A stretch of DNA of 64,000 nt, from contig NZ_NMZM01000006.1 in assembly GCF_002751875.1 (NCBI RefSeq), positions 1 through 64,000 of the forward strand. The letters run 5' to 3'. Below, piece after piece: positions 1-64,000 of this stretch (position 1 is the first letter of the stretch; each line of letters opens with the position of its first letter). Made by a program: the position numbers and the translations under genes. The DNA comes from Oceaniglobus indicus (GTDB lineage Bacteria; Pseudomonadota; Alphaproteobacteria; Rhodobacterales; Rhodobacteraceae). The notes under the pieces were generated by a model. The model had not been told where the DNA came from. It made no database searches and saw only the letters and a program-made list of their open reading frames with translations.

Positions 1-217
1 CTGAAAAACAAGGGCATACGTGCCTGCATCCCTGGACGAAAACAGCGCAAGAAGCCTGTCCGATATGACAAGCGTCGGTACAAACGCCGCAACCGGATCG
101 AGATCATGTTCGGCATGATTGAAGGACTGGCGACGGGTGGCAACCCGATACGACCGCTGTCCGAAGGTCTTTCTGTCGACCATCGCTCTCGCAGCACTTG
201 TCATCTATTCGCTATGA
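1..217 (+). pseudogene. IS5-family transposase, C-terminal remnant (frameshifted, cut by window edge)
   Basis: From base 1 the frame reads LKNKGIRACIPGRKQRKKP followed by YDKRRYKRRNRIEIMFG, the C-terminal signature of IS5-family (IS1182/ISRj-like) DDE transposases, including the Y-x2-R-x3-E-type region. After MFG near base 116 the reading frame is lost. One extra base between 116 and 125 moves the expected continuation DWRRVATRYDRCPKVFLS to the next frame, which runs to a TGA at 215-217. Only the last 70 or so codons are in the window. The frameshift suggests an inactive copy, although IS elements can use programmed frameshifts elsewhere in the gene. Confidence 0.8.
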
Positions 218-230
218 GTCCTGACCCTAG
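216..230. repeat. Probable terminal inverted repeat of the IS5-type element
   Basis: GAGTCCTGACCCTAG directly overlaps and follows the transposase stop codon, where the right end of an IS5-type element is expected. The partner repeat lies outside the window, so this is inferred from position and general resemblance to IS5-group ends. Confidence 0.4.
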
Positions 231-442
231 AAGCGCCCTGAAAATTGGGCGCAATGTGAATTCTCGCCTCCGGGGCCAAACCCTTCTACCCGAAAATCGG
301 TTAATTCGGAAAATGGATCCAATCTCACTGACCGTCTGACCAAGAGGGGCGTTTCTGCAAGGTGCCCAGATGGGCGCTTCGACAAGCCCAACCTCTTCCG
401 CGTAGGCGCAACTCTTCTTCGCCCGTCACTTGCACGCGTGAC
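231..442. other. Unassigned spacer between two IS remnants
   Basis: No gene with a recognisable product is visible. An open minus-strand frame continues from the OrfA fragment, but its residues match nothing I know and it is probably scrambled IS or former intergenic DNA. Confidence 0.4.
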
Positions 443-565
443 GCTGCTCACCCCATGCTCACGGCAAAGCTCAGCCACGGGAACAGCGCCCTCCATCTGG
501 CGCAGTAAGCCCATGATCTGCGCTTATGTGAATCGGGTATTCTTTATCGGAATCTCGTCGTTCAT
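443..565 (-). pseudogene. IS3-family transposase OrfA, N-terminal fragment with internal stop
   Basis: Read on the minus strand, the frame gives MNDEIPIKNTRFT, a TAA at 524-526, then AQIMGLLRQMEGAVPVAEL and CREHGVSS. This is the helix-turn-helix start of IS3-family OrfA (typical form: RFTEEQIIGLLRQ...ADLCREHGIS). The stop sits where these proteins usually carry Glu, so one G-to-T change (GAA to TAA) would explain it. Similarity ends abruptly after HGVSS at about 443. The sequence from there to the IS5-type end at about 230 is unrelated or scrambled, so this is a dead fragment. Confidence 0.65.
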
Positions 566-630
566 CCTGCCGAGAAAATTCCACTTCCGCATCCCCCAAG
601 ATCGGGGGCAATACCCGGGCCACGCGTTTG

Positions 631-1377
631 TCAGACGACGCGGCGCAGGAAAGCCTTGGTGCGTGGATCCTGCGGGTTTTCCAGCAGCTGTTTCGGCGGT
701 CCCTGCTCGACGATCTGTCCGTCGGTCATGAACAGGATCCGGTCGGCAATCTCGCGGGCGAACTGCATTTCGTGCGTGACGATCAGCATGGTCTGGCGCC
801 TCTCGGCCACCCGCCGCATCAGGTCGAGAACCTCGCCGACCCATTCGGGGTCGAGCGCCGAGGTCGGTTCGTCGAACAGCATCAGCTCGGCCTCCAGCGC
901 CATGGCGCGACCGATCCCGACGCGCTGCTGCTGCCCGCCCGACAGGGCGGCGGGATAGGCATCCGCCCGCTCGGTCAGGCCGGTTTCGCGCAGGATCGCC
1001 TCGGCGCGGGCATTGGCCTCGGCCTTTGACTGTCCCTTCACCGTGACAAGCGGCTGGGTGATATTCTCGCGTGCCGTCTTGTTGGCGAAAAGCGCATAGT
1101 TCTGAAAAACGAACGCGGTCCGCCTGCGCAGCGCCAGGATCTCGGCGCGCGATGCGGTCGTCGCGTCGACGGTCAGATCGCCCACCCGGATCAGTCCCCT
1201 GTCGGGGCGGTCGAGAAAATTCAGGCAGCGCAGCAATGTCGACTTGCCGGTGCCCGAAGGCCCGATCACGACGATCCGTTCGCCCGGCGCGATCTCGAGC
1301 GAGATGTTGTCGAGGACCGTCGTATCACCGAACGCCTTGCTCAGCCCGGTGACGGAAATGCCGGAACGCGATGTCAT
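631..1377 (-). CDS. Polar amino acid ABC transporter, ATP-binding protein
   Basis: A 248-residue ATPase of the HisP/GlnQ class that powers uptake of polar amino acids or similar solutes through the permease encoded upstream. Walker A is GPSGTGKST (about residues 34-42), the signature motif is LSGGQQQRV, Walker B is LMLFDEPTSALD, and the switch histidine is in VTHEM. The start MTSRSGIS was chosen because its ATG overlaps the permease stop by 4 bp (1374-1377), a typical coupled arrangement; the frame stays open further upstream but that part lies inside the permease gene. It is the last gene of a binding protein, permease, ATPase operon. The substrate cannot be read from sequence. Confidence 0.95.
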   Translation of the reverse strand: MTSRSGISVTGLSKAFGDTTVLDNISLEIAPGERIVVIGPSGTGKSTLLRCLNFLDRPDRGLIRVGDLTVDATTASRAEILALRRRTAFVFQNYALFANKTARENITQPLVTVKGQSKAEANARAEAILRETGLTERADAYPAALSGGQQQRVGIGRAMALEAELMLFDEPTSALDPEWVGEVLDLMRRVAERRQTMLIVTHEMQFAREIADRILFMTDGQIVEQGPPKQLLENPQDPRTKAFLRRVV

Positions 1378-2048
1378 CTTGCGTGCGCCTTGTTCAGGTG
1401 GATCTCCAGCCGGCGCTGCAGGAAGGCCAGCGCCTCGACCATGATCCAGTAGATCATGGCGACGACGAGGAACGCCTCGAAATACAGGAAACTGCCGGCG
1501 GCTTCCTTCTGCGTCGCGCCCATCAGCTCGGTCACGCCCAGCGTGAAGGCCAGCGACGTTCCCTTGATCATGTCGATGAAGTAATTGACCAGCGTCGGCG
1601 CCGCGACGCGTGCCGCTTGGGGCAGGATGATCTGCGACATCATCTGGACCTGGGTCATGCCGACGGCCTGGGACGCCTCCCACTGGCTGCGGTCGACACC
1701 GAGGATCGCGGCGCGGATGCTTTCGGCCATGTAGGCCGAAAAATGAAGCGTCAGCCCCATGATCGTCGCGGTCACACCGTTGATGTTCGTCAGGAACGAC
1801 AGCACTTGCGGCAGGCCGTAATAGAACAGGAACAACTGCACCAGCAGGGGCGTGCCGCGGAAAAAGCTGATGAACAGCCGGACGAAAACGTCCAGCACCG
1901 GCACGCGGAACACCCGCTCGACCGCCATGACCGACGCCAGCACCAGAGCGAAGGCCATGCCGACCAGCGCCATGAACAACGTCAGGGGAACATACCCCAG
2001 AAGGACGGGCACCAGATTCCACATGTATTCCAGATCGAGTGCCCGCAT
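1374..2048 (-). CDS. Polar amino acid ABC transporter, permease
   Basis: A 224-residue inner-membrane permease of the HisM/GlnP type, with about five hydrophobic segments. The diagnostic pieces are RLFISFFRGTPLLVQLFLFYY near residues 57-77 and the cytoplasmic EAA loop EASQAVGMTQVQMMSQIILPQ, which docks on the ATPase. It lies 5 bp downstream of the binding-protein gene and overlaps the ATPase start by 4 bp, so the three are clearly one transcription unit. Only one permease is present, so it probably works as a homodimer. Confidence 0.95.
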   Translation of the reverse strand: MRALDLEYMWNLVPVLLGYVPLTLFMALVGMAFALVLASVMAVERVFRVPVLDVFVRLFISFFRGTPLLVQLFLFYYGLPQVLSFLTNINGVTATIMGLTLHFSAYMAESIRAAILGVDRSQWEASQAVGMTQVQMMSQIILPQAARVAAPTLVNYFIDMIKGTSLAFTLGVTELMGATQKEAAGSFLYFEAFLVVAMIYWIMVEALAFLQRRLEIHLNKAHAR

Positions 2049-2053
2049 CTTCT

Positions 2054-2806
2054 CTACTCGGCTACCGTGATGTCGCTACCGAACCATTTTTCCGAGATGT
2101 CCGCCAGCGTGCCGTTTTCCTTCAGCGTCGTGATGGCGGCGTCGATCCGGTCCCGCAGGGCCTTGCCCTCGGCGTCGTCGCGAAACGGGAACGCATTACG
2201 GATCTCGCTGAAGGGCTTGCCCGCCAGCGCTAGGGGCAGCGGGCTTTCGGCGATCAGCTGGACCGACGACACGCGGTCCATGACGAAGGCGTCGACCCGG
2301 CCCAGCGCGGTATCCTGGGCGATGTTGCTTTCATAGGTGCGAATGTCGATCTGACCGGCGTTCGGCAGCTCGTTCAGCAATTCCTCGAAGTTCGATCCCA
2401 AGTTCACCGCCACGGTCTTGCCGCTCAGGTCTTCGACACCGGTGATCGTGCTTTCGTTGCCCGCCTTGACCACCACCTGCGCACCATCAAAGACATAGGG
2501 CTGGGAAAAGGCGAATTTCGCCTCGCGCTCGGGCGTGATGGTGATCTGGTTCGCGATCGTGTCGATCCGACCGGAGTCGAGCGCACCGACGAGCCCGGAA
2601 AACGACATCGTGACGAAATTGACCTCGTCACCGGTTTCGGCGGCGATGGCATTGATGACATCGACCTCGAAGCCCTGAAGTTCGTCCAGCTTCACGAAGG
2701 TGAAAGGGAAATATCCCCCCGACATGCCCACGTTCAGCGTCTCGGCCTGGGCCGTGCCGAAGGTGGTTGCAAGGATGAGGGACGTGATGGCGATGGTTTT
2801 CTTCAT
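2054..2806 (-). CDS. Amino acid ABC transporter, periplasmic substrate-binding protein
   Basis: A 250-residue type 3 solute-binding protein. The first 21 residues, MKKTIAITSLILATTFGTAQA, form a clean Sec signal peptide with an AQA-E cleavage site. The mature part shows the family pattern: LNVGMSGGYFPFTF, LQGFEVDVINAIAA and SGRIDTIANQITITPER, ending EKWFGSDIT. This start was chosen over a longer open frame because it begins exactly at the signal peptide. It captures the solute and delivers it to the permease encoded just downstream. It is the first gene of the operon, so the promoter should lie in 2807-3005. The ligand is unknown. Confidence 0.95.
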   Translation of the reverse strand: MKKTIAITSLILATTFGTAQAETLNVGMSGGYFPFTFVKLDELQGFEVDVINAIAAETGDEVNFVTMSFSGLVGALDSGRIDTIANQITITPEREAKFAFSQPYVFDGAQVVVKAGNESTITGVEDLSGKTVAVNLGSNFEELLNELPNAGQIDIRTYESNIAQDTALGRVDAFVMDRVSSVQLIAESPLPLALAGKPFSEIRNAFPFRDDAEGKALRDRIDAAITTLKENGTLADISEKWFGSDITVAE

Positions 2807-3005
2807 GATAAACTCCGTCGGTTCGCGAGAACATCTAACAATGGCGAAATGGGCGTCAATGACCGCCGGCAAACCAAGTCTGTTATGCCGGGTTTCACGG
2901 CGCAACCGGAACGTTGTTCCCATGAACGTCCGTTCCGCAGGACGTCATCAGCCATCCCCGGCCAAGGTTCCGGCAAAAGGCGGCGGTTTGTTCCCGCGGC
3001 GCGGT

Positions 3006-3914
3006 CTAGCCACGCTCCCACGGGAAATCGCTGGCCGTCTTGACCAGATGATCGACGAACAGCCGCAGGCGGGCCGGCTGATAGCGGTTCGGGCGGAACA
3101 GCACGTGAATATCCCGTTCCGGCCAGGTCAGGTGATCGGGCAGAAGGTGTTGCAGTCGGCCCGCCTGAAGATGGTCGGCGACATAGAACACCGGCAGGAT
3201 CGCGATGCCGATCCCTTCAAGCGCGGCGCGACACAACATGTCACCCGAATCCGACCGCAGCGATCCACCGAGCGACACGCGCCCCACCTGCCCCGCCGGC
3301 GTTCGATAGCGCCATTCATGGGCGGCGCCGTTGCCCGAATAGGCCAGAACGTCGTGCGCGGCCAGATCGCCGGGCGTTTCGGGCAGGCCGTGGCGGTCGA
3401 TATAACCGGCGCTGGCGCACAGCATGAAGGGACATGACGCCAGCCGCCGGGTCATCAGCGATGAATCGGCAAGCGATCCGATCCGCACCACGACGTCATA
3501 GCCATCGTTCACCGGGTCGATGAACCGGTCGTTCAGGCTGACGTCCAGCGCCACATGCGGATACGCCCGCGCGAACCGCGCCGCGCATCCGGTCAGATAT
3601 TTCACCCCCAGGCTTTGCGGCAGGCTGACCCGCAGCGGCCCGCGGGGGTGCGCCTTCAGCGCGTGGATCTCCTCTTCGGCCTCCCTCAGGTCGCCAAGCG
3701 CCCGCTTTGCCCGTTCGAAATAGATCGCGCCCTCTTCGGTGACGGCGACATGGCGGGTGGTGCGGTTCAGCAACTTGACCCTCAGGTGTTGTTCAAGGTT
3801 CTGAACCTGCTTGGAAACGGCCGAACTGGTCATGCCCAGCCGCCGCGCCGCGCCGGCAAAGCTCTGTTGCTGAACCACTTCGACGAAGATGCCGATACGG
3901 GTGGTCTGATCCAT
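3006..3914 (-). CDS. LysR-family transcriptional regulator
   Basis: A 302-residue LysR protein. The winged HTH is at residues 1-60 (FVEVVQQQSFAGAARRLGMTSSAVSKQVQNLEQHL), followed by the linker helix and an effector-binding domain with the PLRVSLPQSLGVKYL start typical of the CrgA/DsdC-like LysR group. It is transcribed away from the DoxX gene at 4029 across a 114-bp gap, the standard layout for a LysR protein controlling its divergent neighbour and itself. The effector is unknown; the neighbours suggest an electrophile or redox signal. Confidence 0.93.
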   Translation of the reverse strand: MDQTTRIGIFVEVVQQQSFAGAARRLGMTSSAVSKQVQNLEQHLRVKLLNRTTRHVAVTEEGAIYFERAKRALGDLREAEEEIHALKAHPRGPLRVSLPQSLGVKYLTGCAARFARAYPHVALDVSLNDRFIDPVNDGYDVVVRIGSLADSSLMTRRLASCPFMLCASAGYIDRHGLPETPGDLAAHDVLAYSGNGAAHEWRYRTPAGQVGRVSLGGSLRSDSGDMLCRAALEGIGIAILPVFYVADHLQAGRLQHLLPDHLTWPERDIHVLFRPNRYQPARLRLFVDHLVKTASDFPWERG

Positions 3915-3969
3915 TGACTATCAACCTGATGGAATGAGTGATGTGCCATATCACCGTATTATCAATTCG

Positions 3970-3984
3970 ATCGCAATGCTCGAT
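3970..3984. promoter_or_regulatory. Candidate LysR box (T-N11-A) between lysR and doxX
   Basis: ATCG-N7-CGAT is an interrupted palindrome fitting the T-N11-A consensus of LysR-type binding sites, placed mid-way in the divergent 3915-4028 region. The half-sites are only four bases long, so chance occurrence is possible. Confidence 0.35.
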
Positions 3985-4028
3985 ATACCCACCAGAGACA
4001 CAACCGACCCAATCCCTGGAGACAGACA

Positions 4029-4460
4029 ATGACCTTCGAAACCAACACCAACGTCGGCGCAACCCTCACCCGGGTGTCGCTGGGCACGATCCTTCTGGCG
4101 CACGGCCTGCCCAAGCTGCTGGTGTTCACGGTGCCCGGCACCGTCGCATTCTTTGCCAGCCTCGGGTTGCCGGCAATCGCCGCCTACCTGACCATCTTTG
4201 CCGAGGTCGTCGGCGGCGTGGCGATCATCGCCGGGCTCTACACCCGCCTCGCCGCGATCCTGTCGCTGCCGGTTCTCATCGGCTCGCTCTGGGCGCATGC
4301 CGGCAATGACTGGCTGTTCAGCGCCGAAGGCGGCGGCTGGGAATTCCCCGCGCTGCTGGTCGCCTTGGCCGTCGCCGTGGCCGTTCAGGGCGGTGGCGCC
4401 TTTGCCCTGCGCCGCCTGCCGGTCCTCGACGCCTACATCCCGCAGGCGCTGAAGGCCTGA
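4029..4460 (+). CDS. DoxX family membrane protein
   Basis: A 143-residue, four-helix membrane protein of the DoxX/YphA group. It shows the conserved early motif LTRVSLGTILLAHGLPKLLVF (residues 13-33) and FAEVVGGVAIIAGLYTRLAAI, typical of the family. DoxX proteins recur in operons answering oxidative, quinone or thiol stress, but a single biochemical role is not settled. A strong terminator (4471-4497) follows it, so it is probably transcribed mainly on its own from the divergent LysR-controlled region. A second, different DoxX gene lies at 8263. Confidence 0.9.
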   Translation: MTFETNTNVGATLTRVSLGTILLAHGLPKLLVFTVPGTVAFFASLGLPAIAAYLTIFAEVVGGVAIIAGLYTRLAAILSLPVLIGSLWAHAGNDWLFSAEGGGWEFPALLVALAVAVAVQGGGAFALRRLPVLDAYIPQALKA

Positions 4461-4470
4461 GCCGACCACG

Positions 4471-4497
4471 AAGAGATGCCGCGACCCGGCATCTCTT
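4471..4497 (+). terminator. Rho-independent terminator after doxX
   Basis: A perfect 11-bp stem AAGAGATGCCG / CGGCATCTCTT with a 5-base loop, followed by the pyrimidine-rich run CTTTGTTTG. Confidence 0.85.
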
Positions 4498-4584
4498 CTT
4501 TGTTTGCCCATCCCGCCGCCGGCCGAAACATGCGACAAACACGACCTGGCCTGACGGCCGCCCAACATCTGGAGTGGAGAGAAC

Positions 4585-5145
4585 ATGACCCGAATTCTTG
4601 GAGTGTCCGGTAGCCTGCGGCGCGCTTCGTTCAACACGGCGCTGCTGCGCACGGCGCAGGGGCTCATGCCAGCGGACAGCACCCTGATCGAAGGCAGCAT
4701 CGCGGGCATCCCGCTTTATGATGCGGACGAAGAACAGGCCAGCGGCCTGCCCGATGCGGTCACGACGCTGAAGGCACAGATCGAAGACGCCGACGGGCTT
4801 TTGCTGTTCTCGCCGGAATACAACAACTCGATCCCCGGCGTCTTCAAGAACGCGATCGACTGGACCAGTCGCCCGGCGGGTGACATCCCGCGGGTGTTCG
4901 GCGGCAAGCCGGTTGCGGTTCTGGGCGCATCTCCGGGCAGTTTCGGCACGATACTGGCACAGGACGCCTGGCTTCCGGTGCTGCGGACGCTTGGAACCCG
5001 GCCCTGGTGGTCGGGGCGGCTGATGGTCGGACGGGCCGGAGAGGTGTTCGACGGCCAGGGTCAGATGACGGATGAACGCACACGCCAACGCCTGCAGACG
5101 CTTCTTGCGGGTTTCGTGGCGTTCGCCGCCGGGCAGACCGATTGA
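4585..5145 (+). CDS. NADPH-dependent FMN reductase (NAD(P)H:quinone/chromate reductase type)
   Basis: A 186-residue flavodoxin-fold protein. The FMN phosphate loop GVSGSLRRASFNTALLR lies at residues 6-22, and the family hallmark LLLFSPEYNNSIPGVFKNAID at about 72-92. Relatives (ChrR/YieF, AzoR-like) perform two-electron reduction of quinones, azo dyes or chromate using NAD(P)H. A good ribosome site (GGAG in GGAGTGGAGAG) precedes the ATG. It stands after a terminator, so it probably has its own promoter in 4498-4584, but the pairing with DoxX and LysR suggests a shared role in redox detoxification. Confidence 0.92.
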   Translation: MTRILGVSGSLRRASFNTALLRTAQGLMPADSTLIEGSIAGIPLYDADEEQASGLPDAVTTLKAQIEDADGLLLFSPEYNNSIPGVFKNAIDWTSRPAGDIPRVFGGKPVAVLGASPGSFGTILAQDAWLPVLRTLGTRPWWSGRLMVGRAGEVFDGQGQMTDERTRQRLQTLLAGFVAFAAGQTD

Positions 5146-5151
5146 AGGAAG

Positions 5152-5177
5152 CGCCCCTCGGCCACGGCCAAGGGGCG
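5152..5177 (+). terminator. Rho-independent terminator after the FMN reductase gene
   Basis: The stem CGCCCCT / AGGGGCG encloses a GGCC-rich loop, followed by TTG. It lies just after the reductase stop in a convergent gap. Confidence 0.6.
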
Positions 5178-5448
5178 TTGCGAACCGCGCCCGGTTCAGG
5201 CGTCGGGTCGCGGCCCCCTTATCCATCCCGACCCGCGCGGAATGGAACGTCGACATGCCTATCTTCCGTGCAATGCGCGGAACCTGTTCAACCCGATATC
5301 TTGTCACCACGTATGATGCGTGCACGATGGCTTGTCCGACGCCGAAGGTTCATGCGGGATGGATGCCCCAGCGTGCCCTGAACCCCGGACCGTGAAGCCC
5401 TTCGGCTGAACCCGCCGCAGCCCCGCGACGCCGGCAGGCTGCTCAAGA
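5178..5448. other. Convergent intergenic region, no gene seen
   Basis: Between the FMN reductase and pirin genes, which converge. Apart from the two flanking hairpins I see no supported gene; the short open frames lack homology and ribosome sites. Confidence 0.5.
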
Positions 5449-5473
5449 CGCGGGCGGGGATCGCCCGCCCGCG
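5449..5473 (-). terminator. Terminator hairpin after the pirin gene
   Basis: A perfect 10-bp stem CGCGGGCGGG / CCCGCCCGCG with loop GATCG, 13 bp past the pirin stop when read on the minus strand. The trailing sequence TCTTGAG is only weakly T-rich. Confidence 0.6.
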
Positions 5474-5486
5474 CATCGCCGCGATG

Positions 5487-6463
5487 TCAGGGATAATGCA
5501 CGCCGCCTTCGGCGCGGCGCGGTTCGGTGTTGTCCTCGGGCAGCGGGATGAACTCCTCCTCGTCGCCGGGCACGGTTTCAAACCGGCCGAGGGCCCATTC
5601 CTCCTTGGCCTGCTCGATCCGCTCGCGGCGCGAGGATACGAAGTTCCACCAGATATACCGCGGGCCTTCCATCGGCGCGCCGCCGAACAGCATGAAGCGC
5701 GCGTGGTCGCCGGTGCCGTCGTCCACCGCCTTGACCACGATCTCGTCACCGGGGCGCAACACCAACAATTCGCCGGGCTTGAACGTGTCGCCCGCCACTT
5801 CGATCTGTCCGTGAATGGTATAGATCGCGCGTTCTTCGGTATTGGCCGCGATCGGCGCACGGGCCCCGGGGGCCAGCGTCACATCACCATAGAGCGTGTC
5901 GGACGCCGTGTTGAGCGGCGAGGTCGCGCCAAAGGCCGAACCCGCAATCAGCCGCGCCTTCAGCCCCTCGGCCTCGACCACGGGCAGGTCAGTCTTGCCG
6001 TGGTGCATGAAGGCCGGATCGGATTCCTCATCGTCCTCCGGCAGGGCCATCCAGGTCTGGATGCCGAACAGGCGCTGTCCGGTCCGCAACCGTTCGGGCG
6101 CGGTCCGCTCGGAATGCACGATGCCCTTGCCCGCCTTCATCCAGTTCACCGCCCCCGGCTCGATCGCCAGATCGGTGCCCAGGCTGTCGCGGTGGTGAAT
6201 CTGCCCCTCGAACAGATAGGTCAGCGTGGCAAGGTTGATATGCGGATGCGGCCGCACGTCGATGCCTTCATTGGTCAGGAATTCCGCCGGCCCCATCTGG
6301 TCGAAAAAGATGAAGGGGCCCACCATCTGGCGTTTCTTCGACGGCAGCGCTCGGCGCACCTCCATCTCGCCCAGATCGACCGCGCGCGGCACGATCAGGG
6401 CGAGATGGCGTCCGTGCTTGCACGGTCGCCGGGAACGGGGTCGGGGCAAGGGCTCCAGCTCAT
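5487..6463 (-). CDS. Pirin family protein, with an apparent 1-base deletion near the N-terminus
   Basis: A cupin-fold pirin. It contains VRRALPSKKRQMVGPFIFFDQ, the metal-site motif DVRPHPHINLATLTYLFEG, HRDSLGT and GKGIVHSER, so the Fe-binding HPH...H...E set is present. The natural start MSWSPCPDPVPGDRAST at 6463 follows a good AAAGGA ribosome site but is in a different frame from the body. Inserting one base at about 6400 would join them as ...DAISALIVPRAV..., exactly the family pattern. Either the gene is frameshifted or the assembly lost a G; alternatively translation starts at an in-frame GTG at 6392. It is the last gene of the dioxygenase operon. Some pirins are quercetinases. Confidence 0.8.
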
Positions 6464-6502
6464 GGTCTCGGTCCTTTCTGATTGATGGCGGATGTGCGCG
6501 CG

Positions 6503-6796
6503 TCAGCCGCCCAACACGTCCTGCCATTCGGGGTGTCGTGCGATCTGCGCCTTGGCGAAGGGGCACAGCGGCACGATCTTGCGCTTCTCGGCGCGGGCAT
6601 CCTCGACCCCGCGGCGCACCAGCGCCTGGCCGACGCCGCGCCCGCGCAGGGCATCGGGCACGCCGGTGTGATCGATGATGATCGTCGTGGCACCGGCGCG
6701 CGAATAGGTCATCTCGGCCTCGTGGCCGTCCACCACGGTGCTATAGCGCCCCTTGGTCTCGCCCTCTTCGCGGGTGATCTCGAACGTGTCGTCCAT
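6503..6796 (-). CDS. GNAT-like N-acetyltransferase (YjdJ/Gcn5-related, small)
   Basis: A 97-residue protein of the minimal GNAT type (COG2388). It contains EMTYSRAGATTIIIDHTGVPDALRG, then RGRGVGQALVRRGVEDAR, the acetyl-CoA pyrophosphate loop R-G-x-G-V, and ends with PFAKAQIARHPEWQDVL, the common tail of this group. An ATG five codons further upstream (6811) exists, but the AAGGAG ribosome site lies between the two ATGs, so MDDTFEI is preferred. It sits between the esterase and pirin genes of the same operon. The substrate is unknown. Confidence 0.9.
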   Translation of the reverse strand: MDDTFEITREEGETKGRYSTVVDGHEAEMTYSRAGATTIIIDHTGVPDALRGRGVGQALVRRGVEDARAEKRKIVPLCPFAKAQIARHPEWQDVLGG

Positions 6797-6807
6797 CGGT
6801 TGCTCCT

Positions 6808-7515
6808 TCATGAATTGTCGCCAAGAATCCGGCGCAGCCAGGCGACCTCGTCCGCGACGATGCCATGGCCGGCGCCGGGAATCACCTGGGTTTCCACCCG
6901 CGCGCCCATGTCTTGCAGCACCTCGGCGCTTTTGCGGACGCGGGCCAGGGGAATGTGCGGATCACGCTCGTGACACCCCAGCAGGACCGGCACACCGTCC
7001 AGCCGGCCGTCATAGTCGAAACGCTTGTCGCGGCGGCCATAGAGATCGTCGCGCGGCGCATCATCCGTCTCGCCCGTGCCGACCAGACCACCCGAAAGCG
7101 CCGTGATGGCGCGGAACGGACGGGCCAGCCGGGCCGCCGCCTCGACGGCAAGGCAGGCGCCCTGGCTGAAACCCACCAGCGCGACACGCTCGGGACCGAA
7201 GCCCGCGGCCTGCAGGTCGTCCAGCAACGCCTCGACGACGCTCAGCCCGCTGCCGAGTCCCGGTTCGTTGGCGGCAAGCGGCGCAAGGAACGAATCCGGC
7301 CACCACGACCGGCCGCCCGCCTCGGGCGCCAGCACCGCAAGATCCGGCAGGGCCAGATGGTCGGCAAGGCCGATCATGTCCTCGGGGCTGCCGCCCCGGC
7401 CATGGATCATGACCACCGCCAGCCGCGCGCCGGCTGGCGGCGCACCGGCCGAGATCAGCCGCTGCCCCCCGTGGGGGCCGGTGCCGGACGTGCGCGGCTT
7501 TATCGCGGCGCTCAT
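6808..7515 (-). CDS. Alpha/beta-hydrolase, phospholipase/carboxylesterase family (MhqD-like)
   Basis: A 235-residue serine hydrolase. The nucleophile elbow is GFSQG (about residues 113-117), the probable acid is the Asp in CHERDPHIP, and the base is the His in GAGHGI. The oxyanion region reads VVMIHGRGGSPEDM. In Bacillus and Staphylococcus the relative MhqD is co-regulated with a ring-cleaving dioxygenase and DoxX protein in the quinone-responsive MhqR regulon, and the same companions are present here. Its ATG overlaps the stop of a 22-codon leader (7512-7580) by 4 bp. The exact ester substrate is not known. Confidence 0.92.
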   Translation of the reverse strand: MSAAIKPRTSGTGPHGGQRLISAGAPPAGARLAVVMIHGRGGSPEDMIGLADHLALPDLAVLAPEAGGRSWWPDSFLAPLAANEPGLGSGLSVVEALLDDLQAAGFGPERVALVGFSQGACLAVEAAARLARPFRAITALSGGLVGTGETDDAPRDDLYGRRDKRFDYDGRLDGVPVLLGCHERDPHIPLARVRKSAEVLQDMGARVETQVIPGAGHGIVADEVAWLRRILGDNS

Positions 7516-7580
7516 GCCGGCACACGGCGGGCTGGCCGCACCGGCAGGCGCGGGTTGGACCGGTCATCTTGGGGCATCAT
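7512..7580 (-). CDS. 22-codon leader ORF translationally coupled to the esterase
   Basis: Reads MMPQDDRSNPRLPVRPARR then VPA, ending in TGA that shares ATGA with the esterase start. The ribosome site AAAGGAGA lies about 8 bases before the first ATG, while the esterase start itself has no obvious Shine-Dalgarno. This suggests that ribosomes load on the leader and reinitiate. The peptide is Arg/Pro-rich and matches no family I know; it may act only by coupling. Confidence 0.45.
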   Translation of the reverse strand: MMPQDDRSNPRLPVRPARRVPA

Positions 7581-7625
7581 GTCGGTGTCTCCTTTCACGG
7601 GGTGTCGTGGTGCGCCGGCGGGACG

Positions 7626-8216
7626 TCAGGCCAGCTTTGCGGCCACATCGACCAGACGCCGCGCCTGGTGGGCAATCGCCGATCTCGCATCGTCGGTGAA
7701 CTCGGCCCCTTGCGTGTGGCTATAGCCATAGGGGTTGCCGCCGGTCTTGAAGATCACCTCGTCAGTATAACCCGGCGCCACGACGATACCGCCCCAGTGC
7801 ATGACGGTGGTGTAGAGCGACTGCAACGTCGTCTCCTGCCCGCCGTGGGTATTCTGGGCCGAGGTCATGGCCGTGACCGGCTTGTTCGCCAAGCCGCCCT
7901 TGCCCCAAACCCCACCGAGGGTGTCGATGAACGCCCGCATCTGGCTGGCCATGACGCCGAACCTGGTGCCGCACGAGATCAGATAGGCATTGGCCCATTC
8001 CATGTCCTCGACGCTGGCCTCGGGAATGTCACGGGTCGCTTCGGCATGGGCCTTCCAGGCGTCCTGGCTGTTGACCGCGGCATCGGGCGCCGTCTCGGGC
8101 GCCTTCAACAGACGCACCTCGGCGCCCGCGGCCCGTGCCGCATCGGCGGCGATGGTGGCCATCTGGTGGTTGGTGCCATAGCTGGAATAATAGACGATCG
8201 CGAGCTTGACGGTCAT
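7626..8216 (-). CDS. wrbA: NAD(P)H:quinone oxidoreductase type IV (WrbA)
   Basis: A 196-residue flavodoxin-like protein. It contains [16 protein letters not shown] (FMN phosphate loop), [23 protein letters not shown]-like core with the hallmark GTRFG, and [22 protein letters not shown], all diagnostic of WrbA. WrbA reduces quinones by two electrons and so avoids semiquinone radicals. It lies in the operon between DoxX and the esterase leader, matching a quinone detoxification role. Confidence 0.95.
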
Positions 8217-8262
8217 TGTCGGTCTCCGTTCAAATGGGTTTGATCAAGGGTGGCAGTCGGGG

Positions 8263-8670
8263 TCAAACGTTGCCCGTTGCCGCGATGTTCCGCCGCGCAT
8301 CGAGGCTCCAGGGTCCGGGGCCGGCGAAAACGATGTAGAAAAACACGAAACAGAACAGGATCGCCCCGGCACCGTCATTGATCGAGGGAAAGAAGCTGCG
8401 CGGTGCATGTGCGACGAAATAGGCGGTCGCCATGGTGCCGGATGCGACAAGGGCGGCGGGCCGTGTGAACAGCCCCAGGGCCAGCAGCGCACCGGTAACA
8501 AGCTCGATCACGCCCGCACTCCACGACAACGAAAGCACTTCGGGCGTGCGGCCCGCAGGAAAGCCGAGAATTTTCTCGGTGCCATAGCACAGGAAGGTCA
8601 ATCCCGCAGCGATGCGCAAGACGCTCAGCATGCGCGGCGCCCAGGTGGTCTGAAGCTGGTCGGTGTTCAT
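8263..8670 (-). CDS. DoxX family membrane protein (MhqP-like)
   Basis: A 135-residue, four-helix protein with the DoxX core LRIAAGLTFLCYGTEKILGF and IELVTGALLALGLFTRPAAL, and AHAPRSFFPSINDGAGAILFC in the last helices. It is only distantly like the DoxX protein at 4029. It sits between the ring-cleaving dioxygenase and WrbA genes; the order dioxygenase-DoxX parallels mhqO-mhqP in Bacillus subtilis. Its role is probably in membrane-associated redox or quinone chemistry (inference from context). Confidence 0.92.
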   Translation of the reverse strand: MNTDQLQTTWAPRMLSVLRIAAGLTFLCYGTEKILGFPAGRTPEVLSLSWSAGVIELVTGALLALGLFTRPAALVASGTMATAYFVAHAPRSFFPSINDGAGAILFCFVFFYIVFAGPGPWSLDARRNIAATGNV

Positions 8671-8746
8671 CGCATTGTCCTTTCGGTTTCGCCATCATCC
8701 GAATGGTCCCCGCCCACACGATGGGCCGCGGGCGGGGATTGTCGGT

Positions 8747-9679
8747 TCAATCGGCAAGGGCCATCAACGACTGCTCGAGCTGCGGGCGCAGGTGGGCGTG
8801 TTGCGCAGGCAGTTTCAGCGCGCGGCCGAGGTGGGCCAGATCCTCGTCCCGCTCGAAGCCCGGCTCGTTCGTGGCGATCTCGAACAGGATGCCGCCGGGC
8901 GTGCGGAAGTAGATCGCCCAGAAATAATCGCGGTCGATGACCGGCGTGACATGGGCGCCCGCTTCGATCAACGCCTTGCGCACTTCGGCCTGGGCCTCGC
9001 GGTTTTCGACCGCAAAAGCGACATGGTGCACCGATCCGGCCCCTTCGCGCGCCCGCCCAACGTCGGGAAGCGCCTCGAGATCGACGACATCGGCACCGTT
9101 GCCGTTGTCCAGGGCCATGCGGATCAACGCCCCCTCGCGCGCAATCTCGCGGTAGCCCATGAAGCTCAGCAGGCGGGCCGTCGCATCGGCCTCGCGCAGG
9201 CGCATGGTCACACCGCGAAAGCCGCGAATGCCCAGATCCGCCGGCACCGGACCGTCGGCGTAAGGCGCGCGCGTGTCGCCCGGAACCTCGACCAGGGCAA
9301 AACCGTCGCCGTCCGGCCCCTCGAAGCGCAAGCGCTTCTCGCCGAACTGCTCCACCTCCTCGAGGCCGCCGACCGCCGCCGCGGCAAGGCGTTCACGCCA
9401 GTAGTCGAGCGTATCCACCGGCACGGCAAAGGCCGTCTCGGCCACCTCGCCCGTGCCCCGTTGACCCTTCACGATGTGCGGGAATGGAAAATAGGTCATC
9501 ACCGATCCCGGCGTGCCCGCCTCGTCCCCGTAATACAGGTGATAGACGTCGGGCGCGTCGAAATTGACGGTCTTCTTGACCCGCCGCATGCCGAGCAGCT
9601 TGGTGAAGAAATCGCTGTTCTGCTGCGCATCCGCCGCCAGCGACGTGACATGGTGCAGGCCTTTGATCTGGGTAAGCAT
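8747..9679 (-). CDS. Ring-cleaving dioxygenase (VOC/glyoxalase superfamily, MhqO/LinE-like)
   Basis: A 310-residue protein with two vicinal-oxygen-chelate domains. The first opens LHHVTSLAADAQQNSDFFTKLLG; the second has GSVHHVAFAVEN. The metal ligands appear to be His in GLHHVT, His in SVHHVAF and Glu in GGILFEIATNEPGF. MhqO-type enzymes cleave hydroquinone-like rings. The start MLTQIKGLHHV was chosen at the domain start; the longer open frame upstream has no homology. It is the first gene of the 9679-to-5487 operon, with the candidate operator 9750-9782 about 70-100 bp upstream. Confidence 0.92.
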   Translation of the reverse strand: MLTQIKGLHHVTSLAADAQQNSDFFTKLLGMRRVKKTVNFDAPDVYHLYYGDEAGTPGSVMTYFPFPHIVKGQRGTGEVAETAFAVPVDTLDYWRERLAAAAVGGLEEVEQFGEKRLRFEGPDGDGFALVEVPGDTRAPYADGPVPADLGIRGFRGVTMRLREADATARLLSFMGYREIAREGALIRMALDNGNGADVVDLEALPDVGRAREGAGSVHHVAFAVENREAQAEVRKALIEAGAHVTPVIDRDYFWAIYFRTPGGILFEIATNEPGFERDEDLAHLGRALKLPAQHAHLRPQLEQSLMALAD

Positions 9680-9749
9680 ACTGCATTCCTTTGTGACTGA
9701 TCTTGCTTGACCCCGAACATAAGGGCCAAGATTATTCTTCGGAACGGCG

Positions 9750-9782
9750 ATAATGTTGCATTGACTATTGCAATATTTGCAA
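9750..9782. promoter_or_regulatory. Candidate operator A of the second LysR regulator (upstream of the dioxygenase operon)
   Basis: ATAATGTTGCA, then TTGACTATTGC, a 6-bp spacer and TGCAA. The same arrangement with the same spacing recurs at 11313-11345; only two bases of the first 22 and the 6-bp spacer differ. It contains TTGCA/TGCAA half-sites and lies 71-103 bp upstream of the dioxygenase start codon. Confidence 0.7.
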
Positions 9783-9917
9783 CGTCGATCCTGCGCGACC
9801 CGAACGACAATCGGCCCGCAGCGATGACACTGCGGGCCGAGAAACCTGGCCGGACTTGTCACAACCCACCAAGCGGCCGCCGCAGCACGCGGTGGCCCGT
9901 GGCGGTCGCGGCTTGCC

Positions 9918-11150
9918 TCAACCCTCCTGCATCCGGGCACTCGGACCGGTGACCGAGATATACGAATCCGTCAGATCGGCGACCGAGCGGGCGCCGGTCA
10001 GCAACATGTCCGAGCGCAATTCGGCCGCCAGCGCCTCAAGCACCGATTGCACGCCCTGCGCGCCCCCGACACCCAATCCATACATCACCGGACGGCCCAC
10101 GGCCACGCAGGTGGCACCCATCGAAAGCGCGCGGATCACGTCGATCCCGCGACGGATGCCGCTGTCCATGATGATCGGCACGCGGCCGTTCACGGCCTTC
10201 GCAACCAGCGGCAGCACGCTGATGGCGGCGGGAACCCCGTCGATCTGGCGTCCGCCGTGGTTGGACACCTGGATGGCGTCGGCCCCGGCCGCGATGATCG
10301 GGTCCACATCCTCGGCGCGCAGGATGCCCTTGACGATCACCGGCAGGCCGGTTTCGTTCTTGATCATCCGGATGTCGGCTGGCGTCAGGTCGGCCTTCTG
10401 GGCAAAGAAATCGCCCGTGCCGCCGCGCGCCGGATCGTGGTTGCCAAAGGACGCATCGGGGCGGAACGGGGCACCCATGGCGCGGAACCGGTCAGGCATC
10501 CCCGGCCCAAGCGCATCGGCGGTCAGCACGATCGCGGAATAACCGGCGTTCTTCGCGCGGCGCAGCAGCGATTTGGTGACGGCTTCGTCTTGGTTGAAAT
10601 AAAGCTGGAACCACTTCGGGCCGGTCGTGGCCGCGGCGATTTCCTCCAGCGTCCGGTTCGAGGCGCCCGATGAACAGTAAAGCGCCCCGGCCAATCCGGC
10701 ACCGCGCGCGGTTGCAACCTCGCCTTCCTCGTGGACCATGCGATGTGCGCCCATGGGGGCCACGAAGAACGGAAACGGCATCTTCTGACCCAGGATCTCG
10801 ACCGAAAGGTCAAGATCGGCGGGGCTGACCCCGGTCAGACGGTGCGTGATGATGCGAAAATCCTCCATCGCGCGTCGGTTCTCGCGCAGGGTCCATTCGT
10901 CGCCCTTGGCGCCGGTGACAAAGACGTATCCCGCTTCGGGAACGGCGGCTTCGAACGGCTCTTTCAAGCCCGGCAGGCTGATCACGTCGAGCCCCTTGTC
11001 GGCGGTCGACGCCCCATAGCTTGACGCGGCAGGTGTTGCGGTGGCGGTTTCTTCGGCGGTGGCGGACGTCTGGGCCAGGGTGGCGCCGGCAAAAGGCATC
11101 GTGCCGATGGCCGTCGCTGCGCTTCCCAGAAAGTTTCGGCGTGTCGTCAT
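9918..11150 (-). CDS. Tat-exported FMN-dependent alpha-hydroxyacid oxidoreductase (lactate oxidase/glycolate oxidase family)
   Basis: A 410-residue protein. Residues 1-26 form a twin-arginine signal (TTRRNFLGSAATAIG...LAQ). The body is an FMN-dependent TIM barrel: FPFFVAPMGAHRM, WFQLYFNQDEA, VIVKGIL, the catalytic SNHGGRQID and MDSGIRRGIDVIRALSMGA for FMN phosphate. The family oxidises L-2-hydroxyacids such as lactate. A GAGGAG ribosome site precedes the ATG. It diverges from the LysR gene at 11356, and the shared operator suggests that it belongs to the same stress regulon as the dioxygenase operon. The electron acceptor (oxygen or quinone) cannot be told. Confidence 0.92.
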   Translation of the reverse strand: MTTRRNFLGSAATAIGTMPFAGATLAQTSATAEETATATPAASSYGASTADKGLDVISLPGLKEPFEAAVPEAGYVFVTGAKGDEWTLRENRRAMEDFRIITHRLTGVSPADLDLSVEILGQKMPFPFFVAPMGAHRMVHEEGEVATARGAGLAGALYCSSGASNRTLEEIAAATTGPKWFQLYFNQDEAVTKSLLRRAKNAGYSAIVLTADALGPGMPDRFRAMGAPFRPDASFGNHDPARGGTGDFFAQKADLTPADIRMIKNETGLPVIVKGILRAEDVDPIIAAGADAIQVSNHGGRQIDGVPAAISVLPLVAKAVNGRVPIIMDSGIRRGIDVIRALSMGATCVAVGRPVMYGLGVGGAQGVQSVLEALAAELRSDMLLTGARSVADLTDSYISVTGPSARMQEG

Positions 11151-11312
11151 GTCATCTCCTCGGGGTTGATGGCTCTGGTTTGGCGGGCCGACCGTGACGC
11201 GATCGCGCAGCGCGGGCACGGCCGCGCCTTGATCGGAGCATGCAGAACGGGTTTGGTGACGGACCGTGCTGCACCGGAAACGTAGAAACATTTTTTAGGT
11301 CTGAAAACACAT

Positions 11313-11345
11313 ATAATGTTGCAATAACTATTGCGCCTGCTGCAA
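11313..11345. promoter_or_regulatory. Candidate operator B in the lysR / hydroxyacid oxidoreductase divergent region
   Basis: ATAATGTTGCA, ATAACTATTGC, a 6-bp spacer and TGCAA: the same layout as 9750-9782. It ends 10 bp before the LysR start codon, a position compatible with autorepression, and lies about 163 bp from the oxidoreductase start. Confidence 0.7.
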
Positions 11346-11355
11346 TAGTGGCGCC

Positions 11356-12255
11356 ATGGGAGAATTGGAATCCATTCGCGTCTTTCTTGCCGTGGCGAAA
11401 CTGGAAAGTTTCGCCGGTGCCGCCCGACAGCTTGGCATGACGCCGGCGTCGGTGACGCGCACGGTCGCGGCGCTTGAAGACAGGTTGGGCCTGCAACTTC
11501 TGGTGCGCACGACGCGGCGGGTGTCGCTGACCTCGGCCGGGGCGCTTTATGCCGCGCGGGTCAGGCCGCTGGCGCAGGAAATGGCGCGCGCCGTCGAGGA
11601 AACGCGCGAGGCGCAGGGCATGACCGCCGGGCGCATCCGCATCAGCGCGCCCATGTCCCTGGGGCTAGAGGTGCTGCCCGCCGTCCTGTCGCAATTCGCC
11701 ACCCTGCATCCGCAGACCCATGTCGCCGTCAACCTGTCGGACAGCTTTGTCGATATCCTCGAGGATGATTTCGATCTGGCGATCCGCGTGTCGGGGCCAC
11801 CCGACGACAAGTCGACGATCTGGCGCAAGATCTGCCTGGTGCCGCGGGTTCTGGTGGGCGCCGCCGCATACATCGCGGCGCGGGGAATGCCGCAGACGCC
11901 CGACGACCTGGTCAACCATGACTGCCTCAGCTACGCGACCGATGCGCGCGACGAGGTCTGGGAGCTGTCCAAGGGCGCAACCCACCGCAGTCACACGGTC
12001 GAGGGCAGGTTCAGCGTCAACAATGGCGATTTGCTGGCAAAGCTGGCGCTGAACGGCGAAGGCATCGCCATGGTGCCCCGGTTCATCGTTCGCGGCGACC
12101 TCGAGGCCGGTCGCCTGGTCGAGGTGCTGGCAGACTGGAAAACTCCCGAAATCTGGCTGACGCTCTATTATCCGCCCTATGACCGGCTGCCGTTGCGGGT
12201 GGCGACCTTTTCGGATTTCTTCGAGGCGCATGTAAAGGAAACATGCGCCCTCTGA
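11356..12255 (+). CDS. LysR-family transcriptional regulator of the dioxygenase/hydroxyacid oxidoreductase regulon
   Basis: A 299-residue LysR protein. The HTH is at residues 5-60 (VFLAVAKLESFAGAARQLGMTPASVTRTVAALEDRLG), and the effector domain starts GRIRISAPMSLGLEVLPAVL. It belongs to the same broad CrgA-like group as the LysR protein at 3006. It diverges from the hydroxyacid oxidoreductase gene, and its start abuts candidate operator B. Together with operator A in front of the dioxygenase operon this makes it the best candidate regulator of both transcription units. The inducer is unknown; quinones or reactive electrophiles are suggested by the target genes. Confidence 0.93.
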   Translation: MGELESIRVFLAVAKLESFAGAARQLGMTPASVTRTVAALEDRLGLQLLVRTTRRVSLTSAGALYAARVRPLAQEMARAVEETREAQGMTAGRIRISAPMSLGLEVLPAVLSQFATLHPQTHVAVNLSDSFVDILEDDFDLAIRVSGPPDDKSTIWRKICLVPRVLVGAAAYIAARGMPQTPDDLVNHDCLSYATDARDEVWELSKGATHRSHTVEGRFSVNNGDLLAKLALNGEGIAMVPRFIVRGDLEAGRLVEVLADWKTPEIWLTLYYPPYDRLPLRVATFSDFFEAHVKETCAL

Positions 12256-12282
12256 AGTTGGCGGATACGCCCGACCTTTAAC

Positions 12283-13239
12283 CTAGCGCCCAAGCGGACG
12301 GGGAACGCGGGGTTCGCCCACTGCGCATTCCAGCGCGGCACGATCCCAATCGCCGGTCGTCGCGGCGGCCCGATAGGTCGATTGAAGGAACGACATCAAC
12401 GTGGCCGCGGGATCGTCGCTGGTGATGACATCGCCGTAAGGCAGCAGGAACTCGCCCAACGTGTCGTCGAACCTTGCCCCCGCCGGTTCGACCGGCTGAT
12501 CGGCAAAGCCATCGGGCCCGGGATAGGCATAGGAATAGAACATCGCCTCGTCCACGCCTACGCCGCCGGGCCAGAAACCGGCCGACGATACCTCGTGACT
12601 GTAAGCCTCTTGTGCGACGTCGTCGGGCAGGTTCGGGATACCGGCCGGATGCAGCGGTGCGGTGCGCCCGGAAAACCGCGTCACGGCCAGGTCGAACGAC
12701 CCCCAGAACAGGTGCACCGGCGACACCTTACCGATGAACCCCGTGCGAAAGCGTTCGAACACCGGCACGATCCGCAGCAACGCGCCGTGAAAGCGTTCGA
12801 CGGCGCCGGCGTCATAGGGCCGGCGCGCCGTATCCTCGGCAAAGGGCACCGGATCGACCACTTCGTTCGGGGCGCCATGGATATCGAACGTGCCGCCCGC
12901 GCCTTCGATGGCCTTGCGGGTGCGGGCGTGAAAGTCCGAAATGCCCATCGGTTCCAGGGCGAACGCCTCTTGCGCGCCACCGTCCGCCTCGACCACCAGG
13001 CGGTGATCGACAAGGTCAAGCGTGGCGGTGACGCAGCCGCCGGCCTCGTGAACGGGGCCGGTGGTCAACCCGCGCGGCGTGACATAGAGCGTGGCGTGCC
13101 ACGAATGATTGACCCACGGCGTATGCGCCAAGCGGTATTTGCCCAGGATCTGCGTCCACAGATGCAGGGCGGTGCACGTTTCTGCCCAATCGGGATAGGG
13201 CAGCGATGGCCAGGGGGGTGCTGTGCGCGCGGCGCTCAT
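12283..13239 (-). CDS. DUF5996 family protein
   Basis: A 318-residue protein recognised by WPSLPYPDWAETCTALHLWTQ, LAHTPWVNHSWHATLYVTPRG and PVHLFWGSFDLAVTRFSGR, the conserved blocks of DUF5996. Its function is unknown. It has no signal peptide or membrane segment. The start MSAARTAPP overlaps the GST stop by 4 bp (13236-13239), so the two are co-translated; a longer frame upstream lies inside the GST gene. The tight link to a GST hints at detoxification but gives no reaction. Confidence 0.9.
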   Translation of the reverse strand: MSAARTAPPWPSLPYPDWAETCTALHLWTQILGKYRLAHTPWVNHSWHATLYVTPRGLTTGPVHEAGGCVTATLDLVDHRLVVEADGGAQEAFALEPMGISDFHARTRKAIEGAGGTFDIHGAPNEVVDPVPFAEDTARRPYDAGAVERFHGALLRIVPVFERFRTGFIGKVSPVHLFWGSFDLAVTRFSGRTAPLHPAGIPNLPDDVAQEAYSHEVSSAGFWPGGVGVDEAMFYSYAYPGPDGFADQPVEPAGARFDDTLGEFLLPYGDVITSDDPAATLMSFLQSTYRAAATTGDWDRAALECAVGEPRVPRPLGR

Positions 13240-13862
13240 CCGATCGGCTCCATGTCCTGACGATCCAGCGCCAGTTGCACGCCCGAATCCGCCTCCATGC
13301 GGGCGCGGTGCTTCTTCAGCGCGGGGTAATCGTCGATCGAGATCGGCGTCTGTTCGATCCAGCGCGACAGCACGTAGAGGAACGTATCCGCAAACGACCG
13401 TTTGCCCAAATACCATTCACCGCCATTGCCGGCCAGAACATCGTTCAGGTGCTTGTAATGGCTGGCGAGCTGTTCATAGGTCTTGCGCTTGACCTCTTCG
13501 ATCGCACTGTCGCTTTCGGCCAAATTCTGCGGCCCGAAGTGGCCACCATAGGTCGCGTGCACCTCGGATGTCATGTAGGACAGCGCCTCGGCCTCCTTGC
13601 GGCCCAGCGCGGTGTCACGGCCAAAACCGCCACCGCCATGGGCCGCCCCCAGCCATGCCAGAATCGCCGACGCCTCGGTCAGGACATCACCGTCGTCGAA
13701 CCTGAGCGCGGGCACCTTGCCCTTGGGGTTGATGGCCAGATACTCGGCTTTCTTGTGATCGCCGTAGGCCATCGCCTTCACCTCGACCGGCGCGTCGATC
13801 CATGCGACGGCAATGTTGGGGGCAAGCGAACAGGTTCCGGGCATCGTGTAAAGCGTTGTCAT
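13236..13862 (-). CDS. Glutathione S-transferase family protein
   Basis: A 208-residue GST. The N-terminal thioredoxin-like domain starts MTTLYTMPGTCSLAPNIAVAWI, with the Ser/Cys active-site region of beta-class GSTs (PGTCSLA), INPKGKVPALRFDDG with the cis-Pro, and LTEASAILAWLG as the glutathione-binding E/D-S-type turn. The C-terminal helical domain ends ALKKHRARMEADSGVQLAL. It forms an operon with the DUF5996 gene downstream. The promoter should lie in 13863-14201, which it shares divergently with the urease genes. Confidence 0.93.
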   Translation of the reverse strand: MTTLYTMPGTCSLAPNIAVAWIDAPVEVKAMAYGDHKKAEYLAINPKGKVPALRFDDGDVLTEASAILAWLGAAHGGGGFGRDTALGRKEAEALSYMTSEVHATYGGHFGPQNLAESDSAIEEVKRKTYEQLASHYKHLNDVLAGNGGEWYLGKRSFADTFLYVLSRWIEQTPISIDDYPALKKHRARMEADSGVQLALDRQDMEPIG

Positions 13863-14201
13863 GAAATGGCCTCCTGGGTGCGAACGGTATCGCGTGAATG
13901 ACTTGGCGCCGCCTCGGTGCGGGCGGACGATCAGAGGGCAAAACGATCCGCAGCGCGAAACGTTCCGGTCTGTCGCGCGACGCGGGTGCATCCGTCGGCC
14001 CGGTGGATCGCGCGCCGGCGCGGTGTCTGACGCAGGCGCCGTGCCCCGAAAACGCCCATGACCGTCTTTCCCCGTCGGTTTCGCCCATGCCCTGCGGCGC
14101 TTTTGCGGATAATCAACCGGGGCGCGCCCGATGGCGGGTGACACGCGGCCATCGATCTGCAAACATCGCGGGGAAGTTGTTCAACAGATCCGGGGACCTC
14201 C
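13863..14201. other. Divergent intergenic region between gst and ureA
   Basis: 339 bp that must hold the promoters of both the GST operon and the urease operon. GGGGACCTCC just before ureA is its probable ribosome site. I see no clear NikR-, NtrC- or Fur-type palindrome and no supported gene. Confidence 0.5.
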
Positions 14202-14504
14202 ATGTTACTCAGCATGCACGAACAGGAACGGCTCATGGTCTATACGGCCGGCAAACTTGCGCTGGAACGCAAGGAGCGCGGCCTGAAACTGAACCTGCCC
14301 GAGGCGACCGCCTTGCTGACGTCCTATCTTCTTGAAGGGGCGCGCGACGGGAACACCGTGACCGACCTGATGGAATCGGGCCGCAACGTGCTGGGCCGCG
14401 AGGACGTGATGGAAGGCGTGCCGGAAATGATCGCGCAGATCCAGGTCGAAGCGACCTTTCCCGACGGCACCAAGCTTGTCACAGTGATGGAGCCGATCCG
14501 ATGA
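14202..14504 (+). CDS. ureA: Urease gamma subunit
   Basis: A 100-residue urease gamma subunit, the usual length. It contains [74 protein letters not shown] and the ending PIR. With UreB and UreC it forms the (alpha-beta-gamma)3 enzyme that hydrolyses urea to ammonia and CO2. It overlaps ureB by 4 bp. Unusually for alphaproteobacteria, no ureD lies in front of it; ureD is placed between ureF and ureG. Confidence 0.97.
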
Positions 14505-15058
14505 CCCTCAAGCTCAACCCCTTTGCCCAGCTGGTGTCCGACAACAAGGATGCCGCGAAGGCCAGGCACGTGTCCGACGATCCCGGCCGGGACTATGACC
14601 AGACCAGTTCGGATGCGCCCGAGCAGACCAAATCTTCGGGCGTCAGCGGCCCGAGCGCGCCGCGCCGCCCCGGTGGCGGCACACGCCAGGCGCCGCGCCG
14701 CCGGTCGGAAGAGGCGCTGGACGAAGCGCGCGATCCCCTGGTGCCCGGCGAGATCCTGTTCGGCGAAGGCGATGTCGTGATCAACGAGGGTCTCGAGGTG
14801 ACGACCCTTCGCGTCGCCAACACCTCTGACCGGCCGATCCAGGTCGGCTCGCATTTCCATTTCGCCGAGGTGAACGCCGCGCTTGAATTCGACCGCGATG
14901 CGGCCTGGGGCAAGCGTTTGGCCGTGCTTTCGGGCGGGGCCGAGCGGTTTGAACCGGGCGCCGAGGCCGAGGTGGGCCTGGTGCCGATCCGGGGCAAACG
15001 CATCGTTCTGGGCCTGCGCGGTCTGTGCAAGGGAGAGCTCGACAATGCAAAAGGTTGA
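14501..15058 (+). CDS. ureB: Urease beta subunit with long N-terminal extension
   Basis: A 185-residue protein; free-standing UreB proteins are normally about 100. The UreB fold starts near residue 80 ([18 protein letters not shown]) and includes the invariant [22 protein letters not shown], then [19 protein letters not shown] and LGLRGL. Residues 1-79 form an Arg/Pro/Ser/Asp-rich, probably disordered stretch ([20 protein letters not shown]) with no similarity to the end of UreA, so it is not a gamma-beta fusion. It overlaps ureA by 4 bp and ureC by 14 bp. The role of the extension is unknown. Confidence 0.95.
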
Positions 15059-16754
15059 TCGCCGCGAATACGTGGCCTCCTATGGCCCGACCAAGGGCGA
15101 CCGCATCCGGCTGGCCGACACCTGCCTGACCATCGAGGTGGAAGAGGACCGCTCGGGCGGGGGCGACGAATCCGTCTTCGGCGGCGGCAAGTCGATCCGT
15201 GAATCCATGGGCCAATCGTCGCACACCCGCGCCGAAGGAACCCCCGACCTGGTCATCACCGGGGCGGTGATCCTAGACCACTGGGGTATCATCAAGGCCG
15301 ACATCGGCATCCGCGACGGGCGCATCGTCGGCATCGGCAAGTCCGGCAACCCCGACACCATGGACGGCATCGACCCCGCCCTGGTCATCGGCCCCTCGAC
15401 CGAGGTGATGGCCGGCAACGGGTTGATCGCCACGGCGGGCGCCATCGACACCCACGTGCATTTCGTCGGCCCGCAGATGTTGCAGGTGGCGCTGGCGTCG
15501 GGCGTCACCACCGTGACCGGCGGCGGCACCGGCCCGACCGAAGGGTTGAAGGCGACACTGGCCACGCCGGGCGCCTGGTGGATGGAGCGGATGCTGGAGG
15601 GGTTCGATCCCTGGCCGGTGAACGTGCTGTTCCTGGGCCGTGGCAACACCATGTCGAAGGAAGCGATGTGGGAGCAGTTGCGCGGCGGCGTCGGCGGCTT
15701 CAAGGTGCACGAGGACTGGGGCGCGACCCCCGCCGCCATCGACGCCTGCCTGTCGGTGGCCGAGGAATCGGGCGTGCAGGTGGCGATCCATTCGGACACC
15801 CTGAACGAGGCCGGGTTCGTCGAGGATCTGCTGCGTGCTGTCAACGGCCGCACGTTCCATGCCTTCCATACCGAAGGCGCGGGCGGCGGGCATGCGCCCG
15901 ACATCATCTCGATCGCGGGGCAACGCAACGTGCTGCCAGCATCCACCAACCCGACGCGGCCCTTCACCCGCAACACCGTGGCCGAACATCTGGACATGGT
16001 GATGGTCGCTCACCACCTGAACCCCCAGGTCCCGAACGACCTGGCCTTTGCCGAAAGCCGCGTGCGGGCCGGCACCATCGCCGCCGAGGATATCCTTCAG
16101 GACATGGGGGCCATTTCGATCATGTCGTCGGACGCCCAGGCCATGGGACGGATCGGCGAAACCGTCATGCGCACCTGGCAGACCGCGCACCAGATGAAGA
16201 AACTGCGCGGCTCGGTCCCCGGCGACAACCGCGCCGACAACCATCGCGCCCGCCGCTACGTGGCCAAATACACGATCTGCCCCGCCGTGGCCCACGGCAT
16301 GGAGCGCGAGATCGGGTCCATCGAAGTCGGCAAGAAGGCCGACATCGTGATGTGGCAACCGGCGTTGTTCGGGGTGCGCCCGCACACGGTGTTCACCGGC
16401 GGCATGGTGGCGACGGCGGCGCTGGGCGATCCCAACGCCTCGATCCCGACACCGCAGCCGGTGATGGAGCGAACCGGCTTCAACGTCCATTCCCCGGCGT
16501 CGGGCGCGACCAGCTTGGCCTTCGTGTCGCAGGCGGCCATCGACGACGGCCTGGCCGACCGGATCAACACGCGCCGCAAGTTCGTCGCCATCGAGAACAC
16601 GCGCGGCCGCGGTAAGGAGGACATGCCCGAAAACACCGCCCTGCCGAGGATCGAGGTCGACCCCGACACCTATTCGGTGAAGATCGACGGCGAGATCGCC
16701 GATCACGAGCCTGCGACCGAAGTGCCGATGGCGCAACGCTACTTCCTGTTCTGA
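15045..16754 (+). CDS. ureC: Urease alpha subunit, variant with Ala in place of the active-site flap Cys
   Basis: A 569-residue catalytic subunit of normal length. The nickel site is complete: HVH in [10 protein letters not shown], the carbamylated Lys220 in [13 protein letters not shown], His in [10 protein letters not shown], His in [12 protein letters not shown] and Asp in [10 protein letters not shown]. The mobile flap, normally MVCHHLD, reads MVAHHLN: Ala322 (codon GCT at 16008-16010) replaces the conserved Cys next to catalytic His323. ICPQ is changed to VGPQ and SSDSQ to SSDAQ, so this belongs to a divergent UreC branch rather than carrying one chance mutation. In Klebsiella the Cys319Ala mutant keeps activity. 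It is followed directly by ureF. Confidence 0.96.
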
Positions 16755-17441
16755 ATGGAGCAGATCGGGTTGGGACAACAGGCGGCGCTTCTGCTGCTGG
16801 CGGACGGTCGTCTGCCGGCGGGCGGCTATGCCCATTCCGGCGGTCTGGAACCGGCGGTGCGGGCGGGGCGCGTCACGGATATGGCGGGGCTCGAGGCGTT
16901 CCTGATCGGGCGCGCCGCAACCGCCGGGCTGATCGCGGCGGCATTCGCGGCGGTGGCCTGTCAGCGGATGGCACGCGGTGACCTGACGGACCTCGACGCC
17001 CTCGAAACCGAGCTGGACGCGCGGATCCCCTCGCCCGAGTTGCGCAAGGTCTCGCGCGATCTGGGGCGCCAGTTGCGCCGCGCGATGCAGGCGATCCACC
17101 CCCATGGGATTTACGCGAAACTTGGCCCCGCGCCACACCAGCCGATCGTCATGGGGGTCGCGGCGGCCGTGCTGGGCCTGGATCCGCATCGCGCGGCCCT
17201 GGCGATCCTGCACGAGAACAACGCCGGTGCTGCGGCGGCGGCGGCCAAGGTGATGCGTGTCGATCCGTTCGATGTGCATGCCATCCTGGCGCGGATGACC
17301 GCGCAGCTCGACCACTTGGCGCGCAGCGCCGCGCAGGCGGCGGACGGCCCGCTTGCCGACCTGCCCGCCCCCGGCGCGCCACTGTCCGATATCGCCGCCG
17401 AACACCACCGGAGGTCCGATGTCCGGCTCTTTGCATCCTGA
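16755..17441 (+). CDS. ureF: Urease accessory protein UreF
   Basis: A 228-residue, helical UreF. It contains LLLLADGRLPAGGYAHSGGLEPAV (residues 12-35), the family signature with the S/AHSxGLE block, and HQPIVMGVAAAVLGLDP. UreF joins UreD and UreG in the complex that loads nickel and CO2 into apo-urease. Its ATG follows the ureC stop with no gap, and its end overlaps ureD by 23 bp, so expression is tightly coupled. No ureE lies between ureC and ureF, where alphaproteobacterial operons usually have it. Confidence 0.95.
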   Translation: MEQIGLGQQAALLLLADGRLPAGGYAHSGGLEPAVRAGRVTDMAGLEAFLIGRAATAGLIAAAFAAVACQRMARGDLTDLDALETELDARIPSPELRKVSRDLGRQLRRAMQAIHPHGIYAKLGPAPHQPIVMGVAAAVLGLDPHRAALAILHENNAGAAAAAAKVMRVDPFDVHAILARMTAQLDHLARSAAQAADGPLADLPAPGAPLSDIAAEHHRRSDVRLFAS

Positions 17442-18252
17442 CACGGCGGTGAAGTCCACCGGAGCGATGTTCGCCCATGCGGTCCTGGCCTGCGCGCTTT
17501 CGCACGACGGGCGCAAATCGGTCGTCAGCACCCTGCGCTCGGACGGGCCGCTGGTGCTGCGCCAGTGCAACCCGAAGGGGCCCGAACCGCTGATCCACAA
17601 ACGCCGCGACATCGCGCGGGCGTCACTGGCGGCAGGCACCGCGGGGCCGATCGGCGGCGATCGCTATGCCCTGGATGTGCATGTCGGCGCCGGCAGCACC
17701 CTGGTGCTGAACGAAGTGTCGGCCATGCTGGTTTTGCCGGGTGTTGGGGGCGGGCAGTCGCGGATGTCGATCACCATCACCGTCGAGGCGGGCGCCACCT
17801 TCGTGTGGTGGGCGGAACCGATCATCGCCGCCCATCGCTGCAACCACCGCCACGACGTGCGCATCGCGCTGGCCGACGACGCACGTCTTGTCCTGCGCGA
17901 GGAAATGCTGCTGGGCCGGCACGGCGAGACGCCGGGCGATTTCACCAGCCGCCTGCGCATCACCCGCGGGGGTTCGGCGTTGTACGACCAACAGCTCGGC
18001 TTCGGCCCCTCGGCGGCGGGCTGGAACAGCGCGGCCGTGCTGGGGGGCAGGCGCGCGGTCGGCTCGATCATCGCGGTCGAACCCGACTGGGTGCAGACGC
18101 CGCCCGCGGCCCTGCCCTATGACACGCACGCCGCCCTGACACCCCTTGCCGGACCGGGCGTCGCGATCGGCGCGGTCGCCCGGGACAGCCTGGATTTGCG
18201 CCGCCTGCTGACGCAGGGATTGAACACACTCGGCCCGCCCTGGGCGATCTGA
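17419..18252 (+). CDS. ureD: Urease accessory protein UreD (UreH)
   Basis: A 277-residue UreD. It has the beta-helix pattern of the family: LRSDGPLVLRQCNPKG, GTAGPIGGDRYALDVHVGAGSTLVLNEVSA, TFVWWAEPIIAAHRCNH and ALYDQQLGFGP. The ATG after GGAGGTCCG was chosen for its ribosome site; it lies inside the ureF 3-prime end. UreD is the scaffold that binds apo-urease and recruits UreF-UreG. Its position after ureF is unlike the usual ureD-first order in proteobacteria and recalls the actinobacterial ureABCFGD arrangement. Confidence 0.93.
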   Translation: MSGSLHPDTAVKSTGAMFAHAVLACALSHDGRKSVVSTLRSDGPLVLRQCNPKGPEPLIHKRRDIARASLAAGTAGPIGGDRYALDVHVGAGSTLVLNEVSAMLVLPGVGGGQSRMSITITVEAGATFVWWAEPIIAAHRCNHRHDVRIALADDARLVLREEMLLGRHGETPGDFTSRLRITRGGSALYDQQLGFGPSAAGWNSAAVLGGRRAVGSIIAVEPDWVQTPPAALPYDTHAALTPLAGPGVAIGAVARDSLDLRRLLTQGLNTLGPPWAI

Positions 18253-18270
18253 CATCAAGGAGATCACGAC

Positions 18271-19011
18271 ATGACCGACACCATCAACCAGCCCGGTGCG
18301 CGATCCTTGCGGTTGGGCGTTGCCGGCCCCGTGGGCACCGGCAAAAGCTCGGTGATTGCCGCCATCTGCCGCAACCTGCGCGACGAATTCCAGCTCGGCG
18401 TCATCACCAACGACATCTACACGGACGAGGACGCGCGGTTCCTGAAATCCGCGGGCGTCCTGCCCGAGGAACGCATCCGCGCGGTCGAGACCGGATCCTG
18501 TCCGCACACCGCGATCCGCGACGACGTGACCATGAACCTGATCGCGGTCGAGGACATGGAGCGGGACTTTGCCCCGCTCGACATCGTTCTGGTGGAAAGC
18601 GGTGGCGACAACCTGACGGCAACCTTTTCACCGGCGCTGGTCGATGCGCAACTGTTCGTGCTGGACGTGGCCGGCGGCGGCGATGTGGCGCGCAAGGGCG
18701 GGCCGGGCATCAGCGGCGCGGATCTGCTGGTGATCAACAAGATCGATCTCGGCGAACACGTCGACGTCGATGTCGACCGGATGGTCGCCGAGGCGCAGGA
18801 GGCGCGCAATGGCGGGCCCGTTCTTGCGCTGTCACGCAAGCGCCCCGAGACGGTCGAGAAACTGTGCGACTGGGTGCGTCAGATGCAAAGGACCTATGCC
18901 GCCGGTGGCCACATCCCCAAGGATCCCGGCCCCATGGCGCCGCACCATCACGCCCACGACGATGACCACAGGCACGGTCATGGCCATGGGCACGGACATT
19001 CACACGACTGA
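18271..19011 (+). CDS. ureG: Urease accessory GTPase UreG with C-terminal His-rich nickel tail
   Basis: A 246-residue SIMIBI GTPase. The P-loop GPVGTGKSS lies at residues 19-27, then [13 protein letters not shown], the metal-binding CPH in [27 protein letters not shown] and the guanine-specific NKID. The last 22 residues, beginning HHHAHDDDH, hold 11 histidines alternating with Gly and Asp. Such tails are usual on the nickel chaperone UreE, which is missing here, so UreG may have taken over nickel storage or delivery. Some actinobacterial UreG proteins carry the His-rich part at the N-terminus instead. An AAGGAGAT ribosome site precedes the start. Confidence 0.96.
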
Positions 19012-19131
19012 CCCGTCCCGGCACCGTCGGTGCGGTTGCATGATCGCGCCGATGCGGCCAATGATATCCGCTGATGCAAACAAATCCGCCCGCGGGAACT
19101 GTCCGATGGCGCGTTGTGAAGGAGACAGGAA

Positions 19132-19707
19132 ATGAAACGGATTATCGCAGCCACGATGCTGTCGCTCGGTGCCACGCCGGTGCTGGCCCATCTCGATCCC
19201 GGCCAGCACGGATCCCTTGCCGCCGGCCTGTCGCATCCGGTCTTCGGCCTCGACCACATCCTGGCAATGATCGCGGTCGGGCTTTGGGCCGCGGTGCTGG
19301 GGGGGCGCGCCGTCTGGACGCTTCCGGTCGCCTTTGTCGGCGCGATGATGGCCGGGTTCGTCCTTGCCGTGTCGGGTTACGCGCTGCCGCTGGTCGAGCC
19401 GATGATCCTGGTGTCGGTCCTCGCGCTGGGTCTGGCGGTTGCGCTGTCGCTGCGTCTTCCGGTTTCGGCGGCGGCGGGCATCGTCGGCGTATTCGCCCTG
19501 TTCCACGGCCATGCCCACGGCGGCGAGCTGGGCGCGGCCACGGCGCTGACCTTCGGGGCCGGTTTCGCGATCTCGACCGCTTTCCTGCACGGTGTCGGCG
19601 TTGTCATAGCGCTGGCGGCGGGCCGTGCGCTGAGCGGATCGAAGATCATCAAGGGGCTGGGCTGGGCGACAGCCCTCGGCGGCGCCTGGGTCATCGTCGG
19701 CGGCTGA
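19132..19707 (+). CDS. hupE: HupE/UreJ family nickel permease-like protein
   Basis: A 191-residue membrane protein with a cleavable signal (MKRIIAATMLSLGATPVLA) and six or so helices. It holds both family motifs: HPVFGLDHILAMIAVG (HP-x3-G-x-DH) and FALFHGHAHGGELG (FHG-x-AHG). HupE/UreJ proteins import nickel for hydrogenase or urease. It lies 120 bp after ureG with its own ribosome site (AAGGAGA) and completes the urease cluster as its likely nickel supply. Confidence 0.92.
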   Translation: MKRIIAATMLSLGATPVLAHLDPGQHGSLAAGLSHPVFGLDHILAMIAVGLWAAVLGGRAVWTLPVAFVGAMMAGFVLAVSGYALPLVEPMILVSVLALGLAVALSLRLPVSAAAGIVGVFALFHGHAHGGELGAATALTFGAGFAISTAFLHGVGVVIALAAGRALSGSKIIKGLGWATALGGAWVIVGG

Positions 19708-19862
19708 CCACGCACCGAAACACCGGCGGGCGCGACGCATCGACATGCGCCCGCCGGACGTGGGGCAACCGCCCGTTCCAAAGGCTGATTGATCGGCCTG
19801 GGCAGACCCACGGAACGGCAAGCGGTTTCAGGGCGTTCCATTGATAGTGCAAGGGGCCCTGC

Positions 19863-21374
19863 GTGAGCGATACCGGTATTCCCGCCAAGAACCGCCGCGA
19901 TCTGACCCAGGGCTCGATTGCCCTGACCATGATCCTGTTCGCGCTGCCGACGCTGGGGTCGTCGGCGTTGCAATCGCTGAACGGGTCGATCAATGCCGTC
20001 TGGGTGGGCCGCGTTCTGGGGGAGGAGGCGCTGGCCGCCACCGCGAACGGCAACATCCTGATGTTCCTGCTGGTGTCCTTCGTCTTCGGCTTCGGCATGG
20101 CCTCGACGATCCTGATCGGTCAGGCGGTGGGCGGACGCGACGCCGATCTGGCGCGGCGCACCATGGGCACCGCCTTGGGCAGCATCATACCGCTGAGCAT
20201 CCTCGTCGCCGCCGGCGGCTGGCTGTTCGCGCCGACGCTTCTGGCCCTGCTGGGCACGCCGGCAAGCGCGGCCAACCTTGCCCTGACCTATCTGCGCATG
20301 ATCTTCATCGCGATGCCCGCCACGCTGACGTTCACGCTGTTCATGATGGCATTGCGCGGCACGGGCGATTCCATGACGCCGCTGTGGTTCATGGTCGTGT
20401 CGGTGACGATCGATCTGGTCCTGACGCCGACGCTGATCCTGGGGCTGGGCCCGTTTCCGCAATGGGGCATATTCGGATCGGCCTTCGCGACGGCCACCGC
20501 GAACACGCTGGCGCTGATCGGAATGATCGTGACGATCTATCTGCGGGGGTCCGTCCTGGCCCTGCGCGGTGGCGATCTGCGCTATCTGCGCGCGGATCGC
20601 GCGATCCTGCTGTCGATGATCGCCAAGGGCGTGCCGATGGGTCTTCAGATGATCGTCATCTCGTCGGCGGCGCTGACCATGCTGTCGCTGATCAACCGCG
20701 AGGGCGTGCAGACGACGGCGGCCTATGGCGCGACCCAGCAGTTGTGGACCTATGTGCAGATGCCCGCCATGGCGCTCAGCGCTGCGGCAAGCGCGATGGC
20801 GGCGCAGAACATCGGCGCCGGGAAATGGGAGCGCGTCTCGCGGATCACCCGGTGGGGGTTGGTTTTCAACCTTGCGCTGACCGGAACGGTGATCACGCTG
20901 CTTGCGATCTTCGACGAGAGCGTGCTTGGCCTGTTCCTGGGTCGCGACAGCCCGGCGGTTCCGATCGGCGCGCGGATCCAGATCCTGGCCACCTGGGGGT
21001 ATCTGTTCTTCGGCGTGGCACAGGTGCTGTTCGGGACGATGCGCGCGAACGGCTATGTCGTGGGGCCACTGATCGTGATGGTGATCTCGATGTATCCGGT
21101 GCGCCTGGGCTTTGCGTTCGGGTTCTATCCGTTGCTGGGGGCCGATGCGCTGTGGCTGTCGTTTCCGGCGGGCATGGTGGCGACGGCCGTGATGGGGGCG
21201 GGCCTGTATCTGCACGGGCGATGGCGCCGGGGCAAGATGCTGCCGCCTCGGGAAGCGGCGCAACGTACCGAAGGCTATCGCGCCCAGGCCGGCACCTGCG
21301 CCTCGTGCAGCGACCTTGCTCCGACAACGGCGTGGGAGCCTGCAGCGGACCGCCGCCAGCCCAACGCCGCCTGA
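19863..21374 (+). CDS. MATE family efflux transporter
   Basis: A 503-residue, 12-helix membrane protein with a GTG start. It contains ILFALPTLGSSALQSLNGSINAVWVGRVLG and VFGFGMASTILIGQAVGGRD in the N-lobe, and the repeat MALRGTGDSMTPLWFMVVS, both typical of NorM/DinF-type Na+ or H+ drug antiporters. The C-terminal 40 residues are hydrophilic, contain CASC and lie beyond the usual fold. It stands alone; no adjacent regulator is seen. The substrate is unknown. Confidence 0.93.
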   Translation: MSDTGIPAKNRRDLTQGSIALTMILFALPTLGSSALQSLNGSINAVWVGRVLGEEALAATANGNILMFLLVSFVFGFGMASTILIGQAVGGRDADLARRTMGTALGSIIPLSILVAAGGWLFAPTLLALLGTPASAANLALTYLRMIFIAMPATLTFTLFMMALRGTGDSMTPLWFMVVSVTIDLVLTPTLILGLGPFPQWGIFGSAFATATANTLALIGMIVTIYLRGSVLALRGGDLRYLRADRAILLSMIAKGVPMGLQMIVISSAALTMLSLINREGVQTTAAYGATQQLWTYVQMPAMALSAAASAMAAQNIGAGKWERVSRITRWGLVFNLALTGTVITLLAIFDESVLGLFLGRDSPAVPIGARIQILATWGYLFFGVAQVLFGTMRANGYVVGPLIVMVISMYPVRLGFAFGFYPLLGADALWLSFPAGMVATAVMGAGLYLHGRWRRGKMLPPREAAQRTEGYRAQAGTCASCSDLAPTTAWEPAADRRQPNAA

Positions 21375-21538
21375 GCGGGGTTTCGCCCTTCGGGGCGCCG
21401 GCGCCGGCCCGACCTCGCGGCGGGTGGGGTTAACCTGTATCAACGCATCGGACACCGGGATGTGTGAAACTGTCAGGCAAGTGGCAAATGCCCGTGTCTG
21501 ACCGTGCGTTTCGCCGGCTTGTCTGAAAAGGAACTCCG

Positions 21539-22657
21539 ATGCTTTACGTTGATATTCCGTCCCCACGCCAGATCGGCGCGCTCGATCTGGTGCGCTCCGA
21601 TGCCTGTGTGTCGATCTATCTCGCGACAACCCCCCTGACCCAGCAGATCGGCCAAAGCCGGACACGCCTGACCCAGCTGGTCAAGGACGCCGTGCAGCAG
21701 CTGGAGGCGGCAAACGTGGACAAGCGCCGCATCGCCGCGCTGGAGGACCATTTCGAAACCGTGCAGGACGATGATGACTTCTGGGAGGATCAGGCCCACA
21801 GCCTGGCCATCCTCGCCACGCCGGACAAGATCCTGACCTTCCGTCTGCCCAACGAGCTGAGCGAGGTCGTGACGGTTGCCGATCGCTTCCACCTCAAGCC
21901 GCTTTTGCGGGCTGTCACCTTCCCGAACACGGCCCATGTGCTGGCCGTTTCGGAAAACGACGTGCGGCTGATCGAGGTGTCGGGTGATCTGCCCGCCCGC
22001 GAGATCCGGGTGGCCGACATGCCCCGCGACGCCGCCAGTGCCGTCGGCAAGGCCACAATCAACGACAGCGGCGCGGGACGTCGCATCGGTGGCAAGGAAG
22101 GTCAGAAGATCCGCCTGGCGCAATATATCCGCAAGATCGACGCGGCCCTGCGTCCGGTTCTGGCGGGATCCGAGCTTCCGGTCATCCTGGCCTCGACCCT
22201 GCCGGTGGCATCGCTGGTGCGTTCGGTCAGCAGCGTCGAAATGCTGGACAAGGGCATCGAGGCATCCCCCGACGACATGAGCCCGGCCGACCTCGCAACG
22301 GCAGCGCGGCCCGTTCTGGACGCGCATTACGACGACCAGATCGCCGCGCTTCATGACCTGTTCGAAGCCCGCGCCGGGGACAACCGCACCACCACCGACA
22401 TTTCCGACGCGGCCCGCGCCAGCACCTTCGGCGGGATCGACACGCTGTTGGTCGATATCGACAACGTGGTCACGGGCACGATCGACGAAACGTCGGGCGC
22501 GGTCACCTTCCTGCCCGATGGGGGCGCCGGCAGCTATGGCATCGTCGACGAGATCGCCGGTCGCGCCCTGCGCACGGGCGCGCGGGTTCTGGCGGTGCGC
22601 AGACAGGACATTCCGCGCCAACAGGACCTGGCGGCGATCTTGCGCTATCCGATGTGA
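21539..22657 (+). CDS. Bacterial eRF1-like (baeRF-type) protein
   Basis: A 372-residue soluble protein. It contains SDACVSIYLATTPLTQQIGQSRTRL, FWEDQAHSLAILATPDKILTFRLPNEL and HVLAVSENDVRLIEVSGD, which resemble the bacterial/archaeal eRF1-pelota-like family (baeRF). The central region has GGKEGQKIRLAQYIRKIDAAL. Members are thought to act on ribosomes by analogy with eRF1/Pelota, but few have been tested. The ribosome site AAAAGGAAC precedes the ATG. It is 60 bp upstream of the SDR gene and may be co-transcribed with it. The family call is from memory of motifs. Confidence 0.75.
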   Translation: MLYVDIPSPRQIGALDLVRSDACVSIYLATTPLTQQIGQSRTRLTQLVKDAVQQLEAANVDKRRIAALEDHFETVQDDDDFWEDQAHSLAILATPDKILTFRLPNELSEVVTVADRFHLKPLLRAVTFPNTAHVLAVSENDVRLIEVSGDLPAREIRVADMPRDAASAVGKATINDSGAGRRIGGKEGQKIRLAQYIRKIDAALRPVLAGSELPVILASTLPVASLVRSVSSVEMLDKGIEASPDDMSPADLATAARPVLDAHYDDQIAALHDLFEARAGDNRTTTDISDAARASTFGGIDTLLVDIDNVVTGTIDETSGAVTFLPDGGAGSYGIVDEIAGRALRTGARVLAVRRQDIPRQQDLAAILRYPM

Positions 22658-22717
22658 CCGCGCGCCGCTGGGCGCCGTCCGTCCGGTCGGCAGGAACAGA
22701 GTGAGGAGAGCAATTCC

Positions 22718-23455
22718 ATGAAAGACCAGGTTGTCATCGTGACCGGCGGCGCCGCAGGGATTGGCCGCGCGATCACCGCCCAGCTTGTGCAGGGCGGTGC
22801 ATGTGTCGTTGCCGTCGATCTGGACCAGGCGGCAGGCGACGACATCGCCGCGGCACACCCCGATCGGGTCGCGTTCCTGAAAGGCGACGTTTCCGACCCA
22901 CAGGTCGCCCGCGACGCGGTCGGTCTGGCGGTTTCGCAATTCGGCAAGCTCACGGGATTGGTCAACAATGCCCATGCGTCCCGGCAAAAGCCCCTGCTGG
23001 ATCACACCGCCGAGGATTGGGCGCTGTCCTTCGACACGGGGTTTCGCGGCACGCTGAACTTCATGAAGGCCGCCCACCCCGAACTGGTCAAAACCAGGGG
23101 GGCCATCGTCAATTTCGGCTCGGGTGCCGCACTGAACGGCCAGGCGAACCAGGCCAGCTATGCCGCCGCCAAGGAAGCGATCCGCGGGCTGAGCCGGGTC
23201 GCCGCCAACGAATGGGCCAAAGACGGCATCCGCATCAACATCGTCTGTCCCCTCGCGCTGACCGAAGGCGTCGAGACGTGGAAAAAGGCGCATCCCGAAC
23301 AATATGACGAGGTCGCGGCCAAGGTGCCGCTGGGCCGGTTCGGCGATCCGCATCAGGACATCGCGCCGGTGGTGGCCTTCCTGCTGAGCGACGCCAGCCA
23401 ATACATGACCGGACAGACCCTGATGGCAGACGGCGGCGGAACCATGCTGCGCTAG
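22718..23455 (+). CDS. SDR family NAD(P)-dependent oxidoreductase
   Basis: A 245-residue classical short-chain dehydrogenase. The cofactor motif is TGGAAGIG (residues 9-16), NNAH replaces the usual NNAG, the catalytic Ser is in NFGSG, and YAAAK holds the Tyr and Lys. The end DGGGTMLR matches the family. Asp in VAVDLDQ after beta-2 suggests NAD rather than NADP. The substrate is unknown. A strong terminator follows. Confidence 0.93.
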   Translation: MKDQVVIVTGGAAGIGRAITAQLVQGGACVVAVDLDQAAGDDIAAAHPDRVAFLKGDVSDPQVARDAVGLAVSQFGKLTGLVNNAHASRQKPLLDHTAEDWALSFDTGFRGTLNFMKAAHPELVKTRGAIVNFGSGAALNGQANQASYAAAKEAIRGLSRVAANEWAKDGIRINIVCPLALTEGVETWKKAHPEQYDEVAAKVPLGRFGDPHQDIAPVVAFLLSDASQYMTGQTLMADGGGTMLR

Positions 23456-23474
23456 ACACCGGCCCGCACAGCGC

Positions 23475-23511
23475 GGTGGCGATCGTCGGGTTCGGACCGA
23501 CGATCGCCACC
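23475..23511. terminator. Bidirectional terminator between the SDR and molybdopterin genes
   Basis: A perfect 15-bp stem GGTGGCGATCGTCGG / CCGACGATCGCCACC with a 7-base loop, followed by TTTTT on the plus strand. It serves two convergent genes. Confidence 0.9.
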
Positions 23512-23530
23512 TTTTTCGTCCAGGCGCGGA

Positions 23531-25744
23531 TCAGCCCCGCAATTCGGCCAGCGCGGCGCGCACCTTCGCCGGCTTGAACGGAACCGAGCGCAACCTGATC
23601 CCGGCCGCGTCGAAAACGGCGTTCGAGATCGCGGCCGAAACCACGACCGCCGCCGGTTCGCCCACGCCCCATGGCACATCGTTCTGGCGGTCGATCAGGT
23701 CGACATGCACTTCGGGCACGTCCTTGAACCGCATGATCGGATAGCTGGCCCAATCGAGACTGGTGACCATCTTGCGATCGAACGTCAGGTCTTCCATCAG
23801 GGTCCGACTGGTGGTCTGGATGACGCAACCCTCAAGCTGAGCCTGCACGCCGGCCGGATTGATGATCTGGCCGCAATCCTGCGTCACAAAGACCCGGTTC
23901 ACCCGGATCGCGCCCGAATTCGCATCGACCGTCACTTCCGCGACCATGCCGACATAGGTGCGCCGCAACTCGTATTTCACGTACGCCATGCCGCGGCCGG
24001 TCAGGGTGGTTTCGCCCTGCGTCTCACGCGGTGACGGGCGCGCGTCCCATTTCGAGAAGGCCGCAAGCCGGTCCAGCACCTCCAGCCCGCGGGCGTCTGA
24101 CTGGTCGATCAGCCCGCGTCGATAGGCCAGCGGATCGACGCCAAGTTCGGCCGCGATCTCGTCAAGGAAGCATTCGTTGGCAAAGGTGTTCTGCATCCGC
24201 CCCGGCGCCCGGATCCACGACGGGCGCAGCGGCGTCGTCTCAAGCCGGTGACAGGTGGTTCGGATATTGGGAAACCGATAGGGAATGGCGGAATCGTTGG
24301 TGATGCCGCCGGGGTTCAATTCCTGCGACGTCGGCAGATCGGCGAATGTCGCACCCAACAGCGCCACCCGCCCGCCGGCCCCTTGCGGGATGAAGAATTC
24401 GCCCGTCCATGCCGACACCTCGCCCGCGTCGTCGATCTTGGCGGCAAGGTCGATCAGCGTGGGCGGCCCGTGTGGGGCGAAGCCGTGTTCGTCGTGGCGC
24501 ATCCATTGCACCCGCACCGGACGCCCGATCTCGCGCGAGATCAGGGCGGCGTCGGCGGCCGCATCCTCGTGACCGTTGCGCCCGTAACAGCCCGCGCCCT
24601 CGATATAGATGCAGCGGATGTCATCTTCTGGCATCGAGAACATGTTGGCCAACTGACGCCGCAGCCGGTGGGTCGCCTGCGACGACGACCAGCTGATCAG
24701 CTTGCCATCGCTGAAATCCGCCACCGAACAGGACGGCCCGATGGAGCCATGGGTGTGCAGCGCGAAATCATAGGTCGCCTTCAGTTCGCGCGCGCCCTGG
24801 GCGCTGTCGACATTGCCGATGTCGCTGGTGACGTCATCCTTGACGATGGGTGTCTGGCGCACATGCTCCCAGATCTCGGCCTGATCAGGCAGGCTTTCTT
24901 TTGCTGTCCAGCTTGCCCTGATCTCGCGCGCGGCGCGCACGGCGGTCCATTCGTCTTCGGCAACCACCGCCAGGAAATCGCCCTTTCGCACGATCTGAAC
25001 GTCTGGCAGATGCGCGACCGAGGCTTCATCGACATCGTCGAGCGTCGCCTTGATTGCCGGCGGATAAACGACCCGCGCGTGCGCCATGCCGTCCCGCCTG
25101 AAATCCTGCATGTAGTGAAAATCGCCGGTGATCTTGCCCGGCAGGCCGTCACGGATGATGGGCTGTCCGACGATCGTGAAGGTGGCGGGATCCTTCAGCT
25201 TCGCATCCTCATCGACATCCAGCGCGAATTGCGCGCCCTGCAACAATTCACCGTAGGAGATTTCCTGACCGCCGCCGCCGATCACGCCATCGGTGATGGT
25301 CAGCGATGCCTTGTCGACGTCGAACCGCTCGGCCACGGTGGTCAGCATCGCCTCGCGCGCGGTGGCGGCGGCCTGCCGGATGGCGGTGCCGCCGACTTCG
25401 GTGGACAGGCTGCCATATGTGGGGCCCTGGTCCGGGGTCAGGGCGGTGTCGCCTTCGATCACGCTGACCCGGTCCAGCGGCACCGAAAGCTCTTCGGCCA
25501 CCATCTGGGCAAAGCCGGTGCGCACACCGGTGCCATAGTCGATCTTGCCGCTATAGACCGTGACAAGGCCATCCGCGTCGATCGACAGATAGGAATCGAC
25601 CACGCCTTCGGCCACGGATTTCAGGGTGCCGACGGCCTGTGCGGCGGCCGGGCCAAAGCCGCGGCTGACCGAAAAGGCGACGACAAGACCGCCGGCACCC
25701 TTGAGCAGGGACCGGCGCGTGAGAGTTCGGATCGGTGACGTCAT
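23531..25744 (-). CDS. Xanthine dehydrogenase-family molybdopterin-binding subunit, Tat-exported (IorB/aldehyde oxidase type)
   Basis: A 737-residue molybdenum hydroxylase large subunit. A Tat signal begins the protein (TRRSLLKGAGGLVVAFSVSRG...AAAQ), so it acts in the periplasm. Family features include GTGVRTGFAQMVAEEL, the QATHRLRRQLANMF and GRNGHEDAAADAALI cofactor loops, and GVGEPA near the C-terminus with the catalytic Glu. It is the last gene of a cytochrome c, 2Fe-2S, molybdopterin operon. No FAD subunit is present, as in isoquinoline 1-oxidoreductase and periplasmic aldehyde dehydrogenases. The substrate is not identified. Confidence 0.93.
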   Translation of the reverse strand: MTSPIRTLTRRSLLKGAGGLVVAFSVSRGFGPAAAQAVGTLKSVAEGVVDSYLSIDADGLVTVYSGKIDYGTGVRTGFAQMVAEELSVPLDRVSVIEGDTALTPDQGPTYGSLSTEVGGTAIRQAAATAREAMLTTVAERFDVDKASLTITDGVIGGGGQEISYGELLQGAQFALDVDEDAKLKDPATFTIVGQPIIRDGLPGKITGDFHYMQDFRRDGMAHARVVYPPAIKATLDDVDEASVAHLPDVQIVRKGDFLAVVAEDEWTAVRAAREIRASWTAKESLPDQAEIWEHVRQTPIVKDDVTSDIGNVDSAQGARELKATYDFALHTHGSIGPSCSVADFSDGKLISWSSSQATHRLRRQLANMFSMPEDDIRCIYIEGAGCYGRNGHEDAAADAALISREIGRPVRVQWMRHDEHGFAPHGPPTLIDLAAKIDDAGEVSAWTGEFFIPQGAGGRVALLGATFADLPTSQELNPGGITNDSAIPYRFPNIRTTCHRLETTPLRPSWIRAPGRMQNTFANECFLDEIAAELGVDPLAYRRGLIDQSDARGLEVLDRLAAFSKWDARPSPRETQGETTLTGRGMAYVKYELRRTYVGMVAEVTVDANSGAIRVNRVFVTQDCGQIINPAGVQAQLEGCVIQTTSRTLMEDLTFDRKMVTSLDWASYPIMRFKDVPEVHVDLIDRQNDVPWGVGEPAAVVVSAAISNAVFDAAGIRLRSVPFKPAKVRAALAELRG

Positions 25745-25759
25745 GGCGGTCGTCTCCTC

Positions 25760-26215
25760 CTATGTCCGGGCGGCGCGCTTGACGGCGCGGATGATGGCGG
25801 CATGGGTGCCGCAACGGCACAGGTTGGTCTGCATGCCAGACAGGATCTCGTCATCGCTGGGGTCGGAGTTGTTTTCCAGCAGATGCTGGGCGCGCATCAC
25901 CATGCCGGCGATGCAATACCCGCATTGCGCCGCCTGTTCGTCGATGAAGGCCTGGTGCACCTTGCCGGGCTTGCCGTCCTCCAGCAGCCCCTCGGTGGTG
26001 GTGACGGCGCGCCCCTCCAGCGCCGAGACGGGCATCAGGCAGGAAAAGACCGCCCGCCCGTCCACGATGACGGTACACGCCCCGCATTGGCCCAGACCAC
26101 AGCCGAACTTGGCCCCGCGCAGACCGATCTGGTCGCGCAGCGCATAAAGCAGCGGCATGGACGGATCGCCGTCGATCTCGTGCTTGGTTCCGTTCACTTC
26201 GATACTGACGCTCAT
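25760..26215 (-). CDS. (2Fe-2S)-binding subunit of the molybdenum hydroxylase
   Basis: A 151-residue IorA/CoxS-type protein. The plant-ferredoxin cluster motif is CGLGQCGACTVIVDGRAVFSC, and the second cluster uses CGYCIAGMVM and CRCGTHAAI. It passes electrons from the molybdenum centre to the cytochrome. It has no signal peptide and is presumably exported with its Tat-carrying partner. Its ATG overlaps the cytochrome stop by 4 bp (26212-26215), and the molybdopterin subunit follows 15 bp later. Confidence 0.95.
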   Translation of the reverse strand: MSVSIEVNGTKHEIDGDPSMPLLYALRDQIGLRGAKFGCGLGQCGACTVIVDGRAVFSCLMPVSALEGRAVTTTEGLLEDGKPGKVHQAFIDEQAAQCGYCIAGMVMRAQHLLENNSDPSDDEILSGMQTNLCRCGTHAAIIRAVKRAART

Positions 26216-27504
26216 TGACCGTCTCCTTCGCGTTTCTGGCCCAATGCCGTCTGCACCGTGTCGTCGACGTCGCTCCATGCCCCCGCGTCCGAGAACCTTG
26301 CGCGGACATAGCGCGTCACGTCGGCGATCTGATCCGCGGTCAGGCTGCCCCCGAACGCGGGCATGTAGGGTCCGCCCATGTCGCGGTAGTGATCGACACC
26401 GTCGACAATCGTGCGCACCGCGTTGAGCGGCCGCGGGCTGTGCACGGCATAACCCGTCGATAGCGCAATGCCGTACGAGGGGTTGGTATCGCCCGGCCCG
26501 CTGCCCGCTGCCGGTTCGTGGCACCCGGCGCAGGCCCCCACCCACAGCGCGTGGGTCGGGGCAAGGTCGTCGGGCACGCCGTTGTCAACCACCGCGATCG
26601 GTCCGGCGTCGTCGTCTGTCAGGCTGGCCACATAGGTGGCGATGGCCGCGATATCTTTCGGCGGAACCTTGGAAAGGTTGCCGACGGTTTCGCCCATCGG
26701 CCCGGCGGCGGCACCATGGGCGCGGCTGAAACCGGTGGTCAGGTAGGTGGCCAATTGCGGCGCGCTCCAGCCCCGCGCGCCATCGCCCGCCAGCGCCGGC
26801 GCATACCAGCCGTCGATTTCGGCCCCCGCCAGGGCGGCGTCCGATTGTTCGGCCCCGACGGCGTTGCGCGGTGTGTGACAGGCGCCGCAATGGGCCACGC
26901 TTTCGACAAGATACCGCCCGTGGTTCCAGTCCTCGCCCTGACCGTCCACGGGATCCAGCGGACCCTCGTCGAGAAACAGCAGGTTCCAGCCGGCCATCAG
27001 CAACCGGATATTGAACGGGAACGGCAGGTCGTTCTCGGGCGCCTCGTGCCGCACCGCGGGGATCGAACGCAGATAGGCATGGACGGCGGCGATGTCGGCA
27101 TCGCTCATCTTGGTGAAATGGGTATAGGGGAAAGCGGGATAGAGATAACCACCCTCGCGGTCGACCCCTTCGCGCATGGAGCGGGCGAAAGCCTCGAGGC
27201 TCCAGGTGCCGATGCCCGTCTCGCTATCGGGCGTGATGTTGACGGAATAGATGGTGCCGAAGGGCGTCGCCATGGCGCGGCCACCGGCATAGGGTTCGCC
27301 GTCGGCAGCCGTATGGCAGCTTTCGCAGTTGCCAAGTTGGGCCAGATCATAGCCGCGCGCGATCTCGGATTGATCCGCATCGGTGACGCGACCGGCATCC
27401 ACCTTGTCCAGTTCAGGCTGCCAGGCAATTACAACGGCCACCAGGGCCACAAGCAAACCGACGCCGACAACGGCGATCAAGGCGCGTTTCATGGTCATGT
27501 TCAT
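26212..27504 (-). CDS. Membrane-anchored tri-haem c-type cytochrome
   Basis: A 430-residue cytochrome with an N-terminal anchor (residues 6-28, RALIAVVGVGLLVALVAVVIA) and three CxxCH sites: CESCH at 60-64, CGACH and CAGCH. It resembles the tri-haem cytochrome subunits of periplasmic alcohol and aldehyde dehydrogenases, passing electrons to the respiratory chain. Two ATGs compete for the start (27504 or 27498); the GGGGA upstream is spaced better for the second. It is the first gene of the molybdenum hydroxylase operon, so its promoter should lie in 27505-27720. Confidence 0.92.
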   Translation of the reverse strand: MNMTMKRALIAVVGVGLLVALVAVVIAWQPELDKVDAGRVTDADQSEIARGYDLAQLGNCESCHTAADGEPYAGGRAMATPFGTIYSVNITPDSETGIGTWSLEAFARSMREGVDREGGYLYPAFPYTHFTKMSDADIAAVHAYLRSIPAVRHEAPENDLPFPFNIRLLMAGWNLLFLDEGPLDPVDGQGEDWNHGRYLVESVAHCGACHTPRNAVGAEQSDAALAGAEIDGWYAPALAGDGARGWSAPQLATYLTTGFSRAHGAAAGPMGETVGNLSKVPPKDIAAIATYVASLTDDDAGPIAVVDNGVPDDLAPTHALWVGACAGCHEPAAGSGPGDTNPSYGIALSTGYAVHSPRPLNAVRTIVDGVDHYRDMGGPYMPAFGGSLTADQIADVTRYVRARFSDAGAWSDVDDTVQTALGQKREGDGQ

Positions 27505-28006
27505 TCCCCAAACGCTATGCTTCTCAAACGTCAAGCCTAACGCGCATGGAAAATAGGTCAAGCTCACGTCGCCCCGTCGACGCCTGGGGGGAGGCTCGGA
27601 AGCGCGCAAGCCGTCATATTGAGTGTGCGCAATTTGTCGTCGTATTCGATGGATTGCCTTGTGATTCGAAGGCGCCACGTGCTGCCGATGCGACGCGCCA
27701 CGTGAAGTGTGCCTTAATTGCAACACTACCACCCTAGCGCCTTGAAATCACGCGGTCCAATCACCATATCTGGATCATGATGACGTTCAGCTTCCATAGA
27801 AGGTTCCCGCCCGGCGCGGGTAGACTGTTGAACCGCCCCTAGCCCCGGGCGGGCAGGCCGATTGGCCTGTCGTCGTTCCGGGGGTTCCTGATTTCGCATC
27901 GAACACATGGACAGGATATCGGCGCGCCAGACGGCGTGGCGTTCCGCACGCGCGGGACGATGACCGATGTCCCGGCAACAACAGCAATCTCTGACTGGAG
28001 GATGAC
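27505..28006. other. 502-bp intergenic region upstream of the cytochrome operon and the DUF1127 gene
   Basis: A divergent region that must contain promoters for both directions. Part of it (27600-27790) is visibly less GC-rich than the genes. Apart from the paired repeats at 27672-27704 I see no supported gene or RNA. Confidence 0.5.
27672..27704. repeat. Paired direct repeat with CACGTG cores, candidate operator
   Basis: GCGCCACGTG occurs at 27672-27681 and again at 27695-27704. The start-to-start distance of 23 bp is about two helical turns, and each copy contains the palindrome CACGTG. It lies about 170 bp upstream of the cytochrome operon and 300 bp upstream of the DUF1127 gene. Confidence 0.4.
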
Positions 28007-28279
28007 ATGCCTGCCTACATGGCACGTGAAGAATTTTTGCAACCCAACGATGGACGCCACACCGGCAATGTCGGCACGGTTCTGGGCGGCTTGGCCCGCT
28101 CGGCGACGCGGCGCCTGAAGCGCAACCGCACAAGGGCCGCCCTGCGCGCGATGAGCGACCGCGAGCTTCGCGATATCGGTCTCTATCGCGGCGACATCCC
28201 GCACGTCTTGGCCGCGCTGGATGAAACCGCACCGGGCCGGGCCGCCATGGCGCCGACCGCGGCGCGGCTCAGCGCCTGA
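28007..28279 (+). CDS. DUF1127 domain-containing small protein
   Basis: A 90-residue basic protein with a C-terminal DUF1127 (YjiS-like) motif: AALRAMSDRELRDIGLYRGDI at residues 44-64, the invariant L-S/S-D-x-x-L-x-D-I-G-x-x-R-x-x-I pattern. Such proteins are common in alphaproteobacteria and several are stress-induced or act in RNA or phosphate metabolism (as for the Rhodobacter CcaF1/CcsA group and Agrobacterium homologues). A strong GGAGG ribosome site lies just before the ATG. It is 54 bp upstream of dps. Confidence 0.85.
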   Translation: MPAYMAREEFLQPNDGRHTGNVGTVLGGLARSATRRLKRNRTRAALRAMSDRELRDIGLYRGDIPHVLAALDETAPGRAAMAPTAARLSA

Positions 28280-28333
28280 CGCCCGCCGCGACGCCATCCA
28301 CAGCATCCCGAGACATTTATAAAGGAGCGTCCA

Positions 28334-28828
28334 ATGACCGGCACGACTGCACTGAACATCGAACCCCGCATCGCCCCCTCGGCCTTGGCGAACGACGCCG
28401 CCGTGACCGAGGCGCTGGCGCGGGTTCTGGCCGATACCTATCGCCTTGTCCTGAAATCGCACATCTACCACTGGAACGTGACCGGTCCGCTGTTCGTCGC
28501 CGTGCATGACCTGACGCAGGACCATTACACCGACATGTTCGCCGCCGCCGATATGCTGGCCGAACGGATGCGCGCCCTGGGCAAGCTGGCACAGATCGAT
28601 CCGACCGATCTTCTGGCCGCGCCGGATGGCAGGAACGCGGATGCGACCCTGTCCGCGAAAGACATGATCGGGGATCTACTGGCCGACCATGAAACCTTGG
28701 CCGCGCGGATGCGCGCGCTGGTCGCCGCGGTCGAAGCGGCCGATGATCCGGTGACGGCTGACCTTGCCACCACGCGGGCCGATTTCCACGAAAAGGCGGC
28801 GTGGATGCTGCGCGCGCTGGCCGGCTGA
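28334..28828 (+). CDS. dps: Dps family DNA-protecting ferritin
   Basis: A 164-residue Dps protein. The ferroxidase centre is complete: SHIYHWNVTGPLFVAVHDLTQ and HYTDMFAAADMLAERMRALG, giving the H, H, D and E ligands of the family. Dps binds DNA and stores iron while consuming peroxide. An AAAGGAG ribosome site precedes the start. Its downstream terminator hairpin has been split by an insertion sequence, which may change the 3-prime end and stability of the message. Confidence 0.95.
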   Translation: MTGTTALNIEPRIAPSALANDAAVTEALARVLADTYRLVLKSHIYHWNVTGPLFVAVHDLTQDHYTDMFAAADMLAERMRALGKLAQIDPTDLLAAPDGRNADATLSAKDMIGDLLADHETLAARMRALVAAVEAADDPVTADLATTRADFHEKAAWMLRALAG

Positions 28829-28860
28829 CCCGGCTCCGACACGGCGATGACACATGCAAG

Positions 28861-28876
28861 GCCCCGGACCCTGTCC
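28861..28876 (+). terminator. Left part of the dps terminator hairpin, interrupted by the IS
   Basis: GCCCCGGAC-CCT-GTCC before the IS, joined with GGGGCTTT at 30781-30788 after removal of the IS and one target copy, rebuilds a 9-bp stem GCCCCGGAC / GTCCGGGGC with loop CCT and a short T run. This is the natural place for the dps terminator. Confidence 0.7.
28868..28876. repeat. Target site duplication, left copy
   Basis: ACCCTGTCC, identical to 30772-30780, directly flanks the left inverted repeat of the insertion sequence. Confidence 0.85.
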
Positions 28877-28981
28877 CCAGCCCCTTGCATTTCGTGTTGC
28901 AGAAAAAACTTGGGTTGGCCAGATTTTGGCCAACCTTACCCTCGATAGCCGCAATATGTGGTTTTTTCCGAGGGATGAAGT

Positions 28982-30715
28982 ATGCTTGCGCCCGCGAATA
29001 TTTTTCCGCCAGCACTGATACGCAGGCTTCCATTCCCGAGCTTGGGGATCGACATCAACTTTTGCCGCAATCCGCAGTGCGATCTCTTCGCGGACCCACC
29101 TGATCCATATATAAGAAAAGGCCGCCCGTCTACAAAAGTCAAACGAAATCAGCCGCGTGGGGAGGTGATCGGCTCCGGAGACGATAAAACCTTCAAGTGC
29201 GGGGCGTGCGGCCAATCATCGATCATCAAGAACAATAGTGCGGTAGTGGAGGAATATCGCCGCCTCCGCCGCCGTTTTCAGGCCGAGCCACCCCTGCCGG
29301 ACTTTTGTCAGAACCAAGCTTGCGACAATCACCAGAAGCGGCTCGGAGAGAACACGGGCCTATACCGAAAAGCCGGACGCACCGGGACGGGGACACAGCG
29401 ATATATGTGCAAGGCCTGCCTGAAAACCTTTACGGTCGGGTCGCGCATTCGGAAACAGCACCGCAGCAGCACGAACGGCGATGTGCTATGGATGATCACC
29501 AATGGGATTCCGCTTTCCAAGATCAGCGATTTTACCGGTCTTTGTCCGCGTGATGTCTATCGGAAGATCGACTTCATATACAGTCGTGTCGTTGATCACA
29601 ACGCCAGGCGCGAACGCTCCTTCGCATCGGTCGATTGGAACAAGGTGGGGCGGCGCTTTGCGACAGATTCCCAGACGCTGCACCTCAACTGGCCGAACAA
29701 GAAGACGCGGGCGCAGATCGCCGTGCAACACCTTTGCACGGCCCACGCCAACACCGGCTACATCATGGCCGCCCATCTGGGCCTTGACCAAAGCGAGGAT
29801 CTTCCGGAAATTGAGGCGCGAATGACTGATGCAGGGGATTTCGCCTTGCCCCGTGCCTTCCGGAGCCAAGCAAGGGTCTGGTCGGAAACCGAGTTCAAGG
29901 CGTATCTCGACAAGATCACCCGAGGTGTTGCGATTCATCCGCTGGAAGCGCCGGATGTGGATCTCGACCTGCAACTGCCCCATAGGGGCGCATTGCTGCG
30001 CCAGGACATCATGCAGCTCGCGCACGCGTTCGTATTGCGTCATTTCCTGGGGAAGGGAGATGAGCGGTTTGTCTTCGTGCTGGACGCCGATTCCGGGTTG
30101 GCACTCTCCTTTATCTCGGCCTTTGCTCCGTGGGTAAAACAGAAGCGCGCCGACGTGATTGTCGTGCATTTCAATAAGCACAAGTCCAACGACGAGCGGA
30201 TTATGCTCGTAGGTGAAGGCAACGTGGCGCGACAACTCGCCACGGGCATCTCTCGGGCAAACTGGGCGACGTTAAAGGCCGACGAAAAGGACCGGCACAC
30301 TGACGCGGCCATCGAGGGGCTCTTGCAAGGACATCTGATTGATGAGCCTTTCGCCTGGCCGTTTCATACAAAAAGCGAGCCGCACCGCCGCATCCGTATC
30401 ATGACAGACCGCCCGGATATGGCGCCCGACCGGCGCGCGAGGTTGATGCGTCTGGCCACGCTTCGAAGTGTGGATGCCTACTTCCACAAGGTGCGATCAA
30501 ACCTCCGGTTCGCCGCGCGGCCCGCACATACCCCCAGCGGCAACGGCCGCACTTGGGATCGCCATTACCTCTACAACCCTGAAACGATGGTGAAGATCAT
30601 CGAGATTTACAGGTTCAAACACAACTGGCTGGGCTCATCCACAACTAAGAAAACACCTGCAATGAAAATGGGCCTTGCCCGCGGCAAAATGCGCCTGAGC
30701 GAGTTCTTCGAGTAG
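28982..30715 (+). CDS. Transposase with two zinc ribbons, HTH and probable DDE core
   Basis: A 577-residue protein. The N-terminal half has two CxxxxC...CxxC pairs (C28/C33 with C73/C76, and C109/C114 with C143/C146), then an HTH-like MITNGIPLSKISDFTGLCPRDVY at about 171-193. Acidic residues in SFASVDWNKV (D218) and VFVLDADSGLALS (D368/D370) are candidates for the DDE triad. The base composition is less GC-rich than its neighbours, which fits recent arrival. I cannot assign an IS family. It fills almost the whole element and no passenger gene is present. Confidence 0.75.
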   Translation: MLAPANIFPPALIRRLPFPSLGIDINFCRNPQCDLFADPPDPYIRKGRPSTKVKRNQPRGEVIGSGDDKTFKCGACGQSSIIKNNSAVVEEYRRLRRRFQAEPPLPDFCQNQACDNHQKRLGENTGLYRKAGRTGTGTQRYMCKACLKTFTVGSRIRKQHRSSTNGDVLWMITNGIPLSKISDFTGLCPRDVYRKIDFIYSRVVDHNARRERSFASVDWNKVGRRFATDSQTLHLNWPNKKTRAQIAVQHLCTAHANTGYIMAAHLGLDQSEDLPEIEARMTDAGDFALPRAFRSQARVWSETEFKAYLDKITRGVAIHPLEAPDVDLDLQLPHRGALLRQDIMQLAHAFVLRHFLGKGDERFVFVLDADSGLALSFISAFAPWVKQKRADVIVVHFNKHKSNDERIMLVGEGNVARQLATGISRANWATLKADEKDRHTDAAIEGLLQGHLIDEPFAWPFHTKSEPHRRIRIMTDRPDMAPDRRARLMRLATLRSVDAYFHKVRSNLRFAARPAHTPSGNGRTWDRHYLYNPETMVKIIEIYRFKHNWLGSSTTKKTPAMKMGLARGKMRLSEFFE

Positions 30716-30725
30716 AAAATGAAAC

Positions 30726-30747
30726 AGCCGCCAATTTCTCGGCGGCT
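30726..30747 (+). terminator. Hairpin after the transposase gene, inside the IS
   Basis: The stem AGCCGCC / GGCGGCT with an 8-base loop lies 10 bp past the transposase stop and overlaps the inner edge of the right inverted repeat. Confidence 0.5.
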
Positions 30748-30771
30748 GCAACACGAAATGCAAGTGGCTGG

Positions 30772-30780
30772 ACCCTGTCC
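30772..30780. repeat. Target site duplication, right copy
   Basis: ACCCTGTCC directly follows the right inverted repeat and matches 28868-28876. Confidence 0.85.
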
Positions 30781-30882
30781 GGGGCTTTCGCGTTCCCGGT
30801 TACCCGCGGCGCCGTTTCCCGCTATACGGTGCGCATCGTCCACCTGCCCTGTCGGGCCGACGGACCAGCCGGGATCGACACC

Positions 30883-32157
30883 ATGGCCCAGAACATACGC
30901 GAAACCCTTGCTTCGGTGCGCGCCCTGCTGGGCGGGACGGCCGCCTTCATGGCCGGCAACAGCCTGCTGGGAGTCGTTCTGCCGCTGAGGATGGAAGCCG
31001 ACGGCTATCCTGTCCTGCTGACCGGCGTGGTCATGGCGGCCTATTACCTGGGGCTTGCCCTTGGCGGTTTCCGCTCCAAGCTGGTGATCCTGCGGATCGG
31101 CCATATCCGCGCCTTTTCGGTCTTTGCCGCGCTGACGGCCGCCACCTGCCTGGCCTATGACGCCTTTTTCACCCCGGCGGCCTGGGTGGTCCTGCGGGTG
31201 ATCAACGGTTTCTGCATCGCCGGCATGACGACCTCGATCGAAAGCTGGCTGAACGAGCGCAGCACGAACGAGACGCGCGGGCGCGTCCTGGGGTTCTACA
31301 TGCTGTCCTTCTATCTCGCTATGGCGCTCGGTCAGACGCTGGTGAACGTGGCTCCGGTCGAGGGCAGCGATCTTCTGATGCTGTCGTCGGCGCTGATCGG
31401 CCTGTCGCTGATCCCCGTGGCGATGACGCGGCTCGGCAAGCCCGACCTTGCCCAGGTCCGCGTGCTGGGCGTGCGCCAGATCTATGCGGCATCGAAGGTC
31501 GGCGTTGTGGGAGCGGCCGTTGCGGGGGTGCTGATCGGGTCGTTCTATGCGCTGGCGGTGGTCTTTGCCCGCCAGATCGGGATGAGCGTGTCGCAAGCGG
31601 CGATGTTCATGAGCGTCGTCGTGCTGGGCGGCCTGACGTTCCAGGTGCCTGTCGGCATGCTGGCGGACAAGTTCGACCGGCGCGTCGTCATGGCCGGCAT
31701 CCTGATCGCGGTGGGTGCGACGTGGGGGCTGTTGTCGCTTTCGATCTCGAACGGGGTGCCGCTGGTCGTGCTGATGGTCATCGCCCTGGCGTTCGGCGGC
31801 GCGATCAGCAGCATCTATCCGCTATGCGTCGCCCAGACCTTCGACCGGCTGGACCGGGCATTCTATGTCGCGGCATCGGGGCGGTTGCTGATGGTCTATT
31901 CCATCGGCGCGACCGTCGGTCCGCTTCTGGCCGCGGCGCTGATGTCGGCCTATGGGCCGGCGTCGTTCTTCGTCTTCGAATCCGTGATCGCCATCGCCTA
32001 TGCGATCTTCGTGCTGTTCAGCGTCAGGGCGGTGCCGCAACTGCCCAGGGACGAGCAGGAAAAGTTCATTCCCCTGCCCGACATCTCGCCCGAGGCCATG
32101 GCGCTTGACCCGCGCACCGACCCCGAACCCTGCGCGCCGTCCCGGCCCGACGACTGA
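30883..32157 (+). CDS. MFS transporter (YcaD/UhpC-like, sugar or drug porter type)
   Basis: A 424-residue, 12-helix major facilitator. It contains GGTAAFMAGNSLLGVVLPLRMEADGYPVLLTGVVMAAYYLGLALGG, RVINGFCIAGMTTSIESWLNERS and VPVGMLADKFDRRVV, close to the YcaD group of putative transporters. The hydrophilic C-terminal tail is Pro/Asp-rich. The start MAQNIRE was chosen at the first conserved region; an upstream ATG at 30829 has no homology. It lies just after the IS. The substrate is unknown. Confidence 0.9.
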   Translation: MAQNIRETLASVRALLGGTAAFMAGNSLLGVVLPLRMEADGYPVLLTGVVMAAYYLGLALGGFRSKLVILRIGHIRAFSVFAALTAATCLAYDAFFTPAAWVVLRVINGFCIAGMTTSIESWLNERSTNETRGRVLGFYMLSFYLAMALGQTLVNVAPVEGSDLLMLSSALIGLSLIPVAMTRLGKPDLAQVRVLGVRQIYAASKVGVVGAAVAGVLIGSFYALAVVFARQIGMSVSQAAMFMSVVVLGGLTFQVPVGMLADKFDRRVVMAGILIAVGATWGLLSLSISNGVPLVVLMVIALAFGGAISSIYPLCVAQTFDRLDRAFYVAASGRLLMVYSIGATVGPLLAAALMSAYGPASFFVFESVIAIAYAIFVLFSVRAVPQLPRDEQEKFIPLPDISPEAMALDPRTDPEPCAPSRPDD

Positions 32158-32236
32158 GAACCGCCAGGGCCGCAGACCGTGCCGCGGGCCGACCCGAAGG
32201 CGATGGCACCGCCGCCGCCGTCGGGCAATTCGCGCG

Positions 32237-33496
32237 TTACCGGGTCTGGCGGAACAGATCCAGTTCGACATCGAAGCGCGGTTCCGGCCGCTTGAACAGG
32301 TAAGCGCCGTTGCGGATCGACGCGAGGACATCGGCGCGCTTGCGCACCGCCTCGAACGGGCTGTCGGCGTCGAGCACCAGGAAGTTGGCGGGTTTGCCCA
32401 CCTCGATACCGTATTGGTCTTCGATGTTCAGCGTCTTGGCCCCGTTATGGGTGATCAGGTCCAGCACGCGGTCAAGATCCTCGAACGACATGGTCTGGGC
32501 CAGGTGGATGCCGTTGTCGAGGATGTTCATCAGGTTGCCATTGCCCACCGGATACCAGGGGTCGTTGATCGAATCCTGCCCGAAACAGACGTTGATGCCG
32601 CTGTCGAAGAACTCCTTCACGCGGGTCAGGCCGCGCCGCTTGGGATAGCTGTCCTGCCGTCCCTGAAGATAGGCGTTTTCGGTCGGCAGCGAGATAAAGT
32701 TCATCCCCGACTTCTCGAACAGGCCCATCATGCGGAAGGCATAGGCATTGTCGGCCGACCCGAAGGAACAGGTGTGGCTGGCGGCGGTGCGGGTGCCGAT
32801 GCCCTCGCTCATCACCAGCGCGTTCAGCAATTCGACAAACCGGCTCATCACGTCGTCGGTTTCGTCGCAATGCACGTCGATCAGCTTGTCGTACTTCGTG
32901 GCCAGTTCGACGGTGCGGTGGATGGACTTCTCGCCGATCTCGCGCGCCCATTCGAAATGCGGGATCGAGCCGACGCAATCGGCGCCCATCTTCAGCGCTT
33001 CTTCCACCATTTCGTCGCCGCCCTTGTAGGCATACATGCCCTCTTGCGGGAAGGCGACGATCTGGATCGTGACGTTGTCTGCCAGCTCCTCGCGCAGCTC
33101 GAGCATCGCCTTGAGGCCGGTCAGCTCGGGGTCGGTCACGTCCACATGGGTGCGGATGAACTGAACGCCCTTCGACACCTCCTCGCGGATGCCTCTCAGC
33201 GCCCGTTCGCGGGCGTCTTCCTTGGTCTGGGATTTCTTCACGTCGTGCCAGCGGGCGATGCCTTCAAACAACGTGCCGCTGGTGTTGGCCGCGCCCGCGC
33301 AGCTGCCGGTAAAGACATAATCCAGATGCAGGTGCGCATCGACATAGGGCGGCACGACCAGCCGGCCCTTGAGGTCGATCACCTCATCCGTATCGGGCAG
33401 GCCGGTGCCGATCTGCTTGATCCTGCCGTTTTCAACCAGGATTTCGCTGGGTTCGGCGGCGCCACGATAGATGCGGGCATTGGTGAATTTCTTCAT
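32237..33496 (-). CDS. Cytosine deaminase-like amidohydrolase (CodA family, variant active site)
   Basis: A 419-residue amidohydrolase that follows Escherichia coli CodA closely: SGTLFEGIARW, THVDVTDPELTGLKAMLELR, IVAFPQEG, KYDKLIDVHCDETDD, QGRQDSYPKRRGLTRVKE and DPWYP. Metal ligands HLH, His in DVHCDE, His in ASHTCS and the Asp in FGQDS are kept. The CodA motif FGHDDVFDPWYP reads FGQDSINDPWYP, so His312 is Gln and the substrate-selecting Asp314 is Ser. That makes cytosine an uncertain substrate; isoguanine, creatinine-like or other cyclic amides are possible. It is 33 bp downstream of an MFS gene on the same strand. Confidence 0.85.
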   Translation of the reverse strand: MKKFTNARIYRGAAEPSEILVENGRIKQIGTGLPDTDEVIDLKGRLVVPPYVDAHLHLDYVFTGSCAGAANTSGTLFEGIARWHDVKKSQTKEDARERALRGIREEVSKGVQFIRTHVDVTDPELTGLKAMLELREELADNVTIQIVAFPQEGMYAYKGGDEMVEEALKMGADCVGSIPHFEWAREIGEKSIHRTVELATKYDKLIDVHCDETDDVMSRFVELLNALVMSEGIGTRTAASHTCSFGSADNAYAFRMMGLFEKSGMNFISLPTENAYLQGRQDSYPKRRGLTRVKEFFDSGINVCFGQDSINDPWYPVGNGNLMNILDNGIHLAQTMSFEDLDRVLDLITHNGAKTLNIEDQYGIEVGKPANFLVLDADSPFEAVRKRADVLASIRNGAYLFKRPEPRFDVELDLFRQTR

Positions 33497-33529
33497 GTCA
33501 GTCTCCTGTTCATGGGTGAAGGGGCGCAC

Positions 33530-34717
33530 TCAGCTCGAGCGCAGGGTTTGTTTCGCCATCAGCGCCACCGCGATGGCGAGGATGAAGCAAATCAGCGACA
33601 GATAGATGACGCCGTTGACATCGAACGAGCCAAGGAAGCCTTCCAGCAACATGCCACCGATGAAGGTCGCGATCATGATCGAGAAGTTGAACACGCTCGA
33701 CTGCACCGAGGTCGCCACGTCCTTGGCCTCGTCGATCTGGCGGCTCACGGCGGTCTGATACATCGTGACCAGCGGCCCGAAGGCCAGCCCCCAAAGAAAG
33801 AAGCCCACGATCGACACGGCCAGGCTGGACGGAAAGGCCAGGAACAGCGCCATGGCGATGCCGCCGGTGGCCAGGGCCGTGACGATCAGCGGTTGCAGAT
33901 AGGCATCGATGTATCGCGCCGACAGGATCACCGAAATGACCGAGCCGATGCCGAAGATCAGCAGGGCAAGCCCGATACCGCCGATCAGGTCCAGCATCTG
34001 CACCAGCAGCGTGATGTAGGTATAGATGCCGTAATGGGCCACGACCGACAGGAAGGTCAGAAGCAGCACGATCAGGATCGCGGGCATCCTGATGATGGCC
34101 AGGGGCGAATTGGTCTTGCTCATCCGTTCGCCCTTGACCGACGGGATATAGAGATAGGCCAGAACCGCGATGGCCACGACGATGACGCCCAGCACCGCAA
34201 AGGCAGCGCGCCAGTCGAAGGTGACGCCGATCATCGTCATCACCGGCAACCCGATGCTGATGCCCAGGGTGTTGCCCGACATGATGACGGTGATCGCCCG
34301 CCCATGCATGTTCCGGGGCACCAGCCGCGTGCCATAGGCGGCGATCATCGGCCACATCACACCGGCGCACAGCCCGCCGAGGATCCGGCAGGCGACGATG
34401 ACCTCATAGGATGTCGAGACGGCAACGACCAGGTTCGACACGGCAAAGCCGGCAAGCAGAAGCAGCAACAGCAGCTTGCGGTTCATCGTCAGGGTCAAGC
34501 TGATCAGCGGAATCGCGAATATGGCCGAGGCCAGCGCATAGACGCCGACCAGGAAGCCGACATCGCCTTCGTCGATGCCGAGGTCGGCGGCCATCTGCGG
34601 CAGGATGCCCGACGGCACCAGCTCCGACAGGATGCCGACAAAGGTGACGCTGGACATCAGGCCAAGGACGAACCACGAAATGGTCCGCTTCGCCCCGGCG
34701 GCATCATTTCCGACCAC
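33530..34717 (-). CDS. MFS transporter, partner of the CodA-like deaminase
   Basis: A 395-residue, 12-helix major facilitator of the AraJ/NepI-like drug:H+ antiporter-1 group. It contains FVGILSELVPSGILPQMAADLGI, GVMWPMIAAYGTRLVP and RAITVIMSGNTLGISIGLPVMTMIG. The GTG start at 34717 (MVGNDAAGAKRT) was chosen because AGGAGG lies 7 bases upstream; the open frame extends further without homology. It is followed by the deaminase gene after 33 bp, so it probably moves that enzyme's substrate or product. Confidence 0.9.
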   Translation of the reverse strand: MVGNDAAGAKRTISWFVLGLMSSVTFVGILSELVPSGILPQMAADLGIDEGDVGFLVGVYALASAIFAIPLISLTLTMNRKLLLLLLLAGFAVSNLVVAVSTSYEVIVACRILGGLCAGVMWPMIAAYGTRLVPRNMHGRAITVIMSGNTLGISIGLPVMTMIGVTFDWRAAFAVLGVIVVAIAVLAYLYIPSVKGERMSKTNSPLAIIRMPAILIVLLLTFLSVVAHYGIYTYITLLVQMLDLIGGIGLALLIFGIGSVISVILSARYIDAYLQPLIVTALATGGIAMALFLAFPSSLAVSIVGFFLWGLAFGPLVTMYQTAVSRQIDEAKDVATSVQSSVFNFSIMIATFIGGMLLEGFLGSFDVNGVIYLSLICFILAIAVALMAKQTLRSS

Positions 34718-34873
34718 GATATGACCTCCTGTTGGCGCGCGAGGCATCGTCTCCGACCGCGCTTGCGAACGCCCCGACACCCCCGGGCGTCGCCTGGGGG
34801 TGTCGGAATGCGTTCGTTCATGTTTCGGGGCCCACCATGGCCCCTGCGCCCCCCATGCGCGTTGATCCGGGTT

Positions 34874-34900
34874 AATATCCAATGAAACAAGTCGGATATT
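34874..34900. promoter_or_regulatory. Interrupted palindrome upstream of the alcohol dehydrogenase gene
   Basis: AATATCC-N13-GGATATT lies in the divergent region between the MFS gene and the dehydrogenase gene, 90-116 bp before the latter's start. It is a candidate operator; no regulator gene is adjacent. Confidence 0.35.
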
Positions 34901-34989
34901 ATGAAGCGGACCGGGATCGATTCGTGGCGCAGGCGACGATGCGCATCCTTCTGCAGGCGATGCAGCCCGCACAACACAGGAGCATGATC

Positions 34990-36048
34990 ATGAAAGCCGC
35001 ACGCTGGCACGCCGCCAAGGATATCCGCGTCGAAGATATCGACGAGCCGCAAGTCACCGCCAAAGACATCAAGATCAAGGTCGCCTGGACCGGAATCTGC
35101 GGCAGCGACCTGCACGAATACCTGGCCGGGCCGATCTTTGTGCCCGTGGGCGAAAACCACCCGCTGAGCCATGACAAGGCGCCGATCACCATGGGCCACG
35201 AGTATTGCGGCGAGGTGGTCGAGATCGGCGAGGACGTCACGGATATCGCCGTGGGCGACCGCGTCGCCGTCGAGCCGATCTATCATTGCGGCACATGCGA
35301 TGCCTGCCGCGAGGGGCTGTACAACCTCTGCAAGGATCTGGGGTTCGTCGGCCTATCGGGCGGCGCGGGCGGCTTTGCCGCCTATTCGGTGGTGCCGGCG
35401 CACATGGCGCACAAGATGCCGGACGCCCTGTCGATGGAGCAAGGGGCGCTGGTCGAACCCGCGGCCGTGGCGCTCCACGCGGTCCGGGTCAGCAAGATCA
35501 AGGCCGGCGACACGGCGGCGGTCTTTGGCGCGGGGCCGATCGGGCTTTTGGTGGTCGAGGCGCTGCGCGCGGCGGGCGCGGCCCGGGTCTATGTCGTCGA
35601 GCCGTCCCCGGAGCGGCGCGAAAAGGCGATGGAACTGGGCGCGACCCGCGCGATGGATCCGACCGATACCGATGTCGTGGCCGAAATCCGCGACGCCACC
35701 GGCAGCGGCGTTCACGTCGCCTTCGAGGTGACGGGCGTGCCCCAGGTTCTGGCCCAGACCATCGATTGCACGCGCCACGAGGGCGAGGCGCTGGTCGTGT
35801 CGATCTGGGAAACCGAAGCGGCGTTCCAGCCCAACACCGTCGTGCTGAGCGAACGCACGATCAAGGGGACCATCGGCTATCGCAACGTCTATCCGGCGGT
35901 GATGGAGCTGATGACGCGCGGCTATTTTCAGGCCGAGAACCTGGTGACCAAGCGGATCGAGATCGACGACATCGTGGCCGAGGGCTTCGACGCCCTGTCC
36001 AACGAGAAGTCGCAGGTCAAGATCCTGGTCAAGGCACCCGAAGCCTGA
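34990..36048 (+). CDS. Zinc-dependent medium-chain alcohol dehydrogenase (2,3-butanediol/sorbitol dehydrogenase type)
   Basis: A 352-residue MDR enzyme. The catalytic zinc site includes GICGSDLHEYLAGP and GHEYCGEVVEIGEDV; the structural zinc site is HCGTCDACREGLYNLCKDLGF. The cofactor fold shows FGAGPIGLLVVEALRAAGA, with Glu in VVEPSPERRE suggesting NAD. The region GLSGGAGGFAAYSVVP is typical of BDH-like dehydrogenases. The second ATG (34990) is preferred because AGGAG is 7 bases upstream. The exact alcohol is unknown. Confidence 0.93.
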   Translation: MKAARWHAAKDIRVEDIDEPQVTAKDIKIKVAWTGICGSDLHEYLAGPIFVPVGENHPLSHDKAPITMGHEYCGEVVEIGEDVTDIAVGDRVAVEPIYHCGTCDACREGLYNLCKDLGFVGLSGGAGGFAAYSVVPAHMAHKMPDALSMEQGALVEPAAVALHAVRVSKIKAGDTAAVFGAGPIGLLVVEALRAAGAARVYVVEPSPERREKAMELGATRAMDPTDTDVVAEIRDATGSGVHVAFEVTGVPQVLAQTIDCTRHEGEALVVSIWETEAAFQPNTVVLSERTIKGTIGYRNVYPAVMELMTRGYFQAENLVTKRIEIDDIVAEGFDALSNEKSQVKILVKAPEA

Positions 36049-36142
36049 GCCGGGCCGACCCGCCGGTGCCGCGCACATCTTGGGGCTGTTCGCGCTCAAG
36101 ACGCATCGGTCGGGATGGCAAAGGCGTCGGTGCGGCATCAAC

Positions 36143-36168
36143 GCGTCAGCCGCTTCAACGGCTGACGC
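36143..36168 (+). terminator. Hairpin downstream of the alcohol dehydrogenase gene
   Basis: A 10-bp perfect stem GCGTCAGCCG / CGGCTGACGC with a 6-base loop. No T run follows. Confidence 0.5.
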
Positions 36169-36209
36169 CCAAGACCGTCGGCTTGCGCTAAGGCGGGTCA
36201 AAGCAATGT

Positions 36210-36233
36210 CCCCGGGCCTATCCGGGCCCGGGG
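36210..36233. terminator. Second hairpin in the convergent gap
   Basis: The stem CCCCGGGCC / GGCCCGGGG with loop TATCCG. It lies in the gap between the converging dehydrogenase and L,D-transpeptidase genes. Confidence 0.5.
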
Positions 36234-36336
36234 TGGCCGTCGCCTGACCGACGACAGGATACCGGAAACCGATTTGCGCAGGCCCGAACCGCAGCGCCGC
36301 ACGCGCGGCGGGAAAGATGCAGGGACCGACGGCTTA

Positions 36337-36360
36337 TGCGGCCCGCTTCGTCGGGCCGCA
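36337..36360 (-). terminator. Hairpin downstream of the L,D-transpeptidase gene
   Basis: A perfect 9-bp stem TGCGGCCCG / CGGGCCGCA with a CTTCGT loop, about 45 bp past the transpeptidase stop on the minus strand. The rest of the 36049-36405 gap holds no supported gene. Confidence 0.55.
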
Positions 36361-36405
36361 CTCAGCGAACAAAAGCATGTCCGGTGGTGCCGGGTTTCGG
36401 CGGCG

Positions 36406-37107
36406 TCAATACACCGCGCCGAAGGTATTGGCCTTCTCGGACGGCTGCACGATCACCTTTGCGCCGTCGGTCGCCTTGTCATGCAGATCGATGGCATCCT
36501 GGTCCAGCAGGCGCACACAGCCCGACGACACGAACTTGCCCAGGTATTCCGGCTCACACCCGCCGTGGATGCGATACAGCGTGTCCTTGCCATCCTGGAA
36601 CAGATACAGCGCGCGCGATCCAAGCGGGTTGTCGGGACCACCGGGCATCCCGCCATTGGCGATGGAATAGGGTTCGAATTCGGGCCGACGCGCGACCATT
36701 TCATCCGGCGGCGTCCAGCGCGGCCACTTGCGGCGATACTGCATCGTCGCCGTTCCCGCCCATGAAAAACCGGCCGCCCCCAGGCCGACGCCATAGCGCA
36801 TGGCGCGTCCGCCGTCCTGCACCAGATAGAGGAACGCATTGTCAGGCTCGACGATCAGCGTGCCGGGCGCCTCGCCCGGATAGGGGTTCGCGACCTGCTG
36901 GCGCCACAGGCGCGGGTCGACCACACCGGCCGGCACGGCCGGAATCGGGAACGGTTCGGTCGTGATCGCGCCGTAATGATCGGGCATCGGCGTGACGGGC
37001 GCCACGGGCGCGGTGGCGCCGGCGCGGCGCGTGACCGCCTCGGGGGAGGTGCAGGCCGCCAACGCCGCAGCCGATGCGGTGGCAAGGAATGTGCGTCGTG
37101 TGACCAT
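36406..37107 (-). CDS. L,D-transpeptidase (YkuD domain), Tat-type lipoprotein
   Basis: A 233-residue cell-wall enzyme. The N-terminus MVTRRTFLATASAAALAAC combines twin arginines with a lipobox (LAAC, Cys19). The YkuD catalytic motif is YRIHGGCEPEYLG...VSSGCVRL, holding the His, Ser and nucleophilic Cys. Such enzymes make 3-3 cross-links or attach proteins to peptidoglycan. The domain also shows the preceding YLVQDGGRAMRYGVGLG. It is a single gene, convergent with the dehydrogenase gene. Confidence 0.93.
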   Translation of the reverse strand: MVTRRTFLATASAAALAACTSPEAVTRRAGATAPVAPVTPMPDHYGAITTEPFPIPAVPAGVVDPRLWRQQVANPYPGEAPGTLIVEPDNAFLYLVQDGGRAMRYGVGLGAAGFSWAGTATMQYRRKWPRWTPPDEMVARRPEFEPYSIANGGMPGGPDNPLGSRALYLFQDGKDTLYRIHGGCEPEYLGKFVSSGCVRLLDQDAIDLHDKATDGAKVIVQPSEKANTFGAVY

Positions 37108-37218
37108 GGGAATTGTCCTTCTCGTCCGTAACCTCGGGCAGCGCATGTCATATCCTGCCGCCCCGGGAAAGACCCGGGGTGGCGGCGCGTATCGCGCATT
37201 CGTGATCGGGCGGGCCGT

Positions 37219-39246
37219 TCAGGCCGCGTCGGCCAGTCCACGCCCCTTCAGCAACGCTTCGACCCCCGGCATGCGGCCGCGGAACGCGGTATAGAGGGCA
37301 TCTGCCTCGGCCGAGCCGCCCACTGACAGGATGTGATCCTCGAGCTTTTTCGCCATCTCGGGGTCGAAGGCGCCGCCGGCTTCCTCGAACGCCTGGAACG
37401 CGTCAGCGTCCATCACCTCGGACCACATATAGCTGTAATAGCCCGACGAATATCCGTCGCCCGCGAAGATATGGGCGAAATGCGGCGTGGCGTGGCGCAT
37501 CCGGATGGCGTGGGGCATCTCCAGCCCTTCCAGCACCTCGTCCTGACGCTGCATCGGATCTTCGGGCGCTTCTCCGGAATGGAAATCGAGATCGACCAGC
37601 GCCGAGGCCAGGTATTCCACCGTCGAGAACCCCATGTCATAGGTCGATGCCGCCAGCAGCCGGTCCAGCATGTCCCTGGGCATCGGTTCGCCGGTGTCCA
37701 CATGGGTGGCGAATTCGGCCAGCACCTCGGGCACGTCCAGCCAGTGTTCGTAAAGCTGGCTGGGCAGTTCCACGAAATCCCGCGCAACCGAGGTGCCCGA
37801 GATCGATTCATAGGTCACATCGGACAGCATCTGGTGCAGGGCATGGCCGAACTCGTGAAACAGCGTGCGCGCATCGTCATGGGACAACAGCGCCGGCTTG
37901 CTCTTGGGCGGTTTGGCGAAGTTGCAGACGTTGACGACATGGGGGCGGATATCGCCGGCCAGCTTCTGCTGGCTGCGCATGGCCGAACACCAGGCGCCCG
38001 AACGTTTCGAGCCGCGCGCGAAGTAGTCACCGATGAAGACCGCCACGTGTTCGCCGTTGCGCGTGACATCCCAGGCCCGAACGTCGGGGTGATACATCGG
38101 CACGTCCAGCGGCGCGAACTCCAGCCCGAACAGGCAATTCGCACAGGCGAAGGCGGCTTCGATCATGCGTTCGAGCTGGAAATACGGCTTCAGCGCCGAG
38201 GCATCCAGATCGTGTTCTTCCGCGCGGCGTTTTTCCGAGTAATAGCGCCAGTCCCAGGGCTCCAGATCGCCGTTCACACCGTCGCCGTGCATCATCGCGG
38301 TCAGGCGGGTCGCGTCGGCGTCGGCGGCCGCCTTGGCCGGCTCCCACACCTGCATCAGCAGATCCTTCACCGCGTCAGGCGTCCTGGCCATCTCGGTTTC
38401 CAGCTTGTATTCGGCAAAGCTGTCATACCCCAGAAGCATCGCGCGTTCCTCGCGCAGCGCCAGGATTTCGGCGGCGATATCGCGGTTGTCGGTCTCGCCA
38501 CCGTTGGCGCCCCGCGCGCTCCATGCCTCATAGGCAATCTCGCGCAGATCGCGACGGGGGGAAAATTGCAGGAACGGCACGATCAGTGACCGCGACAGGG
38601 TGATGACCGGACCCTTGGCGCCCTTCTCCTCGCCCGCGGCGCGCGCACCTGCGATCACGAAATCGGGCAGGCCCTCAAGATCGTCCTCGGACAGTTCCAT
38701 GAACCAGTCGCGTTCATCGGCCAGAAGGTTCTGCGTGAACTCGGTGCCCAACACGGCCAGCCGGCCCTTCACCTCGGTCAGGCGATCGCGCGCATAGCCT
38801 TCCAGTTGCGCGCCTTGCCGGACAAAGCCGCGATGGGTCAGGAACAGCACGCGCTGATGTTCATCGGTCAGCTTCAGATCGTCACGCCGGTTCCAGAGCG
38901 TGTCGATCCGCGCGAACAGCTTCTGGTTCATCGCGATTTCCGACGAATAGGCCGACAGCCGGGGGGAAAAGGCGCGCTGCAAACGCTCGCGCTCGGGGTT
39001 CGAATCGGCTCCGGCAAGGGCATGGAACACCGACAGCACCTGTCCCAGCTTGCGATCCGCCAGTTCCAGCGCCTCGATCGTATTGGCAAAGTCCGGCGCC
39101 TCAGCGTTGTCGGCAATGGCGGCGATGTTCTCGCGCGCCTCGCCCAGCGCCGCGTCGAGCGCGGGTTCAAAGGCGTCATCCCCGATCTCGCCAAAGGGTG
39201 GCAGGCCGAAAGGGGTCTGCCAGTCGGTGAGGAGCGGGTTGGTCAT
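37219..39246 (-). CDS. M3 family oligopeptidase (oligopeptidase A / dipeptidyl carboxypeptidase type)
   Basis: A 675-residue zinc peptidase. The zinc motif HEFGH is at residues 464-468, and the downstream Glu ligand is in YESISGTSVARDFVELPSQ. The N-terminal pattern NPLLTDWQTPFGLPPFGEI and the later YLASALVDLDFHS match Dcp/PrlC enzymes. It has no signal peptide, so it is cytoplasmic and probably clears short peptides. It is a single gene with a 274-bp upstream gap. Confidence 0.95.
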   Translation of the reverse strand: MTNPLLTDWQTPFGLPPFGEIGDDAFEPALDAALGEARENIAAIADNAEAPDFANTIEALELADRKLGQVLSVFHALAGADSNPERERLQRAFSPRLSAYSSEIAMNQKLFARIDTLWNRRDDLKLTDEHQRVLFLTHRGFVRQGAQLEGYARDRLTEVKGRLAVLGTEFTQNLLADERDWFMELSEDDLEGLPDFVIAGARAAGEEKGAKGPVITLSRSLIVPFLQFSPRRDLREIAYEAWSARGANGGETDNRDIAAEILALREERAMLLGYDSFAEYKLETEMARTPDAVKDLLMQVWEPAKAAADADATRLTAMMHGDGVNGDLEPWDWRYYSEKRRAEEHDLDASALKPYFQLERMIEAAFACANCLFGLEFAPLDVPMYHPDVRAWDVTRNGEHVAVFIGDYFARGSKRSGAWCSAMRSQQKLAGDIRPHVVNVCNFAKPPKSKPALLSHDDARTLFHEFGHALHQMLSDVTYESISGTSVARDFVELPSQLYEHWLDVPEVLAEFATHVDTGEPMPRDMLDRLLAASTYDMGFSTVEYLASALVDLDFHSGEAPEDPMQRQDEVLEGLEMPHAIRMRHATPHFAHIFAGDGYSSGYYSYMWSEVMDADAFQAFEEAGGAFDPEMAKKLEDHILSVGGSAEADALYTAFRGRMPGVEALLKGRGLADAA

Positions 39247-39520
39247 GAATCGTTCTCCGTCATATGAATACACCCCCTACCTAGGGTGTCGCGGCCGCCA
39301 CGGCCAGTGGGGCGCCATGGCCCGGGCATTGTCATGGCAGCTCACGCAACGGTGTCGCGCGAAATGGTGTCGGTGTCGCATCGGGCGATGCGTCGCGCGT
39401 TGCGTCATGGTATGGGTTACACGACCAGAGCACGACTCCGGCGATTCCACGGGGAAAGATCCGGCACACCGGGCGACCCGACCGAGCAGCAAGACCACGA
39501 CAGATGACAGGACCGATCCC

Positions 39521-39862
39521 ATGACGATCTCACACTATTCTTCGCACGCCTTGGTGGCGTTGTGCCTTGTCGCGGCCGCGTTTTACCTGGCCGACATGCG
39601 GGTCGGACGCGACTCATCGGTCGCACGCAGCGCGATCGGCATCGATTTCCTGTCGCCGCGCGCCAATGGGCTGCTGTCGGCCTGCGCGCAGGGCGAATTG
39701 CAAAGCTGCGACCGGGCGCGCCGCCATGCCGAGATCGCCAACGACAGCGTCTATTCGCGCATCAACGTGGCCTGCCGCGCCGGGCAGACGTTGTATTGCG
39801 ACCTGCGCAAGGGTCTTGTCGACGCCGAGTTGCGCAAACACGAGAACCGCAACACCGGCTGA
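39521..39862 (+). CDS. Small membrane-anchored or exported protein of unknown family
   Basis: 113 residues with one hydrophobic N-terminal segment (SHALVALCLVAAAFYLADM) and then a hydrophilic part with four Cys (SACAQGELQSCDRARR, VACRAGQTLYCDLRKG). The even spacing of the Cys suggests two disulfides if the domain is periplasmic. ACAGGA precedes the ATG. I recognise no family. It stands alone between the M3 peptidase and nth genes. Confidence 0.65.
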   Translation: MTISHYSSHALVALCLVAAAFYLADMRVGRDSSVARSAIGIDFLSPRANGLLSACAQGELQSCDRARRHAEIANDSVYSRINVACRAGQTLYCDLRKGLVDAELRKHENRNTG

Positions 39863-39988
39863 GGGTCGCCCGCACGTGATCCCGAACCACCCGTGATCCG
39901 AAGGGGTGTGCGTCGGGATCGGCCGCGCGGCGCGCCCGTTTCGCGCCGCCGGGCTTGTCCTGTCGCCATCTGCGGGGCATAGGGAGCC

Positions 39989-40633
39989 ATGGCAAAACAA
40001 CTGTCCTATCCGGTCATGCACCAGATCTTTTCGCGCTTTCAGGCCGCCGAGCCCGAGCCGAAAGGCGAATTGGAGCATCTGAACGCCTTTACCCTGGTGG
40101 TGGCCGTCGCGCTGAGCGCGCAGGCCACCGATGCCGGCGTGAACCGGGCGACGCGCGGGTTGTTCGCGGTGGCCGACACCCCCGAAAAGATGCTGGCCCT
40201 TGGGGAAGAGGGCGTGACCGAGCACATCAAGACCATCGGCCTCTATCGCAACAAGGCCAAAAACGTCATCAGGATGAGCCGAATCCTGGTCGAGGAATAT
40301 GGCGGCGTCGTGCCGTCGTCGCGGGCGGCGCTGCAATCCCTGCCCGGGGTCGGGCGCAAGACCGCCAACGTGGTGCTGAACATGTGGTTCCGTTATCCCG
40401 CGCAGGCGGTGGATACGCATATCTTCCGCCTGGGAAACCGCAGCGGCATCGCCCCCGGCAAGACGGTGGAAATCGTCGAGCGCGCCATCGAAGACAACGT
40501 GCCGGCAGAGTTTCAACAGCACGCACACCATTGGATGATCCTGCACGGACGCTATGTCTGCGTGGCGCGCAAGCCGCGCTGCCCCGACTGCATCATCCGC
40601 GACCTGTGCGCCTATGAGGAGAAGACCGAATGA
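39989..40633 (+). CDS. nth: Endonuclease III
   Basis: A 214-residue base-excision repair glycosylase/AP lyase. The helix-hairpin-helix LPGVGRKTANVVLN holds the catalytic Lys, VDTHIFRL holds the catalytic Asp, and the 4Fe-4S loop is CVARKPRCPDCIIRDLC (C-x6-C-x2-C-x5-C). It removes oxidised pyrimidines. Its stop overlaps the start of the kinase gene by 4 bp, so the two are co-translated, although no functional link is evident. Confidence 0.97.
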   Translation: MAKQLSYPVMHQIFSRFQAAEPEPKGELEHLNAFTLVVAVALSAQATDAGVNRATRGLFAVADTPEKMLALGEEGVTEHIKTIGLYRNKAKNVIRMSRILVEEYGGVVPSSRAALQSLPGVGRKTANVVLNMWFRYPAQAVDTHIFRLGNRSGIAPGKTVEIVERAIEDNVPAEFQQHAHHWMILHGRYVCVARKPRCPDCIIRDLCAYEEKTE

Positions 40634-41616
40634 AGTTTGATGTCATCGGCATCGGCAATGCCATCGTGGACGTCATCGCCCATGCGGATGACCGGTTCCT
40701 GGATCGGATGGGAATCGAGAAGGGCATCATGCAGCTGGTCGAACGCACCCGCGCCGAATCGCTCTATGATGCCATGTCCGACCGGGTGCAGACGCCCGGC
40801 GGTTCGGTGGCCAACACGCTGGCCGGTCTGGGGCGGCTGGGGCTGTCCACCGCCTTCATCGGCAAGGTGAAGGACGATTCGCTCGGCCGCTTCTATGCCG
40901 AGGGGATGGAGGCCGCGGGCACCGCCTTTCCCAACCCGCCCGTGTCCGGAGGCGAGGCGCCGACGTCACGTTCGATGATCTTCGTCTCGCCGGACGGCGA
41001 GCGGTCGATGAACACCTACCTCGGCGCGGGTGCGGATCTCGGCCGCGCCGACGTGCCGGCCGATGCCTTCGCAGGCGGCGGCATCCTGTTTCTCGAAGGG
41101 TATCTGTTCGACAAGGACGCGGGCAAGACCGCTTTCGCCGAAGCGGCGCGCCTGATGCATGACGCGGGCGGGCGGGTCGGGATCTCGCTGTCCGATCCGT
41201 TCTGCGTCGATCGCCATCGCGCCGATTTCATCGACCTGATCGAGAACGAGATGGATTTCGTCATCGGCAATGCCGCGGAATGGACATCGCTCCATCAGAC
41301 CGACGATCCGATCGCGGCGATGGAGCGGGCCGCGCAGGTCTGCGACACGGTGGTCTGCACCCGCTCGGGCCAGGCCGTCCTCCTGGCCCGGGGCGCCGAG
41401 CGGGCCGAAGTGCCGGTGGTCCAGATCGTGCCGGTGGACGCAACCGGCGCGGGTGATCAGTTCGCGGCCGGGTTTCTCTATGGCTATGCGACGGGCCGTG
41501 ACCTTGAAACCTGCGGGCGCATGGGCGTGGCGGCGGCAAGCGAGGTGATCCGCCACGTGGGGCCACGCCCCGATGCCGATCTGCGCGCGATCTTTGCCGA
41601 CGCCGGGCTGATCTGA
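40630..41616 (+). CDS. PfkB family kinase, probable adenosine kinase
   Basis: A 328-residue ribokinase-fold enzyme. It contains IGIGNAIVDVIAHADD at the N-terminus, GGSVANTLAGLGRLG for substrate binding and the ATP/anion-hole motif DATGAGDQFAAGFLYG with the catalytic Asp. The N-terminal pattern is that of the adenosine kinase-like PfkB group common in alphaproteobacteria. It is coupled to nth by a 4-bp overlap. Sugar kinase activity cannot be excluded. Confidence 0.9.
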   Translation: MKFDVIGIGNAIVDVIAHADDRFLDRMGIEKGIMQLVERTRAESLYDAMSDRVQTPGGSVANTLAGLGRLGLSTAFIGKVKDDSLGRFYAEGMEAAGTAFPNPPVSGGEAPTSRSMIFVSPDGERSMNTYLGAGADLGRADVPADAFAGGGILFLEGYLFDKDAGKTAFAEAARLMHDAGGRVGISLSDPFCVDRHRADFIDLIENEMDFVIGNAAEWTSLHQTDDPIAAMERAAQVCDTVVCTRSGQAVLLARGAERAEVPVVQIVPVDATGAGDQFAAGFLYGYATGRDLETCGRMGVAAASEVIRHVGPRPDADLRAIFADAGLI

Positions 41617-41714
41617 GCGGGCGCCCGACGGCGTTTGTCATCTGAAATGTTTATGCGGCGGTCGATCCTCCTGCTAGGCTGCCCGCATATTGCAAAAATT
41701 GCAGGAGATCTGAC

Positions 41715-42566
41715 ATGTTTTCCTTTACGTTTTCAGCAGCCATGCGGGCGGCGGTCCTGACACTTGGCCTGGTCGCGATCAGCGGACCGGCAACCGCCCA
41801 GATTTCCCGTTCGCAACCCGACGCCCCCGGCACCAGGACCGAGACCCCGCCACCCGACAACGGTGGCGGCTCGGGCATCTCGCGTCCGCCGCCCCGCAAG
41901 GATGCGCCCGTCGTCGACAAAGGCGATACGCCGCCTCCGCCTCCACCCCCACCGCCACCGCCGCCACCCCCGCCGGATCTGGCGATCTATATTGCCGTGA
42001 ACGGCCAGACGACCGGCCCGTTCGGGCGGGCAGCGCTGGAAGCAAAGGTGGCGGCCGGCGAACTGGGACCCGATACGCTGGTCTGGCAGGCCGGCATGGG
42101 ACCGTGGGCGCCGGCCTCGTCGCTGCCCGAGTTGCAGAAGATCCTGGCGACCGGCGGCGGCACCGTGCGACGCGACACTCCCGAACCCGAACCCGAAAGC
42201 GCGATATCGTTCATCGCCGGCACATGGCGCTATTCCAACGTGGCGATGCCGGTCGAGGGGATCGGCGTCGGCACGCTGAACGGGCAGATCACCTATGCAC
42301 CTGGCGGACAGATGACCTTCCGCGGCACGCTGGATCTGTTCGTGCAGGGACAAAGCCAACGGCTGGACCTGTCGGGCACGGGCACGTTCACGGCGCGCCG
42401 GCTGGACGCCAACCGCATTGAAGTCAGCGCGCAATCCACCATGACCTTCAGCAACCCGATGCTGGGCAGCCAGACCGAATCGTCATCGGACGTGACGATC
42501 TTCACGATCGAGGGGCGCAACGCGATCGTGGATCAGGAGGGCAACCGCGCAATGCGCGTCAACTGA
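41715..42566 (+). CDS. Secreted protein with poly-proline linker and GYF_2-like domain
   Basis: 283 residues. A signal peptide (MFSFTFSAAMRAAVLTLGLVAISGPATA) is followed by a Pro/Gly-rich stretch ending in 15 consecutive prolines at about residues 73-87. Then comes a GYF_2 (DUF4339)-like domain: YIAVNGQTTGPFGRAALEAK...LVWQAGMGPWAPASSLPEL. Residues 160-283 form a beta-rich domain (GTWRYSNVAMPVEG...TGTFTARRLDAN) with no family I recognise. GYF_2 domains usually sit in cytoplasmic or membrane proteins, so a secreted one is odd. It is a single gene. Confidence 0.8.
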   Translation: MFSFTFSAAMRAAVLTLGLVAISGPATAQISRSQPDAPGTRTETPPPDNGGGSGISRPPPRKDAPVVDKGDTPPPPPPPPPPPPPPPDLAIYIAVNGQTTGPFGRAALEAKVAAGELGPDTLVWQAGMGPWAPASSLPELQKILATGGGTVRRDTPEPEPESAISFIAGTWRYSNVAMPVEGIGVGTLNGQITYAPGGQMTFRGTLDLFVQGQSQRLDLSGTGTFTARRLDANRIEVSAQSTMTFSNPMLGSQTESSSDVTIFTIEGRNAIVDQEGNRAMRVN

Positions 42567-42608
42567 CGCCAAAGGGGGCGGCGACGCGCGCCGCCCCTGC
42601 CCCGCAGG

Positions 42609-43427
42609 TCAGTCGCCCAGCTTGGCGTGCACCTCGGCCAGATCGATATCGCGCACCGGCATCTTGTTGGACGGATCGTCGAAATCGTATCCGAACAGGC
42701 GGAAGTCCTTGTCATATATCTCGCGCATCAGGTGCATCGAAAGGTCGTCGAAATAATCCTCGACCGGATGCAGCCGTTTCGGCCCGTGCCCTTCGGATTC
42801 GTTGAAGCGCGGAATGGCGGTCAGGTCGATGGGATGCCTGAGGTCGGCGTGGTCCAGAACGTCGCGCATCCCGTCGTTGAAACGTTCGGTCCAGATGATC
42901 CGGTCATAGCGCCCGCCATTGACGATGAAGGTCGATATGTGACCCGACATGGCGGACCAGTGGATATCGGGGTCCATCGGCTTGCGAAACCGGATGGTGT
43001 CGCGCACGAACAGCAGGAAGCGGCGGAAACTGCGGATCTGGTCGAACTCGGCCGTGCCGTCGTCACCGCCCACGTCGACCCCGTATTTCTGGATCAGGCC
43101 CGGCACCAGGTTGCCGCGATAGCGGTTGCCGTTTCTCTGGACGCCACAGATCTTGTCAAAGAACGACGACAGCACGCGGGTGTATGGATTGCGCACGCAG
43201 GTGAACGTGGGGGCCGCGCGCGACTTGACCACCTCTTCTATGCGCGGCTGGCTGTGGTCCTGCGCCCACTTGTGCAACCCCTCCTTGGCGTCGTGGATGT
43301 CGCCGTCGAAGAACGTGCCGTGGTCCGAATGGAACATGATCTGCCCGATGGTCGAACAGGCGCATTTCGGCACCACCCGATAGACGAGGCTTTCGCTCTC
43401 CGTCATCCACGTTCCGGGAAAACCCAT
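42609..43427 (-). CDS. Sulfotransferase family 2 protein
   Basis: A 272-residue protein. The 5-prime PAPS-binding loop is YRVVPKCACSTIGQIMF, and the 3-prime-phosphate site is FTCVRNPYTRVLSSFFDKI, the two hallmarks of carbohydrate-type sulfotransferases (Sulfotransfer_2). The start MGFPGTW was chosen because GGAG lies 10 bases upstream; the frame is open further. It diverges from the glycosyltransferase gene at 43585 across a 157-bp gap, suggesting sulfation of a surface glycan. Confidence 0.88.
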   Translation of the reverse strand: MGFPGTWMTESESLVYRVVPKCACSTIGQIMFHSDHGTFFDGDIHDAKEGLHKWAQDHSQPRIEEVVKSRAAPTFTCVRNPYTRVLSSFFDKICGVQRNGNRYRGNLVPGLIQKYGVDVGGDDGTAEFDQIRSFRRFLLFVRDTIRFRKPMDPDIHWSAMSGHISTFIVNGGRYDRIIWTERFNDGMRDVLDHADLRHPIDLTAIPRFNESEGHGPKRLHPVEDYFDDLSMHLMREIYDKDFRLFGYDFDDPSNKMPVRDIDLAEVHAKLGD

Positions 43428-43584
43428 GGCACAAACTCTCCTGAGATCTGGTTGAGCTTCGCATCTTGCAGGATAATGCGGCAGCAATTGGTCAAGGTTC
43501 GCAAAACAAGCCTGTTCTGTCACGGCGATCTTGGGCTATCCCGAGGTTACAATTCCACAATGTATCGGTGCGACTGTTTTCGCC

Positions 43585-45162
43585 ATGGCAAAAATCGCCT
43601 TCATCCTACTGTGTCACAAGAATCCCGATGCGATCATTCAGCAGGCGCGCGGGCTGACCGCCGTGGGCGATTGCATCTCGATCCATTTCGACGCGGCGGC
43701 CGGAACCGAGGCATTCGAGAAGATCCGCCATGCCCTGAAGGATGACCCCAACGTGACATTCGCCCGCCGCCGCCTGAAATGCGGCTGGGGCGCCTGGAGC
43801 CTGGTTCAGGCCACCCTGCTGGCGGTCGAGGCGGCGCTGGACGCCTTTCCGCGCGCCACCCATTTCTACATGGTGTCGGGCGATTGCATGGCGATCAAAT
43901 CCGCCGCCTATGCGCACCGGTTCCTCGACGCCGAGGACGTGGATTACATCGAAAGCGTCGATTACTTCGAATCCGGCTGGATCAAGACCGGCTTTCGCGA
44001 AGAACGCCTGATCTATCGTCACTGGTTCAACGAACGCACCCACAAACGCCTGTTTTACACGTCCTACAATATCCAGAAATGGCTGGGTCTGACGCGGGCG
44101 GTTCCGGCGGACCTGCAGATGATGATCGGCTCGCAATGGTGGTGCCTCAGGCGGCGCACGGTGGAATGGGTGATGAACTTCTGCCGCGACCGCCCCGATG
44201 TGATGCGGTTCTTCCGCACGACCTGGATCCCGGACGAGACGTTCTTTCAGACCATCGTGCGCCACATCGTTCCCGGAACCGAGATCCGGTCGCGCACGCC
44301 GACGTTCCTGTTGTTCACCGACTACGGGATGCCGGTGGTGTTCTATAACGATCACTACGATTTGCTGATGTCGCAGGATTACCTGTTCGCGCGCAAGATC
44401 AGCCCCGAGGCCACGGCGCTGAAAGCGCGGCTGGGCGCGCTTTATGCCGATGACGCAGCGACGTTCCGCATCAGCAACGAAGGCGCGTCGCTGTTCCGGT
44501 TCCTGACAGGCCGCGGGCGGGTCGGGCGCCGGTTCGCACCACGCTTCTGGGAGACGGAATCGACCCTGGGGCGCGAGCGGACCCTGCTCATCCTTGTGTG
44601 CAAGAAATGGCATGTGGCCAAGCGCCTGCTGCATCGCATCCGTGACGTGACCGGGCAGCCGACCCTGGAATACCTGTTCGACGAGGAAGCGGCCCCCATG
44701 CCCGATCTCGGCGGCATCCAGACGACGATGCCCAAACGCACGCGGCATCGCCGTGCCCTGATGCGGATGCTGTTCGACTATTACGAGACGGACCGGTTGG
44801 CGATCTGCCTCGATCCCAACAACATGGATCTCTTGCGGGATTTTCAGACCGACCGCTCGATCACGCGGGTTCTGGAAATCGAATGCACCTTCACCGATGA
44901 CTATCTGCTGGGGCACGCCCGCCGCGTCGGCCTTGCCGGGGAACGGACGCCCCAGGACACGATCGACGTGCTTTTGCCCACCATACGTGCCGATCTGGGC
45001 AACGAAAGCGACATGCTGCGCGGGGCCGGGTTCGAACATTTCTTCGTCCTGCGCGAATCCGACCCGCAGAGCGCCAATGCCGAAGCGCTGGCCGATTTCC
45101 TGACGGTCGATATGGCCAAGGCGGCCAAGATCGTCGAAGATCCGGGCCTGTTCGACGACTGA
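43585..45162 (+). CDS. GT14-like (core-2/I-branching) glycosyltransferase, DUF5928-type
   Basis: A 525-residue protein. The N-terminal half (IAFILLCHKNPDAIIQQ, ISIHFDAAAG, THFYMVSGDCMAIKSA, MMIGSQWWCLRRRTVEWV) matches beta-1,6-N-acetylglucosaminyltransferases of family GT14. The C-terminal 200 residues (about 330-525) form a separate domain with no clear homology to me, typical of the alphaproteobacterial DUF5928 proteins. It has no signal or membrane helix. It pairs divergently with the sulfotransferase gene and is 22 bp upstream of the HIT gene. The glycan target is unknown. Confidence 0.82.
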   Translation: MAKIAFILLCHKNPDAIIQQARGLTAVGDCISIHFDAAAGTEAFEKIRHALKDDPNVTFARRRLKCGWGAWSLVQATLLAVEAALDAFPRATHFYMVSGDCMAIKSAAYAHRFLDAEDVDYIESVDYFESGWIKTGFREERLIYRHWFNERTHKRLFYTSYNIQKWLGLTRAVPADLQMMIGSQWWCLRRRTVEWVMNFCRDRPDVMRFFRTTWIPDETFFQTIVRHIVPGTEIRSRTPTFLLFTDYGMPVVFYNDHYDLLMSQDYLFARKISPEATALKARLGALYADDAATFRISNEGASLFRFLTGRGRVGRRFAPRFWETESTLGRERTLLILVCKKWHVAKRLLHRIRDVTGQPTLEYLFDEEAAPMPDLGGIQTTMPKRTRHRRALMRMLFDYYETDRLAICLDPNNMDLLRDFQTDRSITRVLEIECTFTDDYLLGHARRVGLAGERTPQDTIDVLLPTIRADLGNESDMLRGAGFEHFFVLRESDPQSANAEALADFLTVDMAKAAKIVEDPGLFDD

Positions 45163-45184
45163 GCGCCAAGTGAAAGGACACCTC

Positions 45185-45565
45185 ATGGCCACGCCCTATG
45201 ACGACCAGAACATCTTTGCCAAGATCCTGCGCGGCGAGATTCCCAACGACACGGTGCTGGAAACGGATCACACGCTGGCGTTTCGCGACATCGCCCCCCA
45301 GGCACCCGAGCATGTGCTGGTGATTCCCAAGGGCGCCTATGTCTGCCACGACGATTTCGCACTGAACGCCAGCGACGCCGAGGTGGTGGATTTCATGCGT
45401 GTCACCGGACGGATCTGCGCCATGCTGGGTGTGCAACCGACCGAAGACGGGCCGGGATACCGGGTGATCGCCAACGCCGGCGGACACGGCGTTCAGGAGG
45501 TGCCGCATTACCACATGCACATCCTCGCCGGCCGGCCGCTGGGCCGGATGCTCGAGCCGGCCTGA
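45185..45565 (+). CDS. HIT family nucleotide-binding protein (Hint-like)
   Basis: A 126-residue histidine-triad protein. The motif is HYHMHILAGRPLGR at the C-terminus, and the N-terminal FAKILRGEIPNDTVLETDHTLAFRDI is typical of Hint purine nucleotide phosphoramidases. AAAGGACA precedes the ATG. It lies 22 bp after the glycosyltransferase gene and is probably co-transcribed, though the functions appear unrelated. Confidence 0.95.
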   Translation: MATPYDDQNIFAKILRGEIPNDTVLETDHTLAFRDIAPQAPEHVLVIPKGAYVCHDDFALNASDAEVVDFMRVTGRICAMLGVQPTEDGPGYRVIANAGGHGVQEVPHYHMHILAGRPLGRMLEPA

Positions 45566-45618
45566 GAACCGGATCAACGGACCCGGTCGTGCAGGCCCAA
45601 GTGCGTCGCGGCCGGATC

Positions 45619-45639
45619 GCCCGTTTTCATGAAACGGGC
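45619..45639 (+). terminator. Weak hairpin downstream of the HIT gene
   Basis: The stem GCCCGTTT / AAACGGGC with loop TCATG, 54 bp past the HIT stop. No T run follows. Confidence 0.35.
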
Positions 45640-45803
45640 TCACGGCGACGTTGCGGCATGCCGCCATCTGTGTGGCATGCTGTGAAGATGCAAATCAACC
45701 ATCTGATATAGAACGATTTTCAAGACCTGCCGCCGTGCCGCGGGCCGGCAGGATCTTCAAGAAGCGATCTTCCCGCGTTTGACTCGATCCTGCCCCACCT
45801 GTA

Positions 45804-45818
45804 GAACAAAACAGGAAC
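45804..45818 (+). promoter_or_regulatory. LexA (SOS) box upstream of imuA
   Basis: GAAC-AAAACAG-GAAC is a perfect GAAC-N7-GAAC direct repeat, the LexA operator described for Rhodobacter and other alphaproteobacteria. It lies 24-38 bp before the imuA start codon, as expected for DNA-damage induction of the mutasome. Confidence 0.85.
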
Positions 45819-45841
45819 GCGCAAGAATCGGTGTGTCGTGC

Positions 45842-46519
45842 ATGACGTCGTTTTCTCATCAGAAATACCAGGACGGACAGACGCAGAAACCTGCTCTGAC
45901 CGGTCATATTCTGTCGGAGATCTTTCCCGAAACAGCCGCGGACGCGGCGGCCATCGGTTATCTGCTCTGGCGTTTGCCACGCAACGATGCACCGGTCCTG
46001 TGGGTGCAGGATCGGTTGTCACACCGCGAAACCGGGCGCCCCTGTCTGGCGGGACTGCAGATGGATCGGCCCATCATCATGGTCAACCTGTCCCGGGCCG
46101 CCGATGTGCTTTGGGCGCTGGAAGATGGCTTGCGATGTCGCGCGCTGGCTGCGGTCATAGGCGAAATCTGGGGCGATCCTGTCGCGCTCGACTTTACCGC
46201 GACCAAGCGGTTGATGATGCGGGTCGAGGCCGCGAACGTTCCATGCTGGCTCATTCGTCGTGCGGCCAGCCCCAACCTGAGTGCGGCGCGCGACCGTTGG
46301 CGCATCGCCAGTGCGCCGTCTGCGTCAAATCCTCACGACACCCAGGCGCCCGGAGCCCCGCGATGGTCGCTCGACCTGTTCCGGTCGCGCCAGTCGAAAC
46401 CGGGCCAGTGGACCATGACCTATGACCGGAAGACGGATCGTATCGATAACATTACCCCATTTCGCGATCGAGCGGTGGGAACGGACGATGGAACGGCAAG
46501 GCAACGCGCCGTCGGATGA
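45842..46519 (+). CDS. imuA: ImuA, SOS mutasome accessory protein
   Basis: 225 residues, RecA/SulA-like in its core. It contains LTGHILSEIFPETAADAAAIGYLLWRL, PVLWVQDRLSHRETGRPCLAGL, MVNLSRAADVLWALEDGLRCRALAAVIGEIW and CWLIRRAASPNLSAARDRWRIASAPS, the conserved ImuA blocks. It supports translesion synthesis with ImuB and DnaE2. The start was placed at MTSFSHQ, 24 bp after the LexA box; the longer open frame would put the box inside the gene. Its 3-prime end overlaps imuB by 98 bp. Confidence 0.92.
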   Translation: MTSFSHQKYQDGQTQKPALTGHILSEIFPETAADAAAIGYLLWRLPRNDAPVLWVQDRLSHRETGRPCLAGLQMDRPIIMVNLSRAADVLWALEDGLRCRALAAVIGEIWGDPVALDFTATKRLMMRVEAANVPCWLIRRAASPNLSAARDRWRIASAPSASNPHDTQAPGAPRWSLDLFRSRQSKPGQWTMTYDRKTDRIDNITPFRDRAVGTDDGTARQRAVG

Positions 46520-47954
46520 CATCCTGCTGGTTCTGGCCCGCGAGGGCCAGCACGGGCCGGTTGTCCATGCTGCCAACCGCACCGCGCGCACCACCGGGAT
46601 CACCCAAGGATCGCGGGTCGTGGACATGAAGGCGATCTGCCCCGAACTGCACGTGGAATACGCCGACGAAGCGGGCGACCGGGCCGCGCTGGATCGTCTT
46701 GTTCTCTGGGCACGGCGCTGGTGTCCCTGGACGACGCGCGACGGTGAGGACGGATTGATTCTGGACACGACCGGATCGGCGCATCTTTTCGGTGGCGAAG
46801 CGGCAATGCTGATCGAGATCCAGACGCAGTTGTCCCTGCTTGGCCTCACATCGCGGCTGGCCATGGCGTCGACCTGGGGGGCGGCATGGGCCCTGGCGCG
46901 CTTCGGGCCGGCACGCACCATCTGTGCGGCGGATGAAACGGCGCTCGGGTTGCGGGCCTTGCCGGTGGCCGGATTGCGGCTGGACGATGCGACCTTGCTG
47001 CTTTTGCAAAGGTTGGGGCTGAAAACCATCGGCGCCGTCATGGATGTGCCGCGCCTGTCCCTGACGCGACGTTTCGTGAAGGCGGGGTTGTCGTCCAACC
47101 CGCTGATGCGGCTGGATCAGGCGTTGGGCAAGTTGGCCGAACCCGTTGCAAGCGTCGAGGCAAAGCCACGGTTTTCGGTGCAAAGCCGGCTTGCCGACCC
47201 GATTTTCGACCCGACCCCGCATCTGCCGGACCTGTGCGAACGCCTGTGCGAGGTCTTGCAGAACGCAGGCATGGGGTGTCGGCGCCTGCATCTGACGGTG
47301 TATCGCACCGACGGCGATGTCAGCCGCGTGGACGTTGCCACCTCTGTCAGCACCCGCGATCCCAACCACATGCACAGCCTGTTTCGTGACAAGGTCGAGC
47401 GTATCAATCCCGGCTTCGGTTTCGATCTGATCGACCTGACCGCCGGCCGGGTCGAACCGATGCAGGCCCTGCAAACCCACCTTGACGGCAAGACCAGCGA
47501 CGATCTGGACCTGGCCTTGCTGGTGGACAGGCTGACGGCACGGTTCGGCGCCCGCGCGGTGTCGCGCCCCGTTTTGCGCGAAAGCCATGTGCCCGAGCGG
47601 GCCGAAGGGCGCATCGCGGCCCTTGCCAACCCCACCCAGACGGCCCCGGTGATGACCAGGGAGCGTCCGATCCGCCTGCTTGATCACCCCGAGGAGGTGC
47701 GCGTGCTTTACGCCGTGCCCGAAGGCCCCCCGGTCCAGTTTGTCTGGCGCAGGCAGACCCATCGCGTCACCCGTTATGCAGGGCCCGAACGGATCGCGCC
47801 GGAATGGTGGAGGGACAAACCCGGCACCCGCCTGCGCGATTATTTCAAGATCGAGGATCAGACAGGCCGGCGCCTGTGGCTGTATCGCGAGGGTTTGCAC
47901 GCGGACGGACGCGGCGGCGAGCCGCGCTGGTTTGTCCACGGGATGTTCGCGTAA
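46422..47954 (+). CDS. imuB: ImuB, inactive Y-family polymerase homologue
   Basis: A 510-residue Y-family polymerase fold. It starts RRIVSITLPHFAIERWER, where active polymerases have the metal-binding Asp, so it lacks the first catalytic carboxylate as ImuB proteins do. Family blocks include LLVLAREGQHGPVVHAANRTA and LFGGEAAMLIEIQTQL. ImuB bridges the beta clamp, ImuA and DnaE2. Its first 98 bp overlap imuA and its TAA overlaps the dnaE2 ATG by one base, so the three are tightly coupled. Confidence 0.94.
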   Translation: MTGRRIVSITLPHFAIERWERTMERQGNAPSDDILLVLAREGQHGPVVHAANRTARTTGITQGSRVVDMKAICPELHVEYADEAGDRAALDRLVLWARRWCPWTTRDGEDGLILDTTGSAHLFGGEAAMLIEIQTQLSLLGLTSRLAMASTWGAAWALARFGPARTICAADETALGLRALPVAGLRLDDATLLLLQRLGLKTIGAVMDVPRLSLTRRFVKAGLSSNPLMRLDQALGKLAEPVASVEAKPRFSVQSRLADPIFDPTPHLPDLCERLCEVLQNAGMGCRRLHLTVYRTDGDVSRVDVATSVSTRDPNHMHSLFRDKVERINPGFGFDLIDLTAGRVEPMQALQTHLDGKTSDDLDLALLVDRLTARFGARAVSRPVLRESHVPERAEGRIAALANPTQTAPVMTRERPIRLLDHPEEVRVLYAVPEGPPVQFVWRRQTHRVTRYAGPERIAPEWWRDKPGTRLRDYFKIEDQTGRRLWLYREGLHADGRGGEPRWFVHGMFA

Positions 47955-50900
47955 TGCCCGAAAAGGAAAACCATCACCCGCAACGCGAGATCGACGATGA
48001 CGCCTTCACGCGCAATCCGCCCGGTGATTTCGTCGAACTTGGCGTCAGCACCTGTTTTTCCTTCCTGCGCGGGGCTTCGGATGCCGTGGACCTGGCGGTG
48101 ACGGCCCATGCGCTGGGCTATGACAAGCTGGGCTGTGCCGACCTGAACACCATGGCGGGCGTGGTGCGTCTGCACGCGGCGGCGCACAAGACACAGATCA
48201 CCCCCGTGATCGGATGCCGTCTTCAGTTGGTCACGGGCGAGACGTTTCTGGCCTATCCCCGCAACCGCGCCGCCTATGGCAGGCTCTGCACGTTGTTGTC
48301 GAAAGGCAAGATGCAGGCCACCGATGGATCCTGGCAGATCAAGGGAACCTGCGACATCACCCTGGATGATCTGGCACGACACAGCGCGGATGTGCAGCTG
48401 ATCGTTCTGCCCGGCCATGATCTGGATCATTTCAGCGCCGGCCTGCGCCGTCTGAAGCGCGCGCTGCCCAGCCTGGACTATATCGCCGCCAATTACCTGT
48501 ATCGCGGCGATGATCGGGCGCGGATCAATCGGCTCGACAGTCTGGCCAAGGCCCATGGGCTGTCCATTCTGGCCACGAACGATGTGCATTACCACGCCCC
48601 CGAACGCCGCCCCTTGCAGGATGTGATGACCTGTATCCTGAACAGGACCACGATCCAGAAGGCCGGCTTCCTGCTTGACGCCAACGCGGAACGCCACCTC
48701 AAATCGCCGGCCCAGATGAAGACCATGTTCGCGCGATGGCCCCACGCCATCCGGGCAACACGTGTTGTCGCGGATGCTTGCGATTTCGACCTGCGCGAGC
48801 TGTCGTATGAATATCCGCGGGAAACGGTGCCCGGCGGATGCACGCCCCAGGAATATCTGGACCAGCAGACCTGGGAAGGTGCGGCCTGGCGGTATCCCGA
48901 CGGCATCCCCGACAAGGTCAGGGCGACGTTGCACAAGGAACTGGCCCTGATCGCCAAGCTGGACATCGCCCAGTATTTCCTGACCGTCCAGAACATCGTG
49001 AACCACGCCAGGCACGATTGCAAACCGCCGATCCTGTGCCAGGGGCGGGGATCGGCCGCCAATTCCGCCGTCTGTTACGTGCTTGGCATCACCGCGGTCG
49101 ATCCCGCGATCAACGACCTGCTGTTCGAACGTTTCATCAACGAGGAACGCAGGGAGCCGCCAGACATCGACGTCGATTTCGAACATGAACGCCGTGAGGA
49201 GGTGATTCAGCACATCTATGACAAGTATGGCCGCGATCGGGCGGCGCTGTGTGCCACCGTCATCCATTATCGCCCCCGCATGGCCGTGCGCGAGGTCGGC
49301 AAGGTCATGGGGCTTTCGGAAGACATCACCACGGCCTTGTCCAAGACGATCTGGGGATCCTGGGGCCGCGAGGTCGGTGCGCGCGAGGCGGCCGAGGCCG
49401 GCATCGACCTGAACGACCCGTTGATCAGGCGCATGATCACGATCGCGGACCAGATGATCGGAATGCCCCGCCACCTGGGCCAGCACGTGGGCGGCTTCGT
49501 CCTGACGGAAAATCCGCTGACCCAGACCGTTCCCATCGGCAACGGCGCCATGCCCGAGCGCAGCTTCATCGAATGGGACAAGGACGACATCAACGAATTG
49601 CGGATCCTCAAGATCGACGTGCTGGCCCTCGGGATGCTCACCTGTATCCGCAAGGCGTTCGACATGATCGAGGCGCACTACGGACGCAGACTGACCCTGG
49701 CGAATGTTCCCCAGGACGATCCGGCGACCTATGACATGCTCTGCAAAGGCGACAGTCTGGGCGTCTTCCAGGTCGAAAGCCGCGCCCAGATGAACATGCT
49801 GCCGCGCCTGAAGCCGCGCGAATTCTATGATCTGGTCATTCAGGTCGCCATCGTTCGCCCCGGTCCGATCCAGGGCGACATGGTGCACCCCTATCTGCGC
49901 CGGCGCAGCGGACGCGAGGTGGAAAGCTATCCTTCTCCCGGTGCGCCCCATGATCCGGACGAGCTGAAGAACATCCTGAAGCGGACCAAGGGCGTTCCCA
50001 TCTTCCAGGAACAGGCGATGCGGATCGCCATGGTCGCCGCCAGGTTTTCCCCCACCGAAGCCAACCAGTTGCGCAAGGCGATGGCCACGTTCCGCTCGCG
50101 CGGCACCATCGGCGCCCTTGAGGAAAAGATGGTCGGACGGATGGTCGAACGGGGCTATGATCCGGACTTCGCCAGTCGATGCTTCAACCAGATCAAGGGA
50201 TTCGGCGACTATGGCTTTCCCGAAAGCCATGCCGCAAGCTTCGCCCACCTGGTCTATGTTTCCAGCTGGCTCAAATGTCATTATCCCGATGTGTTCTGTG
50301 CGGCCCTGCTGAACGCGCAACCGATGGGGTTCTATGCGCCGGCGCAGATCGTGCGCGATGCCCGCGAACACGGGGTCGCCATACGTCCGGTGGATGTGAA
50401 TTACAGTGATTGGGACACGACGCTGGAACCTGTCGAACCGGGCGTCTTTGCGGTCAGATTGGGGTTGCGCCAGATTGACGGCATGCGACAGGACATGGCG
50501 CAACGGATCATGGAGGCGCGGCAGGACGCGTTCACCGACCTGGCCGATCTGAAGAAACGCGCCCGTCTCGATTCAGGCAGCACGCGCAGATTGGCCGCGG
50601 CAGACGCCGTGCGATCCATGCAACTGGACAGGCGGCAGGCGCTCTGGGATGCCCGCGCGCTGCGCGATGCGCCCGATTTACCCCTGTTTCGGGACGATTC
50701 TGACGAAGGCCCCGAGATCCGGTTTGACCTGCCCGAAATGCCCGTTTGCGAACATGTGGTTGTCGATTACCAGACGACCCGGCTTTCCCTGAAGGCCCAT
50801 CCCATGTCGTTCTTGCGCAAGAGCATGGCAAGACAGGGATACAGCACGACCGGATCCCTGAAAGACATGCGCAACGGCAGATCCGTCAAGCTGGCCGGAA

Positions 50901-51256
50901 TCGTGTTGATCCGCCAACGCCCCGGCAGCGCAAAGGGCGTGTGCTTCATCACGCTCGAGGATGAGATCGGTGTCGCCAACCTGGTCGTGTGGCCAAAGGT
51001 GATGGAGACCTTCCGCAAGGTGATCATGCAGGCGCGGATCATTGATGTAAGGGGCATGGTGCAACGCACGGATGACGTGATCCACATCGTCGCGCACCAC
51101 CTGAAAGACCGCAGCGACGCGCTCGACCGGTTGTCGGATGACGTGATGCAGACGCCCCTGGCCCGCGCCGACGAGGTGAAGAAGAAAATGCCGAACGGCA
51201 CCAATCGCCACCCGCGCAACGTGCGGATCATCCCGAAATCGCGTGATTTCCACTAG
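47954..51256 (+). CDS. dnaE2: Error-prone DNA polymerase DnaE2 (ImuC)
   Basis: A 1100-residue C-family polymerase, the usual length. The PHP domain opens [30 protein letters not shown], and the palm carries [17 protein letters not shown] with the catalytic Asp residues. Then come [27 protein letters not shown] and [16 protein letters not shown], and a C-terminal OB fold ([27 protein letters not shown]). It performs damage-induced mutagenic bypass with ImuA and ImuB. It is the last gene of the SOS cassette. Confidence 0.96.
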   Translation: [1100 protein letters not shown]

Positions 51257-51442
51257 CCGCCCGAACCCGAGATCCGACCGCGCGACCTGCCCCTGACGGG
51301 CGGTGCTGCCGCCGGGGAACGCAGCCAGGCCCCCATCCCCCGGATCGGGGCGCACTGACCCAGATCAATGCCGCACCCTCACAGAAGGTCTAGGATAACG
51401 AAGGGTCGCGCGTTTTTCGCGCCTTCAATCGAAGGACACGTC

Positions 51443-53260
51443 ATGGCTGAATATCCCAAGTTGATCACGTCGCAGTCGCGCAAGGCCGCGGCCCCGTCAA
51501 GGGATGCGGCCCCCGACACATCCGACGCCACCCCGGCACCGACCGGGCGCCCCTTTGAAACGCTGGACCGGATGAGCCATGCCAGCATCGCCAAGGCCAC
51601 CTCGGGGATTTCGCCGGCGGTGCTTGGCATGGCGTGGATGGATTGGGCGATGCATCTGGCGGCCTCTCCGGGCAAGCGGCTGGACCTGGCACAGCAGGCC
51701 ATGCAGAACGCCCAGGCGCTGTGGGCCGAAAGCATGGGGATCGAGCCATCGGCCGACACGCCGGCCGACGCCCCCGACGCGGCACCCGACCGCCGGTTCA
51801 AGGGGGCCGAGTGGCAGAAATACCCGTTCAACGTCTGGTCGCGCGCCCATCGACGCCATTGGCAATGGTGGCAGAACGCGATGACCGACGTGCACGGCGT
51901 GACCCCGGCCCATGAAAACCTGATGGCGTTTGTTGCCAGCATGATCGTCGATACCGTCGCGCCCTCCAATTTCGCGGCGACCAACCCCGAGGTGATCGCC
52001 GCCACGCGTGCCTCTTCGGGGCAGAACCTGATCCGCGGCGCGCGTCACCTGTCCGAAGACATCGCCCGCCGTCTGGGCGAGGCCGAGCCCCCGGGCCCGC
52101 AACCCTTCGAGGTCGGTCGCAACCTGGCCACCACCCCCGGCAAGGTGGTGTTCCGCAACGATCTGATCGAACTGATCCAATATGCGCCGACCTGCGAAAA
52201 GGTCCGCCCCGAGCCGATCCTGATCGTGCCGGCGTGGATCATGAAATATTACATCCTGGATCTTTCGGCGCAGAACTCGCTGGTCCGGTTCCTGGTCGCG
52301 CAGGGATACACGGTGTTCATCATCTCGTGGAAGAACCCCGACGCCGACGACCGCGATCTGGACATGGAGGATTACCGCCGCCTTGGCGTGATGGCGGCCA
52401 TGGACGCGGTGCAGACGATCACCCGCGCGCCGAAGCTTCACGCGGTGGGCTATTGCCTCGGCGGCACGCTTCTGTCGATCGCGGCCGCCGCCATGGGCCC
52501 CGGCGACGAACGCCTGGCTTCCGTCACCTTGCTGGCGGCACAGGTCGATTTCACCGAGGCCGGGCCGCTGCGCCTGTTCATCACCGAAAGCGGCGTCACC
52601 CTGATCGAGGACATGATGGCCGAAAAGGGATACCTGTCGTCCGACCAGATGGCGGGCGCCTTTGCCCTGCTGCGGGCGCGCGACCTGATCTGGGCGCCCG
52701 CGATCCGCGATTACCTGCTGGGCCAGCGGGGCGAATCCTTCGACCTGATGGCCTGGAACGCCGATGCCACGCGAATGCCCGCCCGGATGCATGCACAATA
52801 CCTGCGCAAGATGTATCTGAACAACGACCTGGCCGACGGGCGCTATCGCGTCGACGGCCGCGCCATCGCGGTGTCGGACATCCGCGCGCCGATCTTCGCG
52901 GTCGGCACCGAAGACGATCACGTGGCGCCGTGGAAATCGGTCTATAAACTGCATCTGTTCGCCGATACCGATGTGACCTTCGTGCTGACCAGCGGCGGCC
53001 ACAACGCGGGCATCGTGTCGGAACCGGGCCATCGCGGCCGCCATTTCCGCATCGCCCACACGGCGGCTGACGCCCCCTGGCGCGACCCCTGCGGATGGTG
53101 CGCCGAACACGATGCTCAGGACGGATCGTGGTGGATTCCCTTCGTCCAATGGCTTGACGAACGCTCGGGCACGTTGGGGGCGCCGCCGCCCATGGCCACC
53201 GCATCGGGCAAGTGCAAGGCGATCTGCGACGCGCCGGGCACATACGTGATGCAGCGATGA
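51443..53260 (+). CDS. phaC: Class I poly(3-hydroxyalkanoate) synthase
   Basis: 605 residues. The PhaC lipase-like box is GYCLGG with nucleophile Cys338, the Asp is in VGTEDDHVAPW and the His is in SGGHNAGIV. N-terminal PhaC_N features include FEVGRNLATTPGKVVFRNDLIELIQY and PILIVPAWIMKYYILDLS. It polymerises hydroxyacyl-CoA into storage granules. Residues 15-40 are Ala/Pro-rich. GAAGGACA precedes the ATG. It is followed by the hydratase/phosphotransacetylase and acetate kinase genes on the same strand, a recurrent but poorly explained grouping. Confidence 0.95.
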   Translation: MAEYPKLITSQSRKAAAPSRDAAPDTSDATPAPTGRPFETLDRMSHASIAKATSGISPAVLGMAWMDWAMHLAASPGKRLDLAQQAMQNAQALWAESMGIEPSADTPADAPDAAPDRRFKGAEWQKYPFNVWSRAHRRHWQWWQNAMTDVHGVTPAHENLMAFVASMIVDTVAPSNFAATNPEVIAATRASSGQNLIRGARHLSEDIARRLGEAEPPGPQPFEVGRNLATTPGKVVFRNDLIELIQYAPTCEKVRPEPILIVPAWIMKYYILDLSAQNSLVRFLVAQGYTVFIISWKNPDADDRDLDMEDYRRLGVMAAMDAVQTITRAPKLHAVGYCLGGTLLSIAAAAMGPGDERLASVTLLAAQVDFTEAGPLRLFITESGVTLIEDMMAEKGYLSSDQMAGAFALLRARDLIWAPAIRDYLLGQRGESFDLMAWNADATRMPARMHAQYLRKMYLNNDLADGRYRVDGRAIAVSDIRAPIFAVGTEDDHVAPWKSVYKLHLFADTDVTFVLTSGGHNAGIVSEPGHRGRHFRIAHTAADAPWRDPCGWCAEHDAQDGSWWIPFVQWLDERSGTLGAPPPMATASGKCKAICDAPGTYVMQR

Positions 53261-53440
53261 CATGGGTGACGAAACGCCGGCGCACGCCATCGACCACCGA
53301 TCGCATCGCCGGAAAGCTCGACCAATGCCGCCGTGGCGGCCATGGTGTCCGGCAATGCGGCACGCCGCATTCCGGGCGCTGCCGCCCGTGTTGACGGGGC
53401 CTGCATCTTCGGGCCTGAACAGGATAATCAGACGGTGACC

Positions 53441-54832
53441 ATGCAATATATCGAAAACCGAACCTTCGACGAGATCGCCATCGGCGACGCCGCCGAATTG
53501 ACGCGAACGCTGAGGCCGCAGGATATCGAACTGTTCGCGGTGATGTCGCGCGACGTGAATCCCGCCCATCTGGATGAACAATACACCAAGACCGACATGT
53601 TCCACGGGATCATCACCCATGGCATGTGGGGTGGTGCATTGATTTCGGCGGTGCTGGGCACCGAACTTCCCGGTCCGGGCACGGTTTTCCTGAACCAGAG
53701 CCTGACCTTCCTCGCGCCGGTCGGAATCGGCGATACCGTCACCGTGCGCGTGGAAGTGACCGAGAAACAGCCCGACGAACGCCTGTTGCTTGCGTGTGCC
53801 TGTATCAACCAGCACGGCGAGACGGTGATCGAGGGCGTGGCAAAGGTGATCGCGCCGCGCGACAAGGTTCGCCGCCCCCGCGTGGTCCTGCCCGAGGTCC
53901 ACCTGCACGAACAGGGTGCGCAATATGCCCGGCTGATCGCGGCGACCGCCGCGCTTGCCCCGGTCCGCACCGCGGTGGTGCATCCCTGCGATGCGCTGTC
54001 GCTGGGCGGTGCGATCGAGGCCGCGCAGCAGGGCATGATCCTGCCGGTTCTGGTCGGCCCCCGCGCACGGATCGACGCCGCGGCCCAAGACGCGGGGTGC
54101 AATCTGGACGGGATCGAGATCATCGACACCCCCCACAGCCACGCCGCCGCCGCCGCCGCCGTCGCACTGGTGCGCGAAGGCAAGGTGGCCGCCCTGATGA
54201 AGGGATCGCTGCACACCGACGAGTTGCTGGAAGCGGCCATTGATTCGACCCTCGGGCTGCGGACCGAGCGCCGGATGAGCCATGTCTATGCGCTCGACGT
54301 GCCGACCTATCCCAAACCGCTTCTGATCACCGATGCCGCGATCAACATCGACCCCGATCTGACGACCAAGCGCGACATCATCCAGAATGCGATCGAACTT
54401 GCCCAGGCCCTGGGCATCGATCTTCCCCGGGTCGCGATCCTGTCGGCGGTCGAGACGGTGAACCCCCGCATCGCATCGACGCTGGACGCGGCGGCCCTGT
54501 GCAAGATGGCCGACCGGGGCCAGATTACCGGCGGGCTGATCGACGGCCCGCTGGCCTTTGACAACGCCATCTCGCCGGTGGCCGTGGCGGCCAAGGGCAT
54601 CGTGTCGGACGTGGCGGGCCAGGCGGACATCCTGGTCGCGCCCGATCTTGAATCCGGCAACATGATCGCCAAACAGCTGATCTATCTGGCCGGCGCGGAT
54701 GCCGCGGGCATCGTGCTGGGCGCGCGGGTGCCGATCATCCTGACCAGCCGGGCGGACAGCCGCGTATCGCGGCTTGCCTCCTGTGCCATGGCACAGCTTT
54801 TCATCCATCACAAAACGCTGGCCATGAAATGA
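53441..54832 (+). CDS. Bifunctional enoyl-CoA hydratase / phosphate acetyltransferase
   Basis: A 463-residue fusion. Residues 1-145 form a MaoC-like hotdog domain (IENRTFDEIAIGDAAELTRTLRPQDIELFAVMSRDVNPAHLDEQY; hydratase residues D and H present, with ITHGMWGGALIS). Residues 160-463 form a phosphate acetyl/butyryltransferase domain (VVHPCDALSLGGAIEAAQQG, ALMKGSLHTDELLEAA, GIVSDVAGQADILVAPDLESGNMIAKQL). A GTG at 53435 is an alternative start with better ribosome-site spacing. It overlaps ackA by 4 bp. It probably turns an acyl-CoA into acyl phosphate for AckA. Confidence 0.92.
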   Translation: MQYIENRTFDEIAIGDAAELTRTLRPQDIELFAVMSRDVNPAHLDEQYTKTDMFHGIITHGMWGGALISAVLGTELPGPGTVFLNQSLTFLAPVGIGDTVTVRVEVTEKQPDERLLLACACINQHGETVIEGVAKVIAPRDKVRRPRVVLPEVHLHEQGAQYARLIAATAALAPVRTAVVHPCDALSLGGAIEAAQQGMILPVLVGPRARIDAAAQDAGCNLDGIEIIDTPHSHAAAAAAVALVREGKVAALMKGSLHTDELLEAAIDSTLGLRTERRMSHVYALDVPTYPKPLLITDAAINIDPDLTTKRDIIQNAIELAQALGIDLPRVAILSAVETVNPRIASTLDAAALCKMADRGQITGGLIDGPLAFDNAISPVAVAAKGIVSDVAGQADILVAPDLESGNMIAKQLIYLAGADAAGIVLGARVPIILTSRADSRVSRLASCAMAQLFIHHKTLAMK

Positions 54833-56031
54833 CCGATGCCATCCTGGTCCTGAACGCAGGCTCTTCCAGCCTCAAGTTCGCCGTCTACCGCGACGAGGCC
54901 GATCCGCAATCGCCGGTGCTGCGCGGCAAGATCCGCGGCATCGGGACTGCGGCGATCTTCACGGCGCGCGATGCCGATGGCGATCCGGTGCCGGCACGGG
55001 CGGCCATGACGCCCCGGCCGTCGGCCAGCCACGGTGATCTCATTCCCGCGCTTCTCGACTGGCTCGAGTCCCACCTTGCCGGTTTCACCGTCACCGCCGC
55101 GGGGCATCGCGTGGTCCATGGCGGCGCGTCGCATACCGGACCCGCGCGGGTCAGCGACGCGGTGCTGCGCGATCTCGACGCGCTGATCCCGCTGGCGCCA
55201 CTTCACCAGCCCCACAACCTGGCCGCGGTGCGCTGCATTTCCGCCTCGGCCCCCGACCTTGCGCAGGTGGTCTGTTTCGACACCAGCTTTCATCGCACCC
55301 AGGGCCGGCTGGCCCAAATGTTCGCCCTGCCCCGCGCGCTCAGCGATCTGGGAATCGTGCGCTATGGCTTTCACGGGCTGTCCTATGATTACATCGCGGG
55401 TGTCCTGCCGACCTTCCTCGGGGCGCGGGCCGAGGGGCGGGTTGTCGTCGCGCACCTGGGCAACGGCGCCAGCCTGTGCGCCATGAAGGCCCGCCAGAGC
55501 GTGGCCACCACGATGGGGTTCACTGCCTTGGACGGCCTGGTGATGGGCCAGAGATGCGGCGCGCTCGACCCCGGTGTCCTGCTTTACCTGCTGGAGCAGA
55601 AAGGCATGACGCCGGACCGGATCAGCCAGCTTCTCTATCACGAATCCGGTCTTCTCGGGGTGTCGGGCATCAGCAACGACATGGCCACGCTCGAGAAAAG
55701 CGCGGCACCCGAAGCGCGCGAGGCGATCGATCTGTTCTGCTATCGCGCCGCCGGCGAAATCGCCCGGCTTGCGGCCGCGACCGGCGGCCTCGATGCCATC
55801 GTCTTCACCGCCGGCATCGGTGAAAATTCCGCCCTTGTCCGCGATCTGATCTGTGACCAACTTGGGTGGATGGGCGTCGCGCTGAACCCCGACGCCAACG
55901 CACGCAACGCGACAAGGATCGCGAGCGATACCAGTGCCGTGGATGTGCTGGTCCTGCCCACGGACGAAGAGCGCGTCATCGCACGCGCCACCCATCGGCT
56001 GATCCACGGCGCACCCGCACACCCGGGCTAA
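54829..56031 (+). CDS. ackA: Acetate kinase (or short-chain acyl kinase)
   Basis: A 400-residue ASKHA kinase. It starts DAILVLNAGSSSLKFAVY (phosphate-binding signature), then VCFDTSFHRTQG, YGFHGLSYDYIAGVL, VVAHLGNGASLCAMK, TTMGFTALDGLVMGQRCGALDPGV and FTAGIGENSALVRDLI, all AckA hallmarks. It makes ATP from acyl phosphate. It is translationally coupled to the preceding hydratase/phosphotransacetylase gene, so the two form an acyl-CoA to acid plus ATP pathway next to PHA synthase. Preference for acetate over longer acids is not certain. Confidence 0.95.
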   Translation: MTDAILVLNAGSSSLKFAVYRDEADPQSPVLRGKIRGIGTAAIFTARDADGDPVPARAAMTPRPSASHGDLIPALLDWLESHLAGFTVTAAGHRVVHGGASHTGPARVSDAVLRDLDALIPLAPLHQPHNLAAVRCISASAPDLAQVVCFDTSFHRTQGRLAQMFALPRALSDLGIVRYGFHGLSYDYIAGVLPTFLGARAEGRVVVAHLGNGASLCAMKARQSVATTMGFTALDGLVMGQRCGALDPGVLLYLLEQKGMTPDRISQLLYHESGLLGVSGISNDMATLEKSAAPEAREAIDLFCYRAAGEIARLAAATGGLDAIVFTAGIGENSALVRDLICDQLGWMGVALNPDANARNATRIASDTSAVDVLVLPTDEERVIARATHRLIHGAPAHPG

Positions 56032-56050
56032 GCCGTGCCTTGCCGGGGTG

Positions 56051-59000
56051 TCAGGTGCCCAGCGCCTCGGCCTCGCGCATTTCTTTGGCGAGGCGACGCT
56101 CTTCCTCGGCCTTGGGGGTCGTGAAACGCGCCAGCAGAAGGAAGGCCACGGGCGTCAGATACAATGTTGAAACCGTGGCCAGCCCCAGACCCCCGACGAT
56201 GATCCAGCCCAGCGCCTCGCGCGCTTCGGCCCCCGCCCCGGCGGACAGGATCAGCGGCACGCCGCCCAGCACGGTCGACACCATCGTCATCATCACCGGG
56301 CGCAGACGGATGGTCGAGGCGTCGAAGATCGAATCGTGCAGCGACCGGCCCTGGTCGCGCAACTGGTTGGCGAATTCGACGATCAGGATGCCGTTCTTGG
56401 CCATGATCCCCACCAGCATCACCAACCCGATCTGGCTATAGACGTTCAGGCTCTGCCCCGACAGGATCAGCGCGAAGATCGCGCAGGCCAGGCCCAGGGG
56501 CACCGTCGACATCACCACGATGGCCGAGATGAAGCTTTCGAATTGTGCCGACAGCACGAGGAACACGATCAGGATCGCGAAGCCGAACGTGATGAACAGG
56601 CCCCCCGTGGTCTGATCCAGCGTCGCCGCTTCGGCCAGGGGCACGATGCGGTTCTGCTCCGCCAGAACCTCGGCACCGATCTGTTGCACAAGTTCCAGGG
56701 CATCGCCCAGCGCCAGTTCCGGGGTCAGCCCCGCCGTGATCTCGACCGCGCGGTTCTGCCCCTCGCGGGTCAGTTCCGGCGCCACCGCGCGTTCCTCGAG
56801 CGTGACGAAACTGGACATCGGCACCATCTGGCCATCGCCGGTCTGGATAAAGATACTTTCCAGATCGCCGGGGTCGTTGACCGGATCGCGGGTCGACAGC
56901 ATTTCGATATCATAGCTTGTGTCGTCGATGAAAACCGACCCGACGGGCGCCCCGTCGAGAACCGCGCGCAGCGCCTGACCCAAGCCGGTGATGTCGATGC
57001 CAAGGTCGGCGGCGCGGGTCCGGTCGATTTCGATGAAAAGCTGCGGCTGCGTCGTCTCATAGCCCAGGTCGATCTGGCCAAGGTCGGGATTGTCGCGCAT
57101 CCGTTCGACCATCCGTGCCGACACCTCGGCAAGCTGGTCATAATTGTCGCCCGTGATCGCGAACCGCAGGCCCTGACCGGCCCCGCGGATGCCCAGCGAA
57201 TTGGGCTGGATCGCAAAGGCGCGCACGCCGACGATGTTGCGCAACTTGGCATTGATCTCGCCGACGATCTCCTGCTGGCTGCGCGCGCGGTCCTCCCATC
57301 GGGCCAGGCTCATCACCATGAAGCCGCCGTTGCCGCTGAATCCGCTGATCGCAAAGACATTCGTGACCTCGCCACTGTCCCGCAGCGGATCGATGATCGC
57401 CTCGATCTCGCGCATCTTCTCGTTGGTGTAATTGACGGACACCCCCGTGGGCACCGACACCCGCAACAGTGCCACGGCCCGGTCTTCGGGCGGGGTCAGT
57501 TCGGCGCGGATGCCACCGGCGACGAAATACGCCGTCAGCCCGAACAGCACCGCCACCAGCACGACGACCAGCGGCGCGGCAAGTGCCGCCTTCAGCGTCG
57601 CGCCGTAAAACCCCGCCAGCCGATCGCCCAGCCAGGCCACCGGTCCGCGTTTGCCGCCCGACGTCATGTCGCCGGTCAACAGGCGGCTGGCCAGCACCGG
57701 ACACAGCGTCAGCGCCACCAGCGACGACAGCAGCACCGCCATCGCCAGGGTAAAGCCGAATTCGCGGAACAACCCGCCCGCCTGGCCGGGCAGGAACGAC
57801 AGCGGCACGAACACCGCGGCAAGGGTGGCGGTGGTGGTGACGACGGCAAAGAACACCTGACGCGTGCCCAGAACGGCGGCGGCCCGCGGTCCCATGCCTT
57901 CGGATCGGCGGCGCACGATGTTTTCCAGCACGACGATCGCATCGTCCACGACCATGCCCGTGGCCAGCACCAGCGCCAAAAGCGTCAGGATGTTGACCGA
58001 GAAGCCGACGATATAGACCGCCGCCAGCGTGCCGATCAAAGACACCGGCAGGGTCAGCGCGGGGATCAGGGTCGCCCGCCAATCGCGCAGGAAGATGAAG
58101 ATGATCACCACGACGATGCCCGTCGCCAGGCCCAGTGTCTTCAGCACCTCGGAGATCGCGCCGTTGATGAACACCGCATCGTCCGAGGTGACGAAGATGT
58201 TCACGTCGTCGGGCAACGTCCGGTCCAGTTCCGCCACAACCTCGCGCACGGCGCGCGAAATCTCGAGCGTGTTGCTGGTGGCTTGCCGGATCACGCCCAT
58301 GCCGATCCCGGTCTGTCCGTTGGCCCGCAGCACGGTTTCGTTCTGTGCCGGGCCAAGGGTGACCGAGGCGACATCGCGGATGAAGACGTTCCTTGCCAGT
58401 TCCAGATCGCCAAAGGCTTCGGGTGTCACGACGGTGGCGGTGGTGCGCACGTTGATCGACTGTCGGCTGCCCGACAGATCTCCGGCGGGCGCATCGAAGG
58501 CCACATCGGCCAGTGCACGGCGCATGTCGGCAAGGGTCAGGCCCCGGCTGGCCAGGGCCGCCATGTCGATATCGACGCGAAAGATCGGCGCGCGGTCGCC
58601 ATAAACCTGAAGATCGGCCACCCCCGCCACCGAGATCAGCCGGTCCTCGATCCGCTCCTGGACGATGTCGGTCAGCGCCTGGGGGGATCGCGTGTCCGAC
58701 GTCACCGCGAGGCGGATCACCGGCTGGGCGTTGGCATCCGCCTTGACGATGCGTGGTTCATCCGCGCCATCGGGCAGGCTGTTGACGATGCGCGCAACCG
58801 CGTCGCGCGCATCGGTGGCCGCCACGTCAAGATCGACGTCGTCGCCGAATTCCAGGGTGACGCGGCTGCTGCCGAACTGCGACCGTGATGAAATGCTGCG
58901 GATGCCGGACACGCGGCCCAGCGCGCCCTCGATCCGGCCGGTCAATTCCTGGTCCACGGTCTGGGGCGACGCGCCGTCGAAATCGGTCCGCACCGAAATC

Positions 59001-59167
59001 ACCGGCCGGTCGACGTCGGGCAGTTCGCGCACCTCGACGCCCAGCAATCCGGCAATCCCCGCAAGGACGATCAGCGCGCTCAGCACGAAGGCCAGGATCG
59101 GCCGCCGCACGAACAGGGCCGTTCCGCCCAGCGCGACCTTGTCGCTATCCTTGACGGTATCGTTCAT
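56051..59167 (-). CDS. RND efflux pump, inner-membrane permease (HAE-1 type)
   Basis: A 1038-residue RND transporter with 12 helices and two large periplasmic loops. It starts FVRRPILAFVLSALIVLAGIAGL, and the proton-relay Asp pair is in ATGMVVDDAIVVLENI. GMVVDDAI, RPVMMTMVSTVLGGVPLILSAGAG and the C-terminal TPVAFLLLARF are standard AcrB/MdtB-like blocks. The adaptor gene lies 34 bp upstream and completes the inner pump. No outer-membrane TolC gene is in the window. The substrate is unknown. Confidence 0.96.
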   Translation of the reverse strand: MNDTVKDSDKVALGGTALFVRRPILAFVLSALIVLAGIAGLLGVEVRELPDVDRPVISVRTDFDGASPQTVDQELTGRIEGALGRVSGIRSISSRSQFGSSRVTLEFGDDVDLDVAATDARDAVARIVNSLPDGADEPRIVKADANAQPVIRLAVTSDTRSPQALTDIVQERIEDRLISVAGVADLQVYGDRAPIFRVDIDMAALASRGLTLADMRRALADVAFDAPAGDLSGSRQSINVRTTATVVTPEAFGDLELARNVFIRDVASVTLGPAQNETVLRANGQTGIGMGVIRQATSNTLEISRAVREVVAELDRTLPDDVNIFVTSDDAVFINGAISEVLKTLGLATGIVVVIIFIFLRDWRATLIPALTLPVSLIGTLAAVYIVGFSVNILTLLALVLATGMVVDDAIVVLENIVRRRSEGMGPRAAAVLGTRQVFFAVVTTTATLAAVFVPLSFLPGQAGGLFREFGFTLAMAVLLSSLVALTLCPVLASRLLTGDMTSGGKRGPVAWLGDRLAGFYGATLKAALAAPLVVVLVAVLFGLTAYFVAGGIRAELTPPEDRAVALLRVSVPTGVSVNYTNEKMREIEAIIDPLRDSGEVTNVFAISGFSGNGGFMVMSLARWEDRARSQQEIVGEINAKLRNIVGVRAFAIQPNSLGIRGAGQGLRFAITGDNYDQLAEVSARMVERMRDNPDLGQIDLGYETTQPQLFIEIDRTRAADLGIDITGLGQALRAVLDGAPVGSVFIDDTSYDIEMLSTRDPVNDPGDLESIFIQTGDGQMVPMSSFVTLEERAVAPELTREGQNRAVEITAGLTPELALGDALELVQQIGAEVLAEQNRIVPLAEAATLDQTTGGLFITFGFAILIVFLVLSAQFESFISAIVVMSTVPLGLACAIFALILSGQSLNVYSQIGLVMLVGIMAKNGILIVEFANQLRDQGRSLHDSIFDASTIRLRPVMMTMVSTVLGGVPLILSAGAGAEAREALGWIIVGGLGLATVSTLYLTPVAFLLLARFTTPKAEEERRLAKEMREAEALGT

Positions 59168-59201
59168 GGCCGGCCCTTGCGGCTGGGTTCATGCGCCGGT
59201 C

Positions 59202-60362
59202 TCACAGCCGGGGCGCCGCATCGACGGATGCGCGGGCGGCGTCCGAAGGCAGAACCTCGACCTCGGCGCCGTTGCGCAGGGTTTGCAGGCCCTCGGTGAT
59301 TACCGGCTCGCCTTCGCCCAGTTCGCCTTCGACCAGAAGCCGGTCGGCGTTGCGCTGTCGGATCACCACAGGCACGCGCGCGGCCTTGCCGTCGCGGACG
59401 GCCCAGACATAGGATCCTTCATTCGACCACTGCAACGCCAGCGGATCGACCACCGGATATTGTTCGCCCTCGAACCGCAGCGTCACCGTAAACGCCATGC
59501 CCGAGCGCAGATCGTCATTGTCGTTGTCCACCACGCCCTGCACGCGCAGGGTCCGGCTGGCCAGATCGACCACGTTATCGATGGCGCGGACCTGGCCGGT
59601 CAGGGTGCGGTCGGGTTGCGCCAGCGGCGTCAGATGGATCGATTGGCCGACGTCGATCTGGCGGATCACCCGTTCGGGCACGCGAAAGTCGACCAGCATC
59701 TCGGATCGATCGGTGATCAGGCCGATCGCCGTCTGCGCGGCGATCCGCGCGCCCTGTTCGACCGACAGCAGCCCCATCCGCCCGCCAATGGGGGCGCGGA
59801 CCGTCCGCTGTTCCAGCTTGTATTGCGCCTCGCGGGCGGCCAGTTCGGCCGTCTGCACCGCCAGTTGCGCCGCCTGGAATGTGACCGCCGCCGAGGCGCC
59901 GGATTTCTGCAACCTGGTCTGACGCTCCAGATCGGCCTGCGCATCCTCGAGCATGACGCGGGCCGTTTCCACCGCGATGCGTTCGGCGACATCGTCCAGC
60001 TCGACAAGGATCGCGCCGGCCTCGACGGTGCCGCCGTCCTCGATGGCGACGCGCGTCACCAGGCCCGCCGCCTCGGTGCGCACCGTCACCGACCGGACCG
60101 CCCGCGCATCGCCGATCGCGCTGACCGAATCGTTCAGCACACCCAGTGTCACAGGCACGGCAACGACGCGCGCCGCGCCGCCCGGCCCCCGCCGCCCCGA
60201 CGCGCCGCCTTCGGCCGGTGGTTCGCCCGGCGCAATTCCCAACAGTTCGGTGACGCCGACACGGTCAAGAACGTCGCGGGCGGCCGGAACATAGGCAATC
60301 CAGACCGCAACGGCGCCGGCAAGGACGACCAGTCCGATCAGGAACTGCTTGAAAATGGACAT
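59202..60362 (-). CDS. RND efflux pump, periplasmic adaptor subunit
   Basis: A 386-residue membrane-fusion protein. The N-terminal anchor is FLIGLVVLAGAVAVWIAYV. The barrel-sandwich halves are VRTEAAGLVTRVAIEDGGTVEAGAILVELDD and RTVRAPIGGRMGLLSVEQG, with an alpha hairpin between (about 140-195). It links the permease to an outer-membrane channel. The start was set at MSIFKQF; the upstream open frame lacks homology. It is the first gene of the pump operon, with its promoter in 60363-60642. Confidence 0.94.
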   Translation of the reverse strand: MSIFKQFLIGLVVLAGAVAVWIAYVPAARDVLDRVGVTELLGIAPGEPPAEGGASGRRGPGGAARVVAVPVTLGVLNDSVSAIGDARAVRSVTVRTEAAGLVTRVAIEDGGTVEAGAILVELDDVAERIAVETARVMLEDAQADLERQTRLQKSGASAAVTFQAAQLAVQTAELAAREAQYKLEQRTVRAPIGGRMGLLSVEQGARIAAQTAIGLITDRSEMLVDFRVPERVIRQIDVGQSIHLTPLAQPDRTLTGQVRAIDNVVDLASRTLRVQGVVDNDNDDLRSGMAFTVTLRFEGEQYPVVDPLALQWSNEGSYVWAVRDGKAARVPVVIRQRNADRLLVEGELGEGEPVITEGLQTLRNGAEVEVLPSDAARASVDAAPRL

Positions 60363-60642
60363 CCACACTCTCCATGCCCGGCTTGGTGGTCCCGCCGTTG
60401 CACACATAATTAACGCCACGGCCCCAAAGGTCGAGCGGCACCCGTATAACACGGTATCACAACGCCGTGGCAGCCCCGCCGACAAAGGCCGCCAGGATGC
60501 GGGGCCGGGTGTGGAGAATGACAAACGGCACGACGCCAGCCGGGCCCCTTGGCACTGGCTGACGTCACGGCCGTTTGCGACAGCGCGATACAGTGGCCAT
60601 CGGCGGTTGCCGGTCCGGCGCGGGCGCCGGCCGGCAGGCCGA

Positions 60643-61554
60643 TCAGAAGCGATCCACCGGCATTTTCAGATAGGACCGGCCGTCATCCTCGGGCTTGGGC
60701 AGGCGCCCGCCGCGCAGGTTGATCTGCAACGCCGCCAGCATCCGGTCGGGCAGCGACAGCGTGGCGTCGCGCTCTGTGCGCACCTTGATATAGTCGGCCT
60801 TGGTGGTGCCGTCCTTGACGTGCTTGTTGTGCGCCTTGTGTTCGTCGACGCTTGCCTCCCACGCCGGTTCGTCGCGGGTGTCGGTGCCGTAATCGTGGCC
60901 GACGAACAGGCGGGTGTCGCCCGGCAGGCGCAGGATCTCCTGGATCGAGTTCCACAGATCCTCGGCCGATCCACCGGGAAAATCACACCGGCTGGTGCCG
61001 GCGTCGGGCATCATCAGGGTGTCGTGGACAAAGGCGGCATCGCCGCAGACATAGGTGATCGAGCCCAGCGTGTGACCCGGTGACAGCATCACGCGCACGT
61101 CCAGATCCCCGATGCGGAAGCTGTCGCCATCGTTGAACAGCTGCGCGAAATCGGCGTCGGGATCGAAGGCCCCCGGCGTGTTGTAGATCTCGCGCCACAG
61201 GGTCGCGATGTCCGTCACCTTGGCGCCGATCGCGTTCTCGACCTTCAGGCGCGCCTTCAGGTGGTCGGATGCCATCAGGTGGTCGGCATGGGGGTGCGTG
61301 TCCAGCACCCACTGGATTTTCAGCCCGTTCTCTTCCGCCAGCGCCACGACCTGGTCCATGCTGCGGCTGTCGGTGGCAAAGCTCTTGGGATCGAAGTTCC
61401 AGACGACGTCGATCAGGGCCGCCGATTTCGTTTTCGGGCAGGCACAGATATACTGGATCGAACCGGTGTCGGGTTCGTAGATGCCCCAGACGTCGGGGCT
61501 GTCCGGCCCGCGCGAGGCGGAATGGCGGACGACGGGTTCGTTCAACTTGCTCAT
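60643..61554 (-). CDS. MBL-fold metallo-hydrolase (Blh/ETHE1-like, reactive sulfur type)
   Basis: 303 residues. The metal motif THPHADHL is followed by His in SPGHTLGSITY, Asp in FVHDTLMMPDAGTSRCDFPGGS and His in FVGHDYG, the ligand set of persulfide dioxygenase-like MBL proteins. SRCDFPGG is typical of the ETHE1/BlhA group. The start is 3 bp after the preceding YedE-like gene stop. With the YeeE/YedE and SulP genes it matches clusters that handle sulfide and persulfide, often under BigR/SqrR control; no such regulator is in the window. Confidence 0.92.
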   Translation of the reverse strand: MSKLNEPVVRHSASRGPDSPDVWGIYEPDTGSIQYICACPKTKSAALIDVVWNFDPKSFATDSRSMDQVVALAEENGLKIQWVLDTHPHADHLMASDHLKARLKVENAIGAKVTDIATLWREIYNTPGAFDPDADFAQLFNDGDSFRIGDLDVRVMLSPGHTLGSITYVCGDAAFVHDTLMMPDAGTSRCDFPGGSAEDLWNSIQEILRLPGDTRLFVGHDYGTDTRDEPAWEASVDEHKAHNKHVKDGTTKADYIKVRTERDATLSLPDRMLAALQINLRGGRLPKPEDDGRSYLKMPVDRF

Positions 61555-61557
61555 GGT

Positions 61558-61989
61558 TCAGGTGCTCCTTGTCTGGAAGGTCGAGGATTTCAGGGCCCGT
61601 CCGATCACGATGCCGATCAGCATCGCCGGAACAAAGACCAGGGTACCGGTGGCCGCCATCGGCACGGCCGTCCAGGCGGGGCCGGGGCAGAAGCCGCCGA
61701 TGCCCCAGCCGATGCCGAACAGCGCAGCACCCGACAAAAGCTTGCCGTCGATGTGGCTGGCCGAGGGGATGTCGAATGACGGCATCAGCGCCGGGCGATC
61801 CTGGCGCCATGCCAGGCGATAGCCGACAAAGGCGGTCAGCGACGCGCCGCCCATGACGAAGGCCAGGCTGGGATCCCATGCGCCGAAGATATCCAGGAAG
61901 TTCAGAACCTTGGCGGGATTGGCCATGCCCGACAGGATCAGCCCGATGCCGAAGACGAGGCCGGAGAGAAAACCGAAAAGCGGACGCAT
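61558..61989 (-). CDS. YeeE/YedE-family membrane protein (second half, DUF6691 type)
   Basis: A 143-residue membrane protein with about four helices. It contains FLSGLVFGIGLILSGMANPAKVLNFLDIFGAWDPSLAFVMGGA and IGGFCPGPAWTAVPM, the conserved Cys-bearing motif of this half-transporter. YeeE proteins move thiosulfate or related sulfur compounds; the split halves (PmpA/PmpB-like) act as a pair. It shares one base with the end of the preceding gene and is 3 bp from the MBL gene. Confidence 0.9.
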   Translation of the reverse strand: MRPLFGFLSGLVFGIGLILSGMANPAKVLNFLDIFGAWDPSLAFVMGGASLTAFVGYRLAWRQDRPALMPSFDIPSASHIDGKLLSGAALFGIGWGIGGFCPGPAWTAVPMAATGTLVFVPAMLIGIVIGRALKSSTFQTRST

Positions 61990-62429
61990 CAGATGGACCC
62001 TCCGATCATATGGCGCAGCACGAAAACGGTCGCGGCGGCGAAGACGATGAAGGTGACGACCGCGGCCAGCGACCGGCCCGACAGACGCGCCAGGCCACAG
62101 ACGCCGTGCCCCGACGTGCAGCCCGACCCCAGCGCGGTGCCGATGCCCACAAGCAGGCCGGCGATGCCCATGCCGGGCAGATTATCGCTGACGGTCTGGG
62201 CCGGAAAGGCCCCCGTCGCGATCAGCCACATAATGGGCGCGGCCAGCAATCCGGCGATGAAGGCGATGCGCCAGGCGCGATCGCCCTGCGCGACGGCGCC
62301 GGCGGTGATGCCGGCGATCCCGGCGATCCGCCCGAACAGCGCCATCACCATCACGGCGGACACGCCGATCAGGATCCCGCCCCCCAGCGATGCCCAGGGC
62401 GTGAAATCGGTTGGTGTTGCAGGCAACAT
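61989..62429 (-). CDS. YeeE/YedE-family membrane protein (first half)
   Basis: A 146-residue membrane protein with the YeeE signature LGSGCTSGHGVCGLARLSGRSLAAVVTFI, whose Cys residues are thought to relay sulfur species through the membrane. It begins MLPATPTDFTPWASLGGGILIGVSAV. It sits between the SulP gene (13 bp upstream) and the other half, so all four genes form one operon. Confidence 0.92.
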   Translation of the reverse strand: MLPATPTDFTPWASLGGGILIGVSAVMVMALFGRIAGIAGITAGAVAQGDRAWRIAFIAGLLAAPIMWLIATGAFPAQTVSDNLPGMGIAGLLVGIGTALGSGCTSGHGVCGLARLSGRSLAAVVTFIVFAAATVFVLRHMIGGSI

Positions 62430-62442
62430 TCGATGTCTCCTT

Positions 62443-64000
62443 TCAGGTGGTTCGCGCGGCGTTGGCGGTCGTCTCGCGGTCCGCGCGCGCGGATGTGGTG
62501 GTCGCGGTGATGGCGCCGTGCTGCGACAGGAACACCTCGCCGCTCAGATGGGTCAGGAAATCCGACCGCTTCAGGCGGTCCATGACCGGACCCTTGACCT
62601 CGGACAGGTGCAGCTTGGTTCCCATCTCGCACAGCCGCGCGTTGATCGCCTCGAGCGATTCCAGCGCGCTCATGTCGATCTCGTTCACGGCGGAACATTG
62701 CAGGATCACGTGGCGCACCGCATCGTCGCGGGCCACGCGATCAAGGATGTGATCCTCGAGAAAGCGGGCGTTGGCGAAATACAGGCTTTCGTCCACCCGC
62801 AGGGTGACGACGCTGGGATGCGTTTCGACCGTATGGCGATGGATGTTGCGGAAATGCTCGGTGCCCGGCACGCGGCCGACCTCGGCGATATGGGGGCGCG
62901 ACGTCTTGAACAGATACAGCAGGACCGAGATGATCACACCGCTCGACACGCCCATTTCCACCCCGAAGGCCAGCGTGACCAGGATCGTGATGGCGACCGC
63001 GGCGAAATCGGCCCGGGAATACCCCCAACTGCGGCGCAGGATGCCGAAATCGACCAGCCCCAGAACGGCAACGATGATCGTGGCCGCGAGCGTGGCCTTG
63101 GGCAGGAAATAGATCAGCGGCGTCAGCGACACCGCCGCCAGTGCCAGGCCCAGGGCGGTGAAGGCGCCCGCAGCGGGCGTGCGGGCGCCCGCGTCGAAGT
63201 TCACGACCGACCGCGAAAAGCCGCCGGTGACCGGGAAACCGCCGGTGAATGCCGCGCCGAGGTTGGCGGCGCCGAGGCCGATCAGTTCCTGGTTCGGGCT
63301 GACCCGTTCGCGCTTCTTGGCGGCAAGGGTCTGGGCGACAGAAATCGATTCGACGAAGCCGATCACCGAAATCAGCAGCGCCGGGATGAAAAGCTGGCCG
63401 ATCAGCGACGGCGACAGGTCGGGCATCGTCAGGGGCGGCAGGCTCTGCGGCACGTCACCGACGATGGCAACGCCGCGGTCCATCAGACCGAACCCCCAGA
63501 CGGCCAGCGTCGTTGCGACCACCGCCACCACCGGCCCCGCCTTGGTGGCAACATCGGCCAGCCGCGCCCCGACCCCCATGCGCCGCAGCATCGGTTTCAT
63601 GCCGCGCCTGACCCAGAACAGGAATGCCGTGGCAGACCCGCCCAGCGCCAGCGTGATGAGATTGATCTGCGACAGGTTGGCGGCAAGGCTTTCGACAAGC
63701 GCGATCAGGTTGTCACCGCCCCCGTCGATCCCCAGGATATGGCGCAGTTGCCCCACCGCGATGATGATCCCCGACGCGGTGATGAACCCCGATATGACCG
63801 GATGGGACAGGAAGTTGGCCAGAAACCCCAGCTTGAACAGCCCCATCGCCAGCAGGATCGCGCCCGAAAGCGCCGCCAGCGTCAGCGCGGCGGCGGCGTA
63901 ACCCATCGTGCCCGTCTCTGCCACCTGCCCCAACGCGGCGGCGGTCATCAGCGAGACCACCGCCACCGGCCCCACGGCCAGGGCCCGGCTGGTGCCGAAC
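62443..64000 (-). CDS. SulP family anion permease with STAS domain (5-prime end outside the window)
   Basis: The visible part is about 518 codons. The frame continues to the window edge reading FGTSRALAVGPVAVVSLMTA, a conserved SulP helix, so the true start lies beyond 64000. Other blocks are LSHPVISGFITASGIIIAVGQL and LIGLGAANLGAAFTGGFPVTGGFSRSVVNFDAGART. A C-terminal STAS domain (HVILQCSAVNEIDMSALESLEAIN) covers roughly the last 110 residues. It probably imports sulfate or another oxyanion and leads the sulfur operon. Confidence 0.94.
   Translation of the reverse strand, partial: FGTSRALAVGPVAVVSLMTAAALGQVAETGTMGYAAAALTLAALSGAILLAMGLFKLGFLANFLSHPVISGFITASGIIIAVGQLRHILGIDGGGDNLIALVESLAANLSQINLITLALGGSATAFLFWVRRGMKPMLRRMGVGARLADVATKAGPVVAVVATTLAVWGFGLMDRGVAIVGDVPQSLPPLTMPDLSPSLIGQLFIPALLISVIGFVESISVAQTLAAKKRERVSPNQELIGLGAANLGAAFTGGFPVTGGFSRSVVNFDAGARTPAAGAFTALGLALAAVSLTPLIYFLPKATLAATIIVAVLGLVDFGILRRSWGYSRADFAAVAITILVTLAFGVEMGVSSGVIISVLLYLFKTSRPHIAEVGRVPGTEHFRNIHRHTVETHPSVVTLRVDESLYFANARFLEDHILDRVARDDAVRHVILQCSAVNEIDMSALESLEAINARLCEMGTKLHLSEVKGPVMDRLKRSDFLTHLSGEVFLSQHGAITATTTSARADRETTANAARTT

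Follow-up and report, generated by a model that had tools for sequence, protein, structure and literature searches.

The window analyzed here (the whole stretch of 64,000 nucleotides, from Oceaniglobus indicus) carries a urease operon whose seven genes all lie on the + strand. The three enzyme subunits come first, namely ureA (gamma subunit, 100 aa, positions 14202..14504; PF00547, 144.9 bits), ureB (beta subunit, 185 aa, 14501..15058; PF00699 over residues 82-178) and ureC (alpha subunit, 569 aa, 15045..16754; NF009685, 1022.6 bits, cut-off 907). They are followed by genes for the accessory proteins UreF (228 aa, 16755..17441; PF01730, 94.2 bits) and UreD (277 aa, 17419..18252; PF01774, 94.6 bits), by ureG for the GTPase of nickel insertion (246 aa, 18271..19011; TIGR00101, 238.7 bits, cut-off 204.2) and by hupE/ureJ (191 aa, 19132..19707; PF04955, 175.4 bits), the product of which has the HupE_UreJ domain and is a putative nickel permease. 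Neighboring genes overlap or abut from ureA to ureD, the overlap of ureF and ureD being 23 bases. Gene calls and family scores confirmed the order ureA-ureB-ureC-ureF-ureD-ureG-hupE given by the first-pass annotation; the likeness to actinobacterial ureABCFGD that it also saw did not hold, since the actual order is a derived ABCFDG (F-D-G, not F-G-D). The motifs of UreC hold H137, H139, K220, H249, H275 and D363, which we take to be the nickel ligands from the roles of these residues in Klebsiella urease, and by family scores and motifs the cluster encodes a urease with all three subunits and these ligands. hupE also adjoins ureG on its 3' side in four further loci (L019, L024, L026 and L060) and in three Halomonas loci.

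UreG was identified by its G3E GTPase fold, its P-loop (GPVGTGKS) and its CPH motif, the residues of both motifs being invariant across 28 aligned sequences. The best match of the predicted fold was Klebsiella UreG (5xkt, TM 0.93 by target length). From a conserved DPGPMAPH motif onwards, the protein ends in a His-rich C-terminal tail (residues 218-246; 18922..19008, + strand), which is predicted to be disordered (pLDDT < 50 for residues 224-245). Counting confirmed that 11 of the last 22 residues are His, whereas the 217 residues preceding the tail contain 3 (binomial P 2e-15). In the UreG clade to which the protein belongs, all 47 intact rows, actinobacteria included, have a His tail behind a DPGPMAPH-like motif, with a mean of 10-11 tail His in the proteobacterial members versus 5.5 in the closest actinobacterial set. 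The earlier view that the tail of a UreE had been moved onto UreG in this lineage is not supported: the tail is present in 21 of 21 actinobacterial survey genomes with this class of UreG and is clade-wide, which rules out a recent local gain, and composition was the sole likeness to the UreE tail found in the tests made.

To the genome of Oceaniglobus indicus (3.67 Mb in 26 contigs, 99.98% complete) we applied searches with the two Pfam domains of UreE. None of the UreE_N matches was above the cut-off of 26.9 (the best of seven weak matches had 13.7 bits) and UreE_C had no match, which rules out a hidden ureE and agrees with the absence claimed before. The same genome-wide check for a second, standard urease operon found none: PF00449 (UreC) gave two matches above its cut-off, one being the true UreC and the other (25.4 bits) a D-hydantoinase. 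Four proteins passed the cut-off of PF02492 (CobW/HypB/UreG) and were assigned by family scan to UreG, CobW, MeaB and FtsY; HypB was rejected as a nickel donor because none of the four is HypB. The system has the marks of a UreE-less urease, that is, no ureE in the genome and a UreG extended at one end by a His-rich stretch, and not those of an ordinary alphaproteobacterial urease, which has ureE in the cluster and a tail-less UreG.

We surveyed 345 genomes of the family and 296 of the actinobacterial class, and UreE counts in both refer to the part of the first-look candidates that was scored, so that single UreE genes could be missed. In the family survey, UreG was found in 269 genomes, and UreE_N in 268 at E <= 0.001 and in 265 over the cut-off. 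Window-type UreG, the kind present in Oceaniglobus indicus, occurred in 3 of the 345 genomes, none of which had UreE, versus 262 of the 266 other UreG genomes (Fisher p 1.1e-5); the ordinary UreG of the family had such a tail in none of the 27 loci examined. The remaining four genomes, with ordinary UreG and no UreE, at first seemed to be counter-examples. In one (G141) UreG and UreF were shortened and no ureC was called nearby, in another (G101) a ureD-ureG fragment was present, and the other two genomes (G146 and G273) were 83% and 73% complete, respectively. In the actinobacterial survey, UreG was found in 107 genomes. Five had UreE over the cut-off, in every case no more than about 3.3 kb from a UreG that has no His extension, and all 21 genomes with tailed UreG lacked UreE. 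A sixth, weak UreE_N match in this survey (G455; E 6e-4, below the cut-off, in a frame of 1823 aa) was not counted. Among 39 relatives searched, 36 were without UreE, and in the other three UreE lay 0.9-3.4 kb from a second ureG of the ordinary type. Pontibaca salina and Halomonas icarae each had both UreG classes, UreE being next to the plain UreG and not to the tailed one. There was one true exception: the actinobacterium G506 has a second urease (L293), in the order ABCFGD, that lacks ureE and has a UreG without any His extension, and the His stretch is therefore not strictly required in a UreE-less urease.

It is plausible that UreG combines the roles of GTPase and nickel chaperone, as the first-pass annotation had proposed. 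Alternatively, the tail might be a nickel buffer, sink or relic, with UreG loading cytosolic Ni2+ at its CPH site and no chaperone needed. The exceptional urease of G506 would be in line with this, and so would the free variation of the tail both in length and in His number (2 to 18 after the DPG motif). However, the tail, opening with DPGPMAPH or a closely similar motif, is retained in every one of the actinobacterial survey genomes of this UreG class, and the UreE-linked UreG proteins examined are without it, and we consider a mere buffer or relic unlikely.

The central idea, that a His stretch of UreG can stand in for UreE, is already known. Haas et al. (2009; PMC2770081) proposed it for UreE-less genomes, and the present case resembles theirs in that a genome without ureE has a His-rich stretch added to UreG. 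A C-terminal stretch is listed there for Herpetosiphon aurantiacus, and Mycobacterium and Streptomyces are listed with stretches that in the relatives examined here are N-terminal. Two alphaproteobacteria appear in Table 1 of that article. Bradyrhizobium japonicum and Rhizobium leguminosarum are both without a stretch, and of the two R. leguminosarum alone has ureE; unlike Oceaniglobus, neither is of the tailed-UreG kind. HypB of Bradyrhizobium is comparable as a GTPase of the same superfamily with a nickel-binding His stretch of its own, but it serves hydrogenase maturation and its stretch is N-terminal (PMC2770081). The transfer, the DPGPMAPH motif and the mosaic operon described here were not met in the accessible portion of that article. 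With the ordinary alphaproteobacterial operon (DABCEFG), the present one shares the enzyme and the UreD/F/G machinery; the former differs in having UreE, often His-tailed itself, and a UreG with a tail-less end. Brevibacterium linens BS258, the most urease-active of 38 positive isolates, is reported with six urease genes, for the three subunits and UreF, UreH and UreG, and no UreE is named in the accessible portion of the report (PMC5382220). Judging from its genus, in which six loci (L056-L059, L062 and L063) have the F-D-G operon and a tailed UreG, its UreG is presumably tailed.

Quick trees without bootstrap placed both UreC and UreG of the operon among Actinomycetota. In the UreG tree (191 of 218 UreG frames plus the Oceaniglobus row, with short frames, repeats and own copies left out), the tailed rows formed one clade (support 100), with the Oceaniglobus row beside actinobacterial and Halomonas rows and apart from the ordinary UreG of its family. 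The earlier suggestion of a transfer or a separate lineage thereby took the form of actinobacterial descent, and the nesting suggests that the operon came to Rhodobacteraceae from Actinomycetota. The two proteins gave conflicting groupings. UreG rejected a clade of window-type operons and their UreC kin, a set chosen after the UreC tree was seen (p 1.4e-5), and UreC rejected a clade uniting all tailed-UreG operons (p 2.8e-5). For UreD and UreF, the alternative grouping was not rejected (AU p 0.14 and 0.43). The first UreC tree left out 12 operons in which no ureG was called, plus 18 type I rows; the four-gene trees left out three operons short of a gene, the L059 copy with a broken ureG, 14 type I rows, and L272, L273, L282 and L289. 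Two further characters divided the records as UreC does. First, the UreC flap has Ala at residue 322 (motif MVAHHL from residue 320), as in window-type records (29 of 30) and UreC-kin records (16 of 16), whereas Cys was found in the other three urease groups (20/20, 28/30 and 7/7 records); the three records by which these counts fall short could not be read, and the flap position is one of the columns of UreC. Second, UreB has an N-terminal extension of ~80 aa (residues 1-80) common to one actinobacterial urease group, being present in most, not all, UreB proteins of the Ala-flap group. The operon thus looks like a mosaic, with UreC and the UreB extension pointing to one actinobacterial lineage and UreG to another. 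No description of such a mosaic was found in the literature searched.

Another possibility is that the operon was inherited as a unit, the conflict between UreC and UreG being a tree artefact and the order having changed by simple rearrangement. UreD and UreF are compatible with a common origin of all tailed-UreG operons, and long branches are present in the UreG and UreF trees. Nevertheless, UreC and UreG each reject the grouping given by the other (p about 1e-5), and the split seen with UreC recurs in the flap residue and the UreB extension, which leaves inheritance as a unit quite improbable.

We consider it probable, on the basis of sequence comparison, that this is a complete and probably working UreE-less nickel urease operon, an Actinomycetota-derived mosaic in which UreG takes the role of UreE. 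UreABC, UreD and perhaps UreF would derive from the Ala-flap, mostly UreB-extended actinobacterial group, and UreG from the other lineage, marked by the C-terminal DPGPMAPH motif and His tail. The original ureG between ureF and ureD may have been lost and a tailed ureG added behind ureD; the F-D-G order would follow from such a replacement. Ni2+ would enter through HupE; the flexible tail would hold several ions and load them onto the CPH site of the dimeric, GTP-bound UreG, and this dimer would insert them via UreF and UreD into the apo-enzyme. Judging from the protein families, UreG would thereby have the store and chaperone role that UreE has elsewhere. Delivery by another protein (HypA, SlyD or an unrecognized chaperone) is very unlikely: HypB has been proposed for two genomes that have neither UreE nor a His stretch on UreG, but the present genome has no HypB among its PF02492 matches, and slyD and the lack of ureE do not go together in Table 1 of the same article (PMC2770081).

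Somewhat short of an even chance is the further proposal that UreG is an exchangeable module, whereby a tailed, self-chaperoning UreG replaced the native one of a different actinobacterial urease and the UreE-free chimera subsequently spread to proteobacteria (Rhodobacteraceae and Halomonas), its tail gaining His there. If so, UreG can serve a urease with which it did not evolve, and a nickel store of its own makes a urease operon portable. The mosaic, if true, would make it possible to test how a urease is matched to its GTPase. The clade is also a natural test of the replacement of UreE by a UreG His stretch, because the same family mostly has UreE and plain UreG, a few members have tailed UreG without UreE, and two genomes have both. 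The natural Cys-to-Ala change of the flap might matter for urease inhibitors directed at thiols.

Of the flanking genes compared with the other Rhodobacteraceae and Halomonas loci, those in common were hupE, one SDR gene (shared with L019 and L024) and the gene for a protein whose family is unknown (shared with L018 and L021/L273), so that the comparison defined no insertion site. G183, the single congener surveyed, had no match to UreG or to the neighboring MATE gene. None of the 206 plasmid records with a UreG match reached 80% identity, and the two best were actinobacterial. The GC content of the cluster (0.66-0.70) was slightly above that of its surroundings (0.64-0.67).

The urease operon of the window (14202-19707, + strand) consists of seven genes in the order ureA-ureB-ureC-ureF-ureD-ureG-hupE, each of which scored over the curated cut-off of its own Pfam family. 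Its UreG protein contains the P-loop and CPH motifs and has 11 His in the last 22 residues, versus 3 in the 217 residues that precede the tail. In an AlphaFold2 model built from a 28-sequence alignment (mean pLDDT 80.7), pLDDT fell below 50 in two stretches (residues 1-8 and 224-245) and exceeded 70 over most of the intervening part, and the solved structures nearest to the model were UreG of Klebsiella (5xkt) and UreG of Helicobacter (4hi0). The first-pass annotation had claimed that ureE is absent, which was borne out by the 99.98% complete genome sequence (3.67 Mb in 26 contigs), in which no UreE_N hit reached the cut-off and UreE_C gave no match. The second of two UreC-domain matches in this genome, a candidate for another urease, was a D-hydantoinase. 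The CobW/HypB/UreG cut-off was passed by four proteins of the genome (UreG, CobW, MeaB and FtsY), and HypB was not among them.

A tree of 192 UreG cores, with tails removed, was split into three groups: ordinary UreG without a His extension, actinobacterial type I and type II. In type I, at least two His were present in a possible N-terminal extension in 81 of 97 sequences (56 of 97 with the nearest start codon). Type II proteins have a C-terminal tail starting with DPGPMAPH or a near variant and, with the label taken from the tail and the tree from the core, formed a single clade with support 100 (47 tailed sequences, including the window, plus the broken duplicate of L059). At this last locus, from Brevibacterium sp. 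UCMA 11754, two urease clusters are arranged divergently, and ureG is broken in one of them. The window UreG fell in a Rhodobacteraceae subgroup (12 sequences, support 96) beside actinobacterial and Halomonas sequences. The ordinary UreG proteins of the family were tail-less, with 0 to 2 His from the core end to the C-terminus in the 27 best-scoring loci.

The occurrence of UreE followed the type of UreG. It should be noted that in the surveys described here only some of the first-look candidates were scored. Among 345 genomes of the family, drawn evenly from a larger group, 269 had UreG, and the window type (defined as at least 84% identity) was present in three: the window genome, G152 and G288. 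No UreG was found in G183, the sole congener in this survey. UreE_N (E <= 0.001) was detected in 262 of the 266 genomes with other UreG versus none of the three with the window type (Fisher p 1.1e-5); of the four UreE-less genomes with other UreG, two have broken clusters and two are incomplete. A survey of 296 genomes from the class that includes Arthrobacter castelli gave UreG in 107 of them and above-threshold UreE in five, in each case no more than about 3.3 kb from a UreG without a His extension. All 21 type II genomes of that survey had the tail, which was short in one of them (G358, two His behind the motif), and none had UreE. Of 40 relatives, 39 could be searched for UreE_N, and 36 gave no match; the remaining three (Pontibaca salina, Halomonas icarae and Mycolicibacterium parafortuitum) each carry an additional ureG, of the ordinary class, at a distance of 0.9 to 3.4 kb from UreE. 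One actinobacterial genome (G506) is a true exception to the rule that absence of UreE entails a His stretch: its second urease (L293, order ABCFGD) lacks ureE and has a UreG without His extension. This genome additionally has a type I urease (L271).

Comparison of gene order and trees indicated that the window operon looks like a mosaic. Type II UreG occurred in the order ureF-ureG-ureD (F-G-D) in 19 actinobacterial loci (L252-L270; ureB uncalled in four) and one of two operons of Streptomyces sp. B-S-A6, and in the order of the window (F-D-G) in Arthrobacter castelli, Brachybacterium, Brevibacterium, a Nanopelagicales bin, Halomonas and Rhodobacteraceae; a Georgenia locus (L041) had its urease genes in a different arrangement. 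In the UreG tree of 82 operons, the F-D-G and F-G-D type II sets formed one clade (support 100), and a clade uniting the F-D-G operons with their UreC kin was rejected (p 1.4e-5, a test weakened by the kin set having been named after the UreC tree was viewed). In the UreC tree, the F-D-G operons instead grouped with type I operons from Arthrobacter echini, Cryobacterium, Sanguibacter and Streptomyces, among others (support 100), and monophyly of the type II operons as a whole was rejected (p 2.8e-5). UreD gave the same grouping as UreC (support 95.7), the alternative not being rejected (p 0.14); UreF did not discriminate between the groupings (support 90, p 0.43). In the simplest account, ureG between ureF and ureD would have been lost and a type II ureG then gained behind ureD. 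Since the F-D-G set was not one clade within the UreC tree, the exchange may have happened more than once.

Two discrete characters, an active-site flap residue of UreC and an N-terminal extension of UreB, divided the operons as the UreC tree did. The flap residue, which we take to be Cys319 of Klebsiella, is Ala (residue 322) in the window UreC (15045-16754). Apart from three unreadable records (one of the 30 F-D-G and two of the 30 other type I records), Ala was present in every F-D-G record (29) and all 16 kin records, and Cys in all 20 type II F-G-D records, every other type I record (28) and all seven ordinary records. The UreB extension, about 80 residues in the window (14501-14740) with DDPGR and 14-residue motifs, is common to one actinobacterial group; across the records it measures about 60-105 residues and includes a PRRPG-like motif. 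It was present in 28 of 30 F-D-G records (both misses come from a single genome whose ureB is frame-shifted), in 10 of the 16 kin records and in one, perhaps spurious, of 30 other type I records; it was absent from all 20 F-G-D records (four without a ureB call) and all seven ordinary records (two without). These flap and UreB records are partly non-independent: L272 and L273 are repeats of L020 and L021, and two further loci (L024 and L040) each enter the counts twice. In the uncultured Sedimentitalea (L021/L273), ureB is split across two frames, which is either real or an assembly error. With Ala at the flap in the window UreC and in a whole actinobacterial urease group, thiol-directed inhibitors may act less strongly on the enzyme. 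PMC10933438 cites structures of Cys319 variants of the Klebsiella enzyme.

When named genomes were scanned with UreC, the 80 best of the 581 confirmed stretches comprised 11 of the Rhodobacteraceae/Roseobacter kind (94-97%), three of Halomonas (85-86%) and 66 at no more than 82%, all actinobacterial but for one Chloroflexota bin. Mean tail His from the DPG motif on was 10.3 in Rhodobacteraceae (n=12) and 10.7 in Halomonas (n=3), versus 5.5 in 13 nearby actinobacterial sequences (including L059 twice, Georgenia and the Nanopelagicales bin) and 6.9 in 20 F-G-D sequences. A rank test of the proteobacterial sequences gave p 3.5e-6 against the nearby set (12 sequences, duplicate dropped) and p 2.0e-6 against both actinobacterial sets, but the sequences are related and represent few events.

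With regard to function, HupE, presumably a Ni2+ importer, would import Ni2+, the UreG tail would keep it close to the GTPase, and UreG with GTP, together with UreF and UreD, would insert it. Direct evidence covers the genes, the motifs, the predicted fold and the absence of UreE, and we infer nickel binding and delivery by the tailed UreG. According to Haas et al. (2009; PMC2770081), all but two of the ureE-less genomes carry a His-rich motif at either the N- or the C-terminal end of UreG, and this motif may compensate for UreE; the idea is already known, and the window operon belongs to the kind described there. Brevibacterium linens BS258 is urease-positive, and UreE is not named among its six urease genes (PMC5382220), which suggests that such operons work. 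In the open-licence literature, no paper was found on the tailed UreG of Rhodobacteraceae, the DPGPMAPH motif or the mosaic operon.

The flanking genes that entered the comparison were not common to the window and other proteobacterial loci, with few exceptions: hupE, one SDR gene (L019 and L024) and a protein of unknown family (L018 and L021/L273). A 333-aa protein without a Pfam match is encoded at 5484-6485, and its relatives are split over two frames near the L018 and L021 urease clusters. At 21539-22657 lies a release-factor-like protein of baeRF family 11. On a plasmid of Frondihabitans sp. PAMC 28766 (L296, NZ_CP014514.1), a tailed type II ABCFGD urease is located between IS30, IS110 and IS3 transposase genes; thus, type II clusters can sit on mobile DNA.
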